Origin: Balneola sp.
Lineage (GTDB): Bacteria; Bacteroidota; Rhodothermia; Balneolales; Balneolaceae
Direction of reading: 5' to 3'
Assembly (NCBI GenBank): GCA_017640785.1
Contig: JAEPPZ010000001.1
Span: 434,001-498,000, forward strand
Length of the DNA stretch: 64,000 nt
The position numbers and the translations under genes were made by a program. The notes beneath the pieces were generated by a model, which did not search any database, was not told where the DNA came from, and worked only from the letters and a program-made list of their open reading frames with translations. Position 1 is the first letter of the stretch, and each line of letters begins with the position of its first letter. Below are positions 1-64,000 of the stretch, piece by piece.

Positions 1-1
1 G

Positions 2-568
2 AGAATCCTGATTTATGCTTTCTTTGGACTGATTTTCGGGTTTCTGGGAAAACAAATTACTTTGGCTGGTTTTCAAAGTACACTTTCTATTGTTCTAGGT
101 ATTTTGATTATTCTCGGGGTCTTATTTTCTACGAAATTATATCCCAAAAAAAGACCTGAAGTTTTACAGAAGTTTATTTCTGCTATTAATCAAGCATATG
201 GAATTCTGATACGGAAGCAATCAAAAAGTGCACTTTTTAGTATGGGATTACTAAATGGGTTACTTCCCTGTGCTTTTGTATATACAGGTTTAGCTGCGGC
301 GGTATTAACTTCTACTCCCTACCATAGTATGCTTTATATGACTCTCTTCGGGCTAGGTACTTTACCCGCACTTTTTTCGATATACGTTTCGCCTAATTTC
401 ATCTCAATGGATTTAAGAAGCAGTATAAAAAAATATATGCCTTATCTCGCTTTTGCCTTGGGTTCTTTTTTGGTATTAAGAGGAATTTTATTGCAAGATC
501 TAAATGTATCCGGTGCTTTTATGAATACCATTGAAGCGTTTTGTGTATTTCCGTCTAAAAATATTTAA
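2..568 (+). CDS. TauE/SafE-type (COG2836) membrane protein, 5' end missing
   Basis: The reading frame is open from base 2, so the true start lies left of the window; the internal TTG at 62 is only the first possible start inside it. About 188 residues are visible, largely hydrophobic, forming several membrane segments. The stretch NGLLPCAFVYTGLAAA followed by LFGLGTLPAL is characteristic of the COG2836 sulfite-exporter/UreH-like transmembrane family. In many bacteria this family sits beside cytochrome cbb3 oxidase and copper-handling genes (established knowledge), and the azurin gene just downstream fits a respiratory or copper setting, but no oxidase gene is visible here. The transported substrate cannot be told from sequence. 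Confidence 0.8.
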   Translation, partial: RILIYAFFGLIFGFLGKQITLAGFQSTLSIVLGILIILGVLFSTKLYPKKRPEVLQKFISAINQAYGILIRKQSKSALFSMGLLNGLLPCAFVYTGLAAAVLTSTPYHSMLYMTLFGLGTLPALFSIYVSPNFISMDLRSSIKKYMPYLAFALGSFLVLRGILLQDLNVSGAFMNTIEAFCVFPSKNI

Positions 569-645
569 CCCATTTATTTCTTCATCAAATCTTTACATAA
601 CAACCTTAAATTAAATCATCTTAAACAAAACAAAATTAACAAGTC

Positions 646-1089
646 ATGAATATTACAATTCTATTTTTATCAGCATTTTTATCTTTTTCTACTGCTACTA
701 ATCCGGCAACAAATGTAGCAACAGAAATTACTGTTGAAGCAAACGACAGAATGCAATTCGACACTAAAGAGATCAGTGTAAAAACTGGAGAAAAAATCAC
801 TTTAACTCTAAAGCATGTTGGCAAGCTACCTAAGCAAGCGATGGGTCACAATTGGGTTCTTCTTAAAGAAGGCGTTGTTGTAAAAGACTTTGCAATGGAA
901 GCAATGAAAGCTAAAGACAACGACTATCTACCAAAAGATTCAAAAGATATTATTGTTGCAACCGAGCTATTAGGCGGTGGTGAAACTGACACCATTACTT
1001 TTGAAGCTCCTGCAAAAGGTACATACACATTTATTTGTACTTTTCCCGGACACTACGGCATCATGCAGGGCACATTTGTTGTGAGCTGA
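646..1089 (+). CDS. Azurin, type 1 copper electron carrier
   Basis: 147 residues with an N-terminal signal-like segment (about 1-17), so probably periplasmic. The azurin fold is marked by MGHNW (His68) and by the C-terminal block ICTFPGHYGIMQGTF, which supplies Cys131, His136 and Met140. These match the four type 1 copper ligands of azurins (His, Cys, His, Met). Azurins pass single electrons between respiratory complexes. The two cysteines that form the usual N-terminal disulfide of proteobacterial azurins are not seen; Cys131 is the only cysteine. It follows the membrane protein by 77 bases and ends in a strong hairpin terminator. Confidence 0.93.
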   Translation: MNITILFLSAFLSFSTATNPATNVATEITVEANDRMQFDTKEISVKTGEKITLTLKHVGKLPKQAMGHNWVLLKEGVVVKDFAMEAMKAKDNDYLPKDSKDIIVATELLGGGETDTITFEAPAKGTYTFICTFPGHYGIMQGTFVVS

Positions 1090-1111
1090 TTCTAAAATCA
1101 GCACTATTTAA

Positions 1112-1145
1112 AAGCCTTGATTCGATTCGAATCAAGGCTTTTTTT
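1112..1145. terminator. Bidirectional rho-independent terminator
   Basis: A perfect inverted repeat, AAGCCTTGATTCGA (1112-1125) and TCGAATCAAGGCTT (1127-1140), is followed by a T run on the plus strand and preceded by As. It lies between the convergent azurin and acetyltransferase genes and can serve both. Confidence 0.88.
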
Positions 1146-1590
1146 ATTCAACATCCCATGTATAAAAATTGTGGTCTTTGTCTAAACCCCAACCGGTTGC
1201 CGGATAAAGCTGATTTCCAACATGATTGTCCTTCGCTGTTTCCAGCATCATACCACAAGCATCAGTTTCATAACAAAGCTCTTTAGATCTTTCAATAAGT
1301 GCTTTCGAAAAACCTTGTCCCCTGAAATTTGAGTCCACGTACAAATCATTCAACAACCAAAATCTTTTCATTCGGGTTGACGAAAACAATGGATATAACT
1401 GAACAAAACCGGTAGCAACGCCGTCATTATTTCGAGAAATAAAGATAACCGACTCATTTTGTTCGATACGTTCTTTCAAAAACGCTTTGCTTGCCGGTTT
1501 ATCTGATTCCTTCTCATAAAAAACTCTGTAACCGTCAAATAACTCATTGAATTCTTCTAAGTCTGCTAATGTTGCTTTTTTGATGATCAT
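1144..1590 (-). CDS. GNAT family N-acetyltransferase
   Basis: 148 residues covering one GNAT domain. The motif A region reads LLNDLYVDSNFRGQGFSKALI, where RGQGFSKAL is the acetyl-CoA pyrophosphate-binding loop (R/Q-x-x-G-x-G/A). The C-terminal LYPATGWGLDKDHNFY resembles the usual motif B end of small GNATs. The acetyl acceptor is unknown. It is the last gene of a minus-strand cluster with the ABM monooxygenase, a membrane protein and a FAD oxidoreductase, separated from the first of these by 42 bases. Confidence 0.87.
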   Translation of the reverse strand: MIIKKATLADLEEFNELFDGYRVFYEKESDKPASKAFLKERIEQNESVIFISRNNDGVATGFVQLYPLFSSTRMKRFWLLNDLYVDSNFRGQGFSKALIERSKELCYETDACGMMLETAKDNHVGNQLYPATGWGLDKDHNFYTWDVE

Positions 1591-1632
1591 AATCCCCTAT
1601 TCTTAATTCTCATATTCCTTATTCAAAACCTC

Positions 1633-1926
1633 TCATCCACCTGCAATATCAATTTCAGTCCCTCTTGGTTTTCCTTCAATAATGGGCATTGCCTTTCCAA
1701 TCAATTCGCGTACTCCGTCAATGCTTAGTGAATCATCATGATCTTGTTTTGAATCCCACACCTCAAAAACGTGCACGATATCTTTATCATCAGACTGTTG
1801 TCCTACAATATAGATCAGACATCCTTTTGCCGTTTTCATCAAGTTAGCCGCTTCTTCTAAGATCGAAGCCAATTCACCCCCTTTCCCTTCAACTGCCGTA
1901 AAACTTCCCGAAAGACCGTATTTCAT
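1633..1926 (-). CDS. Antibiotic biosynthesis monooxygenase (ABM) domain protein
   Basis: 97 residues forming a single ferredoxin-like ABM domain. The pattern of an N-terminal strand, a helix with EEAANLMKTAKGCLIYIV and then VHVFEVWDSKQDHDDSL is typical of the family, which includes quinol monooxygenases such as YgiN and heme-degrading relatives. Members usually dimerise and need no metal or flavin. The real substrate is not apparent. It starts 11 bases after the upstream membrane-protein gene ends, so the two are probably co-transcribed. Confidence 0.82.
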   Translation of the reverse strand: MKYGLSGSFTAVEGKGGELASILEEAANLMKTAKGCLIYIVGQQSDDKDIVHVFEVWDSKQDHDDSLSIDGVRELIGKAMPIIEGKPRGTEIDIAGG

Positions 1927-1937
1927 ATTTCAAATGT

Positions 1938-2999
1938 TTAGTTATCGAATCTGTAAATTAATTTTTCTTCAATTAGAAAATCCTGTGCTTCTTTAGATGT
2001 CCATCCAAATTTTCTGAGCTCATTTCTAATTTGCTCTTCATTTTTTCCTTCTGAAACTAAATATTCTACAAATTCTTTTACTTCGAAAGGAATTTTTCCA
2101 TTTTTGATATTATAGATTCTACTTGATAGACTTTCTTTGAAAACAAAGTAAAACAAAAAGAATCCGGATAATAAGACAAGCAGTTTTGGGATATTTGACA
2201 ATGTTATTCTTGAAAAAATGTGAGAAAACATTTCTTTCCAGTGATTTAGAAATGAACCAAGGGAATAACTCTCCGTGATCAAGAAATAATTTGAAGTCTC
2301 ACCAAATAGAAACAATGTAAAAATGCTCAATAATGAGATTCTTATTAAAACCTTAGAATTAAGGAAATTATTAGTTTTAGCTACAGTTGTAACAACGAAC
2401 CAAAGAGTTAGCCCAAAAATCAATTCTCTAACGCCGCCAATAAAAAATCCTTTTGAAATTAAATACCCTGAAAAAAATCCAAAAAATAGTGATGTACAGA
2501 TTCCTGCTATCATTGGATAAAGAACTTTACCGGTTCCTAACTCTACTTCCGGAGGTAATTTAACAGGATATTCATAGTCAATGAACCTGTAATTTCTTCT
2601 CGAAAAATTACCAGTGAACTTTTTTTGTTCATCGCTGATGCTCTCATATTCATCGAAAAGAGCTTTTAAAAATAACTTTACCCGGATTGAATTCTGTCCA
2701 TTGTCCCATCTTTGATCAAACATTGTTTTACTTTTGACTGACAGAGTTTTCCCCTCAAATAACGAGATCTCAATTATTCCATGTGTCTTCCATTTCTCAT
2801 TAGACTCTGCTACTACAAGATTCTTTTCCGTTTTAATTAGCTTCCACTCTAAACTATCAATAACGTTTTGAACTATACTTTCAAATAAGTTACTCTCAAT
2901 TTGAAAACCTATCTCTTCTACATATTCAGGAGTATCCCAAAAACTAAACTTATGTTTCTTTTTAATTCCTTTTTTGTAGAGTTCTAATTCTTCTCTCAT
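1938..2999 (-). CDS. Unknown protein with four predicted membrane segments
   Basis: 353 residues; I do not recognise the family. The N-terminal ~150 residues are soluble and mixed, with charged beta-rich stretches (EWKLIKTEKN, KTLSVKSKTMFDQRW). Four hydrophobic segments follow at about 159-182, 187-207, 216-236 and 270-290. The C-terminal tail (about 305-350) is helical and reads like a short three-helix module (EEQIRNELRKFGWTSKEAQDFL). It lies 12 bases after the FAD oxidoreductase and 11 before the ABM gene, suggesting one transcript. Membrane placement is an inference from hydrophobicity. Confidence 0.7.
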   Translation of the reverse strand: MREELELYKKGIKKKHKFSFWDTPEYVEEIGFQIESNLFESIVQNVIDSLEWKLIKTEKNLVVAESNEKWKTHGIIEISLFEGKTLSVKSKTMFDQRWDNGQNSIRVKLFLKALFDEYESISDEQKKFTGNFSRRNYRFIDYEYPVKLPPEVELGTGKVLYPMIAGICTSLFFGFFSGYLISKGFFIGGVRELIFGLTLWFVVTTVAKTNNFLNSKVLIRISLLSIFTLFLFGETSNYFLITESYSLGSFLNHWKEMFSHIFSRITLSNIPKLLVLLSGFFLFYFVFKESLSSRIYNIKNGKIPFEVKEFVEYLVSEGKNEEQIRNELRKFGWTSKEAQDFLIEEKLIYRFDN

Positions 3000-3011
3000 T
3001 CTTAATTGAAC

Positions 3012-4574
3012 CTATTCCCAATTATTCAATTCCGCGATAGCGGCAGCGCATTTCCTTCCATCAATAGCTGCCGACACAATCCCGCCCGCATAGCCTGCTC
3101 CTTCTCCACATGGAAATAAACCTTTTATCCTGACATGTTCTAATGTTTTATGATCTCTGGGAATTCTTACCGGACTGGAAGTTCTGGATTCCGGTGCATG
3201 AACTACCGCTTCATTGGTTAAATATCCTTTCATGGTTTTCCCGAATTTGAGAAACCCGTTCTTCAATGCTTCATACATGAAATCAGGAAAAACCTCCTGC
3301 AGGTTGGCGGATGTCAATCCCGGAGTGTACGATGTATTCGGTAAGTCTTTGGATACAATTCCTTTGGTGAAATCCACCAATCTTTGAGCCGGAACTTTCT
3401 GGGTTTTCCCTGCTACTTCCCACGCTTTTTTCTCGATAGCTTTTTGAAATTCCATCACTTTCAGCGGACCGTATTCTTCAAATTCCTTGAAATCATCCAT
3501 TTCAAGTTCTACCACAATTCCTGAGTTTGCTGTCGGACGAGATCGTTGAGAACCTGACCATCCGTTTGTGACCACTTCACCGGGTTTTGTTGCACAAGCG
3601 GCTACCACTCCTCCCGGACACATACAAAAGGAATACACTCCTCTTTCATTAACCTGCTTCACGATCTTATAAGGCGCCGGAGGCAAATACTCTCCACGCT
3701 CATCACAATTGTACTGAATGGAGTCGATCAAAGATTGTGAATGTTCTACCCTAACTCCTATCGCAATGGGCTTAGCTTCAATTTCTATTCCTTTTTTATG
3801 AAGTAATTCGAATATATCTCGGGCTGAATGTCCTGTTGCCAGAATTACAAATTTTGCATCAAAAACTTCATCGTTAGCCAACTGAACTCCATTGATCTGA
3901 TCATTCTCGATCAACAGATCAGTAACTTTCGAATTGAAATGAATTTCTCCACCGTGTTCTAATATGAATTCACGGATCTTTGCGATGATTCTTGGCAGCT
4001 TGTTCGTCCCGATATGTGGATGAGCGTCAACCAGAATATCCTTTTTTGCACCGAACGCCACCAACAATTCCAGAATTTGATTAACATCTCCTCTTTTTTT
4101 GGATCGTGTATATAATTTTCCATCAGAGTACGTTCCGGCACCTCCTTCTCCAAAGCAGTAGTTAGAATCCGGATTCACAATGTGATTTACATTGATGTTC
4201 TTCAGGTCCTTGATCCGGGATTTCACATCTTTTCCTCTATCCAAAACAACTGGTTTTAATCCCAACTCAATGCACTTCAACGCAGCAAACAGTCCTGCCG
4301 GTCCTGCCCCAACAATGATTACAGCTTCTTTGTCGTGTACATTTTCAAACTTCGGAGGAGTTACTTTCTCTTCCTCGAATGCCTCTCCTATATAAACTCT
4401 TACTTTTAAATTGATCTTCACCTGTCGCTGACGGGCATCAATTGAACGCTTCAGAATTTCAACATGTGTGATTTCTGATACATTTATATTCGTAGTTTTG
4501 GAGATATAAGCTCTCAGCCTATCCTCTTCTCCGGCTACCTCGGGAATAACTCTAAGTTGTAACTCTTTTTGCAT
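3012..4574 (-). CDS. NAD(P)/FAD-dependent oxidoreductase (COG2509 type)
   Basis: 520 residues. An N-terminal ~80-residue domain precedes a dinucleotide-binding motif, VIIVGAGPAGLFAAL (GAGPAG at 89-94), ending in a ribose-binding acid (VVLDRG). A glycine-rich CFGEGGAGTYSDGK segment near 140-155 and a C-terminal GEGAGYAGGIVSAAIDG block near 492-508 are hallmarks of COG2509 uncharacterised FAD-dependent dehydrogenases. The length is normal. The family is widespread but its substrate is not established. It is first in a four-gene minus-strand cluster. Confidence 0.9.
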   Translation of the reverse strand: MQKELQLRVIPEVAGEEDRLRAYISKTTNINVSEITHVEILKRSIDARQRQVKINLKVRVYIGEAFEEEKVTPPKFENVHDKEAVIIVGAGPAGLFAALKCIELGLKPVVLDRGKDVKSRIKDLKNINVNHIVNPDSNYCFGEGGAGTYSDGKLYTRSKKRGDVNQILELLVAFGAKKDILVDAHPHIGTNKLPRIIAKIREFILEHGGEIHFNSKVTDLLIENDQINGVQLANDEVFDAKFVILATGHSARDIFELLHKKGIEIEAKPIAIGVRVEHSQSLIDSIQYNCDERGEYLPPAPYKIVKQVNERGVYSFCMCPGGVVAACATKPGEVVTNGWSGSQRSRPTANSGIVVELEMDDFKEFEEYGPLKVMEFQKAIEKKAWEVAGKTQKVPAQRLVDFTKGIVSKDLPNTSYTPGLTSANLQEVFPDFMYEALKNGFLKFGKTMKGYLTNEAVVHAPESRTSSPVRIPRDHKTLEHVRIKGLFPCGEGAGYAGGIVSAAIDGRKCAAAIAELNNWE

Positions 4575-4594
4575 GAACTGTTTTCACTTTATGA

Positions 4595-4636
4595 AATAAA
4601 AAACCCTGATACAGAATTGAATCTATATCAGGGTTT
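4595..4636 (-). terminator. Rho-independent terminator for the LVIVD lipoprotein gene
   Basis: AAACCCTGATA (4601-4611) pairs with TATCAGGGTTT (4626-4636) around a 14-base loop. Read on the minus strand the stem is followed by a T run (As at 4598-4603 on plus). It lies just past the stop of the gene ending at 4664. Confidence 0.85.
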
Positions 4637-4663
4637 AAAATAACTAATTATAAATGCTACTGC

Positions 4664-6664
4664 TTATTGATTTGAAGCTAAGCCTCGCACAGATTCAGCA
4701 AGCATTTTTACTTTTTCATTATCTGAAGCCATACCATCCATTTTATCAGCAAGCTCAGTAAGAATTTTCTTTCTCACCTTCGGATTTGCAGCTTCAGCAT
4801 TAGCTAAACTTTGTCGAGCCATTTTAACAGCGGCATTGTCCAACTCTTTATTTCTTTCAAGCTGATCCACATAAGCTTTTGAAAGAGCAAAGGTTTTCGG
4901 CCAAACAAACTTAGGCTGACCCTGAGCATTCAGATAGTCAAGCTTGACGGTATTCGCTGCATCAATTTCATTTTGAGTAATGTATGGAGTGGCTTCCAGT
5001 TCAAAGATATCAAGTCCTCTAGCAATCTCAGAACTTACGATAGCGCCGTTGTACCAATATACAGACCAACTTCCACCGTTAGCCATGCGGTCTGCCGCAA
5101 TAGGTCCATAATCCTGAAAAGCGATCTCAACCGGGTTGTTAGGATCAGTCCAGTCAAAAACAGAAATTCCTCCCTGATACCAGGATTGAACCATTATCTC
5201 TCTTCCCGGAACTGGAATTAATGAACCGTTATGAGCTACACAGTTTTCCTGTGAAGTTTGAGGAGCAGGAAGTTTGTAGTATTCCTGAAATTTCATTTTG
5301 CCATTTTCAATGGTGAAGATTGCATTCGCTCCCCATTCCATTGGATCTGCTTCACGACATTTAGGCTGTCCGCCACCGCCCCACTCATCAGTAAACAAAA
5401 CCTTCTTACCGTCATTACTAAATGTAGCTGAATGCCAGTAAGAGAAATTAGAATCGGCTACTGCATCAATTCTTGTTGGGTTCGCCGGATCAGAAATATC
5501 CAGTAAAAGTCCATAACCTTCACAAGCTCCACCAGCTAAACCAATTTCAGGATATAATGTGATATCATGGCACTGCGTTGGTCCTCCACGATCATCTTCT
5601 TCGCCATCACCATCACCTCCACCAAACATTCTTGCAACAATAGCCGGTAATTGTTCTCGTAATGCGGCGCTATCGGCGGCTGTTGGCTCACCTTCCACTC
5701 CCAAAGCATTAGTCATTAACTGTGCTACAAACCGATCAGGAACTACAGTTTCTTGCCCATTAAATTCTATAATAAATGCTCCCGCTTTTCTTGCCTTTTC
5801 AATCTCAATTGCATCAGCCGGTGACATTCCATGAGTTGGTGGTGCTTTCAGATCTTCAAATATTCTCGGAGAACTTACGATCTTTGACATTTCCGGATTA
5901 CTCAAAGGAACTTTTATTACTTCTATTCTGAATAATGCAGAATTCGGATCGTCGTCTGGTGACATATCAGAACAACCAGGCAACTCTTCCTCAGGACGTA
6001 CAGAAGCTGATCCTGATACATATACATAAACATTTTCATCATCATTTGGATCCTTAAGAACTGAATGCGTGTGTGAGCCTCTGCAAGTCTGAACGTTAGC
6101 TACATACTCAGGTTCTTCAATATTACTGATATCAAATATTCTGATTCCACGAAGTCGCTCATCACTTACCGCTTGCTGAACACCTTCTGTACCGCAATCT
6201 AAACGACCGCTTAACCCTTCTCCTGAAACAAACATAAGATCACCATATACAGAAACATCACTTTGCGATGCCGGGCATAAATAATCTTTAACCAATACAG
6301 GATTTGCAGGATCAGAAATATCCCAAACTAAAACTCCATTATAATTTCCCTGAATGGCATATTTACCTTTGAAAGCAAGATCAGAGTTTGTTACTCCAAG
6401 AAATGCCTCAGGTGGTGGTGTGCTTGATAATTTATTCAGATTCCAAATTGCTTCTTCAGCATCGAAAAGTCCTGCACCCAATCCAACTCTGGGATCAGGT
6501 GTTGGAGAATCTACATTAGAGAGCGAATTCACGGTTGGAGAAGTATAATCTACATCCATCATTGGCTCGGTTGATGAACAAGCGTAAGTCATCAACGCAG
6601 CTGAAAATAGAAATATCCAAACACTCTTAAATACTCCCGTTTTTGTAAGTTTATTAAGTTTCAT
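4664..6664 (-). CDS. Secreted LVIVD-repeat beta-propeller protein, probable lipoprotein
   Basis: 666 residues. A signal segment ends near LMTYACSS; Cys29 could be lipidated although the lipobox is imperfect. Several LVIVD-type blades are visible: VLVWDISDPANPVLV (about 112-126), IRIFDISNIEEPEYV (174-188), LLLDISDPANPTRI (386-399) and a later ISVFDWTDPNNPVEI. A Gly/Asp/Glu-rich low-complexity insert (about 347-361) divides the propeller. Eight or more cysteines suggest disulfides, and the C-terminal ~100 residues are helical. LVIVD proteins are cell-surface propellers of mostly unknown function. It lies 59 bases after the DUF305 gene on the same strand, so they are probably co-expressed. Confidence 0.83.
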   Translation of the reverse strand: MKLNKLTKTGVFKSVWIFLFSAALMTYACSSTEPMMDVDYTSPTVNSLSNVDSPTPDPRVGLGAGLFDAEEAIWNLNKLSSTPPPEAFLGVTNSDLAFKGKYAIQGNYNGVLVWDISDPANPVLVKDYLCPASQSDVSVYGDLMFVSGEGLSGRLDCGTEGVQQAVSDERLRGIRIFDISNIEEPEYVANVQTCRGSHTHSVLKDPNDDENVYVYVSGSASVRPEEELPGCSDMSPDDDPNSALFRIEVIKVPLSNPEMSKIVSSPRIFEDLKAPPTHGMSPADAIEIEKARKAGAFIIEFNGQETVVPDRFVAQLMTNALGVEGEPTAADSAALREQLPAIVARMFGGGDGDGEEDDRGGPTQCHDITLYPEIGLAGGACEGYGLLLDISDPANPTRIDAVADSNFSYWHSATFSNDGKKVLFTDEWGGGGQPKCREADPMEWGANAIFTIENGKMKFQEYYKLPAPQTSQENCVAHNGSLIPVPGREIMVQSWYQGGISVFDWTDPNNPVEIAFQDYGPIAADRMANGGSWSVYWYNGAIVSSEIARGLDIFELEATPYITQNEIDAANTVKLDYLNAQGQPKFVWPKTFALSKAYVDQLERNKELDNAAVKMARQSLANAEAANPKVRKKILTELADKMDGMASDNEKVKMLAESVRGLASNQ

Positions 6665-6723
6665 AATTGACCTTAAAGTTTATGTTTTATCTGTGAAAAA
6701 TTTGAAGAAGATGATATCGATGC

Positions 6724-7440
6724 TCAATCTTTAGATTCTGATTCTATTTTACTCAGCATTAATTTCATTCGTTCAATTTCAGTGATTTGATCTACATTAA
6801 TATCTGTAGACAGCCTGAATGCCTGCTCATCTTGAGCCGCACCATCAGTACTTATCAAAGTTTTAACCATCGTAACAGCTCCCTGATGATGTTGGATCAT
6901 ATAAGTAAGAAATAAGCGATCGAATTCTTTCCCTTTTGCTTCACTTAACTCCACCAATTGTTCCTGACTCAGCATTCCTGCCATATTCATATGGTTTGAG
7001 TGATCCATACCCGTGCCATGAATCATTAGATTTAAACCATCAATATGTACTTCCGGAACCGGTTGATCTCGGTCGCGCAACCATGTCTGCATAGAAGCAA
7101 TTTCATCTTTTTGCGCATTAATTATTCGTGCTGCTAATGTCTGAACCTGAGGACTTGCTCCATTTTCAGGAGCCAGACCGGACATGATCAACGCCTGTGC
7201 ATGATGACCGATCATTCCGGTCATAAATTTTACATCCGCTTCTGTGAAATTCATCTTTGAGCTGTCAATTCTTGCCCAGTAAATCTCTTCTAATTCTGCA
7301 ATGCTGGGTTGATTATTTCTTTGTTCAGAAGCATTTTCTGAGTTTGATGAACTTGTGGTCTTACTTGAAGAACATGCACTAAAGATCAGAGTTGTAACCA
7401 ATAATGCATTTATCAATAAAGTTTTTTTTGCCGATGGCAT
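6724..7440 (-). CDS. DUF305 lipoprotein, putative metal-binding four-helix protein
   Basis: 238 residues. Signal peptide with lipobox LIFSAC (Cys23) followed by a Ser/Asn-rich linker. DUF305 is marked by two related histidine/methionine motifs, FMTGMIGHHAQALIM and LTYMIQHHQGAVTMV, which in the family form a ferritin-like bundle often linked to copper or silver resistance (established for some members). Between them is a Met/His-rich stretch, MDHSNHMNMAGM, which could bind soft metals. It is upstream of the LVIVD propeller gene in the same direction, so both are likely exported together. A metal role is inference. Confidence 0.88.
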   Translation of the reverse strand: MPSAKKTLLINALLVTTLIFSACSSSKTTSSSNSENASEQRNNQPSIAELEEIYWARIDSSKMNFTEADVKFMTGMIGHHAQALIMSGLAPENGASPQVQTLAARIINAQKDEIASMQTWLRDRDQPVPEVHIDGLNLMIHGTGMDHSNHMNMAGMLSQEQLVELSEAKGKEFDRLFLTYMIQHHQGAVTMVKTLISTDGAAQDEQAFRLSTDINVDQITEIERMKLMLSKIESESKD

Positions 7441-7631
7441 AGAATTTTAAAATTAACCTGTGTATAGCTTCCATTTAATGCACACAGGTTAATCAATCGA
7501 GAATTAAAAGACAAAACAAAACCATTTAGAAGCGCAATTTATACCATCCTGTAAAACAAGATTATTTCTTTGCTTATATGAATTAAATAAGGTTCCTGAT
7601 TGTTGATTGTGCAAATAACAAATTAGTATCT

Positions 7632-8384
7632 ATGAAAAAAATTATATCGCTTTTAACTATCATTGCATTCGTATCCATTTCGGCCTTTGCACAACTATCA
7701 AATTCACCTGATACTTATGAGACCGAGAAAGGTAAGCTACTTGTACATCCTGTAAATCACGGAACGGTAGCCTTCACTTTCGATGGAAAAACAATATTCG
7801 TTGATCCATATGGTGGAGCAGATAAATTCTCTGATTTTAATTCTCCCGATCTTATCCTGATCACCGATATTCATGGGGATCACTTGAATTCGGAAACCAT
7901 TTCGGGATTGGATACTAAAAACACAATATTTGTAGTTCCACAGGCAGTTGCTGACCGAATGGGAGAAGAATTGCAGGATCAGATCGTGATAATCGGAAAT
8001 GAAGAAACAACTACACAATTGGGAATTGAGATTACCGGAGTAGCAATGTACAACCTGCCAGATGACGAATCTTCCAGACACAAAAAAGGCAGAGGAAACG
8101 GCTACCTTATCAATTTTGGAGGAACGACTGTATATCTGTCCGGAGATACAGAAGATATCCCTGAAATGAGAAATCTGGAAAACATTGATATCGCTTTTGT
8201 TTGCATGAATTTACCTTATACGATGGATATCTATCAGGCGGCCAGTGCGGTTATAGAATTTTCTCCAACTGTAATGTATCCATATCATCATCGCGGACAG
8301 GACATTCAACGATTTAAAGAAATTATGTCGGTTGGTAATCCTGAAGTGAATGTAGTTTTAAAAGACTGGTATCCAAGTAACTAA
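7632..8384 (+). CDS. Secreted metallo-beta-lactamase-fold hydrolase (UlaG-like)
   Basis: 250 residues with a clear signal peptide ending near AFA-Q21, so periplasmic or surface. The metal site is HGDHL (His81, Asp83, His84), followed by YLSGDTEDIPEM and a C-terminal PYHHRGQ that supplies further ligands. This arrangement matches the UlaG/L-ascorbate-lactonase-like branch of the MBL fold. The exported location is unlike cytosolic UlaG, so the natural substrate is unclear. The alcohol dehydrogenase gene starts 36 bases downstream and may share its transcript. Confidence 0.88.
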   Translation: MKKIISLLTIIAFVSISAFAQLSNSPDTYETEKGKLLVHPVNHGTVAFTFDGKTIFVDPYGGADKFSDFNSPDLILITDIHGDHLNSETISGLDTKNTIFVVPQAVADRMGEELQDQIVIIGNEETTTQLGIEITGVAMYNLPDDESSRHKKGRGNGYLINFGGTTVYLSGDTEDIPEMRNLENIDIAFVCMNLPYTMDIYQAASAVIEFSPTVMYPYHHRGQDIQRFKEIMSVGNPEVNVVLKDWYPSN

Positions 8385-8420
8385 ATTCAATTAATAACCC
8401 ATAACCACTTATCTAAATCT

Positions 8421-9581
8421 ATGCTAAACTTCGAATTCCATAATCCAACTAAAATCCTTTTCGGGAAAGATCAGATCTCGAAACTTTCGTCTGAGATTCC
8501 TGAAAACGCAAAAGTACTAATGGTGTATGGAGGAGGAAGCATCAAAAAGAATGGTGTTTATGATCAGGTTTCACGAGCCCTCAAAGATCACGATGTGACA
8601 GAATTTGGCGGAGTTCCTGCTAATCCGGAATACGCTGTTTTGCTTGAAGCTTTAAACATCATCAAGACTAAAGACATTGATTTTATACTTGCTGTCGGAG
8701 GTGGTTCAGTTATCGATGGAGTGAAGTTTCTGTCCGGAGCCGCCACTTATGATGGAGATGAACCATGGGATATTCTGGCAAAAGGAATTCGTACTTATGA
8801 AGGTATGCCCTTTGGAACTGTTTTAACACTTCCTGCCACAGGCTCTGAAATGAATTCCGGTTCTGTGATCACACGCGAAGAAACAAAAGAAAAAAGAGTT
8901 ATGGGTGGACCGGGATTATTTCCACAATTTTCAATTCTTGATCCACAGGTCGTTCATTCGATTCCTAAAAGACAGATAGCTAATGGTTTAGTGGATTCCT
9001 TCTCCCATGTAATTGAGCAGTACATGACTTACCCGGTCGCTGCCAGACTTCAGGACAGAATTGCTGAAAGCGTGATGCAGACTTTGATCGAAGTTGCTCC
9101 TAAAGTTATGGAAGATCCATCCGACTATGATGCTGCTTCTGATTTTATGTGGAGTTGTACGATGGCGCTAAATGGTTTATTGAGAGTTGGCACACCAAAC
9201 GATTGGTCAACACATATGATGGCTCATGAATTAACTGCTCTTTATGGAATCGATCACGCTCGAACTTTGGCCATTATTCATCCCAGTCAATTGAGATATA
9301 AACTTGAAGACAAAAAAGAAAAACTTGCTCAATATGCGGAAAGAGTTTGGGGAGTATCAGAAGGTTCTTTAGAAGAAAAAGCGGAAGCAGGAATCAGAAA
9401 AACCGAGGATTATTTTCATTCTCTTGAAATGGATACTAAACTGTCTGATTATACGGTTGACTACGAAAAAACAGCTGCCATTGTGAAAGAGCGCTTTGAA
9501 GATAGAAATTGGAAAGGATTGGGAGAAAAGCAAAACATCACTCCGGATGATGCAAAAAAGATCGTTGAAATGAGTTATTAA
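8421..9581 (+). CDS. Iron-containing (group III) alcohol dehydrogenase, YqhD/BdhA type
   Basis: 386 residues, the normal length of YqhD/BdhA enzymes, which reduce aldehydes with NADPH. The nucleotide site is seen in GGGSIKKNG (about 38-45) and AVGGGSVIDGVKF (91-103). Metal ligands line up as Asp192 and His196 (VDSFSHVIEQ), His265 (STHMMAHEL) and His279 (IDHARTLAI), equivalent to the D-H-H-H set of YqhD. The role is probably detoxifying short aldehydes (inference). It follows a secreted MBL-fold gene and ends in an AT-rich terminator. Confidence 0.93.
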   Translation: MLNFEFHNPTKILFGKDQISKLSSEIPENAKVLMVYGGGSIKKNGVYDQVSRALKDHDVTEFGGVPANPEYAVLLEALNIIKTKDIDFILAVGGGSVIDGVKFLSGAATYDGDEPWDILAKGIRTYEGMPFGTVLTLPATGSEMNSGSVITREETKEKRVMGGPGLFPQFSILDPQVVHSIPKRQIANGLVDSFSHVIEQYMTYPVAARLQDRIAESVMQTLIEVAPKVMEDPSDYDAASDFMWSCTMALNGLLRVGTPNDWSTHMMAHELTALYGIDHARTLAIIHPSQLRYKLEDKKEKLAQYAERVWGVSEGSLEEKAEAGIRKTEDYFHSLEMDTKLSDYTVDYEKTAAIVKERFEDRNWKGLGEKQNITPDDAKKIVEMSY

Positions 9582-9610
9582 TTCGTTCTGATCTAATAAT
9601 TCATTTTTTT
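9572..9610 (+). terminator. AT-rich rho-independent terminator
   Basis: GAGTTATTA (9572-9580, overlapping the dehydrogenase stop codon) can pair with TAATAATTC (9594-9602) with one G-T wobble, followed by eight Ts. The stem is weak because it is AT-rich. Confidence 0.5.
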
Positions 9611-9737
9611 TGGTAAAATCAATAAATACAGATAAGTATAAAAGATAATAATACTGAAAACCCTTATATCTGATTAAAGTAGTTGATGAAGGAGTAACTT
9701 TTAGCAAAGTTTATGCGTGTGTAGTTAAAAAAAGACG

Positions 9738-9745
9738 TAATTTTG
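9738..9745 (+). promoter_or_regulatory. Candidate -7 promoter box for the TonB receptor gene
   Basis: TAATTTTG matches the Bacteroidota -7 consensus TAnnTTTG, 64 bases before the start codon. I do not see a convincing -33 TTTG at the standard distance, so this is only a candidate. Confidence 0.35.
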
Positions 9746-9809
9746 CACAATTTTCTGAGCTCAAAGTAATTATATATCTTCAAGCTTAATTCATCTGCAA
9801 ACATTTTAT

Positions 9810-12224
9810 ATGAGGGAACTGCTACTACTTAGCATATTTATTGGGTTGTCATCAGTAATAGCAAACGCGCAAACCATTACGGTTACGGATAATACGACGG
9901 GATTACCTATTGAATATGCCACTATCTTTGATGGGAAAAATGACATTTCAACTGTTACTGACATTCAGGGCCAAGCTGATGTTTCTGCATTTAAAGAGTC
10001 GAGAAATATTTCTATTCGGTATATAGGTTACAGAGAAAAGATCTTCAGCTATAAAGAACTTAAAGAACTAAAGTTTATGGTAGCTCTTTCTCCATCAGAT
10101 ATCGCTCTGAATGAAGTTGTAGTATCTGCATCTCACTGGAAACAAGAAACCAGAGAGGTTCCACTTAAAGTAACCTCTATCAATCCCGAAAATATTCAGC
10201 TTCAAAACCCTCAAACAGCAGCTGATCTTCTCACTGTTTCTGGCGAAGTATTCGTTCAAAAAAGTCAACTTGGCGGTGGTAGCCCAATGATAAGAGGGTT
10301 TGCTACTAATCGTGTCCTTATTGCTGTAGATGGAGTTCGAATGAACACAGCTATTTTCAGAAGTGGAAATGTTCATAATGTTATATCTCTGGATCCATTT
10401 GCGATTCAGAATACAGAAATTATATTCGGTCCAGGCTCCGTAATTTACGGAAGCGATGCAATCGGAGGTGTTATGAGCTTTTATACATCAAGACCTGTTT
10501 TCTCAACCAATGATGATCTGTACGCCAGAGGCAATAGTACTGCCAGAGCTTCGACGGCTAACAATGAACGAACTATTCATGTTGACGTTAATCTAGGTAG
10601 ACAAAAATTTGCCTCGCTTTCCAGTATAAGCTATTCAGATTTTGATGATTTAAGAATTGGCTCGTTCGGGCCTAATGAGTATTTAAGAACTTTTGAAGTT
10701 ACTCAAGATCAGAATGGTGACTCAGTGATCTCTAATTCAGACCCACAAATACTAACTCCCACCAGGTTCAATCAACTTAACTTGATGCAAAAACTGCGTT
10801 ACTCTCCTAACGAAAACTGGGATATCAATTTAGGATTTCATTATTCAGAATCCTCTGATCTGGATCGCTTCGACAGACTTACATTAACTAATGACACAGG
10901 AATTCCAAGCTATGCTGAGTGGTATTATGGTCCTCAGATCTGGCAAATGACCAATTTGAATATACTTCGCACATCTGATGGAAGATTTTTTGATCATGCA
11001 AGTTTAACTCTTTCACAACAGTACTTCCGTGAAAGCAGACACACCCGTAGATATCAGTCTGATGAAAAAGTATCCAGAGAGGAAAACGTAGATGTGTATA
11101 CTGTAAATCTGGATCTTGAAAAGAACATGAACTCAACTAGCAGGCTTTTTTATGGAGGAGAGATTGTCCTAAATGATATTTCCTCTTTTGGATTCAGTCA
11201 GGATATGGACGATAACACTACCTCTCCTACTTCCACTCGTTATCCTGATGGATCTGATTGGAATTCATTTTCAGGATATATAAGCCACAGATTAAAATTT
11301 TCTGATAAAATTAACATTCAAAGCGGCATTCGTTATAGCCATTTTTTCTTAGATGCAGAATTTGATCAAACTTATTATCCGGTATCATTCAATAGCATTT
11401 CTATAAATGAGGGTTCGTTTACAGGAAGCTTGGGATTGGTTTATTCACTCAATGAAACTCTGCAAGTAAATGCGAACCTGTCAACAGGGTACCGCGCTCC
11501 GAATATTGATGACGCTGCAAAAGTCTTTGATTCTGAACCTGGTTCCGTCGTGGTACCAAATTCGAATCTTAAACCGGAATACGCCTACAACGCAGATATT
11601 GGATTTGCCAAAGTCTTTAGTAAAGCGGTCAAAATTGATGTCACTGGCTACTATACCATTCTAAAAGATGCTTTGGTAAGAAGAGACTTCACTATAAATG
11701 GACAGGATAGCATTCAGTATGACGGTCGTTTCAGTAGAGTTCAAGCAATACAGAATTCTGCTCAGGCCACTGTATATGGAATTCAAGCCGGAGTAAAACT
11801 TGAACTACCATCGGGTTTTAGAGTTTCGAGCCAAATTAATATTCAAAAAGGAGAGGAAGAACAAGATGATGGCACTATGGCTCCTTTGAGACATGCCGCA
11901 CCTACTTTTGGAGAAACACATCTTAGTTATACTTATGATAAACTGGAAGTAGATATCTATGCCGAATACAATGGTGAACTTTCTAATTCCGAATTGGCCC
12001 CTTCAGAGAAAGGAAAAGAGTATCTATATGCAAAAGATATGTCGGGTAATCCCTACTCTCCCGGATGGTGCACTTTGAATTTGAATTCAGCTTATGAGGT
12101 AAGTTCTACAGTAAAAGTTAGTGCAGGCGTTGATAATATTACAGATCAAAGGTACCGACCATATTCATCCGGAATTGCTGCCCCGGGAAGAAACTTTTTC
12201 GTAGCCGTAAGAGCTAACTTTTAA
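9810..12224 (+). CDS. TonB-dependent outer-membrane receptor
   Basis: 804 residues. Signal peptide (about 1-20, ending IANAQ), then a carboxypeptidase-D regulatory-like domain (about 21-100), the plug domain with the conserved MIRGFATNRVLIAVDGVRMN segment and FGPGSVIYGSDAIGGVMSF, and a C-terminal beta barrel ending in a terminal Phe (FVAVRANF). The plug resembles those of heme/hemoglobin receptors (HmuR/HutA-like motifs with RMNNAIFRSG), so heme or another iron source is a reasonable guess, but vitamin or siderophore uptake cannot be excluded. No SusD partner is next to it. Its last four bases overlap the stop of the convergent HAD gene. Confidence 0.93.
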   Translation: MRELLLLSIFIGLSSVIANAQTITVTDNTTGLPIEYATIFDGKNDISTVTDIQGQADVSAFKESRNISIRYIGYREKIFSYKELKELKFMVALSPSDIALNEVVVSASHWKQETREVPLKVTSINPENIQLQNPQTAADLLTVSGEVFVQKSQLGGGSPMIRGFATNRVLIAVDGVRMNTAIFRSGNVHNVISLDPFAIQNTEIIFGPGSVIYGSDAIGGVMSFYTSRPVFSTNDDLYARGNSTARASTANNERTIHVDVNLGRQKFASLSSISYSDFDDLRIGSFGPNEYLRTFEVTQDQNGDSVISNSDPQILTPTRFNQLNLMQKLRYSPNENWDINLGFHYSESSDLDRFDRLTLTNDTGIPSYAEWYYGPQIWQMTNLNILRTSDGRFFDHASLTLSQQYFRESRHTRRYQSDEKVSREENVDVYTVNLDLEKNMNSTSRLFYGGEIVLNDISSFGFSQDMDDNTTSPTSTRYPDGSDWNSFSGYISHRLKFSDKINIQSGIRYSHFFLDAEFDQTYYPVSFNSISINEGSFTGSLGLVYSLNETLQVNANLSTGYRAPNIDDAAKVFDSEPGSVVVPNSNLKPEYAYNADIGFAKVFSKAVKIDVTGYYTILKDALVRRDFTINGQDSIQYDGRFSRVQAIQNSAQATVYGIQAGVKLELPSGFRVSSQINIQKGEEEQDDGTMAPLRHAAPTFGETHLSYTYDKLEVDIYAEYNGELSNSELAPSEKGKEYLYAKDMSGNPYSPGWCTLNLNSAYEVSSTVKVSAGVDNITDQRYRPYSSGIAAPGRNFFVAVRANF

Positions 12225-12922
12225 GCTTTAATACGGTCTATTAATTCCTCAAAGTCATTAAATACAATATCTGCTAATTCCCGTCCTTTTTTATCCGGAT
12301 TTGATGTGTACCAGGCCACTTTCCATCCTGCTGCTTTGCCTCCTTCTACATCCGAAGTAAGAGAATCACCTACATATAGGATGTCTGATCTTTCAATTCC
12401 AACTAACTCTGTGCTGTGATCAAAGATCTTGTGGTGTGGTTTCATTACACCTATTTCTTCTGAGATGACAATTTGACTTACCATTTCTTCAAACCCAAAC
12501 TGTTTGATCTTCATCCATTGTGTTTCAGCAAATCCATTTGTTATTATACCTACATTATATGTTTCTCTGATTCTGTCGAAAGCTTCTTCTGCACCAGAAA
12601 TCCATTCCCAGTGATTGCGATAATAATTCATATAGACTTTTCCGGCTTCTTCATAAAGTGCTGCAGAAATACCTAATTCGATAAAAGTTTCTTCAAATCT
12701 TCGTCTGTGCAGGATATGCCGATCGATCTCTCCCCTTCCATATTCCTCCCACAACCCTTTATTGATGGTATGATAAGTAGCGATCAGACTATCCAGCGAA
12801 ATGTCATTAAATTCTTCAAAATGTTTATGAACATCCTTAAGTCCATTTTGTTCTGCCTTTTTGTGATTAAGAAGTGTGTCATCCAGGTCAAAGTAGATGA
12901 ATTTTGGTTTTAAGTCTGACAA
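12221..12922 (-). CDS. HAD hydrolase, YjjG-like nucleotidase
   Basis: 233 residues with all HAD motifs: motif I IYFDLDDTLLNH (Asp12 nucleophile, Asp14), motif II GIITNGFAE, motif III lysine in GVMKPHHKIF, and motif IV ILYVGDSLTSDVEGG. The helical cap and overall length match YjjG/YfnB-type nucleotidases, which dephosphorylate pyrimidine nucleotides, including non-canonical ones. Function within the branch is by similarity. It converges on the TonB gene with a 4-base stop-stop overlap, and no separate terminator fits between them. Confidence 0.85.
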   Translation of the reverse strand: MSDLKPKFIYFDLDDTLLNHKKAEQNGLKDVHKHFEEFNDISLDSLIATYHTINKGLWEEYGRGEIDRHILHRRRFEETFIELGISAALYEEAGKVYMNYYRNHWEWISGAEEAFDRIRETYNVGIITNGFAETQWMKIKQFGFEEMVSQIVISEEIGVMKPHHKIFDHSTELVGIERSDILYVGDSLTSDVEGGKAAGWKVAWYTSNPDKKGRELADIVFNDFEELIDRIKA

Positions 12923-13013
12923 TGGAATAGTTTTTGATTATTGTTGAATTGAATGAACCAAAATAAATTTAGGCTCGTAAGCGGGCTTAAGTTAAACAAC
13001 TAAATACAAAATC

Positions 13014-13604
13014 ATGAAAGGTAAATTAATTATAGGGCTTGTTGTTATAGGCTTGCTCGTTTTTTTTGGCATAAGCATAAATAACGGGTTAGTTGAAAAA
13101 GAAGAAGCAGTTGAGGGAGCCTGGGCACAAGTGGAAAACCAATATCAACGAAGAGCGGATCTGATACCAAATTTGGTTAATACCGTTAAAGGTGCTGCTA
13201 ACTTCGAACAAGAAACTTTAACCTCAGTAATTGAGGCAAGAAGTAAAGCAACTTCTGTAAATATAAATGCTAGTGATCTTAGCGATCCTGCTAAATTTCA
13301 ACAATTCCAGCAAGCACAAGGGGAATTAAGCGGTGCTTTATCCAGACTGTTGGTTTCTGTTGAGCGCTATCCTGAGTTGAAGGCAAATTCTAATTTCAGA
13401 GATTTGCAAAGTCAGTTAGAAGGTACTGAAAACAGGATCTCTACTGAACGTAAACGATTTAATGATACAGCTCAGAGTTACAATAGCTCAATAAGAAAAT
13501 TTCCTACAAGTATATTTGCTTCCATTGGTGGTTTTGAAAGAAAAGCTTACTTCGAAGCAGATCAAGGTGCAGAAAATGCTCCGACAGTAGATTTTGGTAA
13601 TTAA
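13014..13604 (+). CDS. LemA family membrane-anchored protein
   Basis: 196 residues. One N-terminal membrane segment (about 4-23) is followed by the LemA signature: VEGAWAQVENQYQRRADLIPNLVNTVKG, then FEQETLTSVIEARSKA, and a helical coiled domain with LSRLLVSVERYPELKAN and RKRFNDTAQSYNSSIRKFP. LemA proteins are conserved four-helix membrane proteins of uncertain role, regularly found with TPM-domain genes, as here. It starts a lemA-TPM-TPM cluster on the plus strand. Confidence 0.95.
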   Translation: MKGKLIIGLVVIGLLVFFGISINNGLVEKEEAVEGAWAQVENQYQRRADLIPNLVNTVKGAANFEQETLTSVIEARSKATSVNINASDLSDPAKFQQFQQAQGELSGALSRLLVSVERYPELKANSNFRDLQSQLEGTENRISTERKRFNDTAQSYNSSIRKFPTSIFASIGGFERKAYFEADQGAENAPTVDFGN

Positions 13605-13623
13605 TAACAGCTATTAGCTGATG

Positions 13624-13658
13624 GCCATTAGCGTTTCGAGTTTCATAACGCTAATGGC
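13624..13658. repeat. Inverted repeat between lemA and the first TPM gene
   Basis: GCCATTAGCGTT (13624-13635) pairs perfectly with AACGCTAATGGC (13647-13658) around an 11-base loop, flanked by imperfect AGCT-containing repeats (about 13610-13623 and 13660-13674). No T run follows, so it is more like an intergenic repeat or processing/attenuating hairpin than a terminator. It may reduce expression of the downstream genes relative to lemA. Confidence 0.7.
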
Positions 13659-13687
13659 TAAAAGCTGACAGCTAAATGCTTATATCC

Positions 13688-14137
13688 ATGAAAGAATTCC
13701 TTAACGAAGATCAAGAGAAAGCAGTAATCCGTGCAATCAGAGAGGCTGAAACATCTTCTTCCGGAGAAATCCGTGTACACTTAGAAGCTAAATGCGATAA
13801 AGATGATCCGATTGAAAGAGCAAAGGAAGTTTTTGCAGAACTCAATATGCATGAAACAGAACTGCGGAACGGAACCATCATTTATGTAGCATCTGAAGAT
13901 CATAAAATTGCAATTTGGGGAGATGAAGGAATCCATTCAAAAGTTGGTCAGGATTTCTGGGATGACGAACTTGAGCTCATTACCAAATATTTCATGGCTG
14001 ATGATTATGAAACAGGTTTAAGAGAAGCTGTTCTGAAAATAGGTGACAAATTAAGAGAATTTTTCCCTTATCAAGGTGAAGATGACATCAATGAATTACC
14101 GGATGATATAAGTTATGGAGATAATAAAGATGCGTAA
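13688..14137 (+). CDS. TPM-domain protein without membrane anchor
   Basis: About 149 residues from the ATG at 13688, preferred over a possible ATG at 13676 because relatives begin near MKEFLNEDQEKAV; a start-site SD is not obvious. The TPM (TLP18.3/Psb32/MOLO-1) domain shows as AETSSSGEIRVHLEAKC near the start and later GTIIYVASEDHKIAIWGDEGIHSKVGQDFWD. The acidic residues fit the phosphatase-like fold. No signal peptide is seen, unlike the next gene. Its end overlaps the next gene by 8 bases, implying translational coupling. Confidence 0.88.
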   Translation: MKEFLNEDQEKAVIRAIREAETSSSGEIRVHLEAKCDKDDPIERAKEVFAELNMHETELRNGTIIYVASEDHKIAIWGDEGIHSKVGQDFWDDELELITKYFMADDYETGLREAVLKIGDKLREFFPYQGEDDINELPDDISYGDNKDA

Positions 14138-14918
14138 ATTATTATTAGTTATAACAATCTTATTTGTCTCACTAAGTGCTTTAGGTCAGGATATTCTTCC
14201 TGAGCGTGCCCGAGGAATGGTTAACGATTATGCTAACATGCTTTCTAGTTCTGAGGTTAACAGACTTGAGCAAAAACTCCGAAACTATAGAGACACCACA
14301 ACGAATGTGATCGCTATAGCTACCATTGAATCCCTTGATGGTAATGCAATACAACCTTTGGCAACTGAAACTTTTTCGAAATGGAAAATGTGGGAAGGGG
14401 ATCGATACAATGGGGTTTTAATACTAATTTCAAAAACAGATCAGGAAATTTGGATCGAGGTTGGTTATGGACTTGAAGGAGCTATCCCCGATGTGATGGC
14501 AAATCGTATCTATGAAAATATACTTCGACCAAATTTTAGAAATGGTGATGTATATGGTGGCTTAGACAGAGCTACTGATGCACTTATTGCACTTGCCGCC
14601 GGCGAGTTTGAAGGTGTACCCGAATTACAGTCTAATTCAAATGATGGTTCATTTCCTGTAGAAATAGTCATTTTTATAATCGTGATCATCTTTGTTCTTA
14701 TCAGGAAAGGAAGAGGTGGTAATCACGGTGGAGGAAAAAGGACACTTAGCGCAGGTGAAGTTCTCTTTTGGGGAAGTCTACTAGGCGGAGGACCAAGAAG
14801 AGGTGGTGGTGGATCGTCATTCGGAGGCGGTTTTGGTTCCGGAGGTGGTGGTTTCGGAGGTTTTAGCGGAGGTGGCGGATTCGGTTCCGGAGGCGGTGGT
14901 GCCGGTGGAGGCTGGTAA
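14130..14918 (+). CDS. TPM-domain protein with glycine-rich tail (YgcG-like)
   Basis: I place the start at the ATG at 14130 because GGAG lies 9 bases upstream and a signal peptide (MRKLLLVITILFVSLSALG) begins there; an in-frame ATG at 14115 would add five residues. About 262 residues: signal peptide, TPM domain (about 25-170, with ARGMVNDYANMLSS and VLILISKTDQEIWIEVGYGLEGAIPD), a membrane segment (about 175-190) and a tail dominated by Gly, Ser and Phe ending in GGW. Such tails are usual for YgcG-like proteins encoded beside lemA. The role, perhaps membrane stress or photosystem-like repair, is unproven. Confidence 0.92.
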   Translation: MRKLLLVITILFVSLSALGQDILPERARGMVNDYANMLSSSEVNRLEQKLRNYRDTTTNVIAIATIESLDGNAIQPLATETFSKWKMWEGDRYNGVLILISKTDQEIWIEVGYGLEGAIPDVMANRIYENILRPNFRNGDVYGGLDRATDALIALAAGEFEGVPELQSNSNDGSFPVEIVIFIIVIIFVLIRKGRGGNHGGGKRTLSAGEVLFWGSLLGGGPRRGGGGSSFGGGFGSGGGGFGGFSGGGGFGSGGGGAGGGW

Positions 14919-14919
14919 T

Positions 14920-15522
14920 TTATTTTTTACCGGTGCTTGTAGCTTTAACTTCCTTAACATAGATCCAGTCACCAAATGCTGAATCATCACCGTTTGCAGC
15001 ATTTGAACTAATGTTAAAATAGGTTGTATCCGGAAGTTCTTTGGGAGCAATCCAATCGATAACCCAGTTGTTCACACCGGTCTTAACAGGTTCTGTACCG
15101 GAAAAAGAATGTTGAACATACTGCAAAGAATCAGGTACTTGATTCGTTAACATGACTCTTTTATTGTCAGAAATATTAAATACTCCTGACTGTGCACCCT
15201 TTTTATCTCTCGCTGAAATTTGGAACCCGGCCTTTCCCATGTCTTCCCTGATCACTTCAATTTTGATCGAATAACTCTCACCTGGAATTAATTCCTGAGG
15301 AAGTCCTGATATTTCCAATGAACCCTCTTCCCAATTTAAGTCGTAATCAAAATGACAACTATGGCAGGTTTTTTCTCCGAAGCCACCGGTAAAAGCACCT
15401 ATCAGATGTTCCGGATATTCATATTGATTTTTTTTAGCTATTTCCTGTTCGGAATTATAAAATCCGAAAAATACGCTCCAAATCAACAGTAATAGACCAA
15501 TCCTGACTTTCAAATTTTGCAT
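14920..15522 (-). CDS. Exported protein with one CxxCH motif and Reeler/choice-of-anchor-like domain
   Basis: 200 residues. An N-terminal hydrophobic segment (about 7-21) suggests export. CHSCH (Cys53, Cys56, His57) is a c-type heme-binding motif. The rest resembles a Reeler/choice-of-anchor V domain, with GKAGFQISARDKKG and FNISSNAANGDDSAFGDWIYV. A distal methionine or histidine for the heme is not clear. It lies 47 bases after the propeller gene on the same strand, so a periplasmic pair is likely. Its stop nearly touches that of the convergent TPM gene. Confidence 0.75.
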   Translation of the reverse strand: MQNLKVRIGLLLLIWSVFFGFYNSEQEIAKKNQYEYPEHLIGAFTGGFGEKTCHSCHFDYDLNWEEGSLEISGLPQELIPGESYSIKIEVIREDMGKAGFQISARDKKGAQSGVFNISDNKRVMLTNQVPDSLQYVQHSFSGTEPVKTGVNNWVIDWIAPKELPDTTYFNISSNAANGDDSAFGDWIYVKEVKATSTGKK

Positions 15523-15569
15523 TCAAGGTTCAATATCTGTTTAATATTTGGAGCTTTTCAGTTCTGGGT

Positions 15570-16580
15570 TTACTGATCAAGCTTAGCTTGTCCCAGGTAA
15601 TTCGTATCTGTTCCAAACCAAATTGAATTCGTTTCTTCATCAAATACCATATGTCGGACAGTACCTCCTCCACTTTCAATCGGAGTAGAACTCACCACTT
15701 TCTTAGTTTTAGTATCAAATCCAACAAACATATTCGGATCAACTCCGGTTTCAACTAACCAGAATCGATCTTTATCGTCAACTGTTACCGCATATGGACG
15801 AGACCTCTCTCCGGATGGAAGTTTCCATTCATTAAATTCCTTGGTTTCAGGATCGTAACTTCCAATATAACCACGTGAATAATCTCCGTACCATATTACA
15901 CCATCCGAAGTTTGAGCTAAACGTCTCGGTCTTGTTCTTTCATTTGGTAACTCGATTTCAGTTACTTTTTTGGTTTCGGGATCAACAGTTGCAAGTTTAT
16001 TTGTTCCAAACAAAACAATCCATGGGGTTATCATGTCTGTATCCATCACAATTCCATATGGACGAGAACGTGGAGTTGAAACAGGCATAATGGTACTTTC
16101 TTTGGTTTTCATATCAAAAAAACCAATTGAATTGGCTCCCTGAGAAGTAAACCAGAAATCCCCGTCTTTATTTATAGCTATTGTATGTGGATCCCGCGCA
16201 CTCATGTCGTCAGGCATACCATATTTGGTAATTTCACCTGTTTCAGGATTTACCATCCCTAAATGATTTGCTGTATTTCCGGTATACCATGGATTCCCAT
16301 TTTTATCTACAACAACAGTATGAGGACCGGCTCCATCTTCAAGATCTATTTTCCTGAACTGTTCGGTATCCAGATCAAATTCTGCTACATAATGAGTTCT
16401 TTGTCCTACAAACCAAATCTCTCCATCAGGAGCAACATAAGGATCACGTGGTCTGCTGTTTTCCCACGGGACTTTCCATTCTGTAATTTCAACCTCAGTT
16501 TTCTCGACAAATTTATCAGTTGCAACAAAAGTAGTGGCTGCAAAAAGAACTAACAAAGAAACAATGCTCAACTTTTTCAT
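15570..16580 (-). CDS. Secreted Vgb-like (streptogramin-lyase fold) beta-propeller
   Basis: 336 residues from the ATG at 16580, chosen because it begins a signal peptide (MKKLSIVSLLVLFAATTFVA) and an AGAAGG sequence lies just upstream; an in-frame ATG at 16646 would add 22 unlikely residues. The repeats follow the Vgb propeller pattern: WFVGQRTHYVAEFD, PWYTGNTANHLGMVNPETGEI, FWFTSQGANSIGFFD, IWYGDYSRGYIGSYDPETKEF, FWLVETGVDPNMFVGFD and IWFGTDTNYLG. Such proteins are widespread and most are not antibiotic lyases, so a resistance role should not be assumed. It is followed by a CxxCH protein gene. Confidence 0.86.
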   Translation of the reverse strand: MKKLSIVSLLVLFAATTFVATDKFVEKTEVEITEWKVPWENSRPRDPYVAPDGEIWFVGQRTHYVAEFDLDTEQFRKIDLEDGAGPHTVVVDKNGNPWYTGNTANHLGMVNPETGEITKYGMPDDMSARDPHTIAINKDGDFWFTSQGANSIGFFDMKTKESTIMPVSTPRSRPYGIVMDTDMITPWIVLFGTNKLATVDPETKKVTEIELPNERTRPRRLAQTSDGVIWYGDYSRGYIGSYDPETKEFNEWKLPSGERSRPYAVTVDDKDRFWLVETGVDPNMFVGFDTKTKKVVSSTPIESGGGTVRHMVFDEETNSIWFGTDTNYLGQAKLDQ

Positions 16581-16686
16581 ATCAACCTTCTGATTTTTGG
16601 ATTGATATATAATTAAGCTCTCAAATCTAAAAAATAAAATATCCAAACAAAGTTTTACAAAACACCTTTCAAGTTTGAATTAAAAG

Positions 16687-17907
16687 CTACAGTGCTTGCT
16701 CCAGATCAGCAATAATATCATCTGCACTTTCAATTCCCACTGACAGCCTCACCAATCCATCTGTAATGCCAGCATCACATCGAAGTTGCTCGTCAACAAC
16801 AGAATGCGTCATTGAAGCCGGGTGCTGTATTAAGGTATCTACTGTTCCTAAGCTTACAGCTAGTGTACAAAGCTTAACATTATTCATCAGAGATTTCCCC
16901 GCTTCAAAGCCATCTTTCAATTCAAAAGAGATCACTCCACCGAAACCTTTTGTCATAATTGAGCTAGCAAGAGAGTGTTGGGCATGAGATTCCAAACCTG
17001 GGTACCAAACTGTTTCTACATTTGGATGTGACTCTAAAAATTCAGCAACTTTCATCGCATTTGAAGAGTGTTTTTCCATTCGTAAAGCAAGCGTTTTAAC
17101 TCCGTTCAATGTTATCCAGGCATCCATAGGGCCAGAAATCCCTCCTAGATTTTTTCTAAACAGATAGACACCGGTTTCATCCAATAATTCCTTTTTTGCA
17201 ACCAATGCTCCGCCAATAATTGTTCCATGTCCGCCCATATACTTTGTAGTGGAGTGAACAACAACATCTGCACCAAATTTCAGCGGCTGCAAATGATAAG
17301 GAGTAGCAAAAGTGTTATCAACCATAACCAAAGCACCATGTTCTTTAGCAAGTTTTGAAATTGCTTCAATATCGCTCACTTTCATAGTGGGGTTAGCGAT
17401 ACTTTCTAAATAAATGAGTGCAATATCAGGATTTTTCTTCAATTCCATTTCCAACAGAAAGAGATCTGTCATATCAATAAAAGAAGTGCTCATCCCTAGC
17501 ATTTCAGTTTCTTCTTTTAAGAATTGACTAGTGCAGCCATAAAGTGCATCCTGAGCAATGATATGCTTACCTTTTGCAATGCTGATTATACCCGTGGTTA
17601 TGGCAGCCATACCACTTCCAAAAGCTACTCCCGAAAAAGATTCGGGATTTTCCATTCCATAAGTTTCAAGCTCACAAATAGCACGTTCTAAATGCTCAAC
17701 CGTTGGATTTCCCAACCTAGAATAAATATGAGAAGCACCTCCTTCTTCATGAGCGAAAGCTTTTGATCCTTCATCAACATTCTTAAATACAAAAGTAGAA
17801 GTCTGATAAATTGGTGTAGTATGCGAACCATATTGATCCTTTTTACCGGACCCGGCATGTACTGCACTTGATTCAAATGAAAGTTGTTTGGCTTTTGTGT
17901 CTATCAT
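16687..17907 (-). CDS. mdeA: Methionine gamma-lyase (PLP-dependent Cys/Met metabolism family)
   Basis: 406 residues, full length. The enzyme would split methionine into methanethiol, 2-oxobutyrate and ammonia using PLP. Family motifs include YSRLGNPTVEHLE (62-74), the PLP-phosphate loop FGSGMAA (96-102), the ring-stacking Tyr123, MVDNTFATPY (195-204) and the PLP lysine Lys222 in STTKYMGGH. The segment ALYGCTS carries Cys125, equivalent to the cysteine that marks methionine gamma-lyases (LYGCT), where cystathionine gamma-synthases and lyases usually have Gly or Ser. The preceding Lrp-type gene overlaps it by four bases, like the mdeR-mdeA partnership known in Pseudomonas. Other gamma-lyase substrates remain possible. 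Confidence 0.85.
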   Translation of the reverse strand: MIDTKAKQLSFESSAVHAGSGKKDQYGSHTTPIYQTSTFVFKNVDEGSKAFAHEEGGASHIYSRLGNPTVEHLERAICELETYGMENPESFSGVAFGSGMAAITTGIISIAKGKHIIAQDALYGCTSQFLKEETEMLGMSTSFIDMTDLFLLEMELKKNPDIALIYLESIANPTMKVSDIEAISKLAKEHGALVMVDNTFATPYHLQPLKFGADVVVHSTTKYMGGHGTIIGGALVAKKELLDETGVYLFRKNLGGISGPMDAWITLNGVKTLALRMEKHSSNAMKVAEFLESHPNVETVWYPGLESHAQHSLASSIMTKGFGGVISFELKDGFEAGKSLMNNVKLCTLAVSLGTVDTLIQHPASMTHSVVDEQLRCDAGITDGLVRLSVGIESADDIIADLEQAL

Positions 17908-18365
17908 AATACTGGAATCACTGTTTCGTCTTTAATGGTATTTAATACAATATTGGTATGAAGCCTTTGCACATCAGGTAATGTGGTGAGCTTTGTTCTC
18001 ATCAACTGCTCATAATCTTTCGTGTCTTTAGCTACTACATGAAGTAAAAAATCTCCTTCACCTGTTGTATTGTAGCAAGCTAATATTTCAGGAATGGCTT
18101 TTACTGCTGAAGTAAACTCTTTCATTCGGTTTAACTGGTGCGCACTTAATGTAACTGTGACAAAAACCGTAAGTCCTTTTTCAACCGCTTCACGATTTAT
18201 CTTAGCAGAGTATCCTTCAATTACTCCATCTCTTTCCAAACGCTTTACACGCTCAAGAGTAGGAGTAGTAGTTAACCCTATTCTGGAAGCAAGTTCATTA
18301 TTAGCTATTCTCCCTTCTTTTTGAAGGATGTCCACTATTTTAAGATCTGTTGTGTCTAGCTTCAT
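17904..18365 (-). CDS. Lrp/AsnC family transcriptional regulator
   Basis: 153 residues. The N-terminal AsnC-type helix-turn-helix is TTDLKIVDILQKEGRIANNELASRIGLTTTPTLERVKRLERDGVI; the C-terminal RAM ligand-binding domain follows (about 65-150, with ILACYNTTGEGDFLLHVVAKD). Its stop overlaps the start of the gamma-lyase by four bases, so it is probably a local regulator responding to an amino acid such as methionine (inference, in line with mdeR). An inverted repeat covers its start codon. Confidence 0.94.
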   Translation of the reverse strand: MKLDTTDLKIVDILQKEGRIANNELASRIGLTTTPTLERVKRLERDGVIEGYSAKINREAVEKGLTVFVTVTLSAHQLNRMKEFTSAVKAIPEILACYNTTGEGDFLLHVVAKDTKDYEQLMRTKLTTLPDVQRLHTNIVLNTIKDETVIPVL

Positions 18366-18421
18366 GGCATTATTTGGTTGAATTAACCTAATATTTAACT
18401 ATTCATTAAATATAATGCCAT
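18364..18421 (-). promoter_or_regulatory. Nested inverted repeats over the lrp start
   Basis: ATGGCATTAT (18364-18373) and ATAATGCCAT (18412-18421) form a perfect 10-bp inverted repeat separated by 38 bases. Inside lies GGTTGAATTAACC (18376-18388), itself a GGTT/AACC dyad. The proximal arm includes two bases of the lrp ATG (18363-18365). It could be an Lrp autoregulatory site in DNA or a hairpin hiding the start codon in mRNA. Confidence 0.55.
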
Positions 18422-18479
18422 AGATTAAAAATTCCGAAGAATAATATTCTATATTTAGATTTTATACAGATTATTATAC

Positions 18480-18515
18480 TAAAAAGCCCCTCAAGAATTA
18501 ACTTGAAGGGCTTTA
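18480..18515 (-). terminator. Terminator after fadE
   Basis: AAAGCCCCTCAAG (18483-18495) pairs with CTTGAAGGGCTTT (18502-18514) with one mismatch, six-base loop; read on the minus strand it ends in GGGCTTTTT. It separates fadE from the lrp promoter region. Confidence 0.82.
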
Positions 18516-18539
18516 GATGTAGAGTAATAATTCGGAAAG

Positions 18540-21044
18540 TTATACCAAGCTATCTACTTCTTTGGTTTTTAATCCTTCTCCATCCGGAGATTTAGGAGTC
18601 ACGTTCATATACTCTTCCAAAGTAAACTCATCAACCTGTATTGCATCTGTTCTGGCAGCCTCTGCTTTTTCAACCATTTCAGCTTCTGCTTTTGTGATTA
18701 TATTTTTCTCCAAAGCCGGTTTCAACAAGTTCAGAAACGAATCTTTAGGAAGCTCCCGCTTTTTCATAGCCTTATAAAGCTTTTTGTATACGGGATTCGT
18801 GTTTGTTATTAAAGTTAAAGCATTTTCGTAACGTCCAACAGCCTCAGTTGGATCTGAAGGTATATACATACCGTCTGTCATACGATCACGTGCTTCCCCC
18901 GGCTCTTGCATTGCCTGAGCTACTCGGTGGCCTAGATCATCAGAGGGGTAAGTTCCGATAGGATTTAAACGTGACCAAACTCCTGCCAGCCTGAACACCC
19001 AACTTAGACCCGGAACTTTGATCTCTCTTAAAATACCATCAAAAGCTTCCTGGATTCTATAGAAAACATAATCCATCGACCATTTGAAATAATCGAGATC
19101 TTCTTTACGTCTTCCTTCGGCTTCAAATCTTCGGAGTGTAGCTGTTCCCAGATACATAAAGCTTAGGATATCAGCATAACGCCCTGCAATCTTCTCTTTC
19201 ATTTTCAGTCCACCACCGTAAGAGCCTAAAGCGATATCAGCAAAAAATGCAAAGGATGCTGAAGCCCAGGCCATTTTTCGAAAATACTTTGCAGCAGGAC
19301 CATTTACTGGAGACCCTGCCAGATAACCACGTGTAATACTAAGCATAAATGAACGGGCTTTATTTCTGCCTACATGCCCGATATGTGCCCAAAAATTATC
19401 ATCGAATCCTTTTACATCCTTATCCATCAAGGCATTAATCTCATTGAGAGCATAAGGATGGCAACGAATAGCTCCCTGTCCGAATATCATCAATGTTCTT
19501 GTGAGGATGTTTGCGCCTTCCACAGTAATAGCAATCGGCAAAGAAATATATCCATGAGCAAACACATTTCGTGGACCTCTGGAAATTCCTGCTCCTCCCA
19601 CTATATCCATCGCGTCATTGATGATCTCGCGGGTATGTTCTGTGAAATTGTATTTTGCGATCGCTGTTACAACTGCGGGTTTTTCTCCTTGATCCAGCCC
19701 TCCGGTAGTATATTTTCGGGCAGCTTCCATAAAATAGGTGTACCCACCAATACGAGCCATTGGCTCTTCAATCCCTTCGAATTTCCCAATATTCAAACCA
19801 AATTGTTTTCTGATTGCCGCATAGGCTCCAACAACCCGGGTGGATAGTTTTGCGCCCGCCAAACTGGATGCCGGCAGTGAAATACCACGGCCAACCGCAA
19901 GAGATTCCATCAGCATTCTCCAACCATTACCTGCGCCTTCTTTTCCGCCGATTATTGCATCCACAGGTACAACTACATCATGGCCATGAGTTGGGCAATT
20001 ATAAAACGGAACCCCAAGTGGATCATGACGCTTTCCTAATACAACTCCCTCAGTATCTGATGGAATTAATGCACATGTAATTCCCAGATCTTCGCCTTTG
20101 CCAAGTAAATTCTCCGGATCACGAAGTTTAAATGCTAGTCCCAATACAGTTGAAATAGCTGCTAAAGTAATATATCTCTTATTCCAATTTAGCCTTAGAT
20201 AAAGTTCTCCATCTTCTCCTTTAAATACCTCACCATCTGAAGTCATTCCTCCAGCATCAGAACCGGCATTTGGTTCTGTAAGCGCAAAACAAGGCATTTC
20301 AACTCCTGCCGCTAATCTGGGTAAATAATAATCTTTCTGCTTTTGAGTTCCGTAGTGATTTAAAAGCTCTGCTGGCCCTAAAGAATTAGGTACCATAACT
20401 GTAGTTCCGAGTGGGCCACATCTTGATGATAATTTTGCTACTATTGCAGAGTGTGCAGTAGCTGAAAATTCAAGTCCACCATACTTTTTGGGAATAATTA
20501 ATCCGAAAAAGCCTTCTTTCCTAAGAAAGTCCCATGTTTCTTCAGTAAAGTCTTTTCTTACAAAGACGTCCCAATCATTCACCATCTCGCAAACTTTTTC
20601 AACCGGACCGTCTAAAAACTCTTGCTCTTCTTTAGTCAGATCGGGGTAAGGTTGCTCCAGAGTTCTTTTAAAATTCGGTTTACCTGAAAATAATTCGCCT
20701 TCTATCCAAACATTTCCTGCTTCTATTGCGGTTTGCTCAGTTTGAGATATTGTAGGCAGGAAGTTAAGTGCATCCAGCAACTTCATAATCGGACCACTTA
20801 ATAATACCCTTCTTACCGGTTTGATATTAAAAACCAATACAGGTACTGTATACGCGATAAAGAGCCATTGAGGAGCATCAAGGCCTATCAAACCCGAATA
20901 ACCCGCGATAGCCCAAAGCCAAAGTGGTGCGCCTGTATAAGCAAAACCAATAGCTATTATTGCCGTAGCAGTGATCGAAGCCCAAATTGGTACTTCGCTA
21001 AAAAAACCGAATAATTCTGATAATGCTTCCATAATGCTCTCCAA
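18540..21044 (-). CDS. fadE: Acyl-CoA dehydrogenase, FadE type
   Basis: 834 residues, close to the 814 of E. coli FadE and much longer than ordinary acyl-CoA dehydrogenases. Two hydrophobic segments lie in the first ~75 residues, then the dehydrogenase core: FGLIIPKKYGGLEFSATAHS, the FAD-binding CFALTEPNAGSDAGGM, and DIVGGAGISRGPRN, followed by the FadE-specific C-terminal domain. It performs the first step of fatty acid beta-oxidation at the membrane. A TetR gene ends three bases before it, so expression is probably controlled by acyl-CoA through that regulator (inference). Confidence 0.94.
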   Translation of the reverse strand: MESIMEALSELFGFFSEVPIWASITATAIIAIGFAYTGAPLWLWAIAGYSGLIGLDAPQWLFIAYTVPVLVFNIKPVRRVLLSGPIMKLLDALNFLPTISQTEQTAIEAGNVWIEGELFSGKPNFKRTLEQPYPDLTKEEQEFLDGPVEKVCEMVNDWDVFVRKDFTEETWDFLRKEGFFGLIIPKKYGGLEFSATAHSAIVAKLSSRCGPLGTTVMVPNSLGPAELLNHYGTQKQKDYYLPRLAAGVEMPCFALTEPNAGSDAGGMTSDGEVFKGEDGELYLRLNWNKRYITLAAISTVLGLAFKLRDPENLLGKGEDLGITCALIPSDTEGVVLGKRHDPLGVPFYNCPTHGHDVVVPVDAIIGGKEGAGNGWRMLMESLAVGRGISLPASSLAGAKLSTRVVGAYAAIRKQFGLNIGKFEGIEEPMARIGGYTYFMEAARKYTTGGLDQGEKPAVVTAIAKYNFTEHTREIINDAMDIVGGAGISRGPRNVFAHGYISLPIAITVEGANILTRTLMIFGQGAIRCHPYALNEINALMDKDVKGFDDNFWAHIGHVGRNKARSFMLSITRGYLAGSPVNGPAAKYFRKMAWASASFAFFADIALGSYGGGLKMKEKIAGRYADILSFMYLGTATLRRFEAEGRRKEDLDYFKWSMDYVFYRIQEAFDGILREIKVPGLSWVFRLAGVWSRLNPIGTYPSDDLGHRVAQAMQEPGEARDRMTDGMYIPSDPTEAVGRYENALTLITNTNPVYKKLYKAMKKRELPKDSFLNLLKPALEKNIITKAEAEMVEKAEAARTDAIQVDEFTLEEYMNVTPKSPDGEGLKTKEVDSLV

Positions 21045-21047
21045 ATT

Positions 21048-21650
21048 TTAAGAAACCTGAGTTCTCACCAGGAATCCTTCTATAATATGTTGAATAGATT
21101 TTTCAATAAAATGTTCTTTGTTAATCCTGTTATCTAATCTTTGATTTAATACTACCGATATTACACCATGCAGTTGAGCCCATATAGAATAAGCTGCCGT
21201 TAGCGGGTCTTCTTCTTCCATCAACCCTTCGCGGACTCCAGATTCAATAATTTTTACCAAGAGCTCGTATGATCTTCGTGCCCTTCTGAATTTTTCTTTC
21301 GGGTAACGAGCCATTGATTCTGACTTTACCATATATATGATCTGGTATTTCTCAGGATGCGCAAAAGCAAAATCTGCATAACTTCTGATTACAGATTCAA
21401 ACTGTGCTATTACTCCTGAGTTTGCATCTACTTTTTGCTCTATGGATACGCTTAAAGCTTCAACTGATTCTTCAATCAATGTATGCAAAAGGTGATCTTT
21501 GTTATCAAAATAGAGATAAATACTGGTTGCAGATACGCCTGCTTCTTTTGCTATTCCACGCATTGAAAGTGCAGTGTGTCCGTCATTGTATAAAAGATGA
21601 CGACTTATATCTAATATTTTTTCTCTTAAAGGGAGTTCTTTTTCGCTCAT
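21048..21650 (-). CDS. TetR family regulator, probable control of fadE
   Basis: 200 residues. N-terminal TetR helix-turn-helix: LREKILDISRHLLYNDGHTALSMRGIAKEAGVSATSIYLYFDNKDHLLHTLIEE. The C-terminal region (about 75-195) is all helical, as in ligand-binding TetR domains, with WAQLHGVISVVLNQRL typical of the TetR_C_33-like group. The stop is three bases from fadE, indicating one operon; fatty acid responsive TetR regulators with this context are known (FadR of Bacillus, PsrA-like). Its upstream region holds a GTTAAC array that may be its operator. Confidence 0.92.
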   Translation of the reverse strand: MSEKELPLREKILDISRHLLYNDGHTALSMRGIAKEAGVSATSIYLYFDNKDHLLHTLIEESVEALSVSIEQKVDANSGVIAQFESVIRSYADFAFAHPEKYQIIYMVKSESMARYPKEKFRRARRSYELLVKIIESGVREGLMEEEDPLTAAYSIWAQLHGVISVVLNQRLDNRINKEHFIEKSIQHIIEGFLVRTQVS

Positions 21651-21661
21651 TTTAAAGATTG

Positions 21662-21691
21662 GTTAACAGTGTTAACTAGACGAAGTTAACT
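21662..21691. promoter_or_regulatory. Candidate TetR operator array
   Basis: Three GTTAAC palindromes (21662-21667, 21671-21676, 21685-21690) sit 12-40 bases upstream of the tetR start. The first two form the perfect dyad TTAACAGTGTTAA (21663-21675) and the third is AGTTAACT (21684-21691). Such clustering just upstream of a TetR gene suggests autorepression. It could also affect the divergent gene at 21797. Confidence 0.55.
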
Positions 21692-21796
21692 AATCTGAGA
21701 CGAAAATCAAGCAATTGTAAAATAAAATTTACTTTTACTTCTTTTCACTCCGTTTAATTTGAGTAAGACTTATTTATACTTGAAATAATAAATCTC

Positions 21797-22747
21797 ATGA
21801 ATTCCTGTGTAATAAATAAAACTAAATCCTTATTTGGATTAATACTTCTGACATTAAGCTTATCACCAATACTGGAATCTCATCCTTGGGGAGGGCTTGT
21901 TATAGACCGGGACGGCAATATATATTTTACTTTTATCTGTCCCATTGATGATGATAACAACCATTATGCTTGTGTATGGAAGATAACACCGAATAATGAA
22001 ATGGATCATGTTCTGAAAGCTCGAAGATCTCCCAGTGATATAATACTTTCCAGAAATATAGACAGAGAAATATTTGCTGCAGAACGAAGTGGTCAAAGTC
22101 CTAACCATAATAATACACTTTGGAAAATTGATACTCCAACCAATCGCGCTTTGATTCCTGCTACCTCTGGTCAAACCCAATTCCATATTCAATCGATTTC
22201 TGTAAGCAAAGCTCAAGAAATCTACTTTAGCAAAGATTCTGATGTTTTTTTCAGAGACAGCCTGAATCAAACAACTAAATTAAATACACCTGATTTTGAA
22301 CGAATAAATCTCACTGCCTGGGGGCCTGACCAAGAACTTTACATTATGTCAGGTGACGATATTTATATTTATGACGGTTCAGATTACAAATTATTAGCTT
22401 CGGATTTAAAGAAGCGAAATCCGGAAGACATTCCTTTTTCAGGAGCAAATATTTTTTTCGATATGGTAGTTGATGAATCTAAAAATGTATATCTGGCATA
22501 TTATGGAAACAGAGAGGTGATAAAGATTTCGCCTGATGGTTCTGCTGGAACAATTTTGAAATCTGAAAGACCATGGTCTCCACACGGAATAGATATCTAT
22601 AATGGAGAAGTTTATGTATTGGAATCCACTATTGGCGATGGTAAGTGGTGGAGGTTTTGGGAAGAAGACCCAGGGATCATACCAAGAGTAAGAAAAATCT
22701 CAACAGACGGAACTGTAAGCACCATCTATAGCTTTAAACCTCACTAA
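21797..22747 (+). CDS. Secreted NHL/SMP-30-like beta-propeller protein
   Basis: 316 residues with an N-terminal hydrophobic signal segment (about 10-26). Blade-like repeats such as LVIDRDGNIYFTF, VWKITPNNEM, QSISVSKAQEIYFSKDS, DMVVDESKNVYLAYYGNREVIKISPDG and GIDIYNGEVYVLES show a six-bladed NHL/SMP-30-type propeller. No catalytic residues can be assigned. It is divergent from tetR-fadE and converges on trmB with a 4-base stop overlap. The function is unknown. Confidence 0.75.
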   Translation: MNSCVINKTKSLFGLILLTLSLSPILESHPWGGLVIDRDGNIYFTFICPIDDDNNHYACVWKITPNNEMDHVLKARRSPSDIILSRNIDREIFAAERSGQSPNHNNTLWKIDTPTNRALIPATSGQTQFHIQSISVSKAQEIYFSKDSDVFFRDSLNQTTKLNTPDFERINLTAWGPDQELYIMSGDDIYIYDGSDYKLLASDLKKRNPEDIPFSGANIFFDMVVDESKNVYLAYYGNREVIKISPDGSAGTILKSERPWSPHGIDIYNGEVYVLESTIGDGKWWRFWEEDPGIIPRVRKISTDGTVSTIYSFKPH

Positions 22748-23397
22748 GGCCTGAACGAAATGAACTTTATTAGTTTCCCTTTCTCTAAATGCATCTTTTC
22801 GTAGTACGTTTTAATTGAAAGTTCGGGGTCGTCCGGACATTCTTTATGAACGTCTTTTATATCTCTTAACAGCTTCAAGTTCTGTTCTTCGATCACTTCT
22901 TTGGTGAACTCATAAAGCTCCTGACTATCCGTTTTTAGGTTAATGGTTGCTCCGGATTTTAATAAAGGCCGATACAACTTTAAGAATTTAGGAGAAGTAA
23001 GTTTCTTCCTGTCCTTCTTTAGTTGCGGATCAGGAAATATGATCCATATATCTGAAACTTCTTCCTTCTCAAAAAATTGATCCAAATGATCGATGTAAGC
23101 TCTAAAAAAACGAACATTTTCTAATTCCTGATCAAGTGCGCGTTGGGCTCCAACCCACAAACGATTTCCTTTTAGATCAAAACCGACAAAATTTTTATTA
23201 GGATAGAGTTTTGCCAAACCCGTCGAATATTCCCCCTTTCCACAAGCCAATTCCAGAACAATGGGGTTTTCATTTTTAAAAATATCAGCATTCCAACTTC
23301 CTTTCGGAAATGGGTTCTTGCTGTTATAGTCATGCCAGTCGAATGTATTTTCGAATGTCCTGACTTCCTCCATCCTTTTTTCCTTAATCTTCGGCAT
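22744..23397 (-). CDS. trmB: tRNA (guanine-N7)-methyltransferase
   Basis: 217 residues. The S-adenosylmethionine site is IVLELACGKGEYSTGLAKLYP, followed by FVGFDLKGNRLWVGAQRAL and the TrmB signature IWIIFPDPQLKKDRKKLTSPKFL; the C-terminal TDSQELYEFTKEV and KTYYEKMHLEKGKLI blocks are also family-specific. The enzyme makes m7G46 in tRNA. It is last in the thioredoxin-like/pdxH/trmB operon, one base after pdxH. The start may be the second Met (position 8), as the first residues are not conserved. Confidence 0.95.
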   Translation of the reverse strand: MPKIKEKRMEEVRTFENTFDWHDYNSKNPFPKGSWNADIFKNENPIVLELACGKGEYSTGLAKLYPNKNFVGFDLKGNRLWVGAQRALDQELENVRFFRAYIDHLDQFFEKEEVSDIWIIFPDPQLKKDRKKLTSPKFLKLYRPLLKSGATINLKTDSQELYEFTKEVIEEQNLKLLRDIKDVHKECPDDPELSIKTYYEKMHLEKGKLIKFISFRP

Positions 23398-23398
23398 T

Positions 23399-24043
23399 TC
23401 AGGGAGCTAATCTTTTAATGATCCAATTCTTCTTTTCCTTCTCATACTTAATTCTGTCATGCAGCCTGCTACGCCTTCCTTGCCAAAACTCAATTGATGT
23501 TGGCTCTACAACATAACCACCCCAATGATCCGGCATGGGGACATGTCCTGTTGAATATAGTTTAGTAAGCGCTTCAAACTTTTCTTCCAAAATTGCTCTG
23601 TTCTCAATTACAGAACTTTGTTCAGAAGCCAAAGCACCTATCTGGCTTTTAACCGGCCGAGAAACAAAATATTCTTCACTAGCCTCTGAGCTGATTTTTT
23701 TTGCAACCCCTTCTATACGAACCTGTCGTTCCAGTTCTTTCCATAAAAAACATAAAGAAACATTGGGGTTACTTTCTATATCTCTGCCTTTGTCGCTTTT
23801 ATAATTCGTATAAAAGATAAAACCATTCTTCTCTATCCCTTTCAAAAGTACAATTCTGGAATGCGGTTTTTGGTCGCTATCCACTGTAGAAAGCGTCATT
23901 GCATTTGGCTCCGGTAACATCGCCTTTAATGATTCATCCAACCAAATTTTAAATTGTTCGATTGAATCAGCATGCACATCATTCTCGTCTAAAGTGCTCA
24001 GGGAGTAATCCTCCCTCAATTTTTGAATATGTTTATTATCCAT
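23399..24043 (-). CDS. pdxH: Pyridoxamine 5'-phosphate oxidase
   Basis: 214 residues, standard length. FMN and PLP binding motifs are seen in SRIVLLKGIEKNGFIFYTNYKSDKG, the central CFLWKELERQVRIEGVAKKIS, and the C-terminal WGGYVVEPTSIEFWQGRRSRLHDR with its catalytic RLHDR. It oxidises pyridoxamine or pyridoxine phosphate to pyridoxal phosphate. The start ATG overlaps the upstream gene's TAA by one base (TAATG), implying translational coupling. Confidence 0.97.
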   Translation of the reverse strand: MDNKHIQKLREDYSLSTLDENDVHADSIEQFKIWLDESLKAMLPEPNAMTLSTVDSDQKPHSRIVLLKGIEKNGFIFYTNYKSDKGRDIESNPNVSLCFLWKELERQVRIEGVAKKISSEASEEYFVSRPVKSQIGALASEQSSVIENRAILEEKFEALTKLYSTGHVPMPDHWGGYVVEPTSIEFWQGRRSRLHDRIKYEKEKKNWIIKRLAP

Positions 24044-24621
24044 TATTTAAAGTACTCCGGTTCATTACCGCTTTTCCATTTTATATTACATCCCATACTC
24101 GGTATTTGTGGCTCAAAATTCTCCTCTCCTTCTATCATAGAATTTGTTGCTGCTCTCATATCATTCCCTGTTACAGGCTTTCCGTTTCCGGGTCTGCTGT
24201 CATCAAACTGACCTCGATAAAATAATTTCAGATCTCTATCAAACAGAAAGAAATCCGGAGTACAAGCAGCTTTATAATCTTTTGCCACTTCCTGAGTTTC
24301 ATCATATAAGTAAGGAAAAGGAAAATTATGTTTCTCAGAAAGTTCTTTCATTAAGTCCGGAGAATCCTGAGGATAATTTTCAACATCGTTTGAGCTTATC
24401 GCGATACACTCGATCCCTTTTTGTTTGTACTCATTCGCAAACTCGACCAAACCTTCATTTAAGTGTTTAACATAGGGGCAGTGATTACAAATAAACATCA
24501 CTAATACGCCTTTATCGAACTTTAGATCATTTAAAGAAACTTTACTTCCATCCGTATCCGGCAGTTCAAAAGATGGAGCTTTAGTTCCAATTTCCAACAT
24601 TGTTGACAAAGTAGCTGACAT
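24043..24621 (-). CDS. Thioredoxin-like AhpC/TSA-family protein
   Basis: 192 residues. The redoxin fold begins LEIGTKAPSFELPDTDGSKVSL and the active site is FICNHCPYVKHL with Cys45 and Cys48, a CxxC pair. This CNHCPYVK motif marks a common family of thioredoxin-domain proteins of unknown partner. No signal peptide; probably cytosolic. The Met at residue 8 could be the true start (relatives begin at LEIG). It heads an operon with pdxH and trmB. Confidence 0.9.
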   Translation of the reverse strand: MSATLSTMLEIGTKAPSFELPDTDGSKVSLNDLKFDKGVLVMFICNHCPYVKHLNEGLVEFANEYKQKGIECIAISSNDVENYPQDSPDLMKELSEKHNFPFPYLYDETQEVAKDYKAACTPDFFLFDRDLKLFYRGQFDDSRPGNGKPVTGNDMRAATNSMIEGEENFEPQIPSMGCNIKWKSGNEPEYFK

Positions 24622-24664
24622 GTTATTAAATCCTTAATTACCTTTATTTAAATTATAGACTACG

Positions 24665-25066
24665 ATGAAGCCTACTACTAAGATATTAAATGATAGAGAC
24701 AAAATTTTGTTTGAGAAAGCACTCAAATTCTATTTTTTTGCTCGCCAAATAGATGTTAAGAAACTTTCAGAAGATGTTGGAGAACGATTACACTATTCAG
24801 GATCGGTAGCATACTCCCTAATTATAACGTTTGCTAAATCAGGTTCTCTTAAAATCGAGTATATGGATTTCCTAAATCAGGAATTAAAAACCATGCTTGC
24901 GGCCGATGTTTCAACTTTTGAACCTCTACAAATCAAGCCCTCAGAAATTGATGATATCGAGTTAATGAAAGAGACCAAAATTTCATTCTTTGATGAAGAT
25001 GAAGAAATGAGTTTACAGCTAATATACTATCCTCAAGAAAAGAAAATTCAGCTAGCAAAATCTTAG
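24665..25066 (+). CDS. Small protein of unknown function, possible winged-helix fold
   Basis: 133 residues, divergent from the thioredoxin-like gene. Residues about 14-60 (LFEKALKFYFFARQIDVKKLSEDVGERL and SGSVAYSLIITFAKSGSLKIE) faintly recall the winged-helix gamma domain of FtsK, which has the same helix spacing, but the match is loose. The C-terminal half is acidic (FFDEDEEMSLQL). Coding is supported by length, start context and lack of a better overlapping frame. I do not recognise the family. Confidence 0.6.
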   Translation: MKPTTKILNDRDKILFEKALKFYFFARQIDVKKLSEDVGERLHYSGSVAYSLIITFAKSGSLKIEYMDFLNQELKTMLAADVSTFEPLQIKPSEIDDIELMKETKISFFDEDEEMSLQLIYYPQEKKIQLAKS

Positions 25067-25076
25067 ACATAAAAAA

Positions 25077-25142
25077 TCCGATATCCTTAGCTTTTATGAA
25101 AATGAGTTCTACTATCTTTTTCTTTTTAGTTAGGATATCGGA
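25077..25142 (-). terminator. Long-loop hairpin with T run, possible terminator
   Basis: TCCGATATCCT (25077-25087) pairs with AGGATATCGGA (25132-25142) around 44 bases. On the minus strand the stem is followed by TTTTTT, so it could end transcription of the radical SAM gene. The long loop is unusual. Confidence 0.5.
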
Positions 25143-25209
25143 ATACTACATTAATATAGACTGGGTAAATACTATAAAGTTTCAAATTCAAATAAGGTAT
25201 CTATCCAAA

Positions 25210-26277
25210 TTATGTAAATAATTGCAATTGCTTGCCAGTGCTCCTTATAAAGTGCTCTGTAGTTAGCTTGATATGATCATTATTCAATCCTAATCGTTTG
25301 GTTTGAACTTTAAAAAGATCTCTTATTTGTTCAGCGAAATTTCCTTCACCTCTCATTCTTTTCCCAAATTCAGCTTCATACAATTTTCCTCCTCTCATAT
25401 CCTTGATCTTATTTAAAACCTTATCCTTTCTGTCCGGAAAGTTTTGCTGTAGCCATTCTTCGAATAGATCCTTCACTTTGAATGGTAACCTTACAATAAT
25501 AAAACTGGCTCTTGTTGCGCCTGCATCCGCACCAGATTTTAAAATATCAGCACATTCATGATCTGTTAATCCCGGAATTATAGGTGCAACATTTACTCCA
25601 ACAGGAATTCCGGCGTTGGCAAGTTTTTCTATGGCTTTTAGTCTTCTGTATGGACGAGATGTTCTCGGCTCCATTACCTCTGTAATTTTGTTATCTAAGG
25701 AAGTCACCGATATTGTAGTGCTTACACAATTATACTCATTTAACTCTTTTAACAGATCTATATCTCTGGTGATCAAGTGGTTTTTTGTAATGATGCCAAC
25801 CGGGTTTCTGAACTCAGCTAATACTTCAAGACATTTTCTAGTGATCAACAATTTCCTTTCGATAGGTTGATAGCAATCTGTAATTCCACTCATTGCTATT
25901 ACCTGAGGATCCCATTTTGAAGAATTAAATGTCTTTCTCAATAATTCAGGAGCCTTGTATTTAACCATGATCTTGGTTTCAAAATCCAATCCAACAGAAA
26001 AACCTAAATATTCATGGAAAGGTCGAGCATAGCAATATATACAACCATGCTCGCAACCTCTGTATACATTTAATCCTGCATTGAAAGGTATGTCAGGACT
26101 TGTATTATATGATATGATCTCCTTTGTATGATCTGTAAAAAGTTTCGTTTTCGGGTTCGGTTTTTCGCCGGTTTCCTCATCCAAATTGTAATCAATATAG
26201 TTTCCTTCAAACCTGTTTATCGGATTATCTGAAGAACCCCTTCCCTTTATATTTTGATGAAGCTGTTTCATATACAC
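25210..26277 (-). CDS. PA0069/SplB-like radical SAM protein
   Basis: 355 residues. The iron-sulfur motif CEHGCIYC (Cys75, Cys79, Cys82) has the radical SAM CxxxCxxC spacing, inside NVYRGCEHGCIYCYARPFHEYLGFSVGLDFE, which is diagnostic of the PA0069 family (COG1533). Further conserved parts are MSGITDCYQPIERKL and TTISVTSLDNKITEVMEPRT. The substrate is unknown; relatives include spore photoproduct lyase. The start may be the Met at residue 3. It stands alone between two terminators. Confidence 0.9.
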   Translation of the reverse strand: MYMKQLHQNIKGRGSSDNPINRFEGNYIDYNLDEETGEKPNPKTKLFTDHTKEIISYNTSPDIPFNAGLNVYRGCEHGCIYCYARPFHEYLGFSVGLDFETKIMVKYKAPELLRKTFNSSKWDPQVIAMSGITDCYQPIERKLLITRKCLEVLAEFRNPVGIITKNHLITRDIDLLKELNEYNCVSTTISVTSLDNKITEVMEPRTSRPYRRLKAIEKLANAGIPVGVNVAPIIPGLTDHECADILKSGADAGATRASFIIVRLPFKVKDLFEEWLQQNFPDRKDKVLNKIKDMRGGKLYEAEFGKRMRGEGNFAEQIRDLFKVQTKRLGLNNDHIKLTTEHFIRSTGKQLQLFT

Positions 26278-26318
26278 ATATTTTATACATATAAATTACT
26301 TCATTCTGATATAAATAC

Positions 26319-26352
26319 AAAAAAAGTCCGTACTTAAATTAAGCACGGACTT
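26319..26352 (-). terminator. Terminator after the lipoprotein gene
   Basis: AAAGTCCGT (26324-26332) and ACGGACTTT (26344-26352) form a stem extended by CTTAA/TTAAG with a G-T wobble; on the minus strand seven Ts follow. Ends the gene stopping at 26372. Confidence 0.85.
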
Positions 26353-26371
26353 TAAACTGTTTAACCAAGCC

Positions 26372-27169
26372 TTAATCAGCGCAAGGAGTGTCTTCTAGGT
26401 TCTCATCCCAGCATGATTTTACTCCTTCGTTGTAACTTGGTGAAATAATAAAACCGACTTTCGTCTCTGTATTAAACTCTATAGTTGTAGTGTTTCCATT
26501 AGAGCCGTCTACATAGACTATAGTTTTTATGGTGCCGTCGAAATCGTAATCAATTTCGCTACCCATATTTCCATTACGGTCGCTTAGCACTGAAAAATCT
26601 AAATCAATACTTCCGTCATTATCTATGTCCCATTCTATTTCGGAAACAGCTCCTTCTTCCTGAGCATCATAATACGTCCATTCACCTTCAGTTCCGTCGT
26701 ACTCAGCTTCTCCTGAGAATAAATGGAAATTGTTTAGAGGAGGATCAGTAGCAGAGGTTGTCACGAAAAAATTCCATTCTACATTATCTTCAGAATCCAC
26801 ATCTGCTGTTAATAAAACTGAAAAATCTTTGTCTTCATTTTCAGCTGTATACATCCACTGATATTCTCCTTCGGCCACTACTTCAGGATCTTTATTCTGA
26901 GCAGCAGTAATCAACACCTTCGGGATAATCAGATTTGCGTCAACGATAAGCTTTGCGATTCCTGCCCTGAAAAGAGCGGCGTTAAAATTAGAACCGGCTT
27001 TTAACTTAGAATTACTATTGTTGTTAAAATCTGACAGATCTATTGCCATCGTTTCCGCCGATGGGATCTCAGGCGTGATTTCATTTGTATTGTTAGAATC
27101 ACTACATGATATAAAAACAGCCATAATCAGTATTATAGCTGTTAAGGATTTAAAGCTTCGAAAATTCAT
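26372..27169 (-). CDS. Lipoprotein with calcium-loop-like motifs, unknown function
   Basis: 265 residues. Lipobox VFISC (Cys22) after a hydrophobic signal segment, then an Asn/Ser-rich linker. The middle is beta-rich and acidic. DIDNDGSID (181-189) fits the DxDxDGxxD calcium-binding loop and DYDFDG (207-212) is a partial second copy. Two cysteines near the end (253, 263) may form a disulfide. No family recognised; probably an outer-membrane lipoprotein. Followed by a clear terminator and 61 bases downstream of the amidohydrolase on the same strand. Confidence 0.75.
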   Translation of the reverse strand: MNFRSFKSLTAIILIMAVFISCSDSNNTNEITPEIPSAETMAIDLSDFNNNSNSKLKAGSNFNAALFRAGIAKLIVDANLIIPKVLITAAQNKDPEVVAEGEYQWMYTAENEDKDFSVLLTADVDSEDNVEWNFFVTTSATDPPLNNFHLFSGEAEYDGTEGEWTYYDAQEEGAVSEIEWDIDNDGSIDLDFSVLSDRNGNMGSEIDYDFDGTIKTIVYVDGSNGNTTTIEFNTETKVGFIISPSYNEGVKSCWDENLEDTPCAD

Positions 27170-27230
27170 TTCAAGTCGTTTTGTTTAAGTTTCTTACTTA
27201 AATCTACAGACCTAACATTTGTTCCAAATT

Positions 27231-28892
27231 CTATTTATCCGCGGAGTATACTTTTTTACCTGCAACCCAGGTTTCCAAGACTTTTATCTCCCATATATCA
27301 CTTGCAGGAACTGAAAAATAATCCTTATCAATCAAAATAAAATCGGCCCATTTTCCTTCTTCGATTGATCCCAGAACGTCTTCCTGATGACCTGCATAGG
27401 CAGCATCAAGAGTAAATGCACGAAGCGCTTCTTCTCTGGTTAACGATTCGTTTGGATACCAGCCTCCATCGGGATTTCCACTATGATCCATTCTTGTAAC
27501 TGCAGAGTACAATCCGAAAAATGGATTGGAATGCTCAACAGGAAAATCAGAACCCGCTGCTACTACGGTTCCTTGCTCCAAAAATGTTTTCCATGCATAA
27601 CCACCTTTTATCCTTTGCGGACCAACCCGGTCTTCGGCCATATTCATATCACTTGTTGCGTGGGTTGGTTGCATAGAAGCAATAAGATCCAGTTCCTTGA
27701 ATCTTGGAATATCATCCAGTGCTACTATCTGAGCATGTTCAACTCTGTTTCTTAATCCTTGATCACCATGTTCATTCTGCGCTTTTTCAAGTGCATCTAA
27801 AACTTGTCTGTTTCCGGCATCTCCAATTGCATGAATATTTGCTTGAAAGCCTTTACCTACAACTTTTGAAACTGCAGCATCCATTTCCTCTTGTTCCATA
27901 AATAATAAGCCTACATTCCCCGGATCATCAGAATAAGGTTGTAACATAGCTGCTCCTCTGCTACCCAAAGCCCCATCAGAATAAAGTTTAACGCTTCTTA
28001 AAGCCAACATATCATCAGCATAAGATTCTATTGGACCATTTTTTGAAAGTTCGTCAAATGTATTGCCGGAGCCAGAGATCATCCCATAGATTCTGGTCTT
28101 CGCCATATCCTGATCATTAAATTCTTTATAAAGATTCCACGCCTTAACCCCCACGCCGGCATCATGGACAGATGTTATTCCCATTTTAGCCATTTGTTCG
28201 TATGCTTTTTCCAGGGCTAATCGCTGTTCTTTTTCTGTTGGAGCCGGAATTTCGGATTCCACAAAACCTTGTGCAGCATCTATGAATACTCCTGTGGCAT
28301 TACCGCTTCCATCTCTTATCACTTTCCCTCCTTGCGGGTCTGGAGTGTCTTTACTTATTCCTGCCATTCTTAATGCCATGCTGTTTCCCCAACCTGCATG
28401 CCCATCAACTCTACTCAACCAAACAGGGCGGTCTGAAATGACTTTATCAATGTCTTCTGCTGTTGGAAATTTATTCTCTTCCCACAGAGTTTGATTCCAA
28501 CCCCTTCCTTGAATCCATTCCAGATCAGGATTTGCTTCCGCATAACTTTTTAAAGTATCTAAAGTCGCTTCAAGTGAATTGATTCCCATTAAATCTACAT
28601 TTAATTGCTGGAAACCTAATCCCATCACATGCCCGTGTGCGTCTATCAATCCAGGTAATAATGCCTTCCCATTTCCATCGATCACTTTTGCATTCGGAAA
28701 TTCGTCTCCAAGAGAAACATTACTGGTTTCTATGAACTTACCATTTTTTATTGCAACTGATTTAAATTCGACTAACTCATCACCGATAATTGTGTATCCG
28801 TTAATATTTTCGATTAGTATTGTTTCGTCAGACGGGCTACATGCAATTAGAATTGTAGCTATAGTTATCAATAGTATTTGTGTATACTTCAT
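27231..28892 (-). CDS. YtcJ-like amidohydrolase, probable lipoprotein
   Basis: 553 residues. Signal peptide with lipobox TILIAC (Cys18). The amidohydrolase 3 fold is shown by ALLPGLIDAHGHVMGLG (metal HxH), WIQGRGWNQTLW, GVFIDAAQGFVE, the metal-binding ANIHAIGDAGNRQVLDAL and the C-terminal AAGSDFPVEHSNPFFGLYSAVTR with its catalytic Asp. This family hydrolyses amides or formamides; the true substrate is unknown. Export to the periplasm or surface is typical for Bacteroidota members. Confidence 0.92.
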   Translation of the reverse strand: MKYTQILLITIATILIACSPSDETILIENINGYTIIGDELVEFKSVAIKNGKFIETSNVSLGDEFPNAKVIDGNGKALLPGLIDAHGHVMGLGFQQLNVDLMGINSLEATLDTLKSYAEANPDLEWIQGRGWNQTLWEENKFPTAEDIDKVISDRPVWLSRVDGHAGWGNSMALRMAGISKDTPDPQGGKVIRDGSGNATGVFIDAAQGFVESEIPAPTEKEQRLALEKAYEQMAKMGITSVHDAGVGVKAWNLYKEFNDQDMAKTRIYGMISGSGNTFDELSKNGPIESYADDMLALRSVKLYSDGALGSRGAAMLQPYSDDPGNVGLLFMEQEEMDAAVSKVVGKGFQANIHAIGDAGNRQVLDALEKAQNEHGDQGLRNRVEHAQIVALDDIPRFKELDLIASMQPTHATSDMNMAEDRVGPQRIKGGYAWKTFLEQGTVVAAGSDFPVEHSNPFFGLYSAVTRMDHSGNPDGGWYPNESLTREEALRAFTLDAAYAGHQEDVLGSIEEGKWADFILIDKDYFSVPASDIWEIKVLETWVAGKKVYSADK

Positions 28893-28999
28893 ATGGATTT
28901 TTATTAAAATATTTAACGTAATATAGGTATTGGTAATCGTTTCCTTAAATCAAATTTAAAGCTTTTACAATAACTAAACTTTACTTTGCTACGGCTTTT

Positions 29000-30991
29000 A
29001 TGGGATTTAAAATATTCATCTTCGTACTTCTTTTTACTGGGATTACAAATTTATCGGCAGAACCTTTTACCATCTCAAATATTGATAGTTTAGATACACA
29101 GCTTAAAAACCAGAATGGCATAGAACTGGCTAATACGCTTATTGAAATTCTTGAGTACTATCAAAACATAAATGTTGACAGCTCAGTTTATTATGCTACA
29201 AAACTGATTAGCCTATCTGACTCTCTTAAATATTCTAATGGAATACTGGCAGGCAACGCAAGTTTAGTTAATGCTGATTTTATTAAAGGTGATTACTATT
29301 CAGGTATAGAAAGAGGTCTACCGTTGGTAAATCAGAATTATGAAGAGGAAGGTTATTACCATGCAAATCTTTACCTGGCAGTTGGTAATTGCTATGGTTC
29401 GCTTGGCCTTTATAGATCCGGGATAGAATATTATTTAAGAGCTCGTGAAATCTTTGCTCCACTAAATTCATTTGAAAAACTGAATACTGTAGCTAACAAT
29501 TTGGGTGCACTTTATATAAGACTTGGAAATTTTGAATCTGCACTAGAAGTTTTCAGTAATATGAATATTGCTTCCGGAAGTAAAGCGCTTCGAGTTACCA
29601 CTAAAGTTAATTTTGGTTTTATCTATTTCGGATTAAATGATCTGGAAAAAGCCGAAAATTATTTTTTAGATGTTTTTGATTTCGGAGATGACGCTATTGA
29701 AATAAGAGCCAAAGCAATTGCCAGTTTCAAGCTAGGCGATCTTTACACTCAACAAAGGGATTACCAGCAAGCTCTTACTTATTTCAACAAATCTCTTGAG
29801 TATTTTTCGATCTTGGAAAATGAAGCACAAACCATGAATCCATTAAATGGCATTGCTGAAGTTTATTATAAAACGGGGAAACTTGATCAAGCAAAAGAAA
29901 TAGCTCTACGATCAGAAAGAATCGGAGAAAAAACTCAAACACTTTCGGAATTAAACTCTGTTGTTAGCCTCCTTGCTGACATTTATAAAGAACAAGGCGA
30001 TTATAAAAAAGCTTATGAATATTCTATAAAAAACACGGCGCTAAATGACAGTCTGAATATTCATCAGAGAAATCAAGAAATTCAGGTTTTAGAGGCGGAA
30101 TACAATTTTGAAAGAAAAGAAGAAGAACTCAGAAGAGAACAGAGTGTAAAACTTAAAAACCAAAGGATGGTTCTCAGTGGGGTTACTTCTTTTTTTCTGA
30201 TCAGTTTAGTATTTATTTTCGTTTTTTATAGTAGTAAGAAGAATAAAGAGAAAGCGAATCTCCGTCTTGAAAGTTTAAATAAAGATCTTGAAGAGACTAA
30301 TAAGATCAAAAATCAATTATTTTCGATTATCGCTCATGACCTTAGAAATCCTTTGAGTTCGCTTTACGGGTTAGTGACGCTATTGGAAATGAAAGTAGCG
30401 GACAAAAAAGAATTAGAGCGCCTCATTCCTGAACTGGTATCACAATTTAAACACACATCAACACTCTTAAATAACTTATTGAACTGGTCAAAAAGCCAAA
30501 TGCAAGGGTATAAAATAATTCCAATTAAGTTCGATGTAAATGAGTTGTTCAGAAAAAATATTGAATTGCTATCTCACCGATTTAAGGAAAAGGAAATATC
30601 TGTAATTATTAAAGATGAAAAGTCTCTGTCCGTTTTTGCGGACAAAAACATGATTGATTTGGTAATTCTAAACCTGCTTTCCAATGCACTCAAATATTGT
30701 GATAAAAAAGACGAAGTGACAATTTATTCTGAATCAAAACCCGATTTTATTACTTTTTCTGTTAAAGATACAGGCACGGGAATCCCTGAAAATAAAATCG
30801 GATTACTATTTACTAGCTCTTTCTATTCAACAAACGGCACCCGTAATGAAGCCGGCACAGGATTAGGACTAATGCTCTGTAAAGAATTTATTGAAAAAAA
30901 TTGTGGCAAAATTTGGGTTGAAAGCGATGCCGGGCAAGGTACAATCTTCCATTTCACCCTTCCAATTAATGACTATGAACTTGATTCATAA
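29000..30991 (+). CDS. TPR-containing membrane sensor histidine kinase
   Basis: 663 residues. Signal segment (1-20), periplasmic tetratricopeptide repeats (about 40-350, e.g. NNLGALYIRLGNFESALEVF), a coiled stretch, one membrane segment (about 390-410), HisKA with the phosphorylated His446 in FSIIAHDLRNPLSSL, then HATPase with N box NLLSNALKYC, G1 DTGTGIPENKIG and G2 GTGLGLMLC. No response regulator gene is adjacent, so the partner is elsewhere. The stop overlaps the convergent Nudix gene by 19 bases. Confidence 0.94.
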   Translation: MGFKIFIFVLLFTGITNLSAEPFTISNIDSLDTQLKNQNGIELANTLIEILEYYQNINVDSSVYYATKLISLSDSLKYSNGILAGNASLVNADFIKGDYYSGIERGLPLVNQNYEEEGYYHANLYLAVGNCYGSLGLYRSGIEYYLRAREIFAPLNSFEKLNTVANNLGALYIRLGNFESALEVFSNMNIASGSKALRVTTKVNFGFIYFGLNDLEKAENYFLDVFDFGDDAIEIRAKAIASFKLGDLYTQQRDYQQALTYFNKSLEYFSILENEAQTMNPLNGIAEVYYKTGKLDQAKEIALRSERIGEKTQTLSELNSVVSLLADIYKEQGDYKKAYEYSIKNTALNDSLNIHQRNQEIQVLEAEYNFERKEEELRREQSVKLKNQRMVLSGVTSFFLISLVFIFVFYSSKKNKEKANLRLESLNKDLEETNKIKNQLFSIIAHDLRNPLSSLYGLVTLLEMKVADKKELERLIPELVSQFKHTSTLLNNLLNWSKSQMQGYKIIPIKFDVNELFRKNIELLSHRFKEKEISVIIKDEKSLSVFADKNMIDLVILNLLSNALKYCDKKDEVTIYSESKPDFITFSVKDTGTGIPENKIGLLFTSSFYSTNGTRNEAGTGLGLMLCKEFIEKNCGKIWVESDAGQGTIFHFTLPINDYELDS

Positions 30992-31413
30992 TCATTCCAA
31001 AACTCTTCTTTCAAATAATCCGGAACTACTTTTAAACCCTTAATTTCACTTTTGTTTTTAAAAGCTACGTCTTTAATAATTTGAGAACTCTCACTTAATT
31101 CCGGATCGCTTCCGGTTTGTAATTTTCCAGACAAATATTCTACTTTGTGAAAAAACTCAATAGCGTGGAATTGATCTTTGATCACTTCATTCACATGCAT
31201 CAGACTTTTTACTTTTACATGCAAACCGGTTTCTTCGAGAAACTCCCTCTTCAGTGTTTCTTCCAAAGTTTCTCCAAATTCCAAACCACCACCCGGCGGC
31301 ATCCATGTCAACTCATTGGTAATTGGTGACAAAAGTTGAACAAGTAGTATCGAATTTCCCTTTACGAGCAATCCGCAACTTCTTAACCTTAACTTACCTT
31401 TATAGGATGACAA
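30973..31413 (-). CDS. Nudix hydrolase
   Basis: 146 residues. The Nudix box is complete: GGLEFGETLEETLKREFLEETGL, matching Gx5Ex7REUxEExGU. Probably hydrolyses a nucleoside diphosphate derivative. It begins immediately after the pyrG stop, so it is likely in the same transcript, and its 3' end overlaps the histidine kinase gene on the other strand. Confidence 0.93.
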   Translation of the reverse strand: MSSYKGKLRLRSCGLLVKGNSILLVQLLSPITNELTWMPPGGGLEFGETLEETLKREFLEETGLHVKVKSLMHVNEVIKDQFHAIEFFHKVEYLSGKLQTGSDPELSESSQIIKDVAFKNKSEIKGLKVVPDYLKEEFWNDYESSS

Positions 31414-33120
<1,707 letters not shown>

Positions 33121-33152
33121 CTATTCAATTTAACTTTCAAAGAAATTTAAAT

Positions 33153-33926
33153 TTATACTGCTTTCTTTATTACCTCTCCAACTACTTTGTTTAGCACATC
33201 TGGTTTATCAGTAAAAATACCTTTTGCACCAACTTGTATGAGAGACTTCATTGTATGTTCATCATTAATTGTATAAATAAAGAACGGTATTTTATTAATA
33301 TTCAGTTGTGATACCCAGTTATCTGTTAACTGCTGACGACTGCAATTAAAAGCATCAATTTTATAATCCTTGGCAAGACGAGAAGGTTCTCTTCCATGAG
33401 ATTGTACTTGTTCGTATAGCAATGCACTTTTTATAGTATTCTCTCTTTTACTTAACCTTTCTAATACTCTGTAATCAAAACTAGAGATTAATACCACTTC
33501 TTCCATATCCAGCTCTTCAACTATATCTAATACTAACTCAACAATCCCCGATTCTTCTTTCCCCGTTACTACTTCCGGTTTGATTTCTATATTTACTAAT
33601 ATTCTGTTTCTTGAAAACTCAAGAACCTCTCTTAGTGTAGGAATTCGTTCATTTTTAAATTTTGCATCAAACCAAGACCCGGCGTCAAGCTTCTTCAAAT
33701 CTGAAAGTGTATAATCACAAACTAAACCACTTCCATTTGTTTTCATATCCAGTCTTTCATCATGAAACACAACAGGTATGTTATCTTTTGAAAGTAAAAC
33801 ATCCAGCTCGATCATATCAGCATTCATATCTACCGCAGCTTTAAAAGCAGACATCGTATTTTCAGGATAATACGCGCTTGCGCCTCTATGGGCTATCGTA
33901 TAAAATCTTTTTTTAGAAAAGTCCAT
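33153..33926 (-). CDS. Glycerophosphodiester phosphodiesterase
   Basis: 257 residues without a signal peptide, so cytosolic (UgpQ-like). Catalytic residues are visible: His13 in TIAHRGASAYYPENT, Glu40 and Asp42 in ADMIELDVLL, and His55 in VVFHDE. It hydrolyses glycerophosphodiesters to glycerol 3-phosphate and an alcohol. Located 83 bases after pyrG in the minus-strand direction of reading, with alternative hairpins in its upstream region. Confidence 0.94.
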   Translation of the reverse strand: MDFSKKRFYTIAHRGASAYYPENTMSAFKAAVDMNADMIELDVLLSKDNIPVVFHDERLDMKTNGSGLVCDYTLSDLKKLDAGSWFDAKFKNERIPTLREVLEFSRNRILVNIEIKPEVVTGKEESGIVELVLDIVEELDMEEVVLISSFDYRVLERLSKRENTIKSALLYEQVQSHGREPSRLAKDYKIDAFNCSRQQLTDNWVSQLNINKIPFFIYTINDEHTMKSLIQVGAKGIFTDKPDVLNKVVGEVIKKAV

Positions 33927-33979
33927 TCTTCTAGAATCAATACAAAAATTATTAGCCCTTCCAATAAACTAATTCTAGA

Positions 33980-34050
33980 GACTAAACGTAACTGTATTTT
34001 GCAGAAAAACGAACATAGTTCGTTTAGTCAAGATAATATAACTATGTTCA
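33980..34050 (-). promoter_or_regulatory. Overlapping alternative hairpins upstream of the GDPD gene
   Basis: Two inverted repeats interlock: GACTAAACG (33980-33988) with CGTTTAGTC (34021-34029), and GAACATAGTT (34011-34020) with AACTATGTTC (34041-34050). On the minus strand the second forms a stem followed by GTTTTT, like a terminator for the gene ending at 34057. The first stem uses its loop, so the two would be mutually exclusive or form a pseudoknot. A smaller ACGAAC/GTTCGT hairpin is also possible. Attenuation is inference. Confidence 0.5.
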
Positions 34051-34056
34051 GAAAAG

Positions 34057-34410
34057 TTAATTCTGAAACGTTATGACTCTCTTTATTGCTTTATTGATCA
34101 ATGAATTAAAACTGCCGGAACTTGAGAATGCAGAGTAAGACAAAATCAAACCTGAAATTATTGAAACACAACCTAATAAGCTTACCACTGTTGCCAACCA
34201 CACAGGGTGTATTAGTTCCAGCATTGAAAGCGCTACCACCGTTGTACCCAATAAGATTTGAATGAATGCAGATATTAACTGGAAACCATTGAAAGGAGCA
34301 AAATCATTTTTAGAAGAAAATGACTTAAATTGCCTATTCAATTTTATATCTAACTCTTTCTCTGAATCCTTTCCCAGTAAAGAATTCATTTCTTTTTCTT
34401 CTTTGTTCAT
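34057..34410 (-). CDS. Small membrane protein of unknown function
   Basis: 117 residues. A charged N-terminal half (KEEKEMNSLLGKDSEKELD) is followed by two hydrophobic helices (about 43-65 and 69-92). No recognised domain. It is divergent from rlmB with 68 bases between starts. Coding support is the start position and hydrophobic pattern only. Confidence 0.6.
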   Translation of the reverse strand: MNKEEKEMNSLLGKDSEKELDIKLNRQFKSFSSKNDFAPFNGFQLISAFIQILLGTTVVALSMLELIHPVWLATVVSLLGCVSIISGLILSYSAFSSSGSFNSLINKAIKRVITFQN

Positions 34411-34478
34411 GTCCTTACCTTTTACTAACCACTTTATTTTAACTAATCTAATAAATCAGCGCGAACAAAAAAATAAAA

Positions 34479-35222
34479 ATGAGTAAAACCGATAATATTT
34501 ACATCTACGGTCGTAATCCAATAATTGAAGCGCTAATCAATCGACCCAATGAGGTTGAAAAGGTTTTTATTAAAAACTCTATTCAACTTAATTCCATTGA
34601 TGGCTTAGCTGATTTAATTTCAAAAAACTCAATTCCGGTTTCTAAGGTTCCTCAAATTAAAATCCAGAATCTAGTAGGAAGAGTAAATGATCAGGGGATT
34701 GTTGCATTATTAAGTCAAATATCTTACACCAACTTCTTTGATTGGGTATCAGAGTTAGATCTGCATTCAAATCCAGCCGTTGTTCTTTTGGATGGAATAG
34801 AAGATCCATATAATTTTGGGGCTATTCTCAGAAGTGCAGTTGCTGCAGGCATTTCTGCTGTGCTTGTGCCTACTCAAAAACAAGCACCCGTTAATGCAAC
34901 TGTCTTTAAGACTTCTTCAGGAACTGCCGGAAGAATACCTATCATCAGAGTTCATGATATTAATCAGGGAATTAAAGACTTGGAACTTGCAGGGTTTAAG
35001 ATTTATGGTTTAGATGGAAATTCTAAACGATCTTTTTGGGAGACTGAATTTAATACCCCTACTGCTTTTCTGATTGGGAATGAAGGCGAGGGAATTGACC
35101 GAAAAATTTTAAAGAAAACATCCGAAACACTTAGAATACCTATGGTTAATAATGTAGAATCTTTGAATGCTTCCGTTTCTGCAGCTTTAATCTGTTATGA
35201 GTGGGCCAGAAAGCGCATATAA
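34479..35222 (+). CDS. rlmB: SPOUT (TrmH/RlmB-type) rRNA 2'-O-methyltransferase
   Basis: 247 residues. N-terminal substrate-binding domain opens IYIYGRNPIIEALINRPNEVEKVFI, typical of RlmB. The knotted SPOUT domain has motif 1 LDGIEDPYNFGAILRSAVAAG, motif 2 AFLIGNEGEGIDRKIL and motif 3 IPMVNNVESLNASVSAALICYE. RlmB methylates G2251 of 23S rRNA. Assignment to RlmB over other TrmH paralogs is likely but not certain. A bidirectional terminator follows. Confidence 0.9.
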   Translation: MSKTDNIYIYGRNPIIEALINRPNEVEKVFIKNSIQLNSIDGLADLISKNSIPVSKVPQIKIQNLVGRVNDQGIVALLSQISYTNFFDWVSELDLHSNPAVVLLDGIEDPYNFGAILRSAVAAGISAVLVPTQKQAPVNATVFKTSSGTAGRIPIIRVHDINQGIKDLELAGFKIYGLDGNSKRSFWETEFNTPTAFLIGNEGEGIDRKILKKTSETLRIPMVNNVESLNASVSAALICYEWARKRI

Positions 35223-35223
35223 A

Positions 35224-35251
35224 AAAAGCAGGCTTTAAAAAGCCTGCTTTT
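35224..35251. terminator. Bidirectional terminator between rlmB and ndk
   Basis: AAAAGCAGGCTTT (35224-35236) pairs with AAAGCCTGCTTTT (35239-35251), flanked by As and Ts, between convergent genes. Confidence 0.88.
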
Positions 35252-35270
35252 AATTTAAGTCTGAATTTGA

Positions 35271-35702
35271 TTAAGCTACGTTTGCAACTACTTCAGATTC
35301 AGCGAAAAAATATGCAGCTTCTATTTTTCCATTTTCTACAGAATCAGACCCGTGAATGATATTTTCTCCAAGGCTGTCAGCAAAATCTGCTCTTATAGTT
35401 CCTTTATCCGCTTCTTCAGGATTGGTAGCACCAATTAAAGTTCTGAAATCAGCTACTGCATTTTCTTTTTCCAAAATCATAGGAACACAAGCACCGCTAC
35501 TCATAAATTCACACAATTCACCATAAAATGGTCTTTCTTTATGAACTGCATAAAATCCTCCTGCAGTATCAGCAGTTAATCTTGTCATTTTCATTGCTAA
35601 AATTTTGAACCCTGCTTCTTGAATTCTTTTAGTAACTTCGCCGATAAGTTCTTTACGAACACAATCAGGTTTCAAAATTGTCAACGTTCTTTCTAATGCC
35701 AT
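35271..35702 (-). CDS. ndk: Nucleoside diphosphate kinase
   Basis: 143 residues from the ATG at 35702; an in-frame ATG at 35789 would add 29 residues not found in the family, so the shorter form is chosen. [18 protein letters not shown] opens the fold and the phosphohistidine is His117 in [12 protein letters not shown]. It transfers phosphate between nucleoside triphosphates and diphosphates. A few residues longer at the C-terminus ([10 protein letters not shown]) than many bacterial Ndk, which is minor. Confidence 0.96.
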
Positions 35703-35826
35703 TATATTTTTTCTGAAATTAATTTTTTTGTAACAACCCTTTTGAAAATCCCTCTTCAAAATGGTATTTAAAGATAAGATTTCGCACATTAATTGTCGAA
35801 TATAAAGGGCGGGCGATACAATATTT

Positions 35827-37674
35827 ATGCAAAATGATTACGAACATAGTTTTAGTTGGAATTTTAGCTTAAAAGCTACTCCAACACAGCTATGGCCTTT
35901 TATTTCTGACACAAATAAATTTTTAAAAAAAGCAGGACAATTCTCTGTTCGCAAAGAGCCCTTTCTTACTGATACTAAAAAAGGATTTCTGGAACTCACT
36001 TCTACTAAAATGAATACCGGATACGCTTGGGTAGAACAGCCCTATTCTTGGGAAAAACCGTTTAGATTTGGCACATCCAGACAATACAAAGCAAGTCTTA
36101 TAAAAAGTTTAAAATTTAACGTGAATTTGATTCCTGAGGAATCTGGAACCAGACTTATTATAGATTTGAAGATCACTACTTCCAGAAAATTCATCAGATA
36201 CTTTCTTGTTCAATACATTGAAAGAATTGTAAAAAGAAAGGTCTACAACTTTGTACAGGAATGTGACCAATCTGCTTATACAAAAGCACTGCCTTATGAA
36301 TACAATCCGAAAGCCAGGGTAAGCAGAAGAGCTAAAAGCAAGATTTCTGAAATTGAACAGAAACTTCAGGAGAAAACCCGTCGACAACGTATTATTAATC
36401 ATTTAATAAGTTATCTGTTGCGCGCCGAAGATGAAGATCTGAAAACAATTCACCCGTATACCTTAGCTGAATATTGGGGCGAAAAAAAATATTCTGTGCT
36501 TAACGTTTTTCTAAACGCTGCAAAACTTGGTTTACTGGATTTCAGGTGGGATGTATTTTGCCCGAATTGCAAAATTACAAGACAAAGCTTTAGAAGAATG
36601 AGAGATATACACTCAGATCTTCACTGTGACGAATGTAACTCCAGTTATTCTATTGATTTTAACGAAAACCTGCATCTTGTCTTTAATCCTAACCCGCTTG
36701 TTCGTAAAATTTCCAACAGTTCCTATTGTTTTGGCGGACCTCAGAATACACCGCAAAGAGTTACACAGCATTACCTTAAACCGGGCCAACAAAAATACTT
36801 ACATATAAACCTTGAGGAGGGAACCTATCTCTTTAAAACTTCTGCTAATGAGGGGTTTTTGAAGCTTCATCTCAGAAAGGATATTGATGATGCAGCCACT
36901 ATTTATATAACCAATGATGACTTGGAAGGACAGGAAGCAACAATCTCTGTAACACCAAATTTAACAATTGTCAATGATTCAGATCATGAGTTAATCTGTT
37001 ACATCGAAAAAGAAAACTGGCGCCAGGAAGCTATCTATGCTACTGAGGTAACCTCTTCTCACGACTTCAGAACATTATTTGCGCAAGAAACTTTGAAAGA
37101 TGGCGAAAAGGTAACTGCTTCTAATCTCACGATTTTGTTTACTGATTTAATGAACTCTACTGATCTTTATCTGCAAGAAGGTGATGAGTTTGCTATCGGT
37201 CAGTTGATGAGCCACTTTAAAATTATTCAACAGATTGTGGCCGAGGAACGTGGTGGTATTGTTAAAACAATAGGCGATTCGGTTATGGCTGTTTTCAAAG
37301 AACCTGTATCTGCTTTAAAGGCTGTAGAACGTATTCAACAAATATTTTCTTCTTCAACTGCAATGGGAGACTCCTTCAAACTCAAAGCCGGAATTCATTT
37401 GGGAAATTGTACAGCTGTAAATTTAAACGATAGAATAGATTATTTCGGAACAACAGTAAACATCGCTTCAAGACTTGTTGATGTAGCCGAAGAAAAAGAA
37501 ATCGTAGTTTCTGAACCATTCTATAATTTTGGCGAGACTGATCTTTATTTGACTAACAACAGAAAGAGTTTATTTATAAAAAATAGTGAAAAAGAATTGA
37601 AGGGCTTTGATAAAGAAACCTTTAAAGTAAAACAGATCAGTATGGAAAGAACTTCATTACGACTTGTGATTTAA
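35827..37674 (+). CDS. START-like / zinc ribbon / class III adenylate cyclase fusion
   Basis: 615 residues, no signal peptide. Residues about 8-150 look like an SRPBCC/START-type fold ([11 protein letters not shown]); a helical linker follows; Cys245, Cys248, Cys267 and Cys270 form a zinc-ribbon pattern (CPNC, CDEC); a beta-rich region of about 285-405 precedes the cyclase domain (about 430-600). Key cyclase residues are intact: metal Asp440 (LFTDL) and Asp484 (IGDSV), adenine-selecting Lys480 and Asp538, and transition-state Asn545 and Arg549 (VNIASRL). So cAMP formation is predicted. This resembles DUF5939-type cyclases. mgsA follows 51 bases downstream. Confidence 0.9.
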
Positions 37675-37725
37675 GCTCTGTACTTCTATGCTAGTTTACA
37701 GACATTGTTTTATATTAAAATAAAA

Positions 37726-38214
37726 ATGCCTGTAAAAAAACATCACCCTTCTATCAAGGACTCTACTTTGCATATGAAAGCAAAGAAAAATATAGCCTTG
37801 ATTGCTCATGACCACAGAAAAATGGATTTACTGGACTGGGCAGAATTCAATAGCGAGTTTCTCAAAAATCACAATTTGTTCGGAACAGGTACAACCGGGT
37901 CTTTGGTAGCACAAAAATTAAATCTTCCTGTTTATACTTTTAAAAGTGGTCCTTTAGGTGGTGATCTACAAATTGGAACTGCTATAGTAGATAATGAAAT
38001 TGATATGATGATCTTCTTCTGGGATCCTCTTCAAGCTCAACCTCACGATGTTGATGTTAAAGCATTACAGCGAATAGCTATCGTTTATAACATTCCTTTG
38101 GCTTGCAACAGATCGTCAGCAGATTTCCTGATAACATCCCCACTTATGAATTCCAACTACGAGCGGTTTATAGTGGATTACAGCCAAAGATTTAAGAAAG
38201 ATTTAGACGATTAA
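37726..38214 (+). CDS. mgsA: Methylglyoxal synthase
   Basis: About 162 residues from the ATG at 37726; an upstream in-frame TTG at 37705 adds only seven residues and looks less likely, and ATG 37774 is a further option. Signature motifs match MgsA: NIALIAHDHRKMDL, FGTGTTGSLV, SGPLGGDLQIG, MIFFWDPLQAQPHDVDVKAL and ADFLITSPLMN. The enzyme turns dihydroxyacetone phosphate into methylglyoxal and phosphate, a glycolytic bypass. It follows a predicted adenylate cyclase in the same direction. Confidence 0.95.
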   Translation: MPVKKHHPSIKDSTLHMKAKKNIALIAHDHRKMDLLDWAEFNSEFLKNHNLFGTGTTGSLVAQKLNLPVYTFKSGPLGGDLQIGTAIVDNEIDMMIFFWDPLQAQPHDVDVKALQRIAIVYNIPLACNRSSADFLITSPLMNSNYERFIVDYSQRFKKDLDD

Positions 38215-38233
38215 AATTCTGAGTCCGATTTAT

Positions 38234-38294
38234 TACTATTGAAATATAAATTAGCTGTAGAACTGCTTATTTTAACATTACTCAATCAATAGTA
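38234..38294. repeat. Spaced inverted repeat before the YyaL-type gene
   Basis: TACTATTGA (38234-38242) and TCAATAGTA (38286-38294) are perfect 9-bp arms separated by 43 bases, ending 16 bases before the start codon at 38311. Could be an operator or a hairpin near the ribosome site, or chance. Confidence 0.35.
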
Positions 38295-38310
38295 GAATCA
38301 AATTTTACTC

Positions 38311-40359
38311 ATGTCGCTAAACAGACTTCAATTCGAAAAAAGCCCCTATTTACTTCAACATAAGAATAATCCGGTAGACTGGTATCCATGGTGCGATGAA
38401 GCTTTTGAGAAAGCAGCATCAGAAAACAAACCCATTTTTTTATCCATTGGATATGCTACGTGCCATTGGTGTCATGTTATGGAACATGAGAGTTTTGAAG
38501 ATGAAGAGATCGCAAAGTTACTGAACGATACGTTTATCAATATCAAAGTTGATAGAGAAGAACGTCCTGATATAGATAGTACTTATATGACGGTGTGCCA
38601 AATGGTGACAGGTCATGGAGGTTGGCCTTTAACTATAATAATGACACCGGATAAAAAACCTTTTTTTGCAGGAACTTATATTCCCAAAGAACCTAGGTTT
38701 CAGCGTGTTGGTTTAAAACAACTGATCCCCGGTATCGCCGGAATGTGGAAATACGAACCAGAGAAAATTAAAAAAGCTACCAGTAGTATCCAGGAAGGGT
38801 TTGATAGATCGCTTCATTTTGAAAAAGGACTTTTCCCGGGGCTGGAAGCAGTAGATTTTGCAGCAGAACAGTTAGCAAAACGCTACGATAATAAGCACGG
38901 TGGGTTCGGAACATCTCCAAAATTTCCATCACCCCATAATTTGAATTTTCTGCTTCGTCAGTGGTATGCCACAGGTGAAGAACGGTTTAAAAATTCAGTT
39001 GAACACACGCTTACTAAAATGCGTCTTGGAGGAATCTGGGATCACGTAGGTTATGGATTTCACAGATATTCTACTGATGAAGAGTGGCTGCTACCTCATT
39101 TCGAAAAGATGTTGTACGATCAAGCTCTGATGATGATAGCATACACAGAAGGTTGGCAGGTAACCGGAAACCCTTTATTCAAGCAAACTGTGCTTGAAAT
39201 ATCAGAATATGTAGCTCAGAACCTTACGCACAAACAAGGTGGTTTCTTTTCTGCTGAAGATGCGGACTCTGATGGTGAAGAAGGAAAATTTTATGTTTGG
39301 GAGACTAATGAAATAGACAAGTTTCTATCGGATTCTGAAGCCAAAACCTTTAAATCTGCCTTTAATTTAAAACCGGAAGGAAACTTTGAGGATGAAGCAA
39401 CTAAACAGTTAACAGGCAAAAATATACCACACCTTACAGAACCTTTAACTGAAACTGATCATAAGAATTTTAAATCTATTCGGACAAAGCTTCTTGCAGA
39501 AAGGGGTAACAGAACCAGCCCTCTTCTTGATGATAAAATTCTCACAGACTGGAATGCACTAATGATAGCTGCTTTTGCAAAAGCAGGAAGCGTATTTGGA
39601 GAGGAAGAGTTTATCACTAAAGCTGAAACAGCTTTCCGGTTTATTGAAGAAAATCTATTTAATAATGGAAGCCTTTATCATCGCTACAAAGATGGAGAAT
39701 ATAAGATCAATGCATTTGCTGATGATTACGCATTTTTGATTTGGGCTGCTATCGAATTGTATGAGGCAACGCTGGATGTGAATTATTTAAAAAAAACAGT
39801 CTTGTTTTCTGAGCAGTTCATAGAAAAATTCTGGGATAAAAGTGATGGAGCTTTCTATTTCACAGATACAAATACGGAAGAACTATTAGGTAGACAAAAA
39901 CAAATCTATGATGGAGCGGTTCCTTCTTCTAATTCTGTAGCTATAATTTCTTTAATCAGACTAAGCAGGATAACCGGAAGAACTGATTTTGAAGGTTATG
40001 CAAATTCTATTGGCGAATACTTTTCTTCAGACCTGATCAGGTCCGGGTCGAGTATAACCCATGGATTACAGGCTGTCCAATATGTTAACAACAGTCCAAA
40101 AGAAATTGTGATTGTTGATAATACTTCTCCCGGAAAAGAGATTCTTTCATCAATAAACACCGTTTTCTCACCATTTAAAGTCTGTTTATTTAAGAACTCA
40201 GAACTTAATGACATTAACAAACTAGCCCACTATACAGAAAAAATGGAACGAATTAATAACAGCATCACTTTCTATTTTTGTTCTAATCACACTTGTGAAA
40301 ACCCAACTAACAACCTGTCTCAAATACAAAATCTTTTGAAACCGAATTCTTTAGTATAA
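38311..40359 (+). CDS. YyaL/SSP411-type thioredoxin-domain protein (DUF255)
   Basis: 682 residues, normal for the family. The N-terminal DUF255 thioredoxin domain reads [16 protein letters not shown], then [17 protein letters not shown] with Cys51 and Cys54 in a CHWC active site, and [15 protein letters not shown]. The larger remainder is an alpha/alpha-toroid like N-acylglucosamine 2-epimerases ([57 protein letters not shown]). Biological role is not established. It has no signal peptide. Confidence 0.94.
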
Positions 40360-40424
40360 TTTATTCATCAAGTTTCAATCCGGTATGAGATACAACTCGT
40401 AATATTAAACCAGGAACATAAGGT

Positions 40425-41039
40425 ATGCTGTTTTTCATTATATCTGCTATTGGCAGGTTTTTAAACCAGGACAATTCCAGAGATAAGGACTTGCTCAGGC
40501 GAATCGCACAGAAAGACCCTGTAGCACTTTCGCTTTTATATGATCAATATAATCGGCTATTATTTGGTCTGCTTGTATCCATTCTTAAAAAGAAAACGGA
40601 AGCAGAAGATATATTGCAGGAAGTTTTCAGCACTATATGGGAAAAAGCAGATCAGTTTGATCCGGATCGAGGAACCGGCTACACCTGGATTGTTTCGTTA
40701 ACAAGAAATAAAGGAATAGATCGGTTGCGGTCTAAAGTATATAAAGAGCAGAAAAAACAATCGACAAGTTTGGACAATGATGATGTTTATTATCCATTAT
40801 ATTCAAGTGAAAATAACCCACTTGAGGATACAATTTTATCTGACAGAGCAGACATGGTGAGAAATGCATTGCAACAAATTTCTGAAAAACAAAGAAAAGT
40901 AATCGAGATTTCATACTTCAGCGGATTAAGTCAATCTGAGATTTCAGAAGAATATGATATTCCGTTAGGGACAGTAAAAACAAGAATGCGAGATGGCATG
41001 ATGAAACTAAGAGATATTTTATCGGGAGCAGAACAATGA
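40425..41039 (+). CDS. ECF RNA polymerase sigma factor (SigK-like)
   Basis: 204 residues. Region 2 spans about 38-105 (YDQYNRLLFGLLVSILKKKTEAEDILQEVFSTIWEKADQFD and TWIVSLTRNKGIDRLRSK); region 4 spans about 150-198 (EKQRKVIEISYFSGLSQSEISEEYDIPLGTVKTRMRDGMMKLR). Both are standard. The stop overlaps the start of the anti-sigma gene by four bases (ATGA). It most likely controls its own operon and perhaps the CHRD gene downstream. Confidence 0.94.
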   Translation: MLFFIISAIGRFLNQDNSRDKDLLRRIAQKDPVALSLLYDQYNRLLFGLLVSILKKKTEAEDILQEVFSTIWEKADQFDPDRGTGYTWIVSLTRNKGIDRLRSKVYKEQKKQSTSLDNDDVYYPLYSSENNPLEDTILSDRADMVRNALQQISEKQRKVIEISYFSGLSQSEISEEYDIPLGTVKTRMRDGMMKLRDILSGAEQ

Positions 41040-41833
41040 GTACACAAGACAATGCTTTATTTGAAGAACTTTGTGTTGGTTTTGTATTAAATTCGATAAG
41101 CCAAGAAGAGGAAGAAGAATTTAAATCACTTTTAAATAATGCAACTCAGGAGCAGGAACAACTTTATCAGGATATGCAAAGTATTGCATCTGAAATGGCT
41201 TTACTTGCTTACGACCAAAAGCCCTCAGAGTCTGTAAAAGAACAATTGTTAGAAATGGCTTGGGCCTCAGTTCATGCAAGGGGTGGAAGTGCTAATGTTC
41301 ACTATCTTTCCAGATATAGAATTTCAGCGGCTGCAGCGGTCTTGTTTCTTGTAAGTTCATTAGGTTTGTTTTTCTTCAATCAAAACCTGGAAACTGACCT
41401 TGAAACCCAAAAGGAACTTGTAGTTCAGAAAGAAAACACCATTCGTATTTTGGAAACTGAAGTTGAGCAAAAGTCTGAGCTTTTGGCCATTCTAGAAGCA
41501 AGAGATGTTGACCTAATATTAATGGACGGCTTGGAAGTTAATCCGAATGGCTTCGGTAAAGTTGTTTGGGATAAAGAAAACGGACAAGCATTACTCCAAG
41601 TTGCTAATATGCCGGCTGTACCAACCGCTAAGGAATATCAACTGTGGTTTGTAATAAACAATCAGCCTTTCAGCGCCGGAGTTTTTGCGGTAAACGACCC
41701 TGAAAGAGATAACTTCTTTAAAATTCAGGAACTAAATCAATCAGCAAGCCAAGGTGCTTTTGCAATTACACTTGAGCCTGAGGGTGGTTCGCCTCAACCC
41801 ACTGGAGATATGTATATGCTTGGTGCTATGTAG
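41036..41833 (+). CDS. RskA-type membrane anti-sigma factor
   Basis: 265 residues. N-terminal cytosolic sigma-binding part (1-90), one membrane helix at about 96-115 (ISAAAAVLFLVSSLGLFFF), a coiled stretch (about 118-155), and a C-terminal RskA domain (about 158-265) including YQLWFVINNQPFSAGVF and FAITLEPEGGSPQPTGDMYMLG. It would hold the sigma factor encoded just upstream until a signal releases it. Two terminators follow. Confidence 0.92.
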   Translation: MSTQDNALFEELCVGFVLNSISQEEEEEFKSLLNNATQEQEQLYQDMQSIASEMALLAYDQKPSESVKEQLLEMAWASVHARGGSANVHYLSRYRISAAAAVLFLVSSLGLFFFNQNLETDLETQKELVVQKENTIRILETEVEQKSELLAILEARDVDLILMDGLEVNPNGFGKVVWDKENGQALLQVANMPAVPTAKEYQLWFVINNQPFSAGVFAVNDPERDNFFKIQELNQSASQGAFAITLEPEGGSPQPTGDMYMLGAM

Positions 41834-41863
41834 CAGTTACAGCAACTTACATACAAGAATTTT

Positions 41864-41898
41864 AAAAACTCCTTCCTTACCGGTTGGAGTTTTTTTTA
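41864..41898 (+). terminator. Terminator after the anti-sigma gene
   Basis: AAAAACTCC (41864-41872) pairs with GGAGTTTTT (41886-41894), 13-base loop, followed by more Ts to 41897. Confidence 0.8.
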
Positions 41899-41978
41899 TG
41901 CTTTCTGAACCAAAGAACAATCTGTCTTCAAAAGAACTTCGTACTTGCTATTACATATTTGTATTTAGTGATAGAGAT

Positions 41979-42015
41979 AAGGAGTTGTAGCTTGAAAGCG
42001 CAACTCCTTTTTTTA
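41979..42015 (+). terminator. Second terminator before the CHRD gene
   Basis: AAGGAGTTG (41979-41987) pairs with CAACTCCTT (42001-42009), 13-base loop, then a T run. It lies about 105 bases after another terminator; an open frame of 30 codons (41898-41990) lies between them but its coding status is doubtful. Confidence 0.8.
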
Positions 42016-42098
42016 TAATCCAATCCCAAATCCAATCTGAACGGAAACTTCTTTCGTAACGTTAGTTAAGTATAATAATAACTAAACTTACGAGAATA

Positions 42099-44342
42099 AT
42101 GAAAAAACAAAAGATACCATTTTTGGTAACTGTTTTATGCTTACTACTATTTGGCACAGCCCAAATAGCTAACGCGCAAACAGTGTTTGAAACTACGCTT
42201 AGTGGGAGTAACGAAGTACCCACTGTAACAACTTCCGCAAACGGAAATATAACCGCTACACTTAACGGAAATGAACTAACTATTGAAGGTTCTTTTGAAG
42301 GACTTAGCAGTGCTTATGCTGCCTCTCATTTGCATGCAGGTATGGCTGGTGAAGCAGGTGGCGTTCTTTTCACGTTAAACGCTTCAGTTGACGGTGATGG
42401 AATGGGCGGAACTTACACTACCGCAAATAACACTTTTACATTATCGAGTGGCCAAGTGGATACATTAAAAGCTCGCGGAATTTATGTTAATATACATTCT
42501 GAAACTTATGCGGGCGGAGAACTTAGAGGTCAATTAGCTCCTCAAGCAGATGTTGTATTCAGAACTAACGTTTCTGGTGCACAGGAAGTACCCGCAGCTA
42601 AAACTATGGCAAATGGTGCTCTCATCCTCGAACTAAATGGAGATTCACTGTTTGTTTCAGGTTCATTTAATGGACTTTCAAGTAATTACGCTGCTTCTCA
42701 TTTGCATACTGCAATGGCGGGAAGTGCAGGCGGTGTTGCTGTAACTCTAAATGCTACTGTAGCAGCTGACAATAAATCAGGAGTTTATTTAGCAGCTGAT
42801 AACAGATTTGAACTTACTACAGATCAAAAATCAGCACTTATGGATAGAGGCATATATGTAAATATTCACTCAGAGAATTTTGCTTCCGGTGAATTAAGAG
42901 GACAAGTTACTCCTCCCGTTACAGCTTCGTTCTTTGCGAGCTTATCAGGAAGTGCTGAAATTCCTTCTGCAAATACAAATGCCGGCGGTGCAGTTGTAGT
43001 TGAACTAACTACAGACGATTCATTAGTTGTTACCGGTACATTTGCTGAATTGCAAGGTGATTTTGATGCCTCTGTAGCTGGTGGTTCTCATCTGCACGCA
43101 GGACATTCAGGAACAAATGGAATGGTTGATATAGTAATCAACGCAGAAGTTGAAGCTAATTTAAAGGCTGGAGCATATTTAGCAAAAGATAATAAATTTG
43201 CTGTTGATGCTTCCCAGATCGAAACTCTGCTTAACAGAGGATATTACGTTAATATTCATACTACAACATTTGGAGCAGGTGAGCTTCGCGGACAAGTACT
43301 CGGTGATGCTTCAGCTTATTTCAAAACAAATTTAAGTGGTTTACACGAACAACCTACTCCTGTTATCACAGATGCTTTTGGCGCGGTTCATGTAGAACTC
43401 TCAGGCGACAGAGCAATTGTTACAGGTGGTTTTGATGCACTTTCAAGTGCTTACGCAGCTTCTCATTTACACTCTGGAAGTGTTACCGCAAGTGGTGGAG
43501 TTGAAGTTACATTAAACGCGACTGTTTCCGATGATACCAGTGGAGTTTATGAAGTATCAAACAATACTTACACCCTTACCGAAGCGCAATTAGAGACAAT
43601 GAGCAGTCAAGGTTTGTATATAAATGTACATTCCCAAGCTGAAGCGGCCGGAGAATTAAGGGGGCAACTCTTATTCGGTGACAACTTATTCCCAGAGAAG
43701 AGTTCGTTATTAACTCCTATAGATGATGCTGAAATCAGTATTGCAGGTGATGTTTCTACAAACTTAGTAGCTACTTGGTCTGCAAGCTCAGATATCGAAG
43801 GCGATAGCTTGACTTACACTTGGCAAGCAGCTACAGATTCTTTATTTGCTGATATTATTGTAAATGCGAACGTTGGTTCAAACCTGAATTACAATATTTC
43901 GTATGGCGACCTAGATACAATCTTAGTGGACCTTGGCGTTGAGTCTGGTGCTTCTGCTACAGTATACCATAGAGTTATTGTATCTGACGGAAGTGACGAA
44001 ACATCAAGTGATACAAGATCAGTTACTATGGAAAGGGGAACATTAACATCTAATGAAAATGATGGAATAGATACTCCAAACAGATTCGTTTTAGATCAAA
44101 ATTATCCTAACCCTTTTAATCCAAGTACAAAAATTAGCTTTTCTTTAGAAGAAGCAGCACCAACACAATTGGTTGTTTACAATATGCTTGGACAAAAAGT
44201 TGCCACTTTGGTTAACGAAAGATTAAGTGCAGGTGAGCACACCTTCAACTTTAAAGCTGACAATTTATCTTCAGGTATTTATATCTACAGATTACAATCA
44301 GCCAATCAAAGCTTAACAAAGAGAATGACACTGATTAAATAG
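42099..44342 (+). CDS. Secreted protein with four CHRD domains and a type IX-style sorting tail
   Basis: 747 residues. Signal peptide (about 1-26, ending NANAQ). Four CHRD domains of about 120 residues (about 28-147, 150-268, 271-397 and 401-519), each with AASHLH- or SHLHAG-like cores and ending YVNIHS...GELRGQ. A fibronectin-like segment (about 540-640) follows, then a C-terminal sorting domain starting at about residue 661, with QNYPNPFNPSTKISF, LVVYNMLGQKVATL and SSGIYIYRLQ. Such tails direct export through the type IX system and surface attachment. Probably a surface or matrix protein; exact role unknown. Confidence 0.92.
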   Translation: MKKQKIPFLVTVLCLLLFGTAQIANAQTVFETTLSGSNEVPTVTTSANGNITATLNGNELTIEGSFEGLSSAYAASHLHAGMAGEAGGVLFTLNASVDGDGMGGTYTTANNTFTLSSGQVDTLKARGIYVNIHSETYAGGELRGQLAPQADVVFRTNVSGAQEVPAAKTMANGALILELNGDSLFVSGSFNGLSSNYAASHLHTAMAGSAGGVAVTLNATVAADNKSGVYLAADNRFELTTDQKSALMDRGIYVNIHSENFASGELRGQVTPPVTASFFASLSGSAEIPSANTNAGGAVVVELTTDDSLVVTGTFAELQGDFDASVAGGSHLHAGHSGTNGMVDIVINAEVEANLKAGAYLAKDNKFAVDASQIETLLNRGYYVNIHTTTFGAGELRGQVLGDASAYFKTNLSGLHEQPTPVITDAFGAVHVELSGDRAIVTGGFDALSSAYAASHLHSGSVTASGGVEVTLNATVSDDTSGVYEVSNNTYTLTEAQLETMSSQGLYINVHSQAEAAGELRGQLLFGDNLFPEKSSLLTPIDDAEISIAGDVSTNLVATWSASSDIEGDSLTYTWQAATDSLFADIIVNANVGSNLNYNISYGDLDTILVDLGVESGASATVYHRVIVSDGSDETSSDTRSVTMERGTLTSNENDGIDTPNRFVLDQNYPNPFNPSTKISFSLEEAAPTQLVVYNMLGQKVATLVNERLSAGEHTFNFKADNLSSGIYIYRLQSANQSLTKRMTLIK

Positions 44343-44362
44343 TATATTAATTAGTACAAATT

Positions 44363-44398
44363 AAAAGGGAGTTTGGTCATCCAAACTCCCTTTTTTTT
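44363..44398 (+). terminator. Strong terminator after the CHRD gene
   Basis: AAAAGGGAGTTTGG (44363-44376), loop TCAT, CCAAACTCCCTTTT (44381-44394), then Ts. Perfect 14-bp stem. Confidence 0.93.
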
Positions 44399-44425
44399 AT
44401 ATCTCTATTTTCTGATATTCTGAGA

Positions 44426-45184
44426 TTAATTTCCTGACATCATCTTAAACATAAGATCTGTTACACTGATCAGGTTAACTCCTGTTGGTACCTGAACCAT
44501 CGCTTTCGCAATACTGGACTTATTGATATTGGTAACTTCCATTACGGTTTCAGTACCTTTTTTCCCGGTTACCTCAACGAGCATTGGAAAATTTTTCCCC
44601 GTAAAAACGGCATCTCTTGATTGATTAACTGCTCTGTTTGCTTCAGCCGGTATATTTTTCCAAGGCTCTGCCAGCATTCCCCAGTTTATATCTATATTCG
44701 GTGTAAGCCATACAGACATTTTAGAATCAGCTTCTTTACCTGAAATAACCAACTCGTATGTTTTGTATCCATTTATAGTTCTTTCCCGATCAGTATATTC
44801 AAAATTCATTTCCTCATTTTCTGAACTGTTTGGTGAAGAATCACTTCCCCAAGAAAGAAACATTTTAAATAATCCTTCCACTTCTGATTTAGTAACCTGA
44901 AGTGCATCATTATTCTCCATTAACACTACAAAGTCTTTTTTGTCATTACGAATCAGCATCCCTCCGGAATTAAATGACTGACCAAAGTTCATCTCATCTT
45001 CACCTTTCAAAAATATCCGATCTGCAGTTACATACATATTAAGCTGATTAACTGAAGTCTTTCCATTTTCATTATCACCATATAGGTTCATGGAAATATG
45101 ACCTTCAAACTGTGCCTGAAGAGGATTAGAAAAAAAAGTGACACATAAAAAAAACAGTGTGCTTAAATATATTTTGGTTCTCAT
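44426..45184 (-). CDS. Exported DUF4412-like protein
   Basis: 252 residues with a signal peptide ending PLQAQ (about residue 25). The sequence is beta-rich with FEGHISMNLYG at the start, GGMLIRNDKKDFVVLM, then RTINGYKTYELVISGK and SVWLTPNIDINWGML, the layout of DUF4412 periplasmic proteins, which resemble outer-membrane lipid-handling folds such as LolA. Function unknown. Stands alone between mnmA and a terminator on the other strand. Confidence 0.75.
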   Translation of the reverse strand: MRTKIYLSTLFFLCVTFFSNPLQAQFEGHISMNLYGDNENGKTSVNQLNMYVTADRIFLKGEDEMNFGQSFNSGGMLIRNDKKDFVVLMENNDALQVTKSEVEGLFKMFLSWGSDSSPNSSENEEMNFEYTDRERTINGYKTYELVISGKEADSKMSVWLTPNIDINWGMLAEPWKNIPAEANRAVNQSRDAVFTGKNFPMLVEVTGKKGTETVMEVTNINKSSIAKAMVQVPTGVNLISVTDLMFKMMSGN

Positions 45185-45238
45185 AATTATCTCTGGATGT
45201 TTTTGATTGAGGAGTTTAACGAACTACATAGTTGGATG

Positions 45239-46369
45239 TTACGCAGAAATTAAATCTTCCATTCCCACATTCACTTTTTTGATCCAACCACCGGCTACTA
45301 CGTCATCGCCTTCGTAACAAACTATAGCTTGTCCGGGAGTTATGGCTTCTCTTCCGGTTGGGAAATGAACTTTGATCTCATCTTCTCCTAGTTGAGTTAA
45401 ATATCCCATCGCGCCGTCATCGTTATATCGAATTGCGCCGGTGATCTCCATTTCGGTTTCCGGAATTCTGTCGTACTTCACTAAATTTATTTCTTTAGCC
45501 GTCAGCGTAGAACTGACAAGGTCTTCCTTCTCTCCGATAGTGATCGTGTTTGTTATCGCGTTTATATTTGTTACGTAAACGGGCTTACCCATAGGCAAGT
45601 TCAACCCACGTCGTTGACCAATTGTATAAAAAGGATAGCCTTCGTGCTCGCCTAAAATATTTCCATCTTTATCTACAAACTTACCGCCTTTCATTTTCTC
45701 TTCCAGACCCGGAACTTTGTCTTTTAGAAATCTGCGGTAATCATCATCCGGCACAAAACAGATCTCATAAGAATCAGGCTTATTTGCTACATTTAATAAT
45801 CCGTGATCTTCTGCTATTTGACGAATTTCCGGTTTTGAATATCCACCCAAAGGAAAAATGGTTCTTTCAAGGTGCTTTTGTGCAACACCCCATAATGCGT
45901 ATGACTGATCTTTCTTTGGATCTAATCCTCTGGAAATGATGTGACGTCCGTTTTCTTCTCGTACTCTTGCATAATGTCCTGTAGCAATGAAATCACACCC
46001 AAGGTTGTCTGCTCGCTTTAACAAAGCAGCCCATTTGATATGAGTATTACAAAGCACACATGGGTTTGGAGTTCTTCCGTCCATATAATCACCCACAAAG
46101 CGATCAATTACCCAATCACCAAACTCTTCCCTTATATCTACGATGAAGTGCTTGAAACCATGATTTACGGCAATGTGGCGAGCATCATTCATAGACTCTA
46201 CCGTACAACAACCCGTTTCTTTCCCGTTATCACCACCGCTTCGGTGATAATCCCAGGTTTTCATGGTAATTCCAATTACCTCGTATCCTTGTTCTCTTAG
46301 CATTACAGCAGCTACAGACGAATCTACACCGCCACTCATTGCTACAAGAACTCTGCCTTTTTTACTCAT
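45239..46369 (-). CDS. mnmA: tRNA-specific 2-thiouridylase
   Basis: 376 residues, normal. PP-loop VAMSGGVDSSVAAVML (SGGVDSS at 12-18), the nucleophilic cysteine region RTPNPCVLCNTHIKW, FIATGHYARV, DQSYALWGV, the second catalytic cysteine in YEICFVPDDDYRRFL, and GQRRGL for tRNA binding. It puts sulfur on U34 of tRNA for Lys, Glu and Gln. Monocistronic as far as the sequence shows. Confidence 0.97.
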   Translation of the reverse strand: MSKKGRVLVAMSGGVDSSVAAVMLREQGYEVIGITMKTWDYHRSGGDNGKETGCCTVESMNDARHIAVNHGFKHFIVDIREEFGDWVIDRFVGDYMDGRTPNPCVLCNTHIKWAALLKRADNLGCDFIATGHYARVREENGRHIISRGLDPKKDQSYALWGVAQKHLERTIFPLGGYSKPEIRQIAEDHGLLNVANKPDSYEICFVPDDDYRRFLKDKVPGLEEKMKGGKFVDKDGNILGEHEGYPFYTIGQRRGLNLPMGKPVYVTNINAITNTITIGEKEDLVSSTLTAKEINLVKYDRIPETEMEITGAIRYNDDGAMGYLTQLGEDEIKVHFPTGREAITPGQAIVCYEGDDVVAGGWIKKVNVGMEDLISA

Positions 46370-46606
46370 TTCAAGATGTGAGTTTCTCTTTGAATTTAAT
46401 TGATGCTAAAGATAAGGCTTTTGTTAACTGATTGCGATATTCGTTTAAATATCTCTGATAGTGTTTATCGATGACTTAGATCAGGCTCTAAAAACACGTT
46501 TAATTTTATTCTCTAACAACTTTTGCAATAGAATTCTTTATCTGATATGAAATAGAGTTTTTGGCTAATCGACATTGGATATTCCTTGTTGAATATTCAA
46601 TATTCC
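46370..46606. other. Intergenic region without a gene
   Basis: 237 bases between mnmA (start) and the HNH gene (stop). AT-rich; TATCTTTA (read on the minus strand, about 30-40 bases before the mnmA ATG) is a one-mismatch match to the -7 box TAnnTTTG and may be the mnmA promoter. I see no ORF of note, repeat or clear terminator. Confidence 0.5.
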
Positions 46607-47107
46607 CTACGTCATATACAAATACGGCTTCCAGGGTTCCTGAACTCCACCGTTTATATCTCTGAAAAATGTAATGGGCATAGGACGATATGGTTTACTA
46701 AGAAGTTCCATATTTGCCTCTTTCGGCGTTCTGTTTCCTTTCTTAACATTACATTTGTCGCAAGCAGTAGTCAAGTTTTCCCAGGTATCTTTACCGCCTC
46801 TGCTTTTGGGATGAATATGGTCAATGGTCAATTTAGATTTCTGCCCGCAGTACTGACATCTAAAACTGTCTCTGCGCATCACATTTCTTCTTGTCAGAAC
46901 CACTTTTTTATAAGGTAGACGGATGTATCTGCGTAATCTGATTACAGAAGGAAAATCAAATTGGTCACTGGGCGTTCTCAGTTTCTTTTCAGGATCATCA
47001 TGCAGTAACTCTGCTTTTTCCAAAAAAATAAGCTTCATAGAACGTTGCAAAGAGCAAACGCTCAAAGGTTGGTAATCTTGATTAAGAACTAATACGTTTG
47101 CATTCAT
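46607..47107 (-). CDS. HNH endonuclease-domain protein
   Basis: 166 residues. The HNH core is FRCQYCGQKSKLTIDHIHPKSRGGKDTWENLTTACDKCNVKKGNRTP, with four zinc cysteines (CxxC twice) and the IDHIHP catalytic histidines. N-terminal NANVLVLNQDYQPLSVCSLQRSMKLI is a conserved extension found in this chromosomal HNH family, whose members occur in ordinary housekeeping contexts across Bacteroidota and cyanobacteria. The DNA target is unknown; nothing mobile is near. Confidence 0.93.
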   Translation of the reverse strand: MNANVLVLNQDYQPLSVCSLQRSMKLIFLEKAELLHDDPEKKLRTPSDQFDFPSVIRLRRYIRLPYKKVVLTRRNVMRRDSFRCQYCGQKSKLTIDHIHPKSRGGKDTWENLTTACDKCNVKKGNRTPKEANMELLSKPYRPMPITFFRDINGGVQEPWKPYLYMT

Positions 47108-47294
47108 TGCATTCGGTTAAGTTTCAGGTCTTTAATTTTTCTTTCATAGAGAATGCAGATATGAATCGAAATTCAACCAGTTAACGCTGGCAAGCCTTAG
47201 TATGATATATTTATCTCATAAAAACAAATACACACGTGTTACCATTTTTTTAACAATGTGATGATTTTAATGAATAATTATCTGAGTTAGTTTT

Positions 47295-47302
47295 TATATT
47301 TG
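47295..47302 (+). promoter_or_regulatory. Candidate -7 promoter box for the dehydrogenase gene
   Basis: TATATTTG matches the Bacteroidota TAnnTTTG consensus, 39 bases before the start codon at 47342. A -33 TTTG is not evident. Confidence 0.4.
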
Positions 47303-47341
47303 GAAGCGCTTTTTTAACAGAATTGAAATTAAACTAACATA

Positions 47342-48649
47342 ATGTCCGAGATTAAAGACGCCCTCACAAAAGAGTACTACAAAGAACCTGCCCCACTAAC
47401 TCAAGACGACTCCCCTTTTTCATCCATGATGGAAAGATTCAGATTTGCCGCTGATATCTTAGATCTGGATGAAGGCATGTTTAAATATCTTTCTACTCCT
47501 GAAAAGGTAGTAATGGTTGCTATTCCGGTTATTATGGATGATGGCAGGATTGAAGTATTTGAAGGCTATAGGGTAATTCACAATAGTATTCTGGGACCTT
47601 CCAAAGGTGGAATTCGATATGCTGAAGATGTACACCTTGATGAAGTAAAAGCACTTGCTGCATGGATGACCTGGAAATGTGCTTGTGTAAATGTTCCTTT
47701 TGGTGGAGCTAAGGGTGGTGTTCGCGTTAATCCCAAGCTTCTTTCTAAAAATGAATTGGAAAGATTGACCAGACGTTACACTTCTAATATGAGTGATGTC
47801 TTTGGACCGGAAAGAGACATCCCGGCTCCTGATATGAATACCAATGAGCAGACTATGGCCTGGATCATGGACACATACAGCATGAAGAGCAAAAGAAATG
47901 AAACTGCTGTGGTAACAGGTAAGCCAATAATTTTGGGAGGTTCTAAAGGAAGACGTGAAGCAACAGGACGTGGAGTAATAACCACGGCTTTGGCTGCCAT
48001 GAATAAGCTCAAAATTTCTCCAAGTGATGCGACTATAGTAGTTCAGGGTTTTGGCAATGTGGGCTCTGTTTCTGCTCAGCTGATTTATGAACAAGGAGCA
48101 AAAGTAATCGCAATTAGTGATGTAAGCGGCGGATACTATAATAAGGAAGGAATAGATATTCCTGCTGCAATCCACTATTCCCAAACTAATAATTATTCAT
48201 TAGAAGGTTTTGAAGGAGCAGAATCTATTAGTAATGCGGATCTGCTTGAGCTTGAATGTGATGTATTAATTCCGGCAGCAAAAGAAGATCAGATAAACAG
48301 AGAGAATGCTTCTAATATAAAAGCAAAAATTATCGCCGAAGGGGCAAATGGTCCCGTAACTGCAAGTGCAGATTCAATTCTGGATGAAAACGGCGTTATG
48401 GTAGTTCCTGATATTCTTGCAAACGCAGGTGGCGTAACTGTTTCTTACTTTGAGTGGGTGCAAGACAGACATGGATATTTCTGGACCGAAGAACGCGTTA
48501 ATCGTCGTTTGAACAGAATGATGAGAGAAGCTTTTGATAACTTGTTTATGGTGAGTGAAAAGTATAGTATTACGCTAAGACAAGCAGCGTATGTGTATGC
48601 AATTGATCGTGTGGCAACAACGCTGAAACTACGTGGTATTTATGCTTAA
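47342..48649 (+). CDS. Glu/Leu/Phe/Val dehydrogenase, probably glutamate dehydrogenase
   Basis: 435 residues. Substrate and catalytic motifs: GPSKGGIRYAEDVHLDEVKALAAWMTWKCA, VPFGGAKGGVRVNPK (catalytic Lys), FGPERDIPAPDMNTNEQTMAWIMDTYS, and nucleotide-binding VVQGFGNVGSVSAQLI. The size and motifs fit GdhA-type glutamate dehydrogenase linking 2-oxoglutarate and ammonia with glutamate; leucine-type enzymes are shorter. NAD versus NADP use is not clear. A small ATPase gene follows six bases later. Confidence 0.94.
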   Translation: MSEIKDALTKEYYKEPAPLTQDDSPFSSMMERFRFAADILDLDEGMFKYLSTPEKVVMVAIPVIMDDGRIEVFEGYRVIHNSILGPSKGGIRYAEDVHLDEVKALAAWMTWKCACVNVPFGGAKGGVRVNPKLLSKNELERLTRRYTSNMSDVFGPERDIPAPDMNTNEQTMAWIMDTYSMKSKRNETAVVTGKPIILGGSKGRREATGRGVITTALAAMNKLKISPSDATIVVQGFGNVGSVSAQLIYEQGAKVIAISDVSGGYYNKEGIDIPAAIHYSQTNNYSLEGFEGAESISNADLLELECDVLIPAAKEDQINRENASNIKAKIIAEGANGPVTASADSILDENGVMVVPDILANAGGVTVSYFEWVQDRHGYFWTEERVNRRLNRMMREAFDNLFMVSEKYSITLRQAAYVYAIDRVATTLKLRGIYA

Positions 48650-48655
48650 TAATTG

Positions 48656-49063
48656 ATGAGTTACAGAAAAGAACTTGTTCTGAAATCTACCTATGAAGAC
48701 CTAGATAAACTAGAAGGTTTTCTGAACGACTTACAGACAGATTTAAAATTTGATGACGAGTTTTATGCTCGATTAATGCTCACCGTTAGTGAAGCTGCAA
48801 CTAATGGCGTTGTTCATGGAAATGAATTGGATGAATCCAAAAAAGTAACCCTCATCGCAGAACATGACGGTTCTAATCTTGTAATTACTACTCAGGATGA
48901 AGGTGCGGGATTTGATCCGGATGAAGTTCCAGATCCGCTTGCAAAAGAAAATATTCTGAATACAAGCGGTCGTGGTGTTTTCCTGATGTGTGAATATGCA
49001 GACGGAGTTGAATATCAGGATAATGGCAGGAGATTGATCCTAAGTTTTGATCTCAAATCTTAG
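48656..49063 (+). CDS. RsbW/SpoIIAB-like serine kinase (anti-sigma type ATPase)
   Basis: About 135 residues from the ATG at 48656 (a TTG one codon earlier is less likely). A lone GHKL/HATPase_c_2 domain: LMLTVSEAATNGVVHGN (N box), TTQDEGAGFDPDEVPDP (G1) and NTSGRGVFLMCEYAD (G2). RsbW-like proteins bind sigma factors or antagonist proteins in partner switching. No STAS-domain partner is adjacent. Six bases after the dehydrogenase, so likely co-transcribed. Confidence 0.9.
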   Translation: MSYRKELVLKSTYEDLDKLEGFLNDLQTDLKFDDEFYARLMLTVSEAATNGVVHGNELDESKKVTLIAEHDGSNLVITTQDEGAGFDPDEVPDPLAKENILNTSGRGVFLMCEYADGVEYQDNGRRLILSFDLKS

Positions 49064-49069
49064 TTCTTT

Positions 49070-50410
49070 TTAGTTCACTCTTCTCAACAAATCTCCGCTT
49101 AGTCTTAATAACTCGGTTTCTGCATTTTTTGCTTCAATTTGAGCTATTATCAATCGGTTTTCAGCATTCAGTAAACTAAGTTGAGCTTCTCTAAGCTCTA
49201 CAGAGTTAATGGTTCCCAACCTGAATCTTTCCAAGGCAATATCCAGACTTTGTTTTGTGAATTGCAGATTCTCCTGTTCCAGTTCAATTAAAGAAAGAGC
49301 ATCAATATACTGCTCATAAACCTGTTGAATCTCAGACCTTAGTCTTAGTTTCAACTCTTCCAGCTGCAGTTGTTGATTCTTTAGTCGTATTTGAGCGTTT
49401 TGGGATCTTCTGTTTTTATTAAAACCGTCGAACAAATTAATTCTTGCGGTAATACCATAATTAAAACCGGACGTATTAGAGAAATCCACGAAGCCTGTAC
49501 TCGTCTCGGTTTTACTGTATCCATATCCCCCGCTTACATCAACCTGCGGAAACCAGTCTCCTCTTAATTCATTGATCTTTTCACTTGCTGCCATTTCATT
49601 CAACCGCGCTACCGACAATGATTTATTTTCAACCAATGCTCGTTCAGTAAGAACTTCCAGATCCAACATTTCTCCCATTTCAATCGCAGGCTCTACATCA
49701 AAGTTTTCAAAAGATGAATTAGATAAGATCTGATTTACGATGATCTTTGCTTGCTTTAATGTGGTTCCTGATCGAATCAAAGCAGCCCTGTCAGCATTAA
49801 AATCTGCTCGTGCCTGCAACAGATCATATTCAGAACCTGAACCCAGATCCTTTTTTGTTTCTGCAATTCTGATGCGTTCTTCTGATACCTGTACAGTATT
49901 TTCAAGTATTTTGTGCGCCTTTTGTCTTGCAACGATCTGGTAGTAACCATTGATTAGTTCAGCAAGTAAATTTTCGATTTCCAGACGAGTTTGCTCCTCC
50001 CCTATTTCTGCTTCCAGGTTCAACCGGTCTTTAGTTGCAAACATTGTCAATCCATCAAAAATGGTCCAAGTTGCATCTATGCCATAATTATAACTGGTGG
50101 TTTCAACACCTTTATCATTTCGGTCAGGTATTGAATTAGCCGAATATTGAGTCTCATTATCTTCAATTCTTTTGGAGATGTTTCCGTCAGCAGTCACAAC
50201 AGGAAGAAGTCCCGCATTCCCTAATGAATTATTATTCTTAGCTATTTGTGCTACATTTTTTGCTATTCGGATAGCGAAATTCTTTTCCAGTCCCTTTTGG
50301 ATGGCTTCCTCTATTCGCAAGGTATCTTGTGCCATGACGTTTGAAAGCCCAAATGAAAACAACATACCAAATAGTACTAAATACGATCTCTTATATACCA
50401 ATTTCATCAT
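49070..50410 (-). CDS. TolC family outer-membrane efflux protein
   Basis: 446 residues. Signal peptide (about 1-27, ending NVMAQ). Two TolC (OEP) halves of long helices: e.g. LRIEEAIQKGLEKNFAIRIAKN and, in the second half, LTERALVENKSLSVARLNEMAASEKINE and SLDIALERFRLGTINSVELREAQLSLLNAENRLI. Forms the exit duct for the RND pump. Last gene of the three-gene operon, one base after the pump gene. Confidence 0.95.
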   Translation of the reverse strand: MMKLVYKRSYLVLFGMLFSFGLSNVMAQDTLRIEEAIQKGLEKNFAIRIAKNVAQIAKNNNSLGNAGLLPVVTADGNISKRIEDNETQYSANSIPDRNDKGVETTSYNYGIDATWTIFDGLTMFATKDRLNLEAEIGEEQTRLEIENLLAELINGYYQIVARQKAHKILENTVQVSEERIRIAETKKDLGSGSEYDLLQARADFNADRAALIRSGTTLKQAKIIVNQILSNSSFENFDVEPAIEMGEMLDLEVLTERALVENKSLSVARLNEMAASEKINELRGDWFPQVDVSGGYGYSKTETSTGFVDFSNTSGFNYGITARINLFDGFNKNRRSQNAQIRLKNQQLQLEELKLRLRSEIQQVYEQYIDALSLIELEQENLQFTKQSLDIALERFRLGTINSVELREAQLSLLNAENRLIIAQIEAKNAETELLRLSGDLLRRVN

Positions 50411-50411
50411 G

Positions 50412-53400
50412 CTATTTGAGTTTCAAGTTCATTTTCTGCTTTTTTATCATTTCATCGCTGATCATATCATCCTTCGATTTTTCAGGTGACAAATATGAGT
50501 ACATTGCCGGAATCACATAAAGTGTTAAAAAGCTACCGATGATCAATCCTCCGATCACCGCAATTCCCATTGATGTCCTGCTTTCTGCTCCTGCACCAAG
50601 AGCTAATGCTATCGGTAAGATTCCCAACACTGTTGAAATACTTGTCATCAGGATCGGACGGAAACGAGCAGCTGAGGCGTCCATAATTGCATCCATTATC
50701 GAAAGACCCTGAATCTGTCTTTGGTTTGCAAATTCTACAATAAGGATTCCGTTTTTAGTAACTAATCCGATAAGCATGATCATACCAATTTGACTAAAAA
50801 TATTCAGAGTTTGACCAAAGTACCACATACTTACCAAAGCTCCGGACAAAGCCAAAGGAACTGTAAGCATAATGGTAAACGGATCTCTGAAACTTTCGAA
50901 CTGCGCAGAAAGCACTAAGTAAACTAACAGAAGTGCCAGAAAGAAAATAAATAATAAGCTGGAAGAACTTTCTACGAAATCTCTGGACGGACCTGATAAA
51001 CTGGTCGAAAAAGTGTCATCCAACACATTTTCAGCAATAATCTCCATGGCATCTATTCCATCCTGTATAGTTTTACCGGGAGCAAGCGCCGCCGATACAG
51101 TTGCTGAAGCATATCTGTTATATCTGTACAGTTGTGGCGGGCTACTTTGCTCAGCAACTTTCACAAGATTGTCCAGTTGGATCAAACTTCCGGAACTGTT
51201 TCTCACATACAGGCTTTTTAAATCAACAGGCTCGTTTCTGTTTTTTCTTTCTACCTGTCCGATTACCTGATATTGTTTTCCATTCATTATGAAAAAATCA
51301 AAACGCTGTCCACTTAACGAAAACTGTAATGTTTGAGCAATATCACGAACAGAAACTCCTAGATCCTGAGCGCGTTCGCGGTCAATTTCTACCTGTAGCT
51401 CGGGTTTGTTGAATTTCAGATCCACATCCTGATAAGTAAAAGCGGGGTCATTTCTAACCGCTTCCAGAAAATCCGGGATTACACTTTTTAGTCGCTCAAA
51501 GTCCTGGTTTTGAAGAACGAACTGAACCGGTAAGCCTCCTCTGCTGCTCCCGATGGTTTGCTCCTGAGATACGAAAGTCTGGGCTCCACTCAACAGTTTT
51601 ACTTTTTCTGTCAGATCATTGGCTACATCATTTTGTGAGCGATCTCTAAGTTCCGGATCTTTTAGAATAGAAAAAGCAAAACCTGAGTTTACAGAACTTG
51701 AAGCGCCGAAGCCCGGCGAGGTTACTGAAATAACAGATTTTGTTTCCGGGATACTATCCTGAACCAAAGTCACCAAACGATCCATGTAATTATCCATGTA
51801 CTCGTAAGAAGCTCCTTCCGGGGCTTGGGCAAACATCCTGACACGGCTTCGGTCTTCTAAAGGAGCCGTTTCCTGAGGAAGCGTACTCATCAACAAATAG
51901 ATCAATCCGCCACTGGCTAAAATAGTTAGAGGAGCTAGCCACCTTCTTTTCATAAAAGATTGCAAAGAGTTTTTATAAGCTTTATTCATTTTAATAAAGA
52001 ACGGCTCTGTTGCAGCATAGAATCTATTCTGCTTTTCCCTTTTCTTTAACAACTTGGTTGACAGCATAGGAGTTAACGAAAGTGCAACAAAGGAAGAAAT
52101 CATAACAGCTCCGGCAATTACAACACCGAACTCCCTGAATAAGCGACCGGTAATTCCACCTAAAAACAGAATCGGCATAAATACTGAAACCAAGGCCGCA
52201 GTGGTAGCAATTACGGCAAAGAATATCTCTTTGGAACCCAATATTCCCGCCATCATGGGTTGTTGCCCGCTTTCTATTTTTGAATAAATATTTTCCAGTA
52301 CCACAATTGCATCATCTACCACTAAACCAATAGCTAATACAATAGCTAACAATGTTAATACATTGATCGAAAACCCGGCTAAATACATGATAAAGAACGA
52401 ACCGATAAGAGCGATCGGAATTACCAATACAGGTATTATAGTAGTACGCCAGTCTCTCAGAAACAGAAAAATAACTGCTATCACCAGAAAGAAAGCAACG
52501 AAAATAGTTTGTTTTACTTCATCTATAGAAGCCCGAACATATGTTGTAGAATCAAAGCCAATTGCTGTTTCAATATCAGCGGGAAGGTCTTTTTTGATGT
52601 TTTCTGCTCTTCTGTAGAACTCATCTGCAATATCGATCTGATTAGCTCCGGGCTGCGGAATTAAAACCACTCCAACCATTGGAACACCATCTCTTTTTAA
52701 GATAGTGCGTTCATTCTGGGGACCTAGCTCTGCATACCCAATATCTCGCAATTTTATTGTACTTCCTGCTGTCTTCTTGACGATCAGATCATTGAATTCG
52801 TCAACATTCGTGATCCGTCCCATTGTTCGGACCGTTAGCTCGGTGAGATTCCCTTCAATTCTTCCCGAAGGCAATTCCACATTCTCACTCGTCAAAGCAT
52901 TTCTGACATCGATCGGCGTTAAGTTATATGCAGCCAGTTTCATCGGGTCTAACCATAATCTCATCGAATAGGTTTTGTCTCCCCAGATCTGAACATTACT
53001 TACTCCCGGAATGGTTTGTACACGTTCTTTAAAATAATTCTCAGCCACTTCAGAAAGCTGCAACAGATTCCTGGAATCACTTTTGATGTTGAAGAACAGA
53101 ATAGGGCTGGCGTCTGCATCAGCTTTAGAAACGATAGGTGGATCAGCATCAGGAGGAATATTCCCAACCGCTCTGGATACTCTGGATCGAACATCGTTTG
53201 TTGCTGTTTCCAGATCCACATCCAGGTCGAATTCAACCGTTACAGTACTTCTTCCTTCCCTGCTTACCGAAGTAAGATTCTTGATTCCCGCAATTCCGTT
53301 AATTTGATCTTCAAGAGGTTCTGTAATTTGAGATTCTATAACCTCTGCATTTGCTCCGATATAACTGGTACTAACAGTAACAATAGGCGGATCAACCGCA

Positions 53401-53513
53401 GGATATTCTCTGATCGGCAGATAATTAAATCCGATTATACCGAACAAGACAATTACAATTGAGAAAACAGTTGCTAAAACAGGTCTTCTAATGCTCAGTG
53501 AAGATAAACTCAT
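50412..53513 (-). CDS. RND efflux pump inner-membrane transporter (HAE1 type)
   Basis: 1033 residues, normal for AcrB-like pumps. It starts with the usual MSLSSLSIRRPVLATVFSIVIVLFG and has 12 membrane segments. The proton-relay pair lies in AIVLAIGLVVDDAIVVLENIY, and signature GIMLIGLVTKNGILIVEFANQ is near the C-terminus, PMLSTKLL near the middle. Exports hydrophobic drugs or lipids, driven by protons. Specific substrates are not inferable. Lies between adaptor and TolC genes with one-base gaps. Confidence 0.97.
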   Translation of the reverse strand: MSLSSLSIRRPVLATVFSIVIVLFGIIGFNYLPIREYPAVDPPIVTVSTSYIGANAEVIESQITEPLEDQINGIAGIKNLTSVSREGRSTVTVEFDLDVDLETATNDVRSRVSRAVGNIPPDADPPIVSKADADASPILFFNIKSDSRNLLQLSEVAENYFKERVQTIPGVSNVQIWGDKTYSMRLWLDPMKLAAYNLTPIDVRNALTSENVELPSGRIEGNLTELTVRTMGRITNVDEFNDLIVKKTAGSTIKLRDIGYAELGPQNERTILKRDGVPMVGVVLIPQPGANQIDIADEFYRRAENIKKDLPADIETAIGFDSTTYVRASIDEVKQTIFVAFFLVIAVIFLFLRDWRTTIIPVLVIPIALIGSFFIMYLAGFSINVLTLLAIVLAIGLVVDDAIVVLENIYSKIESGQQPMMAGILGSKEIFFAVIATTAALVSVFMPILFLGGITGRLFREFGVVIAGAVMISSFVALSLTPMLSTKLLKKREKQNRFYAATEPFFIKMNKAYKNSLQSFMKRRWLAPLTILASGGLIYLLMSTLPQETAPLEDRSRVRMFAQAPEGASYEYMDNYMDRLVTLVQDSIPETKSVISVTSPGFGASSSVNSGFAFSILKDPELRDRSQNDVANDLTEKVKLLSGAQTFVSQEQTIGSSRGGLPVQFVLQNQDFERLKSVIPDFLEAVRNDPAFTYQDVDLKFNKPELQVEIDRERAQDLGVSVRDIAQTLQFSLSGQRFDFFIMNGKQYQVIGQVERKNRNEPVDLKSLYVRNSSGSLIQLDNLVKVAEQSSPPQLYRYNRYASATVSAALAPGKTIQDGIDAMEIIAENVLDDTFSTSLSGPSRDFVESSSSLLFIFFLALLLVYLVLSAQFESFRDPFTIMLTVPLALSGALVSMWYFGQTLNIFSQIGMIMLIGLVTKNGILIVEFANQRQIQGLSIMDAIMDASAARFRPILMTSISTVLGILPIALALGAGAESRTSMGIAVIGGLIIGSFLTLYVIPAMYSYLSPEKSKDDMISDEMIKKQKMNLKLK

Positions 53514-53514
53514 A

Positions 53515-54582
53515 TTATTCTCCGTTTACTTGCTTAACTGAAACCTGCATTTGCGGCCTTACCTGAAGCAGTCCCGTTGTTAAGACAGTATCTCCGATCT
53601 CAACACCTTCTGTGATTTGGATTTTAGACTCATTTCTTAAACCGGTAACCACACTTTGTGGATGCACTACCCCATCCTTCAACAAAAACACTTTCTGACC
53701 TTGTAACTCCGGAACCAGTGAAATTGTAGGGATCATTTTTGCATTTTCGATAGTTTGAAGTGTCAGTTCCAGATCAGCAAAAGCTCCCGGAAGCAGCTTA
53801 CCTTCAGGATTAGAACTCCTCGCTCTTACTTGTAATGTTCTGGTTTCAGAATCAATTCTTGGTTCCTTGGCATACACTTGAGCGACTAAAGTCTCTTCAA
53901 TTCCCTGAACTGTAAATCTTACCTTATTACCTACTTCGATTTGTGCGGCATATCGCTCAGGAATAGAAAAATCAATTTTGATAGGGTCAATATCCTGCAG
54001 AGTAGCAATTCTGGTATTCGGAGTTATGTAACTTCCATCGCTAACATATTTGAGTCCTAGTTTCCCTGTAAATGGCGCTCTGATCTCTGTTTTTTCTATT
54101 TGTGCATTGATCAACGACACTTCTGCTCTTAGTACATTTACTTCATTTAAAGTAGCATCGTATTCTTCCTGACTGATACCTCCTTTCTCAAGCAATTGCT
54201 TTTGACGCTTTTCCCGATCTTCAGCCAAATTCAATCTGAAATCAGCACGTTTTAACTGAGCTTTCAGTTCACTGTCATTTATTTTTACGAGCAACTCCCC
54301 TTTTTTAACATCTTCTCCTTCTCGCAAATATATTTCCTGAATCAGTCCGGAGCTTTCACTGGCTAATTCCACTTCTTCGTTTGAAGTCAGTGTACCTGTA
54401 GTAAATATTTTGTTCTCAACGATATCCGGTTTTACTATATATACTTCTACATTCAGAGGGGCGCTACTACCGGAATTATTTTGAGAAGCTGTCTCTGATG
54501 CTTTTAAATAATCCTTTACTTTTGGAAAAGCTAAAAGTCCCAACACTATAACTATTCCTGCTATGCTTGCTGCTCTTTTCAT
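53515..54582 (-). CDS. RND efflux periplasmic adaptor (membrane fusion protein)
   Basis: 355 residues. N-terminal membrane anchor (about 4-20), then barrel-sandwich/lipoyl halves: GLIQEIYLREGEDVKKGELLVKINDSELKAQLKRADFRL and TEIRAPFTGKLGLKYVSDGSYITPNTRIATLQDIDPIKIDFSIPERYA, a helical hairpin between them and a C-terminal domain. Connects the RND pump with TolC. First gene of the operon. Confidence 0.95.
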   Translation of the reverse strand: MKRAASIAGIVIVLGLLAFPKVKDYLKASETASQNNSGSSAPLNVEVYIVKPDIVENKIFTTGTLTSNEEVELASESSGLIQEIYLREGEDVKKGELLVKINDSELKAQLKRADFRLNLAEDREKRQKQLLEKGGISQEEYDATLNEVNVLRAEVSLINAQIEKTEIRAPFTGKLGLKYVSDGSYITPNTRIATLQDIDPIKIDFSIPERYAAQIEVGNKVRFTVQGIEETLVAQVYAKEPRIDSETRTLQVRARSSNPEGKLLPGAFADLELTLQTIENAKMIPTISLVPELQGQKVFLLKDGVVHPQSVVTGLRNESKIQITEGVEIGDTVLTTGLLQVRPQMQVSVKQVNGE

Positions 54583-54678
54583 TAAGTCATCAATTTATTG
54601 TTAGTCAAATAAAGATAACTCTATTATTCGGAGAAGCATTCTTAAGCAATGCAAAGCCTTGTAAAACCCTGAATCTAT

Positions 54679-55947
54679 TTACAGGTAATCACGACCGATA
54701 AATCCTTTCAGAACTTCAGGAACTCTAACTTTTCCGTTCTCTTCCTGATATGCTTCCAAAATAGCAGATACCACTCTCGGTAGTGCTAAAGCTGAACCGT
54801 TGAGCGTGTGAGTCATCTCAATTTTTTTCTCTCCTTTTCTGTAACGAAGTTGCATTCTTCTGGCTTGGAAACTCTCAAAATTGGAACAAGAACTAACTTC
54901 CAGCCATCGCTGTTGACCCGGGCTCCAAACCTCAAGATCATATTTCTTACTTTGCGTAAAGCCCATATCGCCTGTACACATCAATAAAGTTCTGTATGGA
55001 AGCTCCAAAGCTTGCAGCAGTTTTTCAGAATGTTCTCTTAGACTCTCCAGTTCTTCGTAAGACGTCTCAGGCTTTACGATCTTTACCAGTTCAACTTTAT
55101 CAAATTGGTGAAGACGATTCAATCCACGAACATCCTTTCCGTAAGAACCTGCTTCTCTTCTCCAGCAGGGAGTATAGCAAACGTATTTCACGGGCAATTC
55201 ACTTTCGGAAAGTATCTCATCTCTGTGAAAATTAGTAACCGGAACTTCAGCAGTTGGAATGGCGAAAAACTCATCTCTCGGGATCACATACATCATGTCT
55301 TCCTTATCAGGAATTTGTCCTGTGCCGCGAGCTGAATCTTCGTTTACAAAATAAGGAGCCTGCAGTTCAGTATAACCAGCATTTCCTGCTTCATTTATGA
55401 AATAGTTAATCAAAGCACGTTGAAGCTGAGCAACCGGACCGACGTAAAACGGAAATCCTGCACCTGTAACTTTTACTCCTCTTTCAAAATCTACCCATCC
55501 GTATCGTTCAGTAATTTCCCAATGCGGTTTTCTCCACTCTTCTTTATTGGGTTCTCCCCATGTATCAAATGTTTCGTTATCCTCTTCTTTGGAACCAATA
55601 GGAACAGAAGGGTGCGCAACATTCGGAATTTTAAGAAGCATATTTTCTCTTTCTTCAGCCAGAACTTTTAATTCTTCTTCAAGCTCCTTTACATCTTCTT
55701 TAAGTTGTGATGTTTCAGCAATGATTGCCTGAGCTTCTTCCTTTTTACCCTGGCCCATCAATGCTCCGATCTGCTTAGCCTTGGCATTACTTTCAGTTCT
55801 TATTTCATCTACTTTTTGAACAAGAGTTCTCCACTGCTCATCTTTTTCAATTACTTCATCAACCAAAGAATTTGACTTCTCTCCTTTATTGAGCATTCCT
55901 TGCTTTACGGCTTCTTTGTTTTCTTTGATGAACTGGATATCTAACAT
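54679..55947 (-). CDS. serS: Seryl-tRNA synthetase
   Basis: 422 residues, standard. N-terminal coiled-coil arm (about 1-110, e.g. QWRTLVQKVDEIRTESNAKAKQIGALMGQGKKEEAQ) that grips tRNA-Ser; class II core with motif 2 PCWRREAGSYGKDVRGLNRLHQFDKVELV and motif 3 TLNGSALALPRVVSAILE. Charges tRNA-Ser with serine. A candidate -7 box lies at 55975-55982. Confidence 0.98.
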   Translation of the reverse strand: MLDIQFIKENKEAVKQGMLNKGEKSNSLVDEVIEKDEQWRTLVQKVDEIRTESNAKAKQIGALMGQGKKEEAQAIIAETSQLKEDVKELEEELKVLAEERENMLLKIPNVAHPSVPIGSKEEDNETFDTWGEPNKEEWRKPHWEITERYGWVDFERGVKVTGAGFPFYVGPVAQLQRALINYFINEAGNAGYTELQAPYFVNEDSARGTGQIPDKEDMMYVIPRDEFFAIPTAEVPVTNFHRDEILSESELPVKYVCYTPCWRREAGSYGKDVRGLNRLHQFDKVELVKIVKPETSYEELESLREHSEKLLQALELPYRTLLMCTGDMGFTQSKKYDLEVWSPGQQRWLEVSSCSNFESFQARRMQLRYRKGEKKIEMTHTLNGSALALPRVVSAILEAYQEENGKVRVPEVLKGFIGRDYL

Positions 55948-55974
55948 TTGATCGGTTATTTAAAAGTTTGCGTT

Positions 55975-55982
55975 CAAAGATA
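55975..55982 (-). promoter_or_regulatory. Candidate -7 promoter box for serS
   Basis: On the minus strand TATCTTTG matches TAnnTTTG, 27 bases upstream of the serS ATG. No clear -33 TTTG. Confidence 0.4.
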
Positions 55983-56117
55983 AGACCTATTCTAATCTTC
56001 CTGAATCTTTTTTTAAAATTTCATCCCGGAAAAAATAATATCACTTTACTTATTGAAAACTTAAATTTTTAAGGATATCATACTCATTACAAATAATATT
56101 TAAGTTTATCAGTTAAA

Positions 56118-56597
56118 ATGAGTCATTTATTAGATGATATCGATATTTCGATACTCAACCACCTCCAGGAAAATGGTCGCGCCCAGAGAAATCAAATTGC
56201 AGAATTAGTTGGACTGTCTGTGCCTTCTGTCTCTGAGAGAATGAGAAAACTAGAAGAACGTGGATTGATCACTGAATATAATGCCATTCTGAATTCTAAA
56301 GATTTTCATTTTGATATTACTGCATTCATGTTTGTGGAAGTTGACGGTTCAGAGCATTACCCCATTTTTGTGGAAAAAGCCCAACAAGAAAAAGAAATCC
56401 TGGAATGTCATTCCATTACCGGCGATGGTTCTCATTTTCTAAAAGTACGAACAAAGAATACCGGTTCTTTTGAGCGTTTACTTTCTCGTATTCAGGCATG
56501 GAAAGGCGTAAAAAAAACAAGGTCAAACCTTGTGCTTTCCAGTTTTAAAGAAACCAGAGCTTTACCTATAGAACAGGCTACTGAACTAATGAAATAG
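56118..56597 (+). CDS. Lrp/AsnC family transcriptional regulator
   Basis: 159 residues. AsnC helix-turn-helix IDISILNHLQENGRAQRNQIAELVGLSVPSVSERMRKLEERGLI, then the RAM domain (about 65-150, EILECHSITGDGSHFLKVRTKN). A second Lrp-type regulator in the window; it has no overlapping target gene. Divergent from serS and 87 bases before the sigma-54 activator; its target is unclear. Confidence 0.92.
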   Translation: MSHLLDDIDISILNHLQENGRAQRNQIAELVGLSVPSVSERMRKLEERGLITEYNAILNSKDFHFDITAFMFVEVDGSEHYPIFVEKAQQEKEILECHSITGDGSHFLKVRTKNTGSFERLLSRIQAWKGVKKTRSNLVLSSFKETRALPIEQATELMK

Positions 56598-56684
56598 CTC
56601 TCAAAATTTATTGAGATTAAAGTTACTTGGTAATGCATTAATCGTTAAATTTACGTCAAAATGACAGACGAAATTATATAGTTA

Positions 56685-57986
56685 ATGGACCGCGAAGTAT
56701 TTCAGGAACAATTTGGGCTATTAGGAACTTCTCAGGAAATGCGCCATGTGATCGATAAGATCATGCAGGTTGCAAAAACTGATATTAGTGTACTGCTTCA
56801 AGGAGAAAGTGGTGTCGGTAAAGATGTTACAGCCCGCGCTATTCATGCTTTAAGCGAGCGTAAAAGAAATAACCTTATCATTGTTAATTGTGGAGCCATT
56901 CCCGAAGGCATCATTGAAAGTGAGCTTTTTGGTCATGAAAAAGGTGCTTTTACAGGCGCAAATGAAAGCCGTGAGGGCTATTTTGAGAAAGCCAATGGCG
57001 GAACCATCTTCCTTGATGAAATTGGCGATACTCCGAAAAATGTTCAGGTTAAACTATTGCGTGTACTTGAAAACGGGGAATTCTTTCGTGTTGGATCAAG
57101 TAAAGTTCAAACTACTGATGTCCGTGTAATTGCAGCTACCAATCTGAATCTTTGGAAACTTGTTCAGGATGGTTCATTCAGAGAAGATCTCTACTATCGA
57201 TTAGACACTGTTCAAATTCATCTTCCCGCTCTCCGTGAAAGACAGGAAGACGTTGTTCCTATATTCAGAAAGTTTGTTCAGGAATTCTCAGCAAAGTATG
57301 ATTCCGTATTCAAAGGATTTTCTGATGAAGCCAGAGAATTACTTATCTCCTATCGTTGGCCCGGAAATATCAGAGAGCTGAAAAATGTAGCTGAACAACT
57401 TGTTGTACTTGAAAAATCTCAATTCATAGATGTAGAACGTTTACAGAAATATCTAAAGGGAAGGCAACGACAAGGCTCTGCTGATAACTTACCAATGATT
57501 CCGAATGGTGAGGAAAAAAGATCCGACTCTCAGAATGATTTTGAAAGAAGAGATCGTGAACTGGTTTATCGAGCTTTAGTTGAATTGCGAACAGACATCT
57601 CTGATGTGAAGAAAATGCTTGCTAACTTTATGTACTCAAGTATGTCGAGCAAAGACATTAAAGCTTTGCCTCCGGCCTTACAAAGCAACATGGAAGAATC
57701 TGATGTTTCTGAAATGAAAATTAATCTTAACGAGCATGCGACTCTAGGGATGCATGAGATGCCCGGAGATGAAACTAAAGATGAGAACGAAGTTCTGGAA
57801 AGCGAACAATCTGCATTGGTTAATTTCTTTGGTGGTGACGAGATACCTTCTATAGAAGCAACTGAACAATTCTTAATAAAACAAGCTTTGGACAGATTTG
57901 ACGGAAACAGAAGAAAAGCATCCGAGACTTTAGGGATCAGTGAGCGAACACTTTACAGAAAACTAGATCAATACGGACTTGCATAA
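56685..57986 (+). CDS. Sigma-54-dependent activator without receiver domain
   Basis: 433 residues. No N-terminal signal domain: the AAA+ domain begins at once (about 8-240) with Walker A LLQGESGVGKD, the sigma-54 contact loop GAFTGA, Walker B GGTIFLDEIGD and the arginine finger region FREDLYYRLDTVQIHLPALRER. A long variable linker (about 265-385) with acidic stretches precedes the Fis-type HTH (FDGNRRKASETLGISERTLYRKLDQYGLA). The GAFTGA loop implies real sigma-54 activation. It overlaps lptE by 8 bases, a context common in Bacteroidota. Confidence 0.93.
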   Translation: MDREVFQEQFGLLGTSQEMRHVIDKIMQVAKTDISVLLQGESGVGKDVTARAIHALSERKRNNLIIVNCGAIPEGIIESELFGHEKGAFTGANESREGYFEKANGGTIFLDEIGDTPKNVQVKLLRVLENGEFFRVGSSKVQTTDVRVIAATNLNLWKLVQDGSFREDLYYRLDTVQIHLPALRERQEDVVPIFRKFVQEFSAKYDSVFKGFSDEARELLISYRWPGNIRELKNVAEQLVVLEKSQFIDVERLQKYLKGRQRQGSADNLPMIPNGEEKRSDSQNDFERRDRELVYRALVELRTDISDVKKMLANFMYSSMSSKDIKALPPALQSNMEESDVSEMKINLNEHATLGMHEMPGDETKDENEVLESEQSALVNFFGGDEIPSIEATEQFLIKQALDRFDGNRRKASETLGISERTLYRKLDQYGLA

Positions 57987-58485
57987 AATTATAATCATAT
58001 CATTCTTAGCTTTTATTTCTTTTTCAAGTTGTTTGAGATATAGTTTTACAGGAGCATCTATTCCTCCCGGAGTAAACACCATATACATACCTTTTTTTGC
58101 TGACAGATCCAGAAGTGGGCTTGGAGATTTGAGTGATCGATTAAATCGAATCCTTATTGATCGTTTCATCAATCAAAGCAAATTACAACTTGCAAGCTCT
58201 GAAGAAGATGCCGATGCCATTCTGGATGGGTTTATATCAAGCTACAGTAACAGACCTTTTAGTATAGGTGGAAATGAACAAGCAGATCAGAATCAGGTAC
58301 AAATTACTGTAAGCGCTAGTTTTTTATACACTAAAAATAGTGAACCGGAATGGGACAAACCCTTTAACGGCTCTTTCACATTTGATCCAACCGAAGATCC
58401 TATTTCGGGTGAACAAAGCGCCGCTGATGAAGCTCTTGAACAAATTGCTAATAGTATGTTCAACGACGCGGTAAGTAATTGGTAA
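57979..58485 (+). CDS. lptE: LPS-assembly lipoprotein LptE
   Basis: 168 residues starting at the TTG at 57979, which overlaps the regulator's end by 8 bases; no ATG gives a signal peptide. Lipobox SFSSC (Cys18). The mature part has the Bacteroidota LptE layout: YSFTGASIPPGVNTIYIPFFADRS, LSDRLNRILIDRFINQSKLQLASSEEDADAILDGFISSY and QVQITVSASFLYTKNSEPEW. LptE plugs LptD and helps insert LPS in the outer membrane. Confidence 0.88.
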   Translation: MHKIIIISFLAFISFSSCLRYSFTGASIPPGVNTIYIPFFADRSRSGLGDLSDRLNRILIDRFINQSKLQLASSEEDADAILDGFISSYSNRPFSIGGNEQADQNQVQITVSASFLYTKNSEPEWDKPFNGSFTFDPTEDPISGEQSAADEALEQIANSMFNDAVSNW

Positions 58486-58532
58486 TGCTTTTGAATCTAA
58501 GATCATCATAGCGTATTATTGCAAACCTAATA

Positions 58533-59138
58533 ATGGCAGAATTACCTTTCAACATACCACAGTCGCTGCGTTCTTTTAATGAACGGTTTGAAAAAAACCC
58601 TAAAACAGGGATTACCAAATTAAGCAGGCATCTTAAAAAAAGAGGTCCCGATGCTGTCGGGCATTTTCTATTAGCTTGGTTTTATCATTTAGATGATCAA
58701 AATTCCCTGGCTATAAAAGAGGCTTTAAAGGCAAAAACATTTGCCCCCGGAAGCCCCTTGATGGAACATCTGCATTATTTTTTGGTTCATCCGGAAAAAT
58801 TTGAAGCTGCTGTTCCGGTAAAAAGTTATTCCTCGTCAAAAAAACTGAATCAATCGAACAGAAAGTCTCCGATCCTGGATTTGGATAGTTTGATCGCCAT
58901 GCTTGAGGCAGTAGAATCCAAAAGAATTAAAATTCCTGCTGAGGGAGAACCGTTTGATGATACTGACCTGGCGAAACAAGCTGAAGCTGTAGACGATATT
59001 ATATCAGAAACACTTGCGAAGATTCATGTTGTTCAGGGAAAGAAACAACAAGCGATTGAAATGTATAATCAGCTAAAAGAAATCAATCCCGATAAAGCTG
59101 AACATTATCAGGCTGAGATCGAAAAAATAGACAAGTAA
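58533..59138 (+). CDS. TPR-like protein of unknown function
   Basis: 201 residues, no signal peptide. All-helical with TPR-like units: TGITKLSRHLKKRGPDAVGHFLLAWFYHLDDQNSLAIKEALKAKTFAPGSPL near the N-terminus and AKIHVVQGKKQQAIEMYNQLKEINPDKAEHYQ at the C-terminus, separated by a Ser/Lys-rich linker. In Bacteroidota a TPR gene often follows lptE. Role unknown. Starts 47 bases after lptE. Confidence 0.75.
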   Translation: MAELPFNIPQSLRSFNERFEKNPKTGITKLSRHLKKRGPDAVGHFLLAWFYHLDDQNSLAIKEALKAKTFAPGSPLMEHLHYFLVHPEKFEAAVPVKSYSSSKKLNQSNRKSPILDLDSLIAMLEAVESKRIKIPAEGEPFDDTDLAKQAEAVDDIISETLAKIHVVQGKKQQAIEMYNQLKEINPDKAEHYQAEIEKIDK

Positions 59139-59139
59139 G

Positions 59140-59769
59140 TTATCCCTTCACAAACGGATTATTCTCTTTCTCAGCTTCAATAGTAGTTACAGGTCCATGG
59201 CCTGGGTAAACCTTGGTATTTCCAGATAAAGTATACAGTTTTTCTTTAATGGATTGTTCCAACACTTCGAAACTCCCTTGATACAAATCTGTTCGGCCAA
59301 TACTCCCATTGAATAAAGCATCGCCTGCGATTACAAAACCCTCATCTTTAAAATAAAGTGAAGTATGATCGGGAGAGTGACCGGGAGTGTATAAACATTC
59401 AAACTCAAATCCTCCCACTTTAAATTTTTCATCTTTTGGTAGGGTTTCCGGAGTAAATGAAAATGCAACCTGATTAAGTCCGAACATAGTTGCCTGACTT
59501 CCAAAATTGTTCCAAAGAAAAAGATCATCTGTGTTCACGTACACTTTCACATCATAATCTTTTAGTACTCTTTGCAATCCCAAAACGTGATCTACGTGAG
59601 CATGCGTAAGTACTATTGCATCCAAAGTTACTTCTTTGAGAGCGCTCTGAAAGGATTGGTATTCTGTTTCGTTCGAGAATCCGGGATCGATAAGAATGGC
59701 AGAACCTTCCTGAATGAGCAAGTATGTGTTTTCTGCGAAAGGTCCTACTTCAAAAATTTTAATGTCCAT
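59140..59769 (-). CDS. Metallo-beta-lactamase-fold hydrolase (glyoxalase II-like)
   Basis: 209 residues. Metal motif THAHVDHVLG (HxHxDH), then YTPGHSPDHTSLYF, AGDALFNGSIGRTDLY and VYPGHGPVTTIEAEKENNPF, the standard set of glyoxalase II-like cytosolic MBL proteins. Opening MDIKIFEVGPFAENTYLLIQE is typical too. Probably a thioester hydrolase, substrate unproven. Stop-to-stop with the TPR gene on the other strand. Confidence 0.93.
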   Translation of the reverse strand: MDIKIFEVGPFAENTYLLIQEGSAILIDPGFSNETEYQSFQSALKEVTLDAIVLTHAHVDHVLGLQRVLKDYDVKVYVNTDDLFLWNNFGSQATMFGLNQVAFSFTPETLPKDEKFKVGGFEFECLYTPGHSPDHTSLYFKDEGFVIAGDALFNGSIGRTDLYQGSFEVLEQSIKEKLYTLSGNTKVYPGHGPVTTIEAEKENNPFVKG

Positions 59770-59783
59770 AGACGTATATAAAA

Positions 59784-59814
59784 AAAGGATGCTACCAGTT
59801 ACAGTGCATCCTTT
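59784..59814 (-). terminator. Terminator after the L31 gene
   Basis: AAAGGATGC (59784-59792) pairs with GCATCCTTT (59806-59814), 13-base loop; on the minus strand a T run follows. Lies 18 bases after the L31 stop. Confidence 0.85.
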
Positions 59815-59831
59815 AATTCAAAAAAATAAAC

Positions 59832-60047
59832 TTACTTTTTCTTGTCGTACATGCGCTTAAAGCGATCCACACGACCTGCTTTAGCAGAAAAGTTGTTGTT
59901 TTTGGTATAAAAAGGGTGATTTTTAGAATCTACCTCACTTTTGTAAATACCGTCTTTTGTGTTCATAGTACTTCTGGTTGTAACCTCAGTACCGTCACTC
60001 ATGACAACTGTAATTTCTTTGTAATCTGGATGAATACCGTTTTTCAT
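59832..60047 (-). CDS. rpmE: 50S ribosomal protein L31, cysteine-free form
   Basis: 71 residues, MKNGIHPDYKEITVVMSDGTEV at the start and NHPFYTKNNNFSAKAGRVDRFKRMYDKK at the end match L31. The spacing follows the long-tailed type, but all four zinc-binding cysteines of the C+ form are absent, so this is the C- (zinc-independent) type. It is essential-type ribosomal protein at the subunit bridge. Monocistronic with its own terminator. Confidence 0.95.
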   Translation of the reverse strand: MKNGIHPDYKEITVVMSDGTEVTTRSTMNTKDGIYKSEVDSKNHPFYTKNNNFSAKAGRVDRFKRMYDKKK

Positions 60048-60115
60048 AATACTGGCTGTTTCGAATTTTTCAAAGGCTTTAAATATAAGATTATATCTGA
60101 GCTAATTCAATCATT

Positions 60116-61615
60116 TTATATATCAAAATCATCATCATCATTTAAGCCGCTAATTGATGAAAACATAGAGCCTAACATATCTGTATACAAAGCCTCGTCG
60201 TCTAAGTCCTGCTTGCTGAGAAGCGAGTTTTGGTGCATGGCTTCTAATACCAGATCCATCCAGGAATAAAATTCATCTTTGCCTGCGTCTTTAATATGTT
60301 TGCTGACTAGGTCTTTGAGTCCGTCCACACCATCCAGTGCTTTCTTGTATTCTTTTGCTGATAAAGTGTCGGGCAAATTCACTTCATTTCCTTCTGCAAA
60401 CCAATCGGTGATCGGTTTATACATTTCTTTAACATTTTCAGCTTTGCTCTGTGGGTCGGGAAACACTTTTTTGAATGTCTTATTTATTGCCTTTCCAACA
60501 ATATGCTTAGCAACACTTATTGCCCCTTCTTGTTCACCTTCATAAACCAATTCAAGCTTTCCGGTGAGAGCCGGTATCATGTGGAAAATATCGGCTATTC
60601 TAATCTGTGCAGTTTTCTCATTATTGATCACCGCTCTTCTTTCAGCAGAAGAAAAAACCTGCTCCATGGCAGTAATGGTCATTCTGGTAGACACTCCACT
60701 TTTTTGATCGATATACTCAGAGCTGCGGGCTTCAAACGCTGTTTGTTCTATTATCTCTCTGTAAATTTCTGGAATTGATACCTTTACAGAATCACCTCTT
60801 TCTTGCCACGCCTCCTGGCTGGTTATTTTTAATCCTGTTTCAATTTCACGAGGATAATGAGTAATTATCTGAGCATCAATTCTGTCTTTTAAAGGAGTAA
60901 TGATGTTCCCCCGGTTGGTATAATCTTCCGGATTAGCAGAAAAAGCCATGGATACATCAATTGGCATTCGGATGTTAAACCCTCTGATCTGAATATCTCT
61001 TTCCTGCATAATATTCAACAAAGCAACCTGAATTCTGGGCTGCAGATCCGGTAATTCATTGATCACAAATATTCCCCGGTTTGTTCTTGGGATCAGTCCG
61101 TAGTTGATCACATTTTCATCGGCCAGATCCAATTTTTTGGTTGCTGCTTTTATAGGGTCGATATCTCCAATAAGATCAGCGACTGTTGTATCCGGAGTTG
61201 CCAGTTTTTCTCCATATCTGTAAGAACGGTGAAGCCAACTAATTTCGGTTTCTTCACCTTTTTCTTCAATAAGGTTTTTCGCGAATTTTGAGATCGGGTT
61301 AAAAGGATCATCATTAATAACCGAACCTTTAACAACCGGAATATATTCATCCAAAAATTGAACCAAAGATCTTAAAATACGAGTCTTAGCCTGGCCTCTT
61401 AGCCCCAACAGAATCATATCATGTTTCGATATTATAGCATGCTGAATTTGAGGGACAACCGTCTTATCATAGCCAATAATACCAGAGAAAAGCTTTTCAC
61501 CGGTTTTTATCCCGGAAATCATATTCTTTCTTAACTCATCTTTAACTGATAGAGATTCCCAGCCGCTTTCTTTGAGTTCTTTTAGCGTTGAAATTCTATT
61601 GTGCAAATCATTCAT
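60116..61615 (-). CDS. ChlI/MoxR-like AAA+ ATPase (COG1239)
   Basis: 499 residues. The AAA+ core has Walker A GLRGQAKTRI (71-80), a middle region TTVADLIGDIDPIKAATKKLDL, a Walker B-like strand RGIFVINELPDLQPRIQVALL in which Asn stands where Asp is normal (NE instead of DE), and sensor 1 VSMAFSANPEDYTNRG. The C-terminal ~190 residues are helical. Related to magnesium chelatase subunit I, but chlorophyll synthesis is not implied; such ATPases usually work with a VWA-domain protein, which is not visible here. Confidence 0.88.
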   Translation of the reverse strand: MNDLHNRISTLKELKESGWESLSVKDELRKNMISGIKTGEKLFSGIIGYDKTVVPQIQHAIISKHDMILLGLRGQAKTRILRSLVQFLDEYIPVVKGSVINDDPFNPISKFAKNLIEEKGEETEISWLHRSYRYGEKLATPDTTVADLIGDIDPIKAATKKLDLADENVINYGLIPRTNRGIFVINELPDLQPRIQVALLNIMQERDIQIRGFNIRMPIDVSMAFSANPEDYTNRGNIITPLKDRIDAQIITHYPREIETGLKITSQEAWQERGDSVKVSIPEIYREIIEQTAFEARSSEYIDQKSGVSTRMTITAMEQVFSSAERRAVINNEKTAQIRIADIFHMIPALTGKLELVYEGEQEGAISVAKHIVGKAINKTFKKVFPDPQSKAENVKEMYKPITDWFAEGNEVNLPDTLSAKEYKKALDGVDGLKDLVSKHIKDAGKDEFYSWMDLVLEAMHQNSLLSKQDLDDEALYTDMLGSMFSSISGLNDDDDFDI

Positions 61616-61674
61616 AAATATCCTATTTAATCAATTAACCGAGATGAAAAGCTCTTCATTCACCAAATCAGAAA

Positions 61675-62934
61675 TTAGTCTGAAATATTTGTGAGTGCTT
61701 TGGCTTTCAGTAAAGTTTCTTCCCATTCTTGTCCCGGTATAGAGTCTGCTGTTATAGCACCGCCAACAGGATAAACCAGCTTATTACTCTTTATTAAGGC
61801 CGTTCTAATAACAACGCTAAAATCGAAATCATTTTCAGGAGTAAAATACCCAATGGCTCCAGAGTATACTCCTCTTCTATAGTCTTCAATTTCTTCAATT
61901 GCTTTCATCGCTGCGATCTTTGGTGCCCCGGTCATTGAACCCATCGGGAAACATGCTTTTAATATTTTTATAGGATCAGTTGCTGCTTTTGCTTCCGCTT
62001 CAATTGTTGAAACCATCTGATGAACAGTTTCAAAACTTTGTATTTCAAAAAGCTTTGAAACTTTTACAGAACCCTCTTTTGCTATTTTACTTAAATCATG
62101 GCGAACAAGATCAACGATCATCAGATTCTCAGCTCTCTCTTTTTCAGAATTACTTAATTCTTCAATTTTTAAACTGTCTTCCTCTTCAGATCTGGAAACC
62201 GTTCCCTTAATTGGTTGAGATATTATTTTATTCCCCTTCTTTGATAAAAACCTTTCCGGTGAAGCAGAACAAATCTCTAAACCATTAAACTTTATGTAAC
62301 TACCAAATGGAACCGGTCCAACTGCTTTCATTTTCTTGTAAAGATCCCAGGCTTGTCCTGTTAATTTAAACTCAAGTGGGTGAGAAATATTTATCTCATA
62401 GAAATCCCCTTCTCGAATCGAGTTTTGAGCAGTAATTATTTTCTCCAGATATTTTTCTTTTTCCAGTTGATGAGTAGAGATAATAGAAATCTCGCCCTCA
62501 ATTTCAGTCATTGGAAGGTCTTTACTTAACTCACCTTTAATAACCTCAACTCTATCATCAGAAATTTTTACTACTAATTCCGGTATAAAGAAGTAAAGAT
62601 CCGGAGCTTCCAATGATGCTGGATTCTCAGAAACAAGGTCTTCTATTGAATTTTTAAGATCGTACCCCAAAAACCCAAACATCCATTCCATTGGGTACTT
62701 TGTTCTGAAATCCTGAAAAGCTTCCCATGGATTTTTCTCTAGTTCTGCCACGCTCCCGTTTTCAAGAAGATGAATTTTGTTTCCATATGCTCGTATCGAG
62801 GTTTTAGAACCCGCTGCAATAAATGACACAGTGCTGGATGGATGGTTTTTCATCTGAGATTCTAATAGAATAAAATCTTCTTTCTTAGAATAGTGCCGAT
62901 GAATGGATGATATTATTTGGTCTTTATCAGTCAT
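61675..62934 (-). CDS. pabB: Aminodeoxychorismate synthase component I
   Basis: 419 residues. Chorismate-binding domain (about 160-415) with ISQPIKGTVSRSEEED, where PIKGT lysine is the feature separating PabB from TrpE (PIAGT). Further motifs are LMIVDLVRHDLSKIAKEGSVKV, ETVHQMVSTIEAE, FPMGSMTGAPKIAAMKAIEEIEDYRRGVYSGAIGYF. It makes 4-amino-4-deoxychorismate for folate. No adjacent pabA or pabC is seen in the window. Divergent from pyrD. Confidence 0.88.
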   Translation of the reverse strand: MTDKDQIISSIHRHYSKKEDFILLESQMKNHPSSTVSFIAAGSKTSIRAYGNKIHLLENGSVAELEKNPWEAFQDFRTKYPMEWMFGFLGYDLKNSIEDLVSENPASLEAPDLYFFIPELVVKISDDRVEVIKGELSKDLPMTEIEGEISIISTHQLEKEKYLEKIITAQNSIREGDFYEINISHPLEFKLTGQAWDLYKKMKAVGPVPFGSYIKFNGLEICSASPERFLSKKGNKIISQPIKGTVSRSEEEDSLKIEELSNSEKERAENLMIVDLVRHDLSKIAKEGSVKVSKLFEIQSFETVHQMVSTIEAEAKAATDPIKILKACFPMGSMTGAPKIAAMKAIEEIEDYRRGVYSGAIGYFTPENDFDFSVVIRTALIKSNKLVYPVGGAITADSIPGQEWEETLLKAKALTNISD

Positions 62935-63008
62935 ATAATGATGAAAGAATTATAAGAGTTATCCATCATTTTTTTCAGCGATTTCTTATCATTGTCAGAA
63001 ATAATTTT

Positions 63009-64000
63009 ATGCTATACAAAAGCCTGATCAAACCACTTATTTTTAAGAAAGACGCTGAACAAGCTCATGATCTTGCTTTAAAGATTTCTAGTGCAACTAA
63101 CCAATCTGTTGCGCTCCAAAAACTAGCATCTCTATTATATGGGGGTGGAACAGATCTTGAGAGAGAATTTTGGGGACTTAAGTTTAAAAACCCGATCGGT
63201 TTAGCAGCAGGGTTCGATAAAAACGGATGTACTCCAAAAGCTATGCAAGCACTGGGATTCGGCTTTATAGAAATAGGAAGTATTACCGCTAAGCCCTCAA
63301 CCGGAAATCCAAAGCCCCGAGCCTTTCGACTTCCCAAAGATCATTCTTTGATCAACAGAATGGGATTGAATAATGAAGGTACTGATGTAGTAGTAAATCG
63401 TTTGGAATCTCAAAATTTAGACATCCCGCTTGGTATTAATATCGCTAAGACCAATGATTCTACTATCCACGGCAGAGATGCTATTCTAGATTATGCATAC
63501 AGTTATGAGAAAGCTCAAATAGTAGCCGATTATATTACAGTAAATATCTCATGCCCAAATACCGGCGAAGGTAAAACTTTTGAAGATCCTGAAGCATTAA
63601 CATCGCTTTTAAAAGAATTAGATCCTTCATCAAATACAGTTCCAACACTTGTTAAGTTTTCTGTTGATACAAAACCTGACGTGTTATCGAAGCTTGTTGA
63701 GATATGTGAAAACTTTGGTGTTGACGGATATGTTGCTACAAACACTTCATCAAACAGAAAAGATTTAATTACTTCAAAAGAAAAATTAACCACTATTGGA
63801 AACGGTGGACTTAGTGGCTCAGCTATAGCCAAAAAAAGTGACGAGGTAATTCTAACTCTTTATGAAATACTTCAGGGTTCAAAACCAATTATTGGAGTTG
63901 GAGGCATAGATAGTGTTGAGGCTGCCCAAAGAAAAATTGATGCAGGCGCTGATCTGCTTCAGGTTTATACCGGATTGGTTTATGAAGGTCCCGGTTTAAT
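63009..64000 (+). CDS. pyrD: Dihydroorotate dehydrogenase, class 2-like, 3' end cut by window edge
   Basis: Open from ATG 63009 to the end of the window (330 residues visible). The N-terminal helical extension of class 2 (membrane, quinone-linked) enzymes is present (MLYKSLIKPLIFKKDAEQAHDLAL), then FWGLKFKNPIGLAAGFDKNG, FIEIGSITAKPSTGNPKPR, INRMGLNNEG, and later GYVATNTSS, GGLSGSAIAKKS and PIIGVGGIDSVEAAQRKIDAGADLLQVYTGL. The active-site strand reads VNISCPNTGEGKTFED: Cys182 stands where the class 2 catalytic base is Ser (SSPNT). This cysteine is a class 1 feature. Confidence 0.94.
   Translation, partial: MLYKSLIKPLIFKKDAEQAHDLALKISSATNQSVALQKLASLLYGGGTDLEREFWGLKFKNPIGLAAGFDKNGCTPKAMQALGFGFIEIGSITAKPSTGNPKPRAFRLPKDHSLINRMGLNNEGTDVVVNRLESQNLDIPLGINIAKTNDSTIHGRDAILDYAYSYEKAQIVADYITVNISCPNTGEGKTFEDPEALTSLLKELDPSSNTVPTLVKFSVDTKPDVLSKLVEICENFGVDGYVATNTSSNRKDLITSKEKLTTIGNGGLSGSAIAKKSDEVILTLYEILQGSKPIIGVGGIDSVEAAQRKIDAGADLLQVYTGLVYEGPGL

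Follow-up and report, generated by a model that had tools for sequence, protein, structure and literature searches.

A class 2-type dihydroorotate dehydrogenase of Balneola sp. with a predicted cysteine base, and a possible coupling of serine bases to a loop arginine

The pyrD gene at the end of the window, that is, of the whole 64,000-nucleotide stretch of Balneola sp. DNA analysed here, is very likely to encode a quinone-reducing class 2 dihydroorotate dehydrogenase (DHODH) in which a cysteine, Cys182, stands in for the usual serine base. Judged by sequence comparison, the Cys-type class 2 PyrD is a real and functional-looking variant that extends across the window's bacterial class. Cys in class 2 is already known from fungi; what is added here is a likely Cys-first polarity and a testable pairing of the Ser base with an Arg on the same loop. 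Polarity and pairing are less sure than the identification of the enzyme as a class 2 DHODH that reduces quinone and uses Cys as its base.

Sequence sets

From 434 loci, five without a DHODH frame (L105, L113, L114, L158 and L182) were dropped, and the remaining 429 were scored as class 2 (380), class 1 (33) or ambiguous (16). The core set comprises those 326 of the 380 class 2 rows that keep the six catalytic residues named below and carry either Ser (129 rows) or Cys (197 rows) at the base position. Distinct sequences make up 295 of the 326 core rows, some genes having been fetched twice; a set at 80% redundancy holds 231 rows. A scan for the Cys pattern itself supplied 59 of the 197 core Cys rows.

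Results

The window PyrD has class 2 architecture and a cysteine at the base position

The features of the gene are collected in Table 1. Its full frame occupies window-equivalent positions 63009-64034 including the stop codon (64032-64034), the last 34 bases lying past the window end at 64000, and the ORF is intact in the genome contig (L001:1354-2379). The N-terminus of the protein reads MLYKSLIKPLIFKKDAEQAH..., and this extension aligns with that of the E. coli class 2 PyrD (PDB 1f76). The active-site motif is encoded by AAT ATC TCA TGC CCA AAT ACC, in which TGC at 63552-63554 specifies Cys182, counted from the ATG at 63009. In the 1f76 alignment, which is gapless over the loop, Cys182 aligns to E. 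coli Ser175 and Lys189 to Arg182, in agreement with the usual E. coli residue numbers. Codons and alignment thus confirm what the initial annotation had described, namely a NISCPNT motif with Cys at the base position and a following loop, GEGKTFED, unlike the usual PGLRxLQ. Lys71, Asn116, Asn179, Asn184, Lys216 and Asn245, the residues with FMN and substrate roles, are all kept. The EQAH at residues 17-20 fits the ExAH pattern reportedly described in Sousa 2021. Its His20 column is kept in 237/246 Cys and 130/133 Ser class-2-like rows, and the full E-x-A-H is found at the extension columns in 146/197 Cys and 71/129 Ser core rows.

Table 1. Position of pyrD and of its active-site features in the window
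Feature	Position	Strand	Basis
pyrD, class 2 (quinone-type) DHODH, 341 aa	63009..64000	+	NCBIfam NF003652 and TIGR01036
N-terminal class 2 extension, ~residues 1-46	63009..63146	+	EQAH at residues 17-20; aligns with 1f76
INRMGLN, active-site Asn116 kept, Leu120 at the Ser-type Phe position (E. coli Phe115)	63351..63371	+	alignment columns
Active-site loop motif N179-I-S-C182-P-N184-T185	63543..63563	+	codons; gapless over motif against 1f76
Loop GEGKTFED, Lys189 (63573-63575) at the Ser-type Arg position (E. coli Arg182)	63564..63587	+	alignment

Divergent from pyrD, a 419-aa gene that by eye resembles a chorismate-binding synthase component I (PabB/TrpE type) lies at 61675-62934 of the window (- strand); its start precedes the pyrD ATG by 74 bases.

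The window PyrD passes the class 2 models NF003652 (375.2 bits against a cut-off of 267) and TIGR01036 (317 against 200) and matches the remaining eight of the ten NCBIfam class 2 models without reaching their cut-offs. Its scores with class 1 DHODH models are 71-114 bits, far under the cut-offs of those models. The best solved relatives are class 2 enzymes (7ut5, E 7.6e-64; 1f76, 7.9e-61; human, 4e-57), and class 1 structures are much weaker (1ep1, 3.2e-17; 1dor, 1.5e-10). Alignment begins at residue 2 with 7ut5 and at residue 5 with 1f76, and the N-terminal membrane/quinone extension is therefore present. Both alignments and both models agree with the class 2 extension and core noted at the outset. 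With E. coli PyrD and human DHODH (1f76, 1d3g) the protein has in common the N-terminal extension, the FMN/orotate residues, alignment over nearly the full length and the passing of TIGR01036 and NF003652; compared with the E. coli enzyme, it has Cys182 for Ser175, Lys189 for Arg182, Leu120 for Phe115 and GEGKTFED for PGLRTLQY. The Ser base, a textbook hallmark of class 2, is absent, with Cys182 in its place. The Cys base and the SCPN motif are shared with the class 1A and 1B enzymes (L. lactis PyrDA, 1dor; PyrDB, 1ep1), but these lack the N-terminal extension, a difference that also keeps the window PyrD apart from class 1A, and they score far lower.

The source genome (3.39 Mb, 99.7% complete) contains a single PF01180 match, which is pyrD, and two PF00115 (haem-copper oxidase) matches. 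The class 1B partner PyrK (PF10418) was not found in it at E<=1, whereas the same search gave a match in 12 of 14 control genomes, in 6 of the 14 over the curated cut-off. Among the loci fetched, the nearest named records are from Balneola sp. HCUG1436-7 (79%, BLAST) and other Balneolaceae. We infer Cys as the base and quinone as the acceptor, to which the kept extension, the PF00115 oxidases and the lack of a PyrK match point only indirectly.

Cysteine occurs across the sampled bacterial class and in other phyla

We searched 74 genomes of the window's bacterial class (42 + 32) with the window protein. A class-2-type pyrD was found in 72 of them, and all 72 genes carry Cys. The other two (G018 and G069, family f7) have a class-1-type DHODH in place of the class 2 enzyme; their loci, L093 and L095, show a class 1B-like motif, a replacement inside the window's class. 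In another genome of the genus (G159), a 94%-identical gene has the identical TGC codon. Because this codon recurs there and Cys is found in every class-2-type gene sampled from the class, a sequencing error at 63552-63554, which the initial annotation had considered, is excluded. For other classes of the same phylum, 45 genomes with a class-2-type gene were read, of which 36 have Ser; the 9 with Cys belong to families f24 and f26. A second copy in G273 (L432, family f34), left out of this per-genome count, also carries Cys.

Scanning the genome collection for Y-x-x-[hydrophobic]-N-x-S-C-P-N-T gave at least 117 stretches. Among the matches listed, 102/117 are class-2-like, under at least 23 named phylum labels, although part of them are divergent paralogues; 59/117 of the matches listed keep the six catalytic residues, under at least 11 named phylum labels. 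These core labels are Pseudomonadota, Balneolota, Fibrobacterota, Methanobacteriota, Bacteroidota and Rhodothermota, and further Kerfeldiibacteriota, Armatimonadota, Myxococcota, Nitrospirota and Melainabacteria. Since pattern matches with intact catalytic residues occur under so many labels, Cys is frequent in class 2 sequence data. A PF01180 search of 26 pattern-matched genomes gave a single match in nine; the rest have extra matches, some of them weak or partial.

Several Cys-bearing genes are divergent and DHODH-like (L103, L116, L120, L128, L160 and L172), with motifs such as SCPNTxxGRxFF or QDGEPF. By eye, L103 and L128 lack the Asn of INRMG, a position at which Val is found in 46/246 Cys rows. 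In G301, G302, G306, G308 and G316, a divergent gene of this kind is accompanied by another DHODH gene. Such divergent genes are probably not the housekeeping DHODH. An EGKTFED-type class 2 enzyme with ~46-49% identity to that of the window was seen in Candidatus Kerfeldbacteria (L124, G299) and in the genome to which the Woesearchaeota record of L112 belongs (L236, G304). Both are small-genome lineages with no PF00115 match, and horizontal transfer of the enzyme into them is possible.

Two of three rootings place the serine enzymes inside the cysteine enzymes

With the loop columns removed, 7 Ser/Cys changes are needed on a tree of 93 rows and 8 on a tree of 121 rows. A rooted tree was built from 68 rows, with 12 class 1 rows as outgroup. 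Fibrobacterota-type Cys rows branch first, followed by the window's 20-row Cys group (weakly joined, 80/80), a single Cys row from Armatimonadota and, last, a crown (support 98/94), which holds all 23 Ser rows together with six secondary Cys lineages (10 rows). A coherent Cys-bearing group with class 2 architecture, the existence of which had been left to be checked, is thus found in the tree. The crown is nested again under class 1B-only rooting (support 100), and rooting with class 1A only gives the deep split little support (75 and 7). The class 1 branches in the rooted tree are long, and treekit flagged a warning. Because Ser enzymes nest inside Cys enzymes when the tree is rooted on class 1, the Cys of the window group was probably retained from the ancestor of class 1 and class 2. 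Read most simply, the tree has Cys at the start of class 2, as in class 1, a single gain of Ser in the crown and several later returns to Cys there. A 'mechanistic switch', one of the two options suggested for the window enzyme, is not supported by this order: whether the outgroup is the full set of class 1 rows or class 1B only, the group falls outside the Ser crown, and its Cys is most simply a retained one.

A different history, in which Cys is not ancestral and a lineage-specific Ser-to-Cys switch took place at the base of the window's class, would be compatible with the main mechanism too. Changes of this kind are known elsewhere, as seen from the six Cys lineages within the Ser crown and from the Cys-bearing L403 when compared with its close relative L309. 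We nevertheless regard such a switch as rather unlikely, given the position of the window group outside the crown under these two rootings and given its active-site shell. This shell (Leu120, Ser91, Ala146) is unlike that of the crown, whereas most secondary Cys rows examined keep the crown shell: L056, L411, L250, L265, L297, L291 and L337 have Phe, Thr and Gly at these positions, the exceptions being L308, L403 (Ile for Phe) and L344.

Serine bases are accompanied by an arginine on the active-site loop

Retention of Cys, the reading that we prefer, leaves the Ser enzymes as the derived form, and these differ from the Cys enzymes in a second loop residue. Seven residues after the base, Arg is present in 128/129 Ser rows and absent in 184/197 Cys rows of the core set (326 rows). 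The pairing is also seen at 80% redundancy (Ser with Arg 106/107, Cys without Arg 115/124) and in the core rows outside the Cys-pattern scan (128/129 and 135/138, respectively). The only core row with Ser and no Arg is L401. Cys together with Arg occurs in 13/197 core rows, ten of Fibrobacterota type plus L055, L219 and L344, and these rule out a strict two-way rule in which Ser goes with Arg and Cys goes without it. From the alignment the rule looks one-sided, in that Ser would need Arg and Cys would be free.

In the Cys lineages of the crown, the Arg position is taken by Thr or Val in Succinivibrionaceae relatives, by Ala in f24/f26 and by Phe or Tyr in haloarchaea. In relatives of the alphaproteobacterial genome G309, Cys, Val, Leu or Ile and, separately, Ser are found there. 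Two of these relatives, L403 and L309, show a recent Ser/Cys change in which the whole loop is altered, one reading SCPNVTGHSATQ and the other SSPNTPGLRAMQ.

On the best tree there are eight independent Ser/Cys contrasts. Arg agrees in seven, opposes in none and is unchanged in one (L344), which gives p 0.016 in a sign test. Doubt attaches to two of the seven agreeing contrasts: two trees put L392 among the deep Cys rows, whose type of active-site shell it has; L426 is set at an unsupported fork. Without these two, five contrasts agree and one is a tie. Restriction to supported branches leaves five contrasts, with a median p of 0.0625. Phe115 and Thr178 (E. coli numbering) behave in a similar, one-sided way. 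At E. coli position 115, Phe is found in 128/133 Ser rows, and Cys rows have Leu (162/246) or Phe (77/246); at position 178, Thr is found in 133/133 Ser rows and in 232/246 Cys rows.

We tentatively propose that the Cys-base class 2 enzyme is ancestral and that the Ser base may be a derived, coupled device that arose a single time in the crown (Ser175 and Arg182, in most cases together with Phe115 and Thr178), with later returns to Cys releasing the Arg with few exceptions; we hold this combined reading at below an even chance. The reason for the Ser-Arg pairing is one that we infer. A 1999 study by Bjornberg reportedly found E. coli S175C to be ~500-fold less active, and in the same work trypsin is said to cut at Arg182. 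With S175C reported to be so strongly impaired, Cys does not seem to be freely interchangeable with Ser.

Cysteine is not a general mark of anaerobic life, and a changed acceptor is improbable

In PMC8520639, fungal class II enzymes that are active anaerobically are described as carrying Cys at the base position, and Cys class II enzymes as functional in yeast. Given these published functional fungal enzymes, the Ser base is no strict class 2 criterion. The Cys-type Ura9 enzymes of Sch. japonicus, D. bruxellensis and Neocallimastigomycetes resemble the window PyrD as class 2 enzymes with a Cys base (PMC8520639). According to the same paper, however, Neocallimastigomycete Ura9 has no N-terminus, unlike the window PyrD, and the fungal Cys enzymes are tied to anaerobic growth, whereas the source genome of the window PyrD has its two PF00115 oxidase genes.

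Following the proposal made for anaerobic fungi, Cys could mark enzymes that hand their electrons to fumarate, NAD or free flavin and no longer to quinone. In PMC8520639, C265S abolished the anaerobic function of SjUra9, which is in line with this proposal, but C168S left growth with ArUra9 unchanged, and KmUra9 S263C kept aerobic growth and gave no anaerobic growth, so that Cys is neither required in the former nor sufficient in the latter. For the window PyrD, we consider a changed acceptor improbable: its N-terminal extension is intact, in contrast to the truncated Neocallimastigomycete enzymes, and the genome yielded no PyrK in the search described above. The distribution of PF00115 also speaks against it. 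Of 46 genomes sampled, 37 carry a Cys enzyme, 8 a Ser enzyme and one, G018, its class-1-type enzyme. PF00115 is present in 26/37 Cys-bearing and 5/8 Ser-bearing genomes and in G018. The Cys-bearing genomes with PF00115 include 10/10 of the window's class, 5/5 of G309 and relatives, 2/2 of f24/f26, 3/3 of G297 and its phylum (haloarchaea-type) and 6/10 others. On the other hand, PF00115 is absent in 11/37 Cys-bearing genomes, among them 7/7 of the Succinivibrionaceae group, G299, G304, G318 and G311, as a changed acceptor would have it; it is also missing in 3/8 Ser-bearing genomes. Because PF00115 is common with Cys and missing in some Ser-bearing genomes, oxygen use and Cys are unlinked. The idea of Cys as a general anaerobic signature is ruled out by these counts, and Cys is no mark of anaerobic life in bacteria, though the Succinivibrionaceae group, which lacks PF00115, shows Cys in 7/7 genomes tested.

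Some genomes do have, next to another DHODH gene, a DHODH-like second copy with Cys and without the INRMG Asn, but with Cys in 72/72 class-2-type genes of its class, pyrD as the sole DHODH match of the source genome and all six catalytic residues checked and kept, it is hardly conceivable that the window gene is a sequencing artefact or a paralogue without DHODH function.

Discussion

In a Balneola-like bacterium that has a respiratory oxidase of the oxygen type, the pyrD product would serve as the housekeeping DHODH, of class 2. Its N-terminal helices are predicted to seat the protein on the membrane, where PyrD with FMN would oxidise dihydroorotate and pass the electrons to the quinone pool. 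Cys182 would abstract the C5 proton of dihydroorotate, as does the Cys in class 1 and Ser175 in E. coli PyrD. This residue appears to belong to a deep class 2 group in which the Cys has most likely been kept since the common ancestor of classes 1 and 2. From such Cys-type class 2 enzymes the classical Ser enzymes would then have derived, and these would depend on an Arg partner in the same loop (E. coli Arg182). Lys189 and the GEGKTFED loop may be tolerated in the window PyrD because Cys enzymes would not need this Arg.

The base has been questioned as a class marker before. Sousa, Refojo and Pereira reportedly stated in a 2021 abstract that the catalytic base is no absolute criterion separating class 1 from class 2, and the same work is said to describe membrane-bound dihydroorotate:quinone oxidoreductases in six sub-classes, 2A-2F, with an ExAH motif. 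PMC8520639 cites Sousa 2021 for 'few reported exceptions' to the Ser base, and PMC10395836 tabulates class 2 as Ser; the passages of PMC8910288 and PMC6611227 examined add nothing on Cys in class 2. The suggestion of a 'poorly described sub-class' therefore stands in part: PMC8520639 describes fungal class 2 enzymes of the Cys type, while in the open-access papers searched no paper was found on the window's bacterial group, on the Ser-Arg pairing or on Cys-first polarity. Similarly, the view that the protein is an ordinary class 2 enzyme with a common variant is right in that Cys is documented and, among sequenced genes, frequent; the tree, however, keeps the window PyrD outside the Ser enzymes.

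The identity of the base as Ser or Cys is a textbook divider of the DHODH classes. It is broken by the window's bacterial class, as sampled, and by other phyla, in which the quinone-type architecture is kept. Because Cys occurs together with this architecture, the base is unfit for assigning class or acceptor. If the proposed coupling is true, E. coli S175C would fail because its loop partner is the wrong one for Cys, and Cys should work once the loop is altered, for example to the Succinivibrionaceae-type PGLTxLQ. The Ser-Arg pairing would offer a cheap and direct test of how serine becomes basic enough for this chemistry, in an enzyme that is a drug target.
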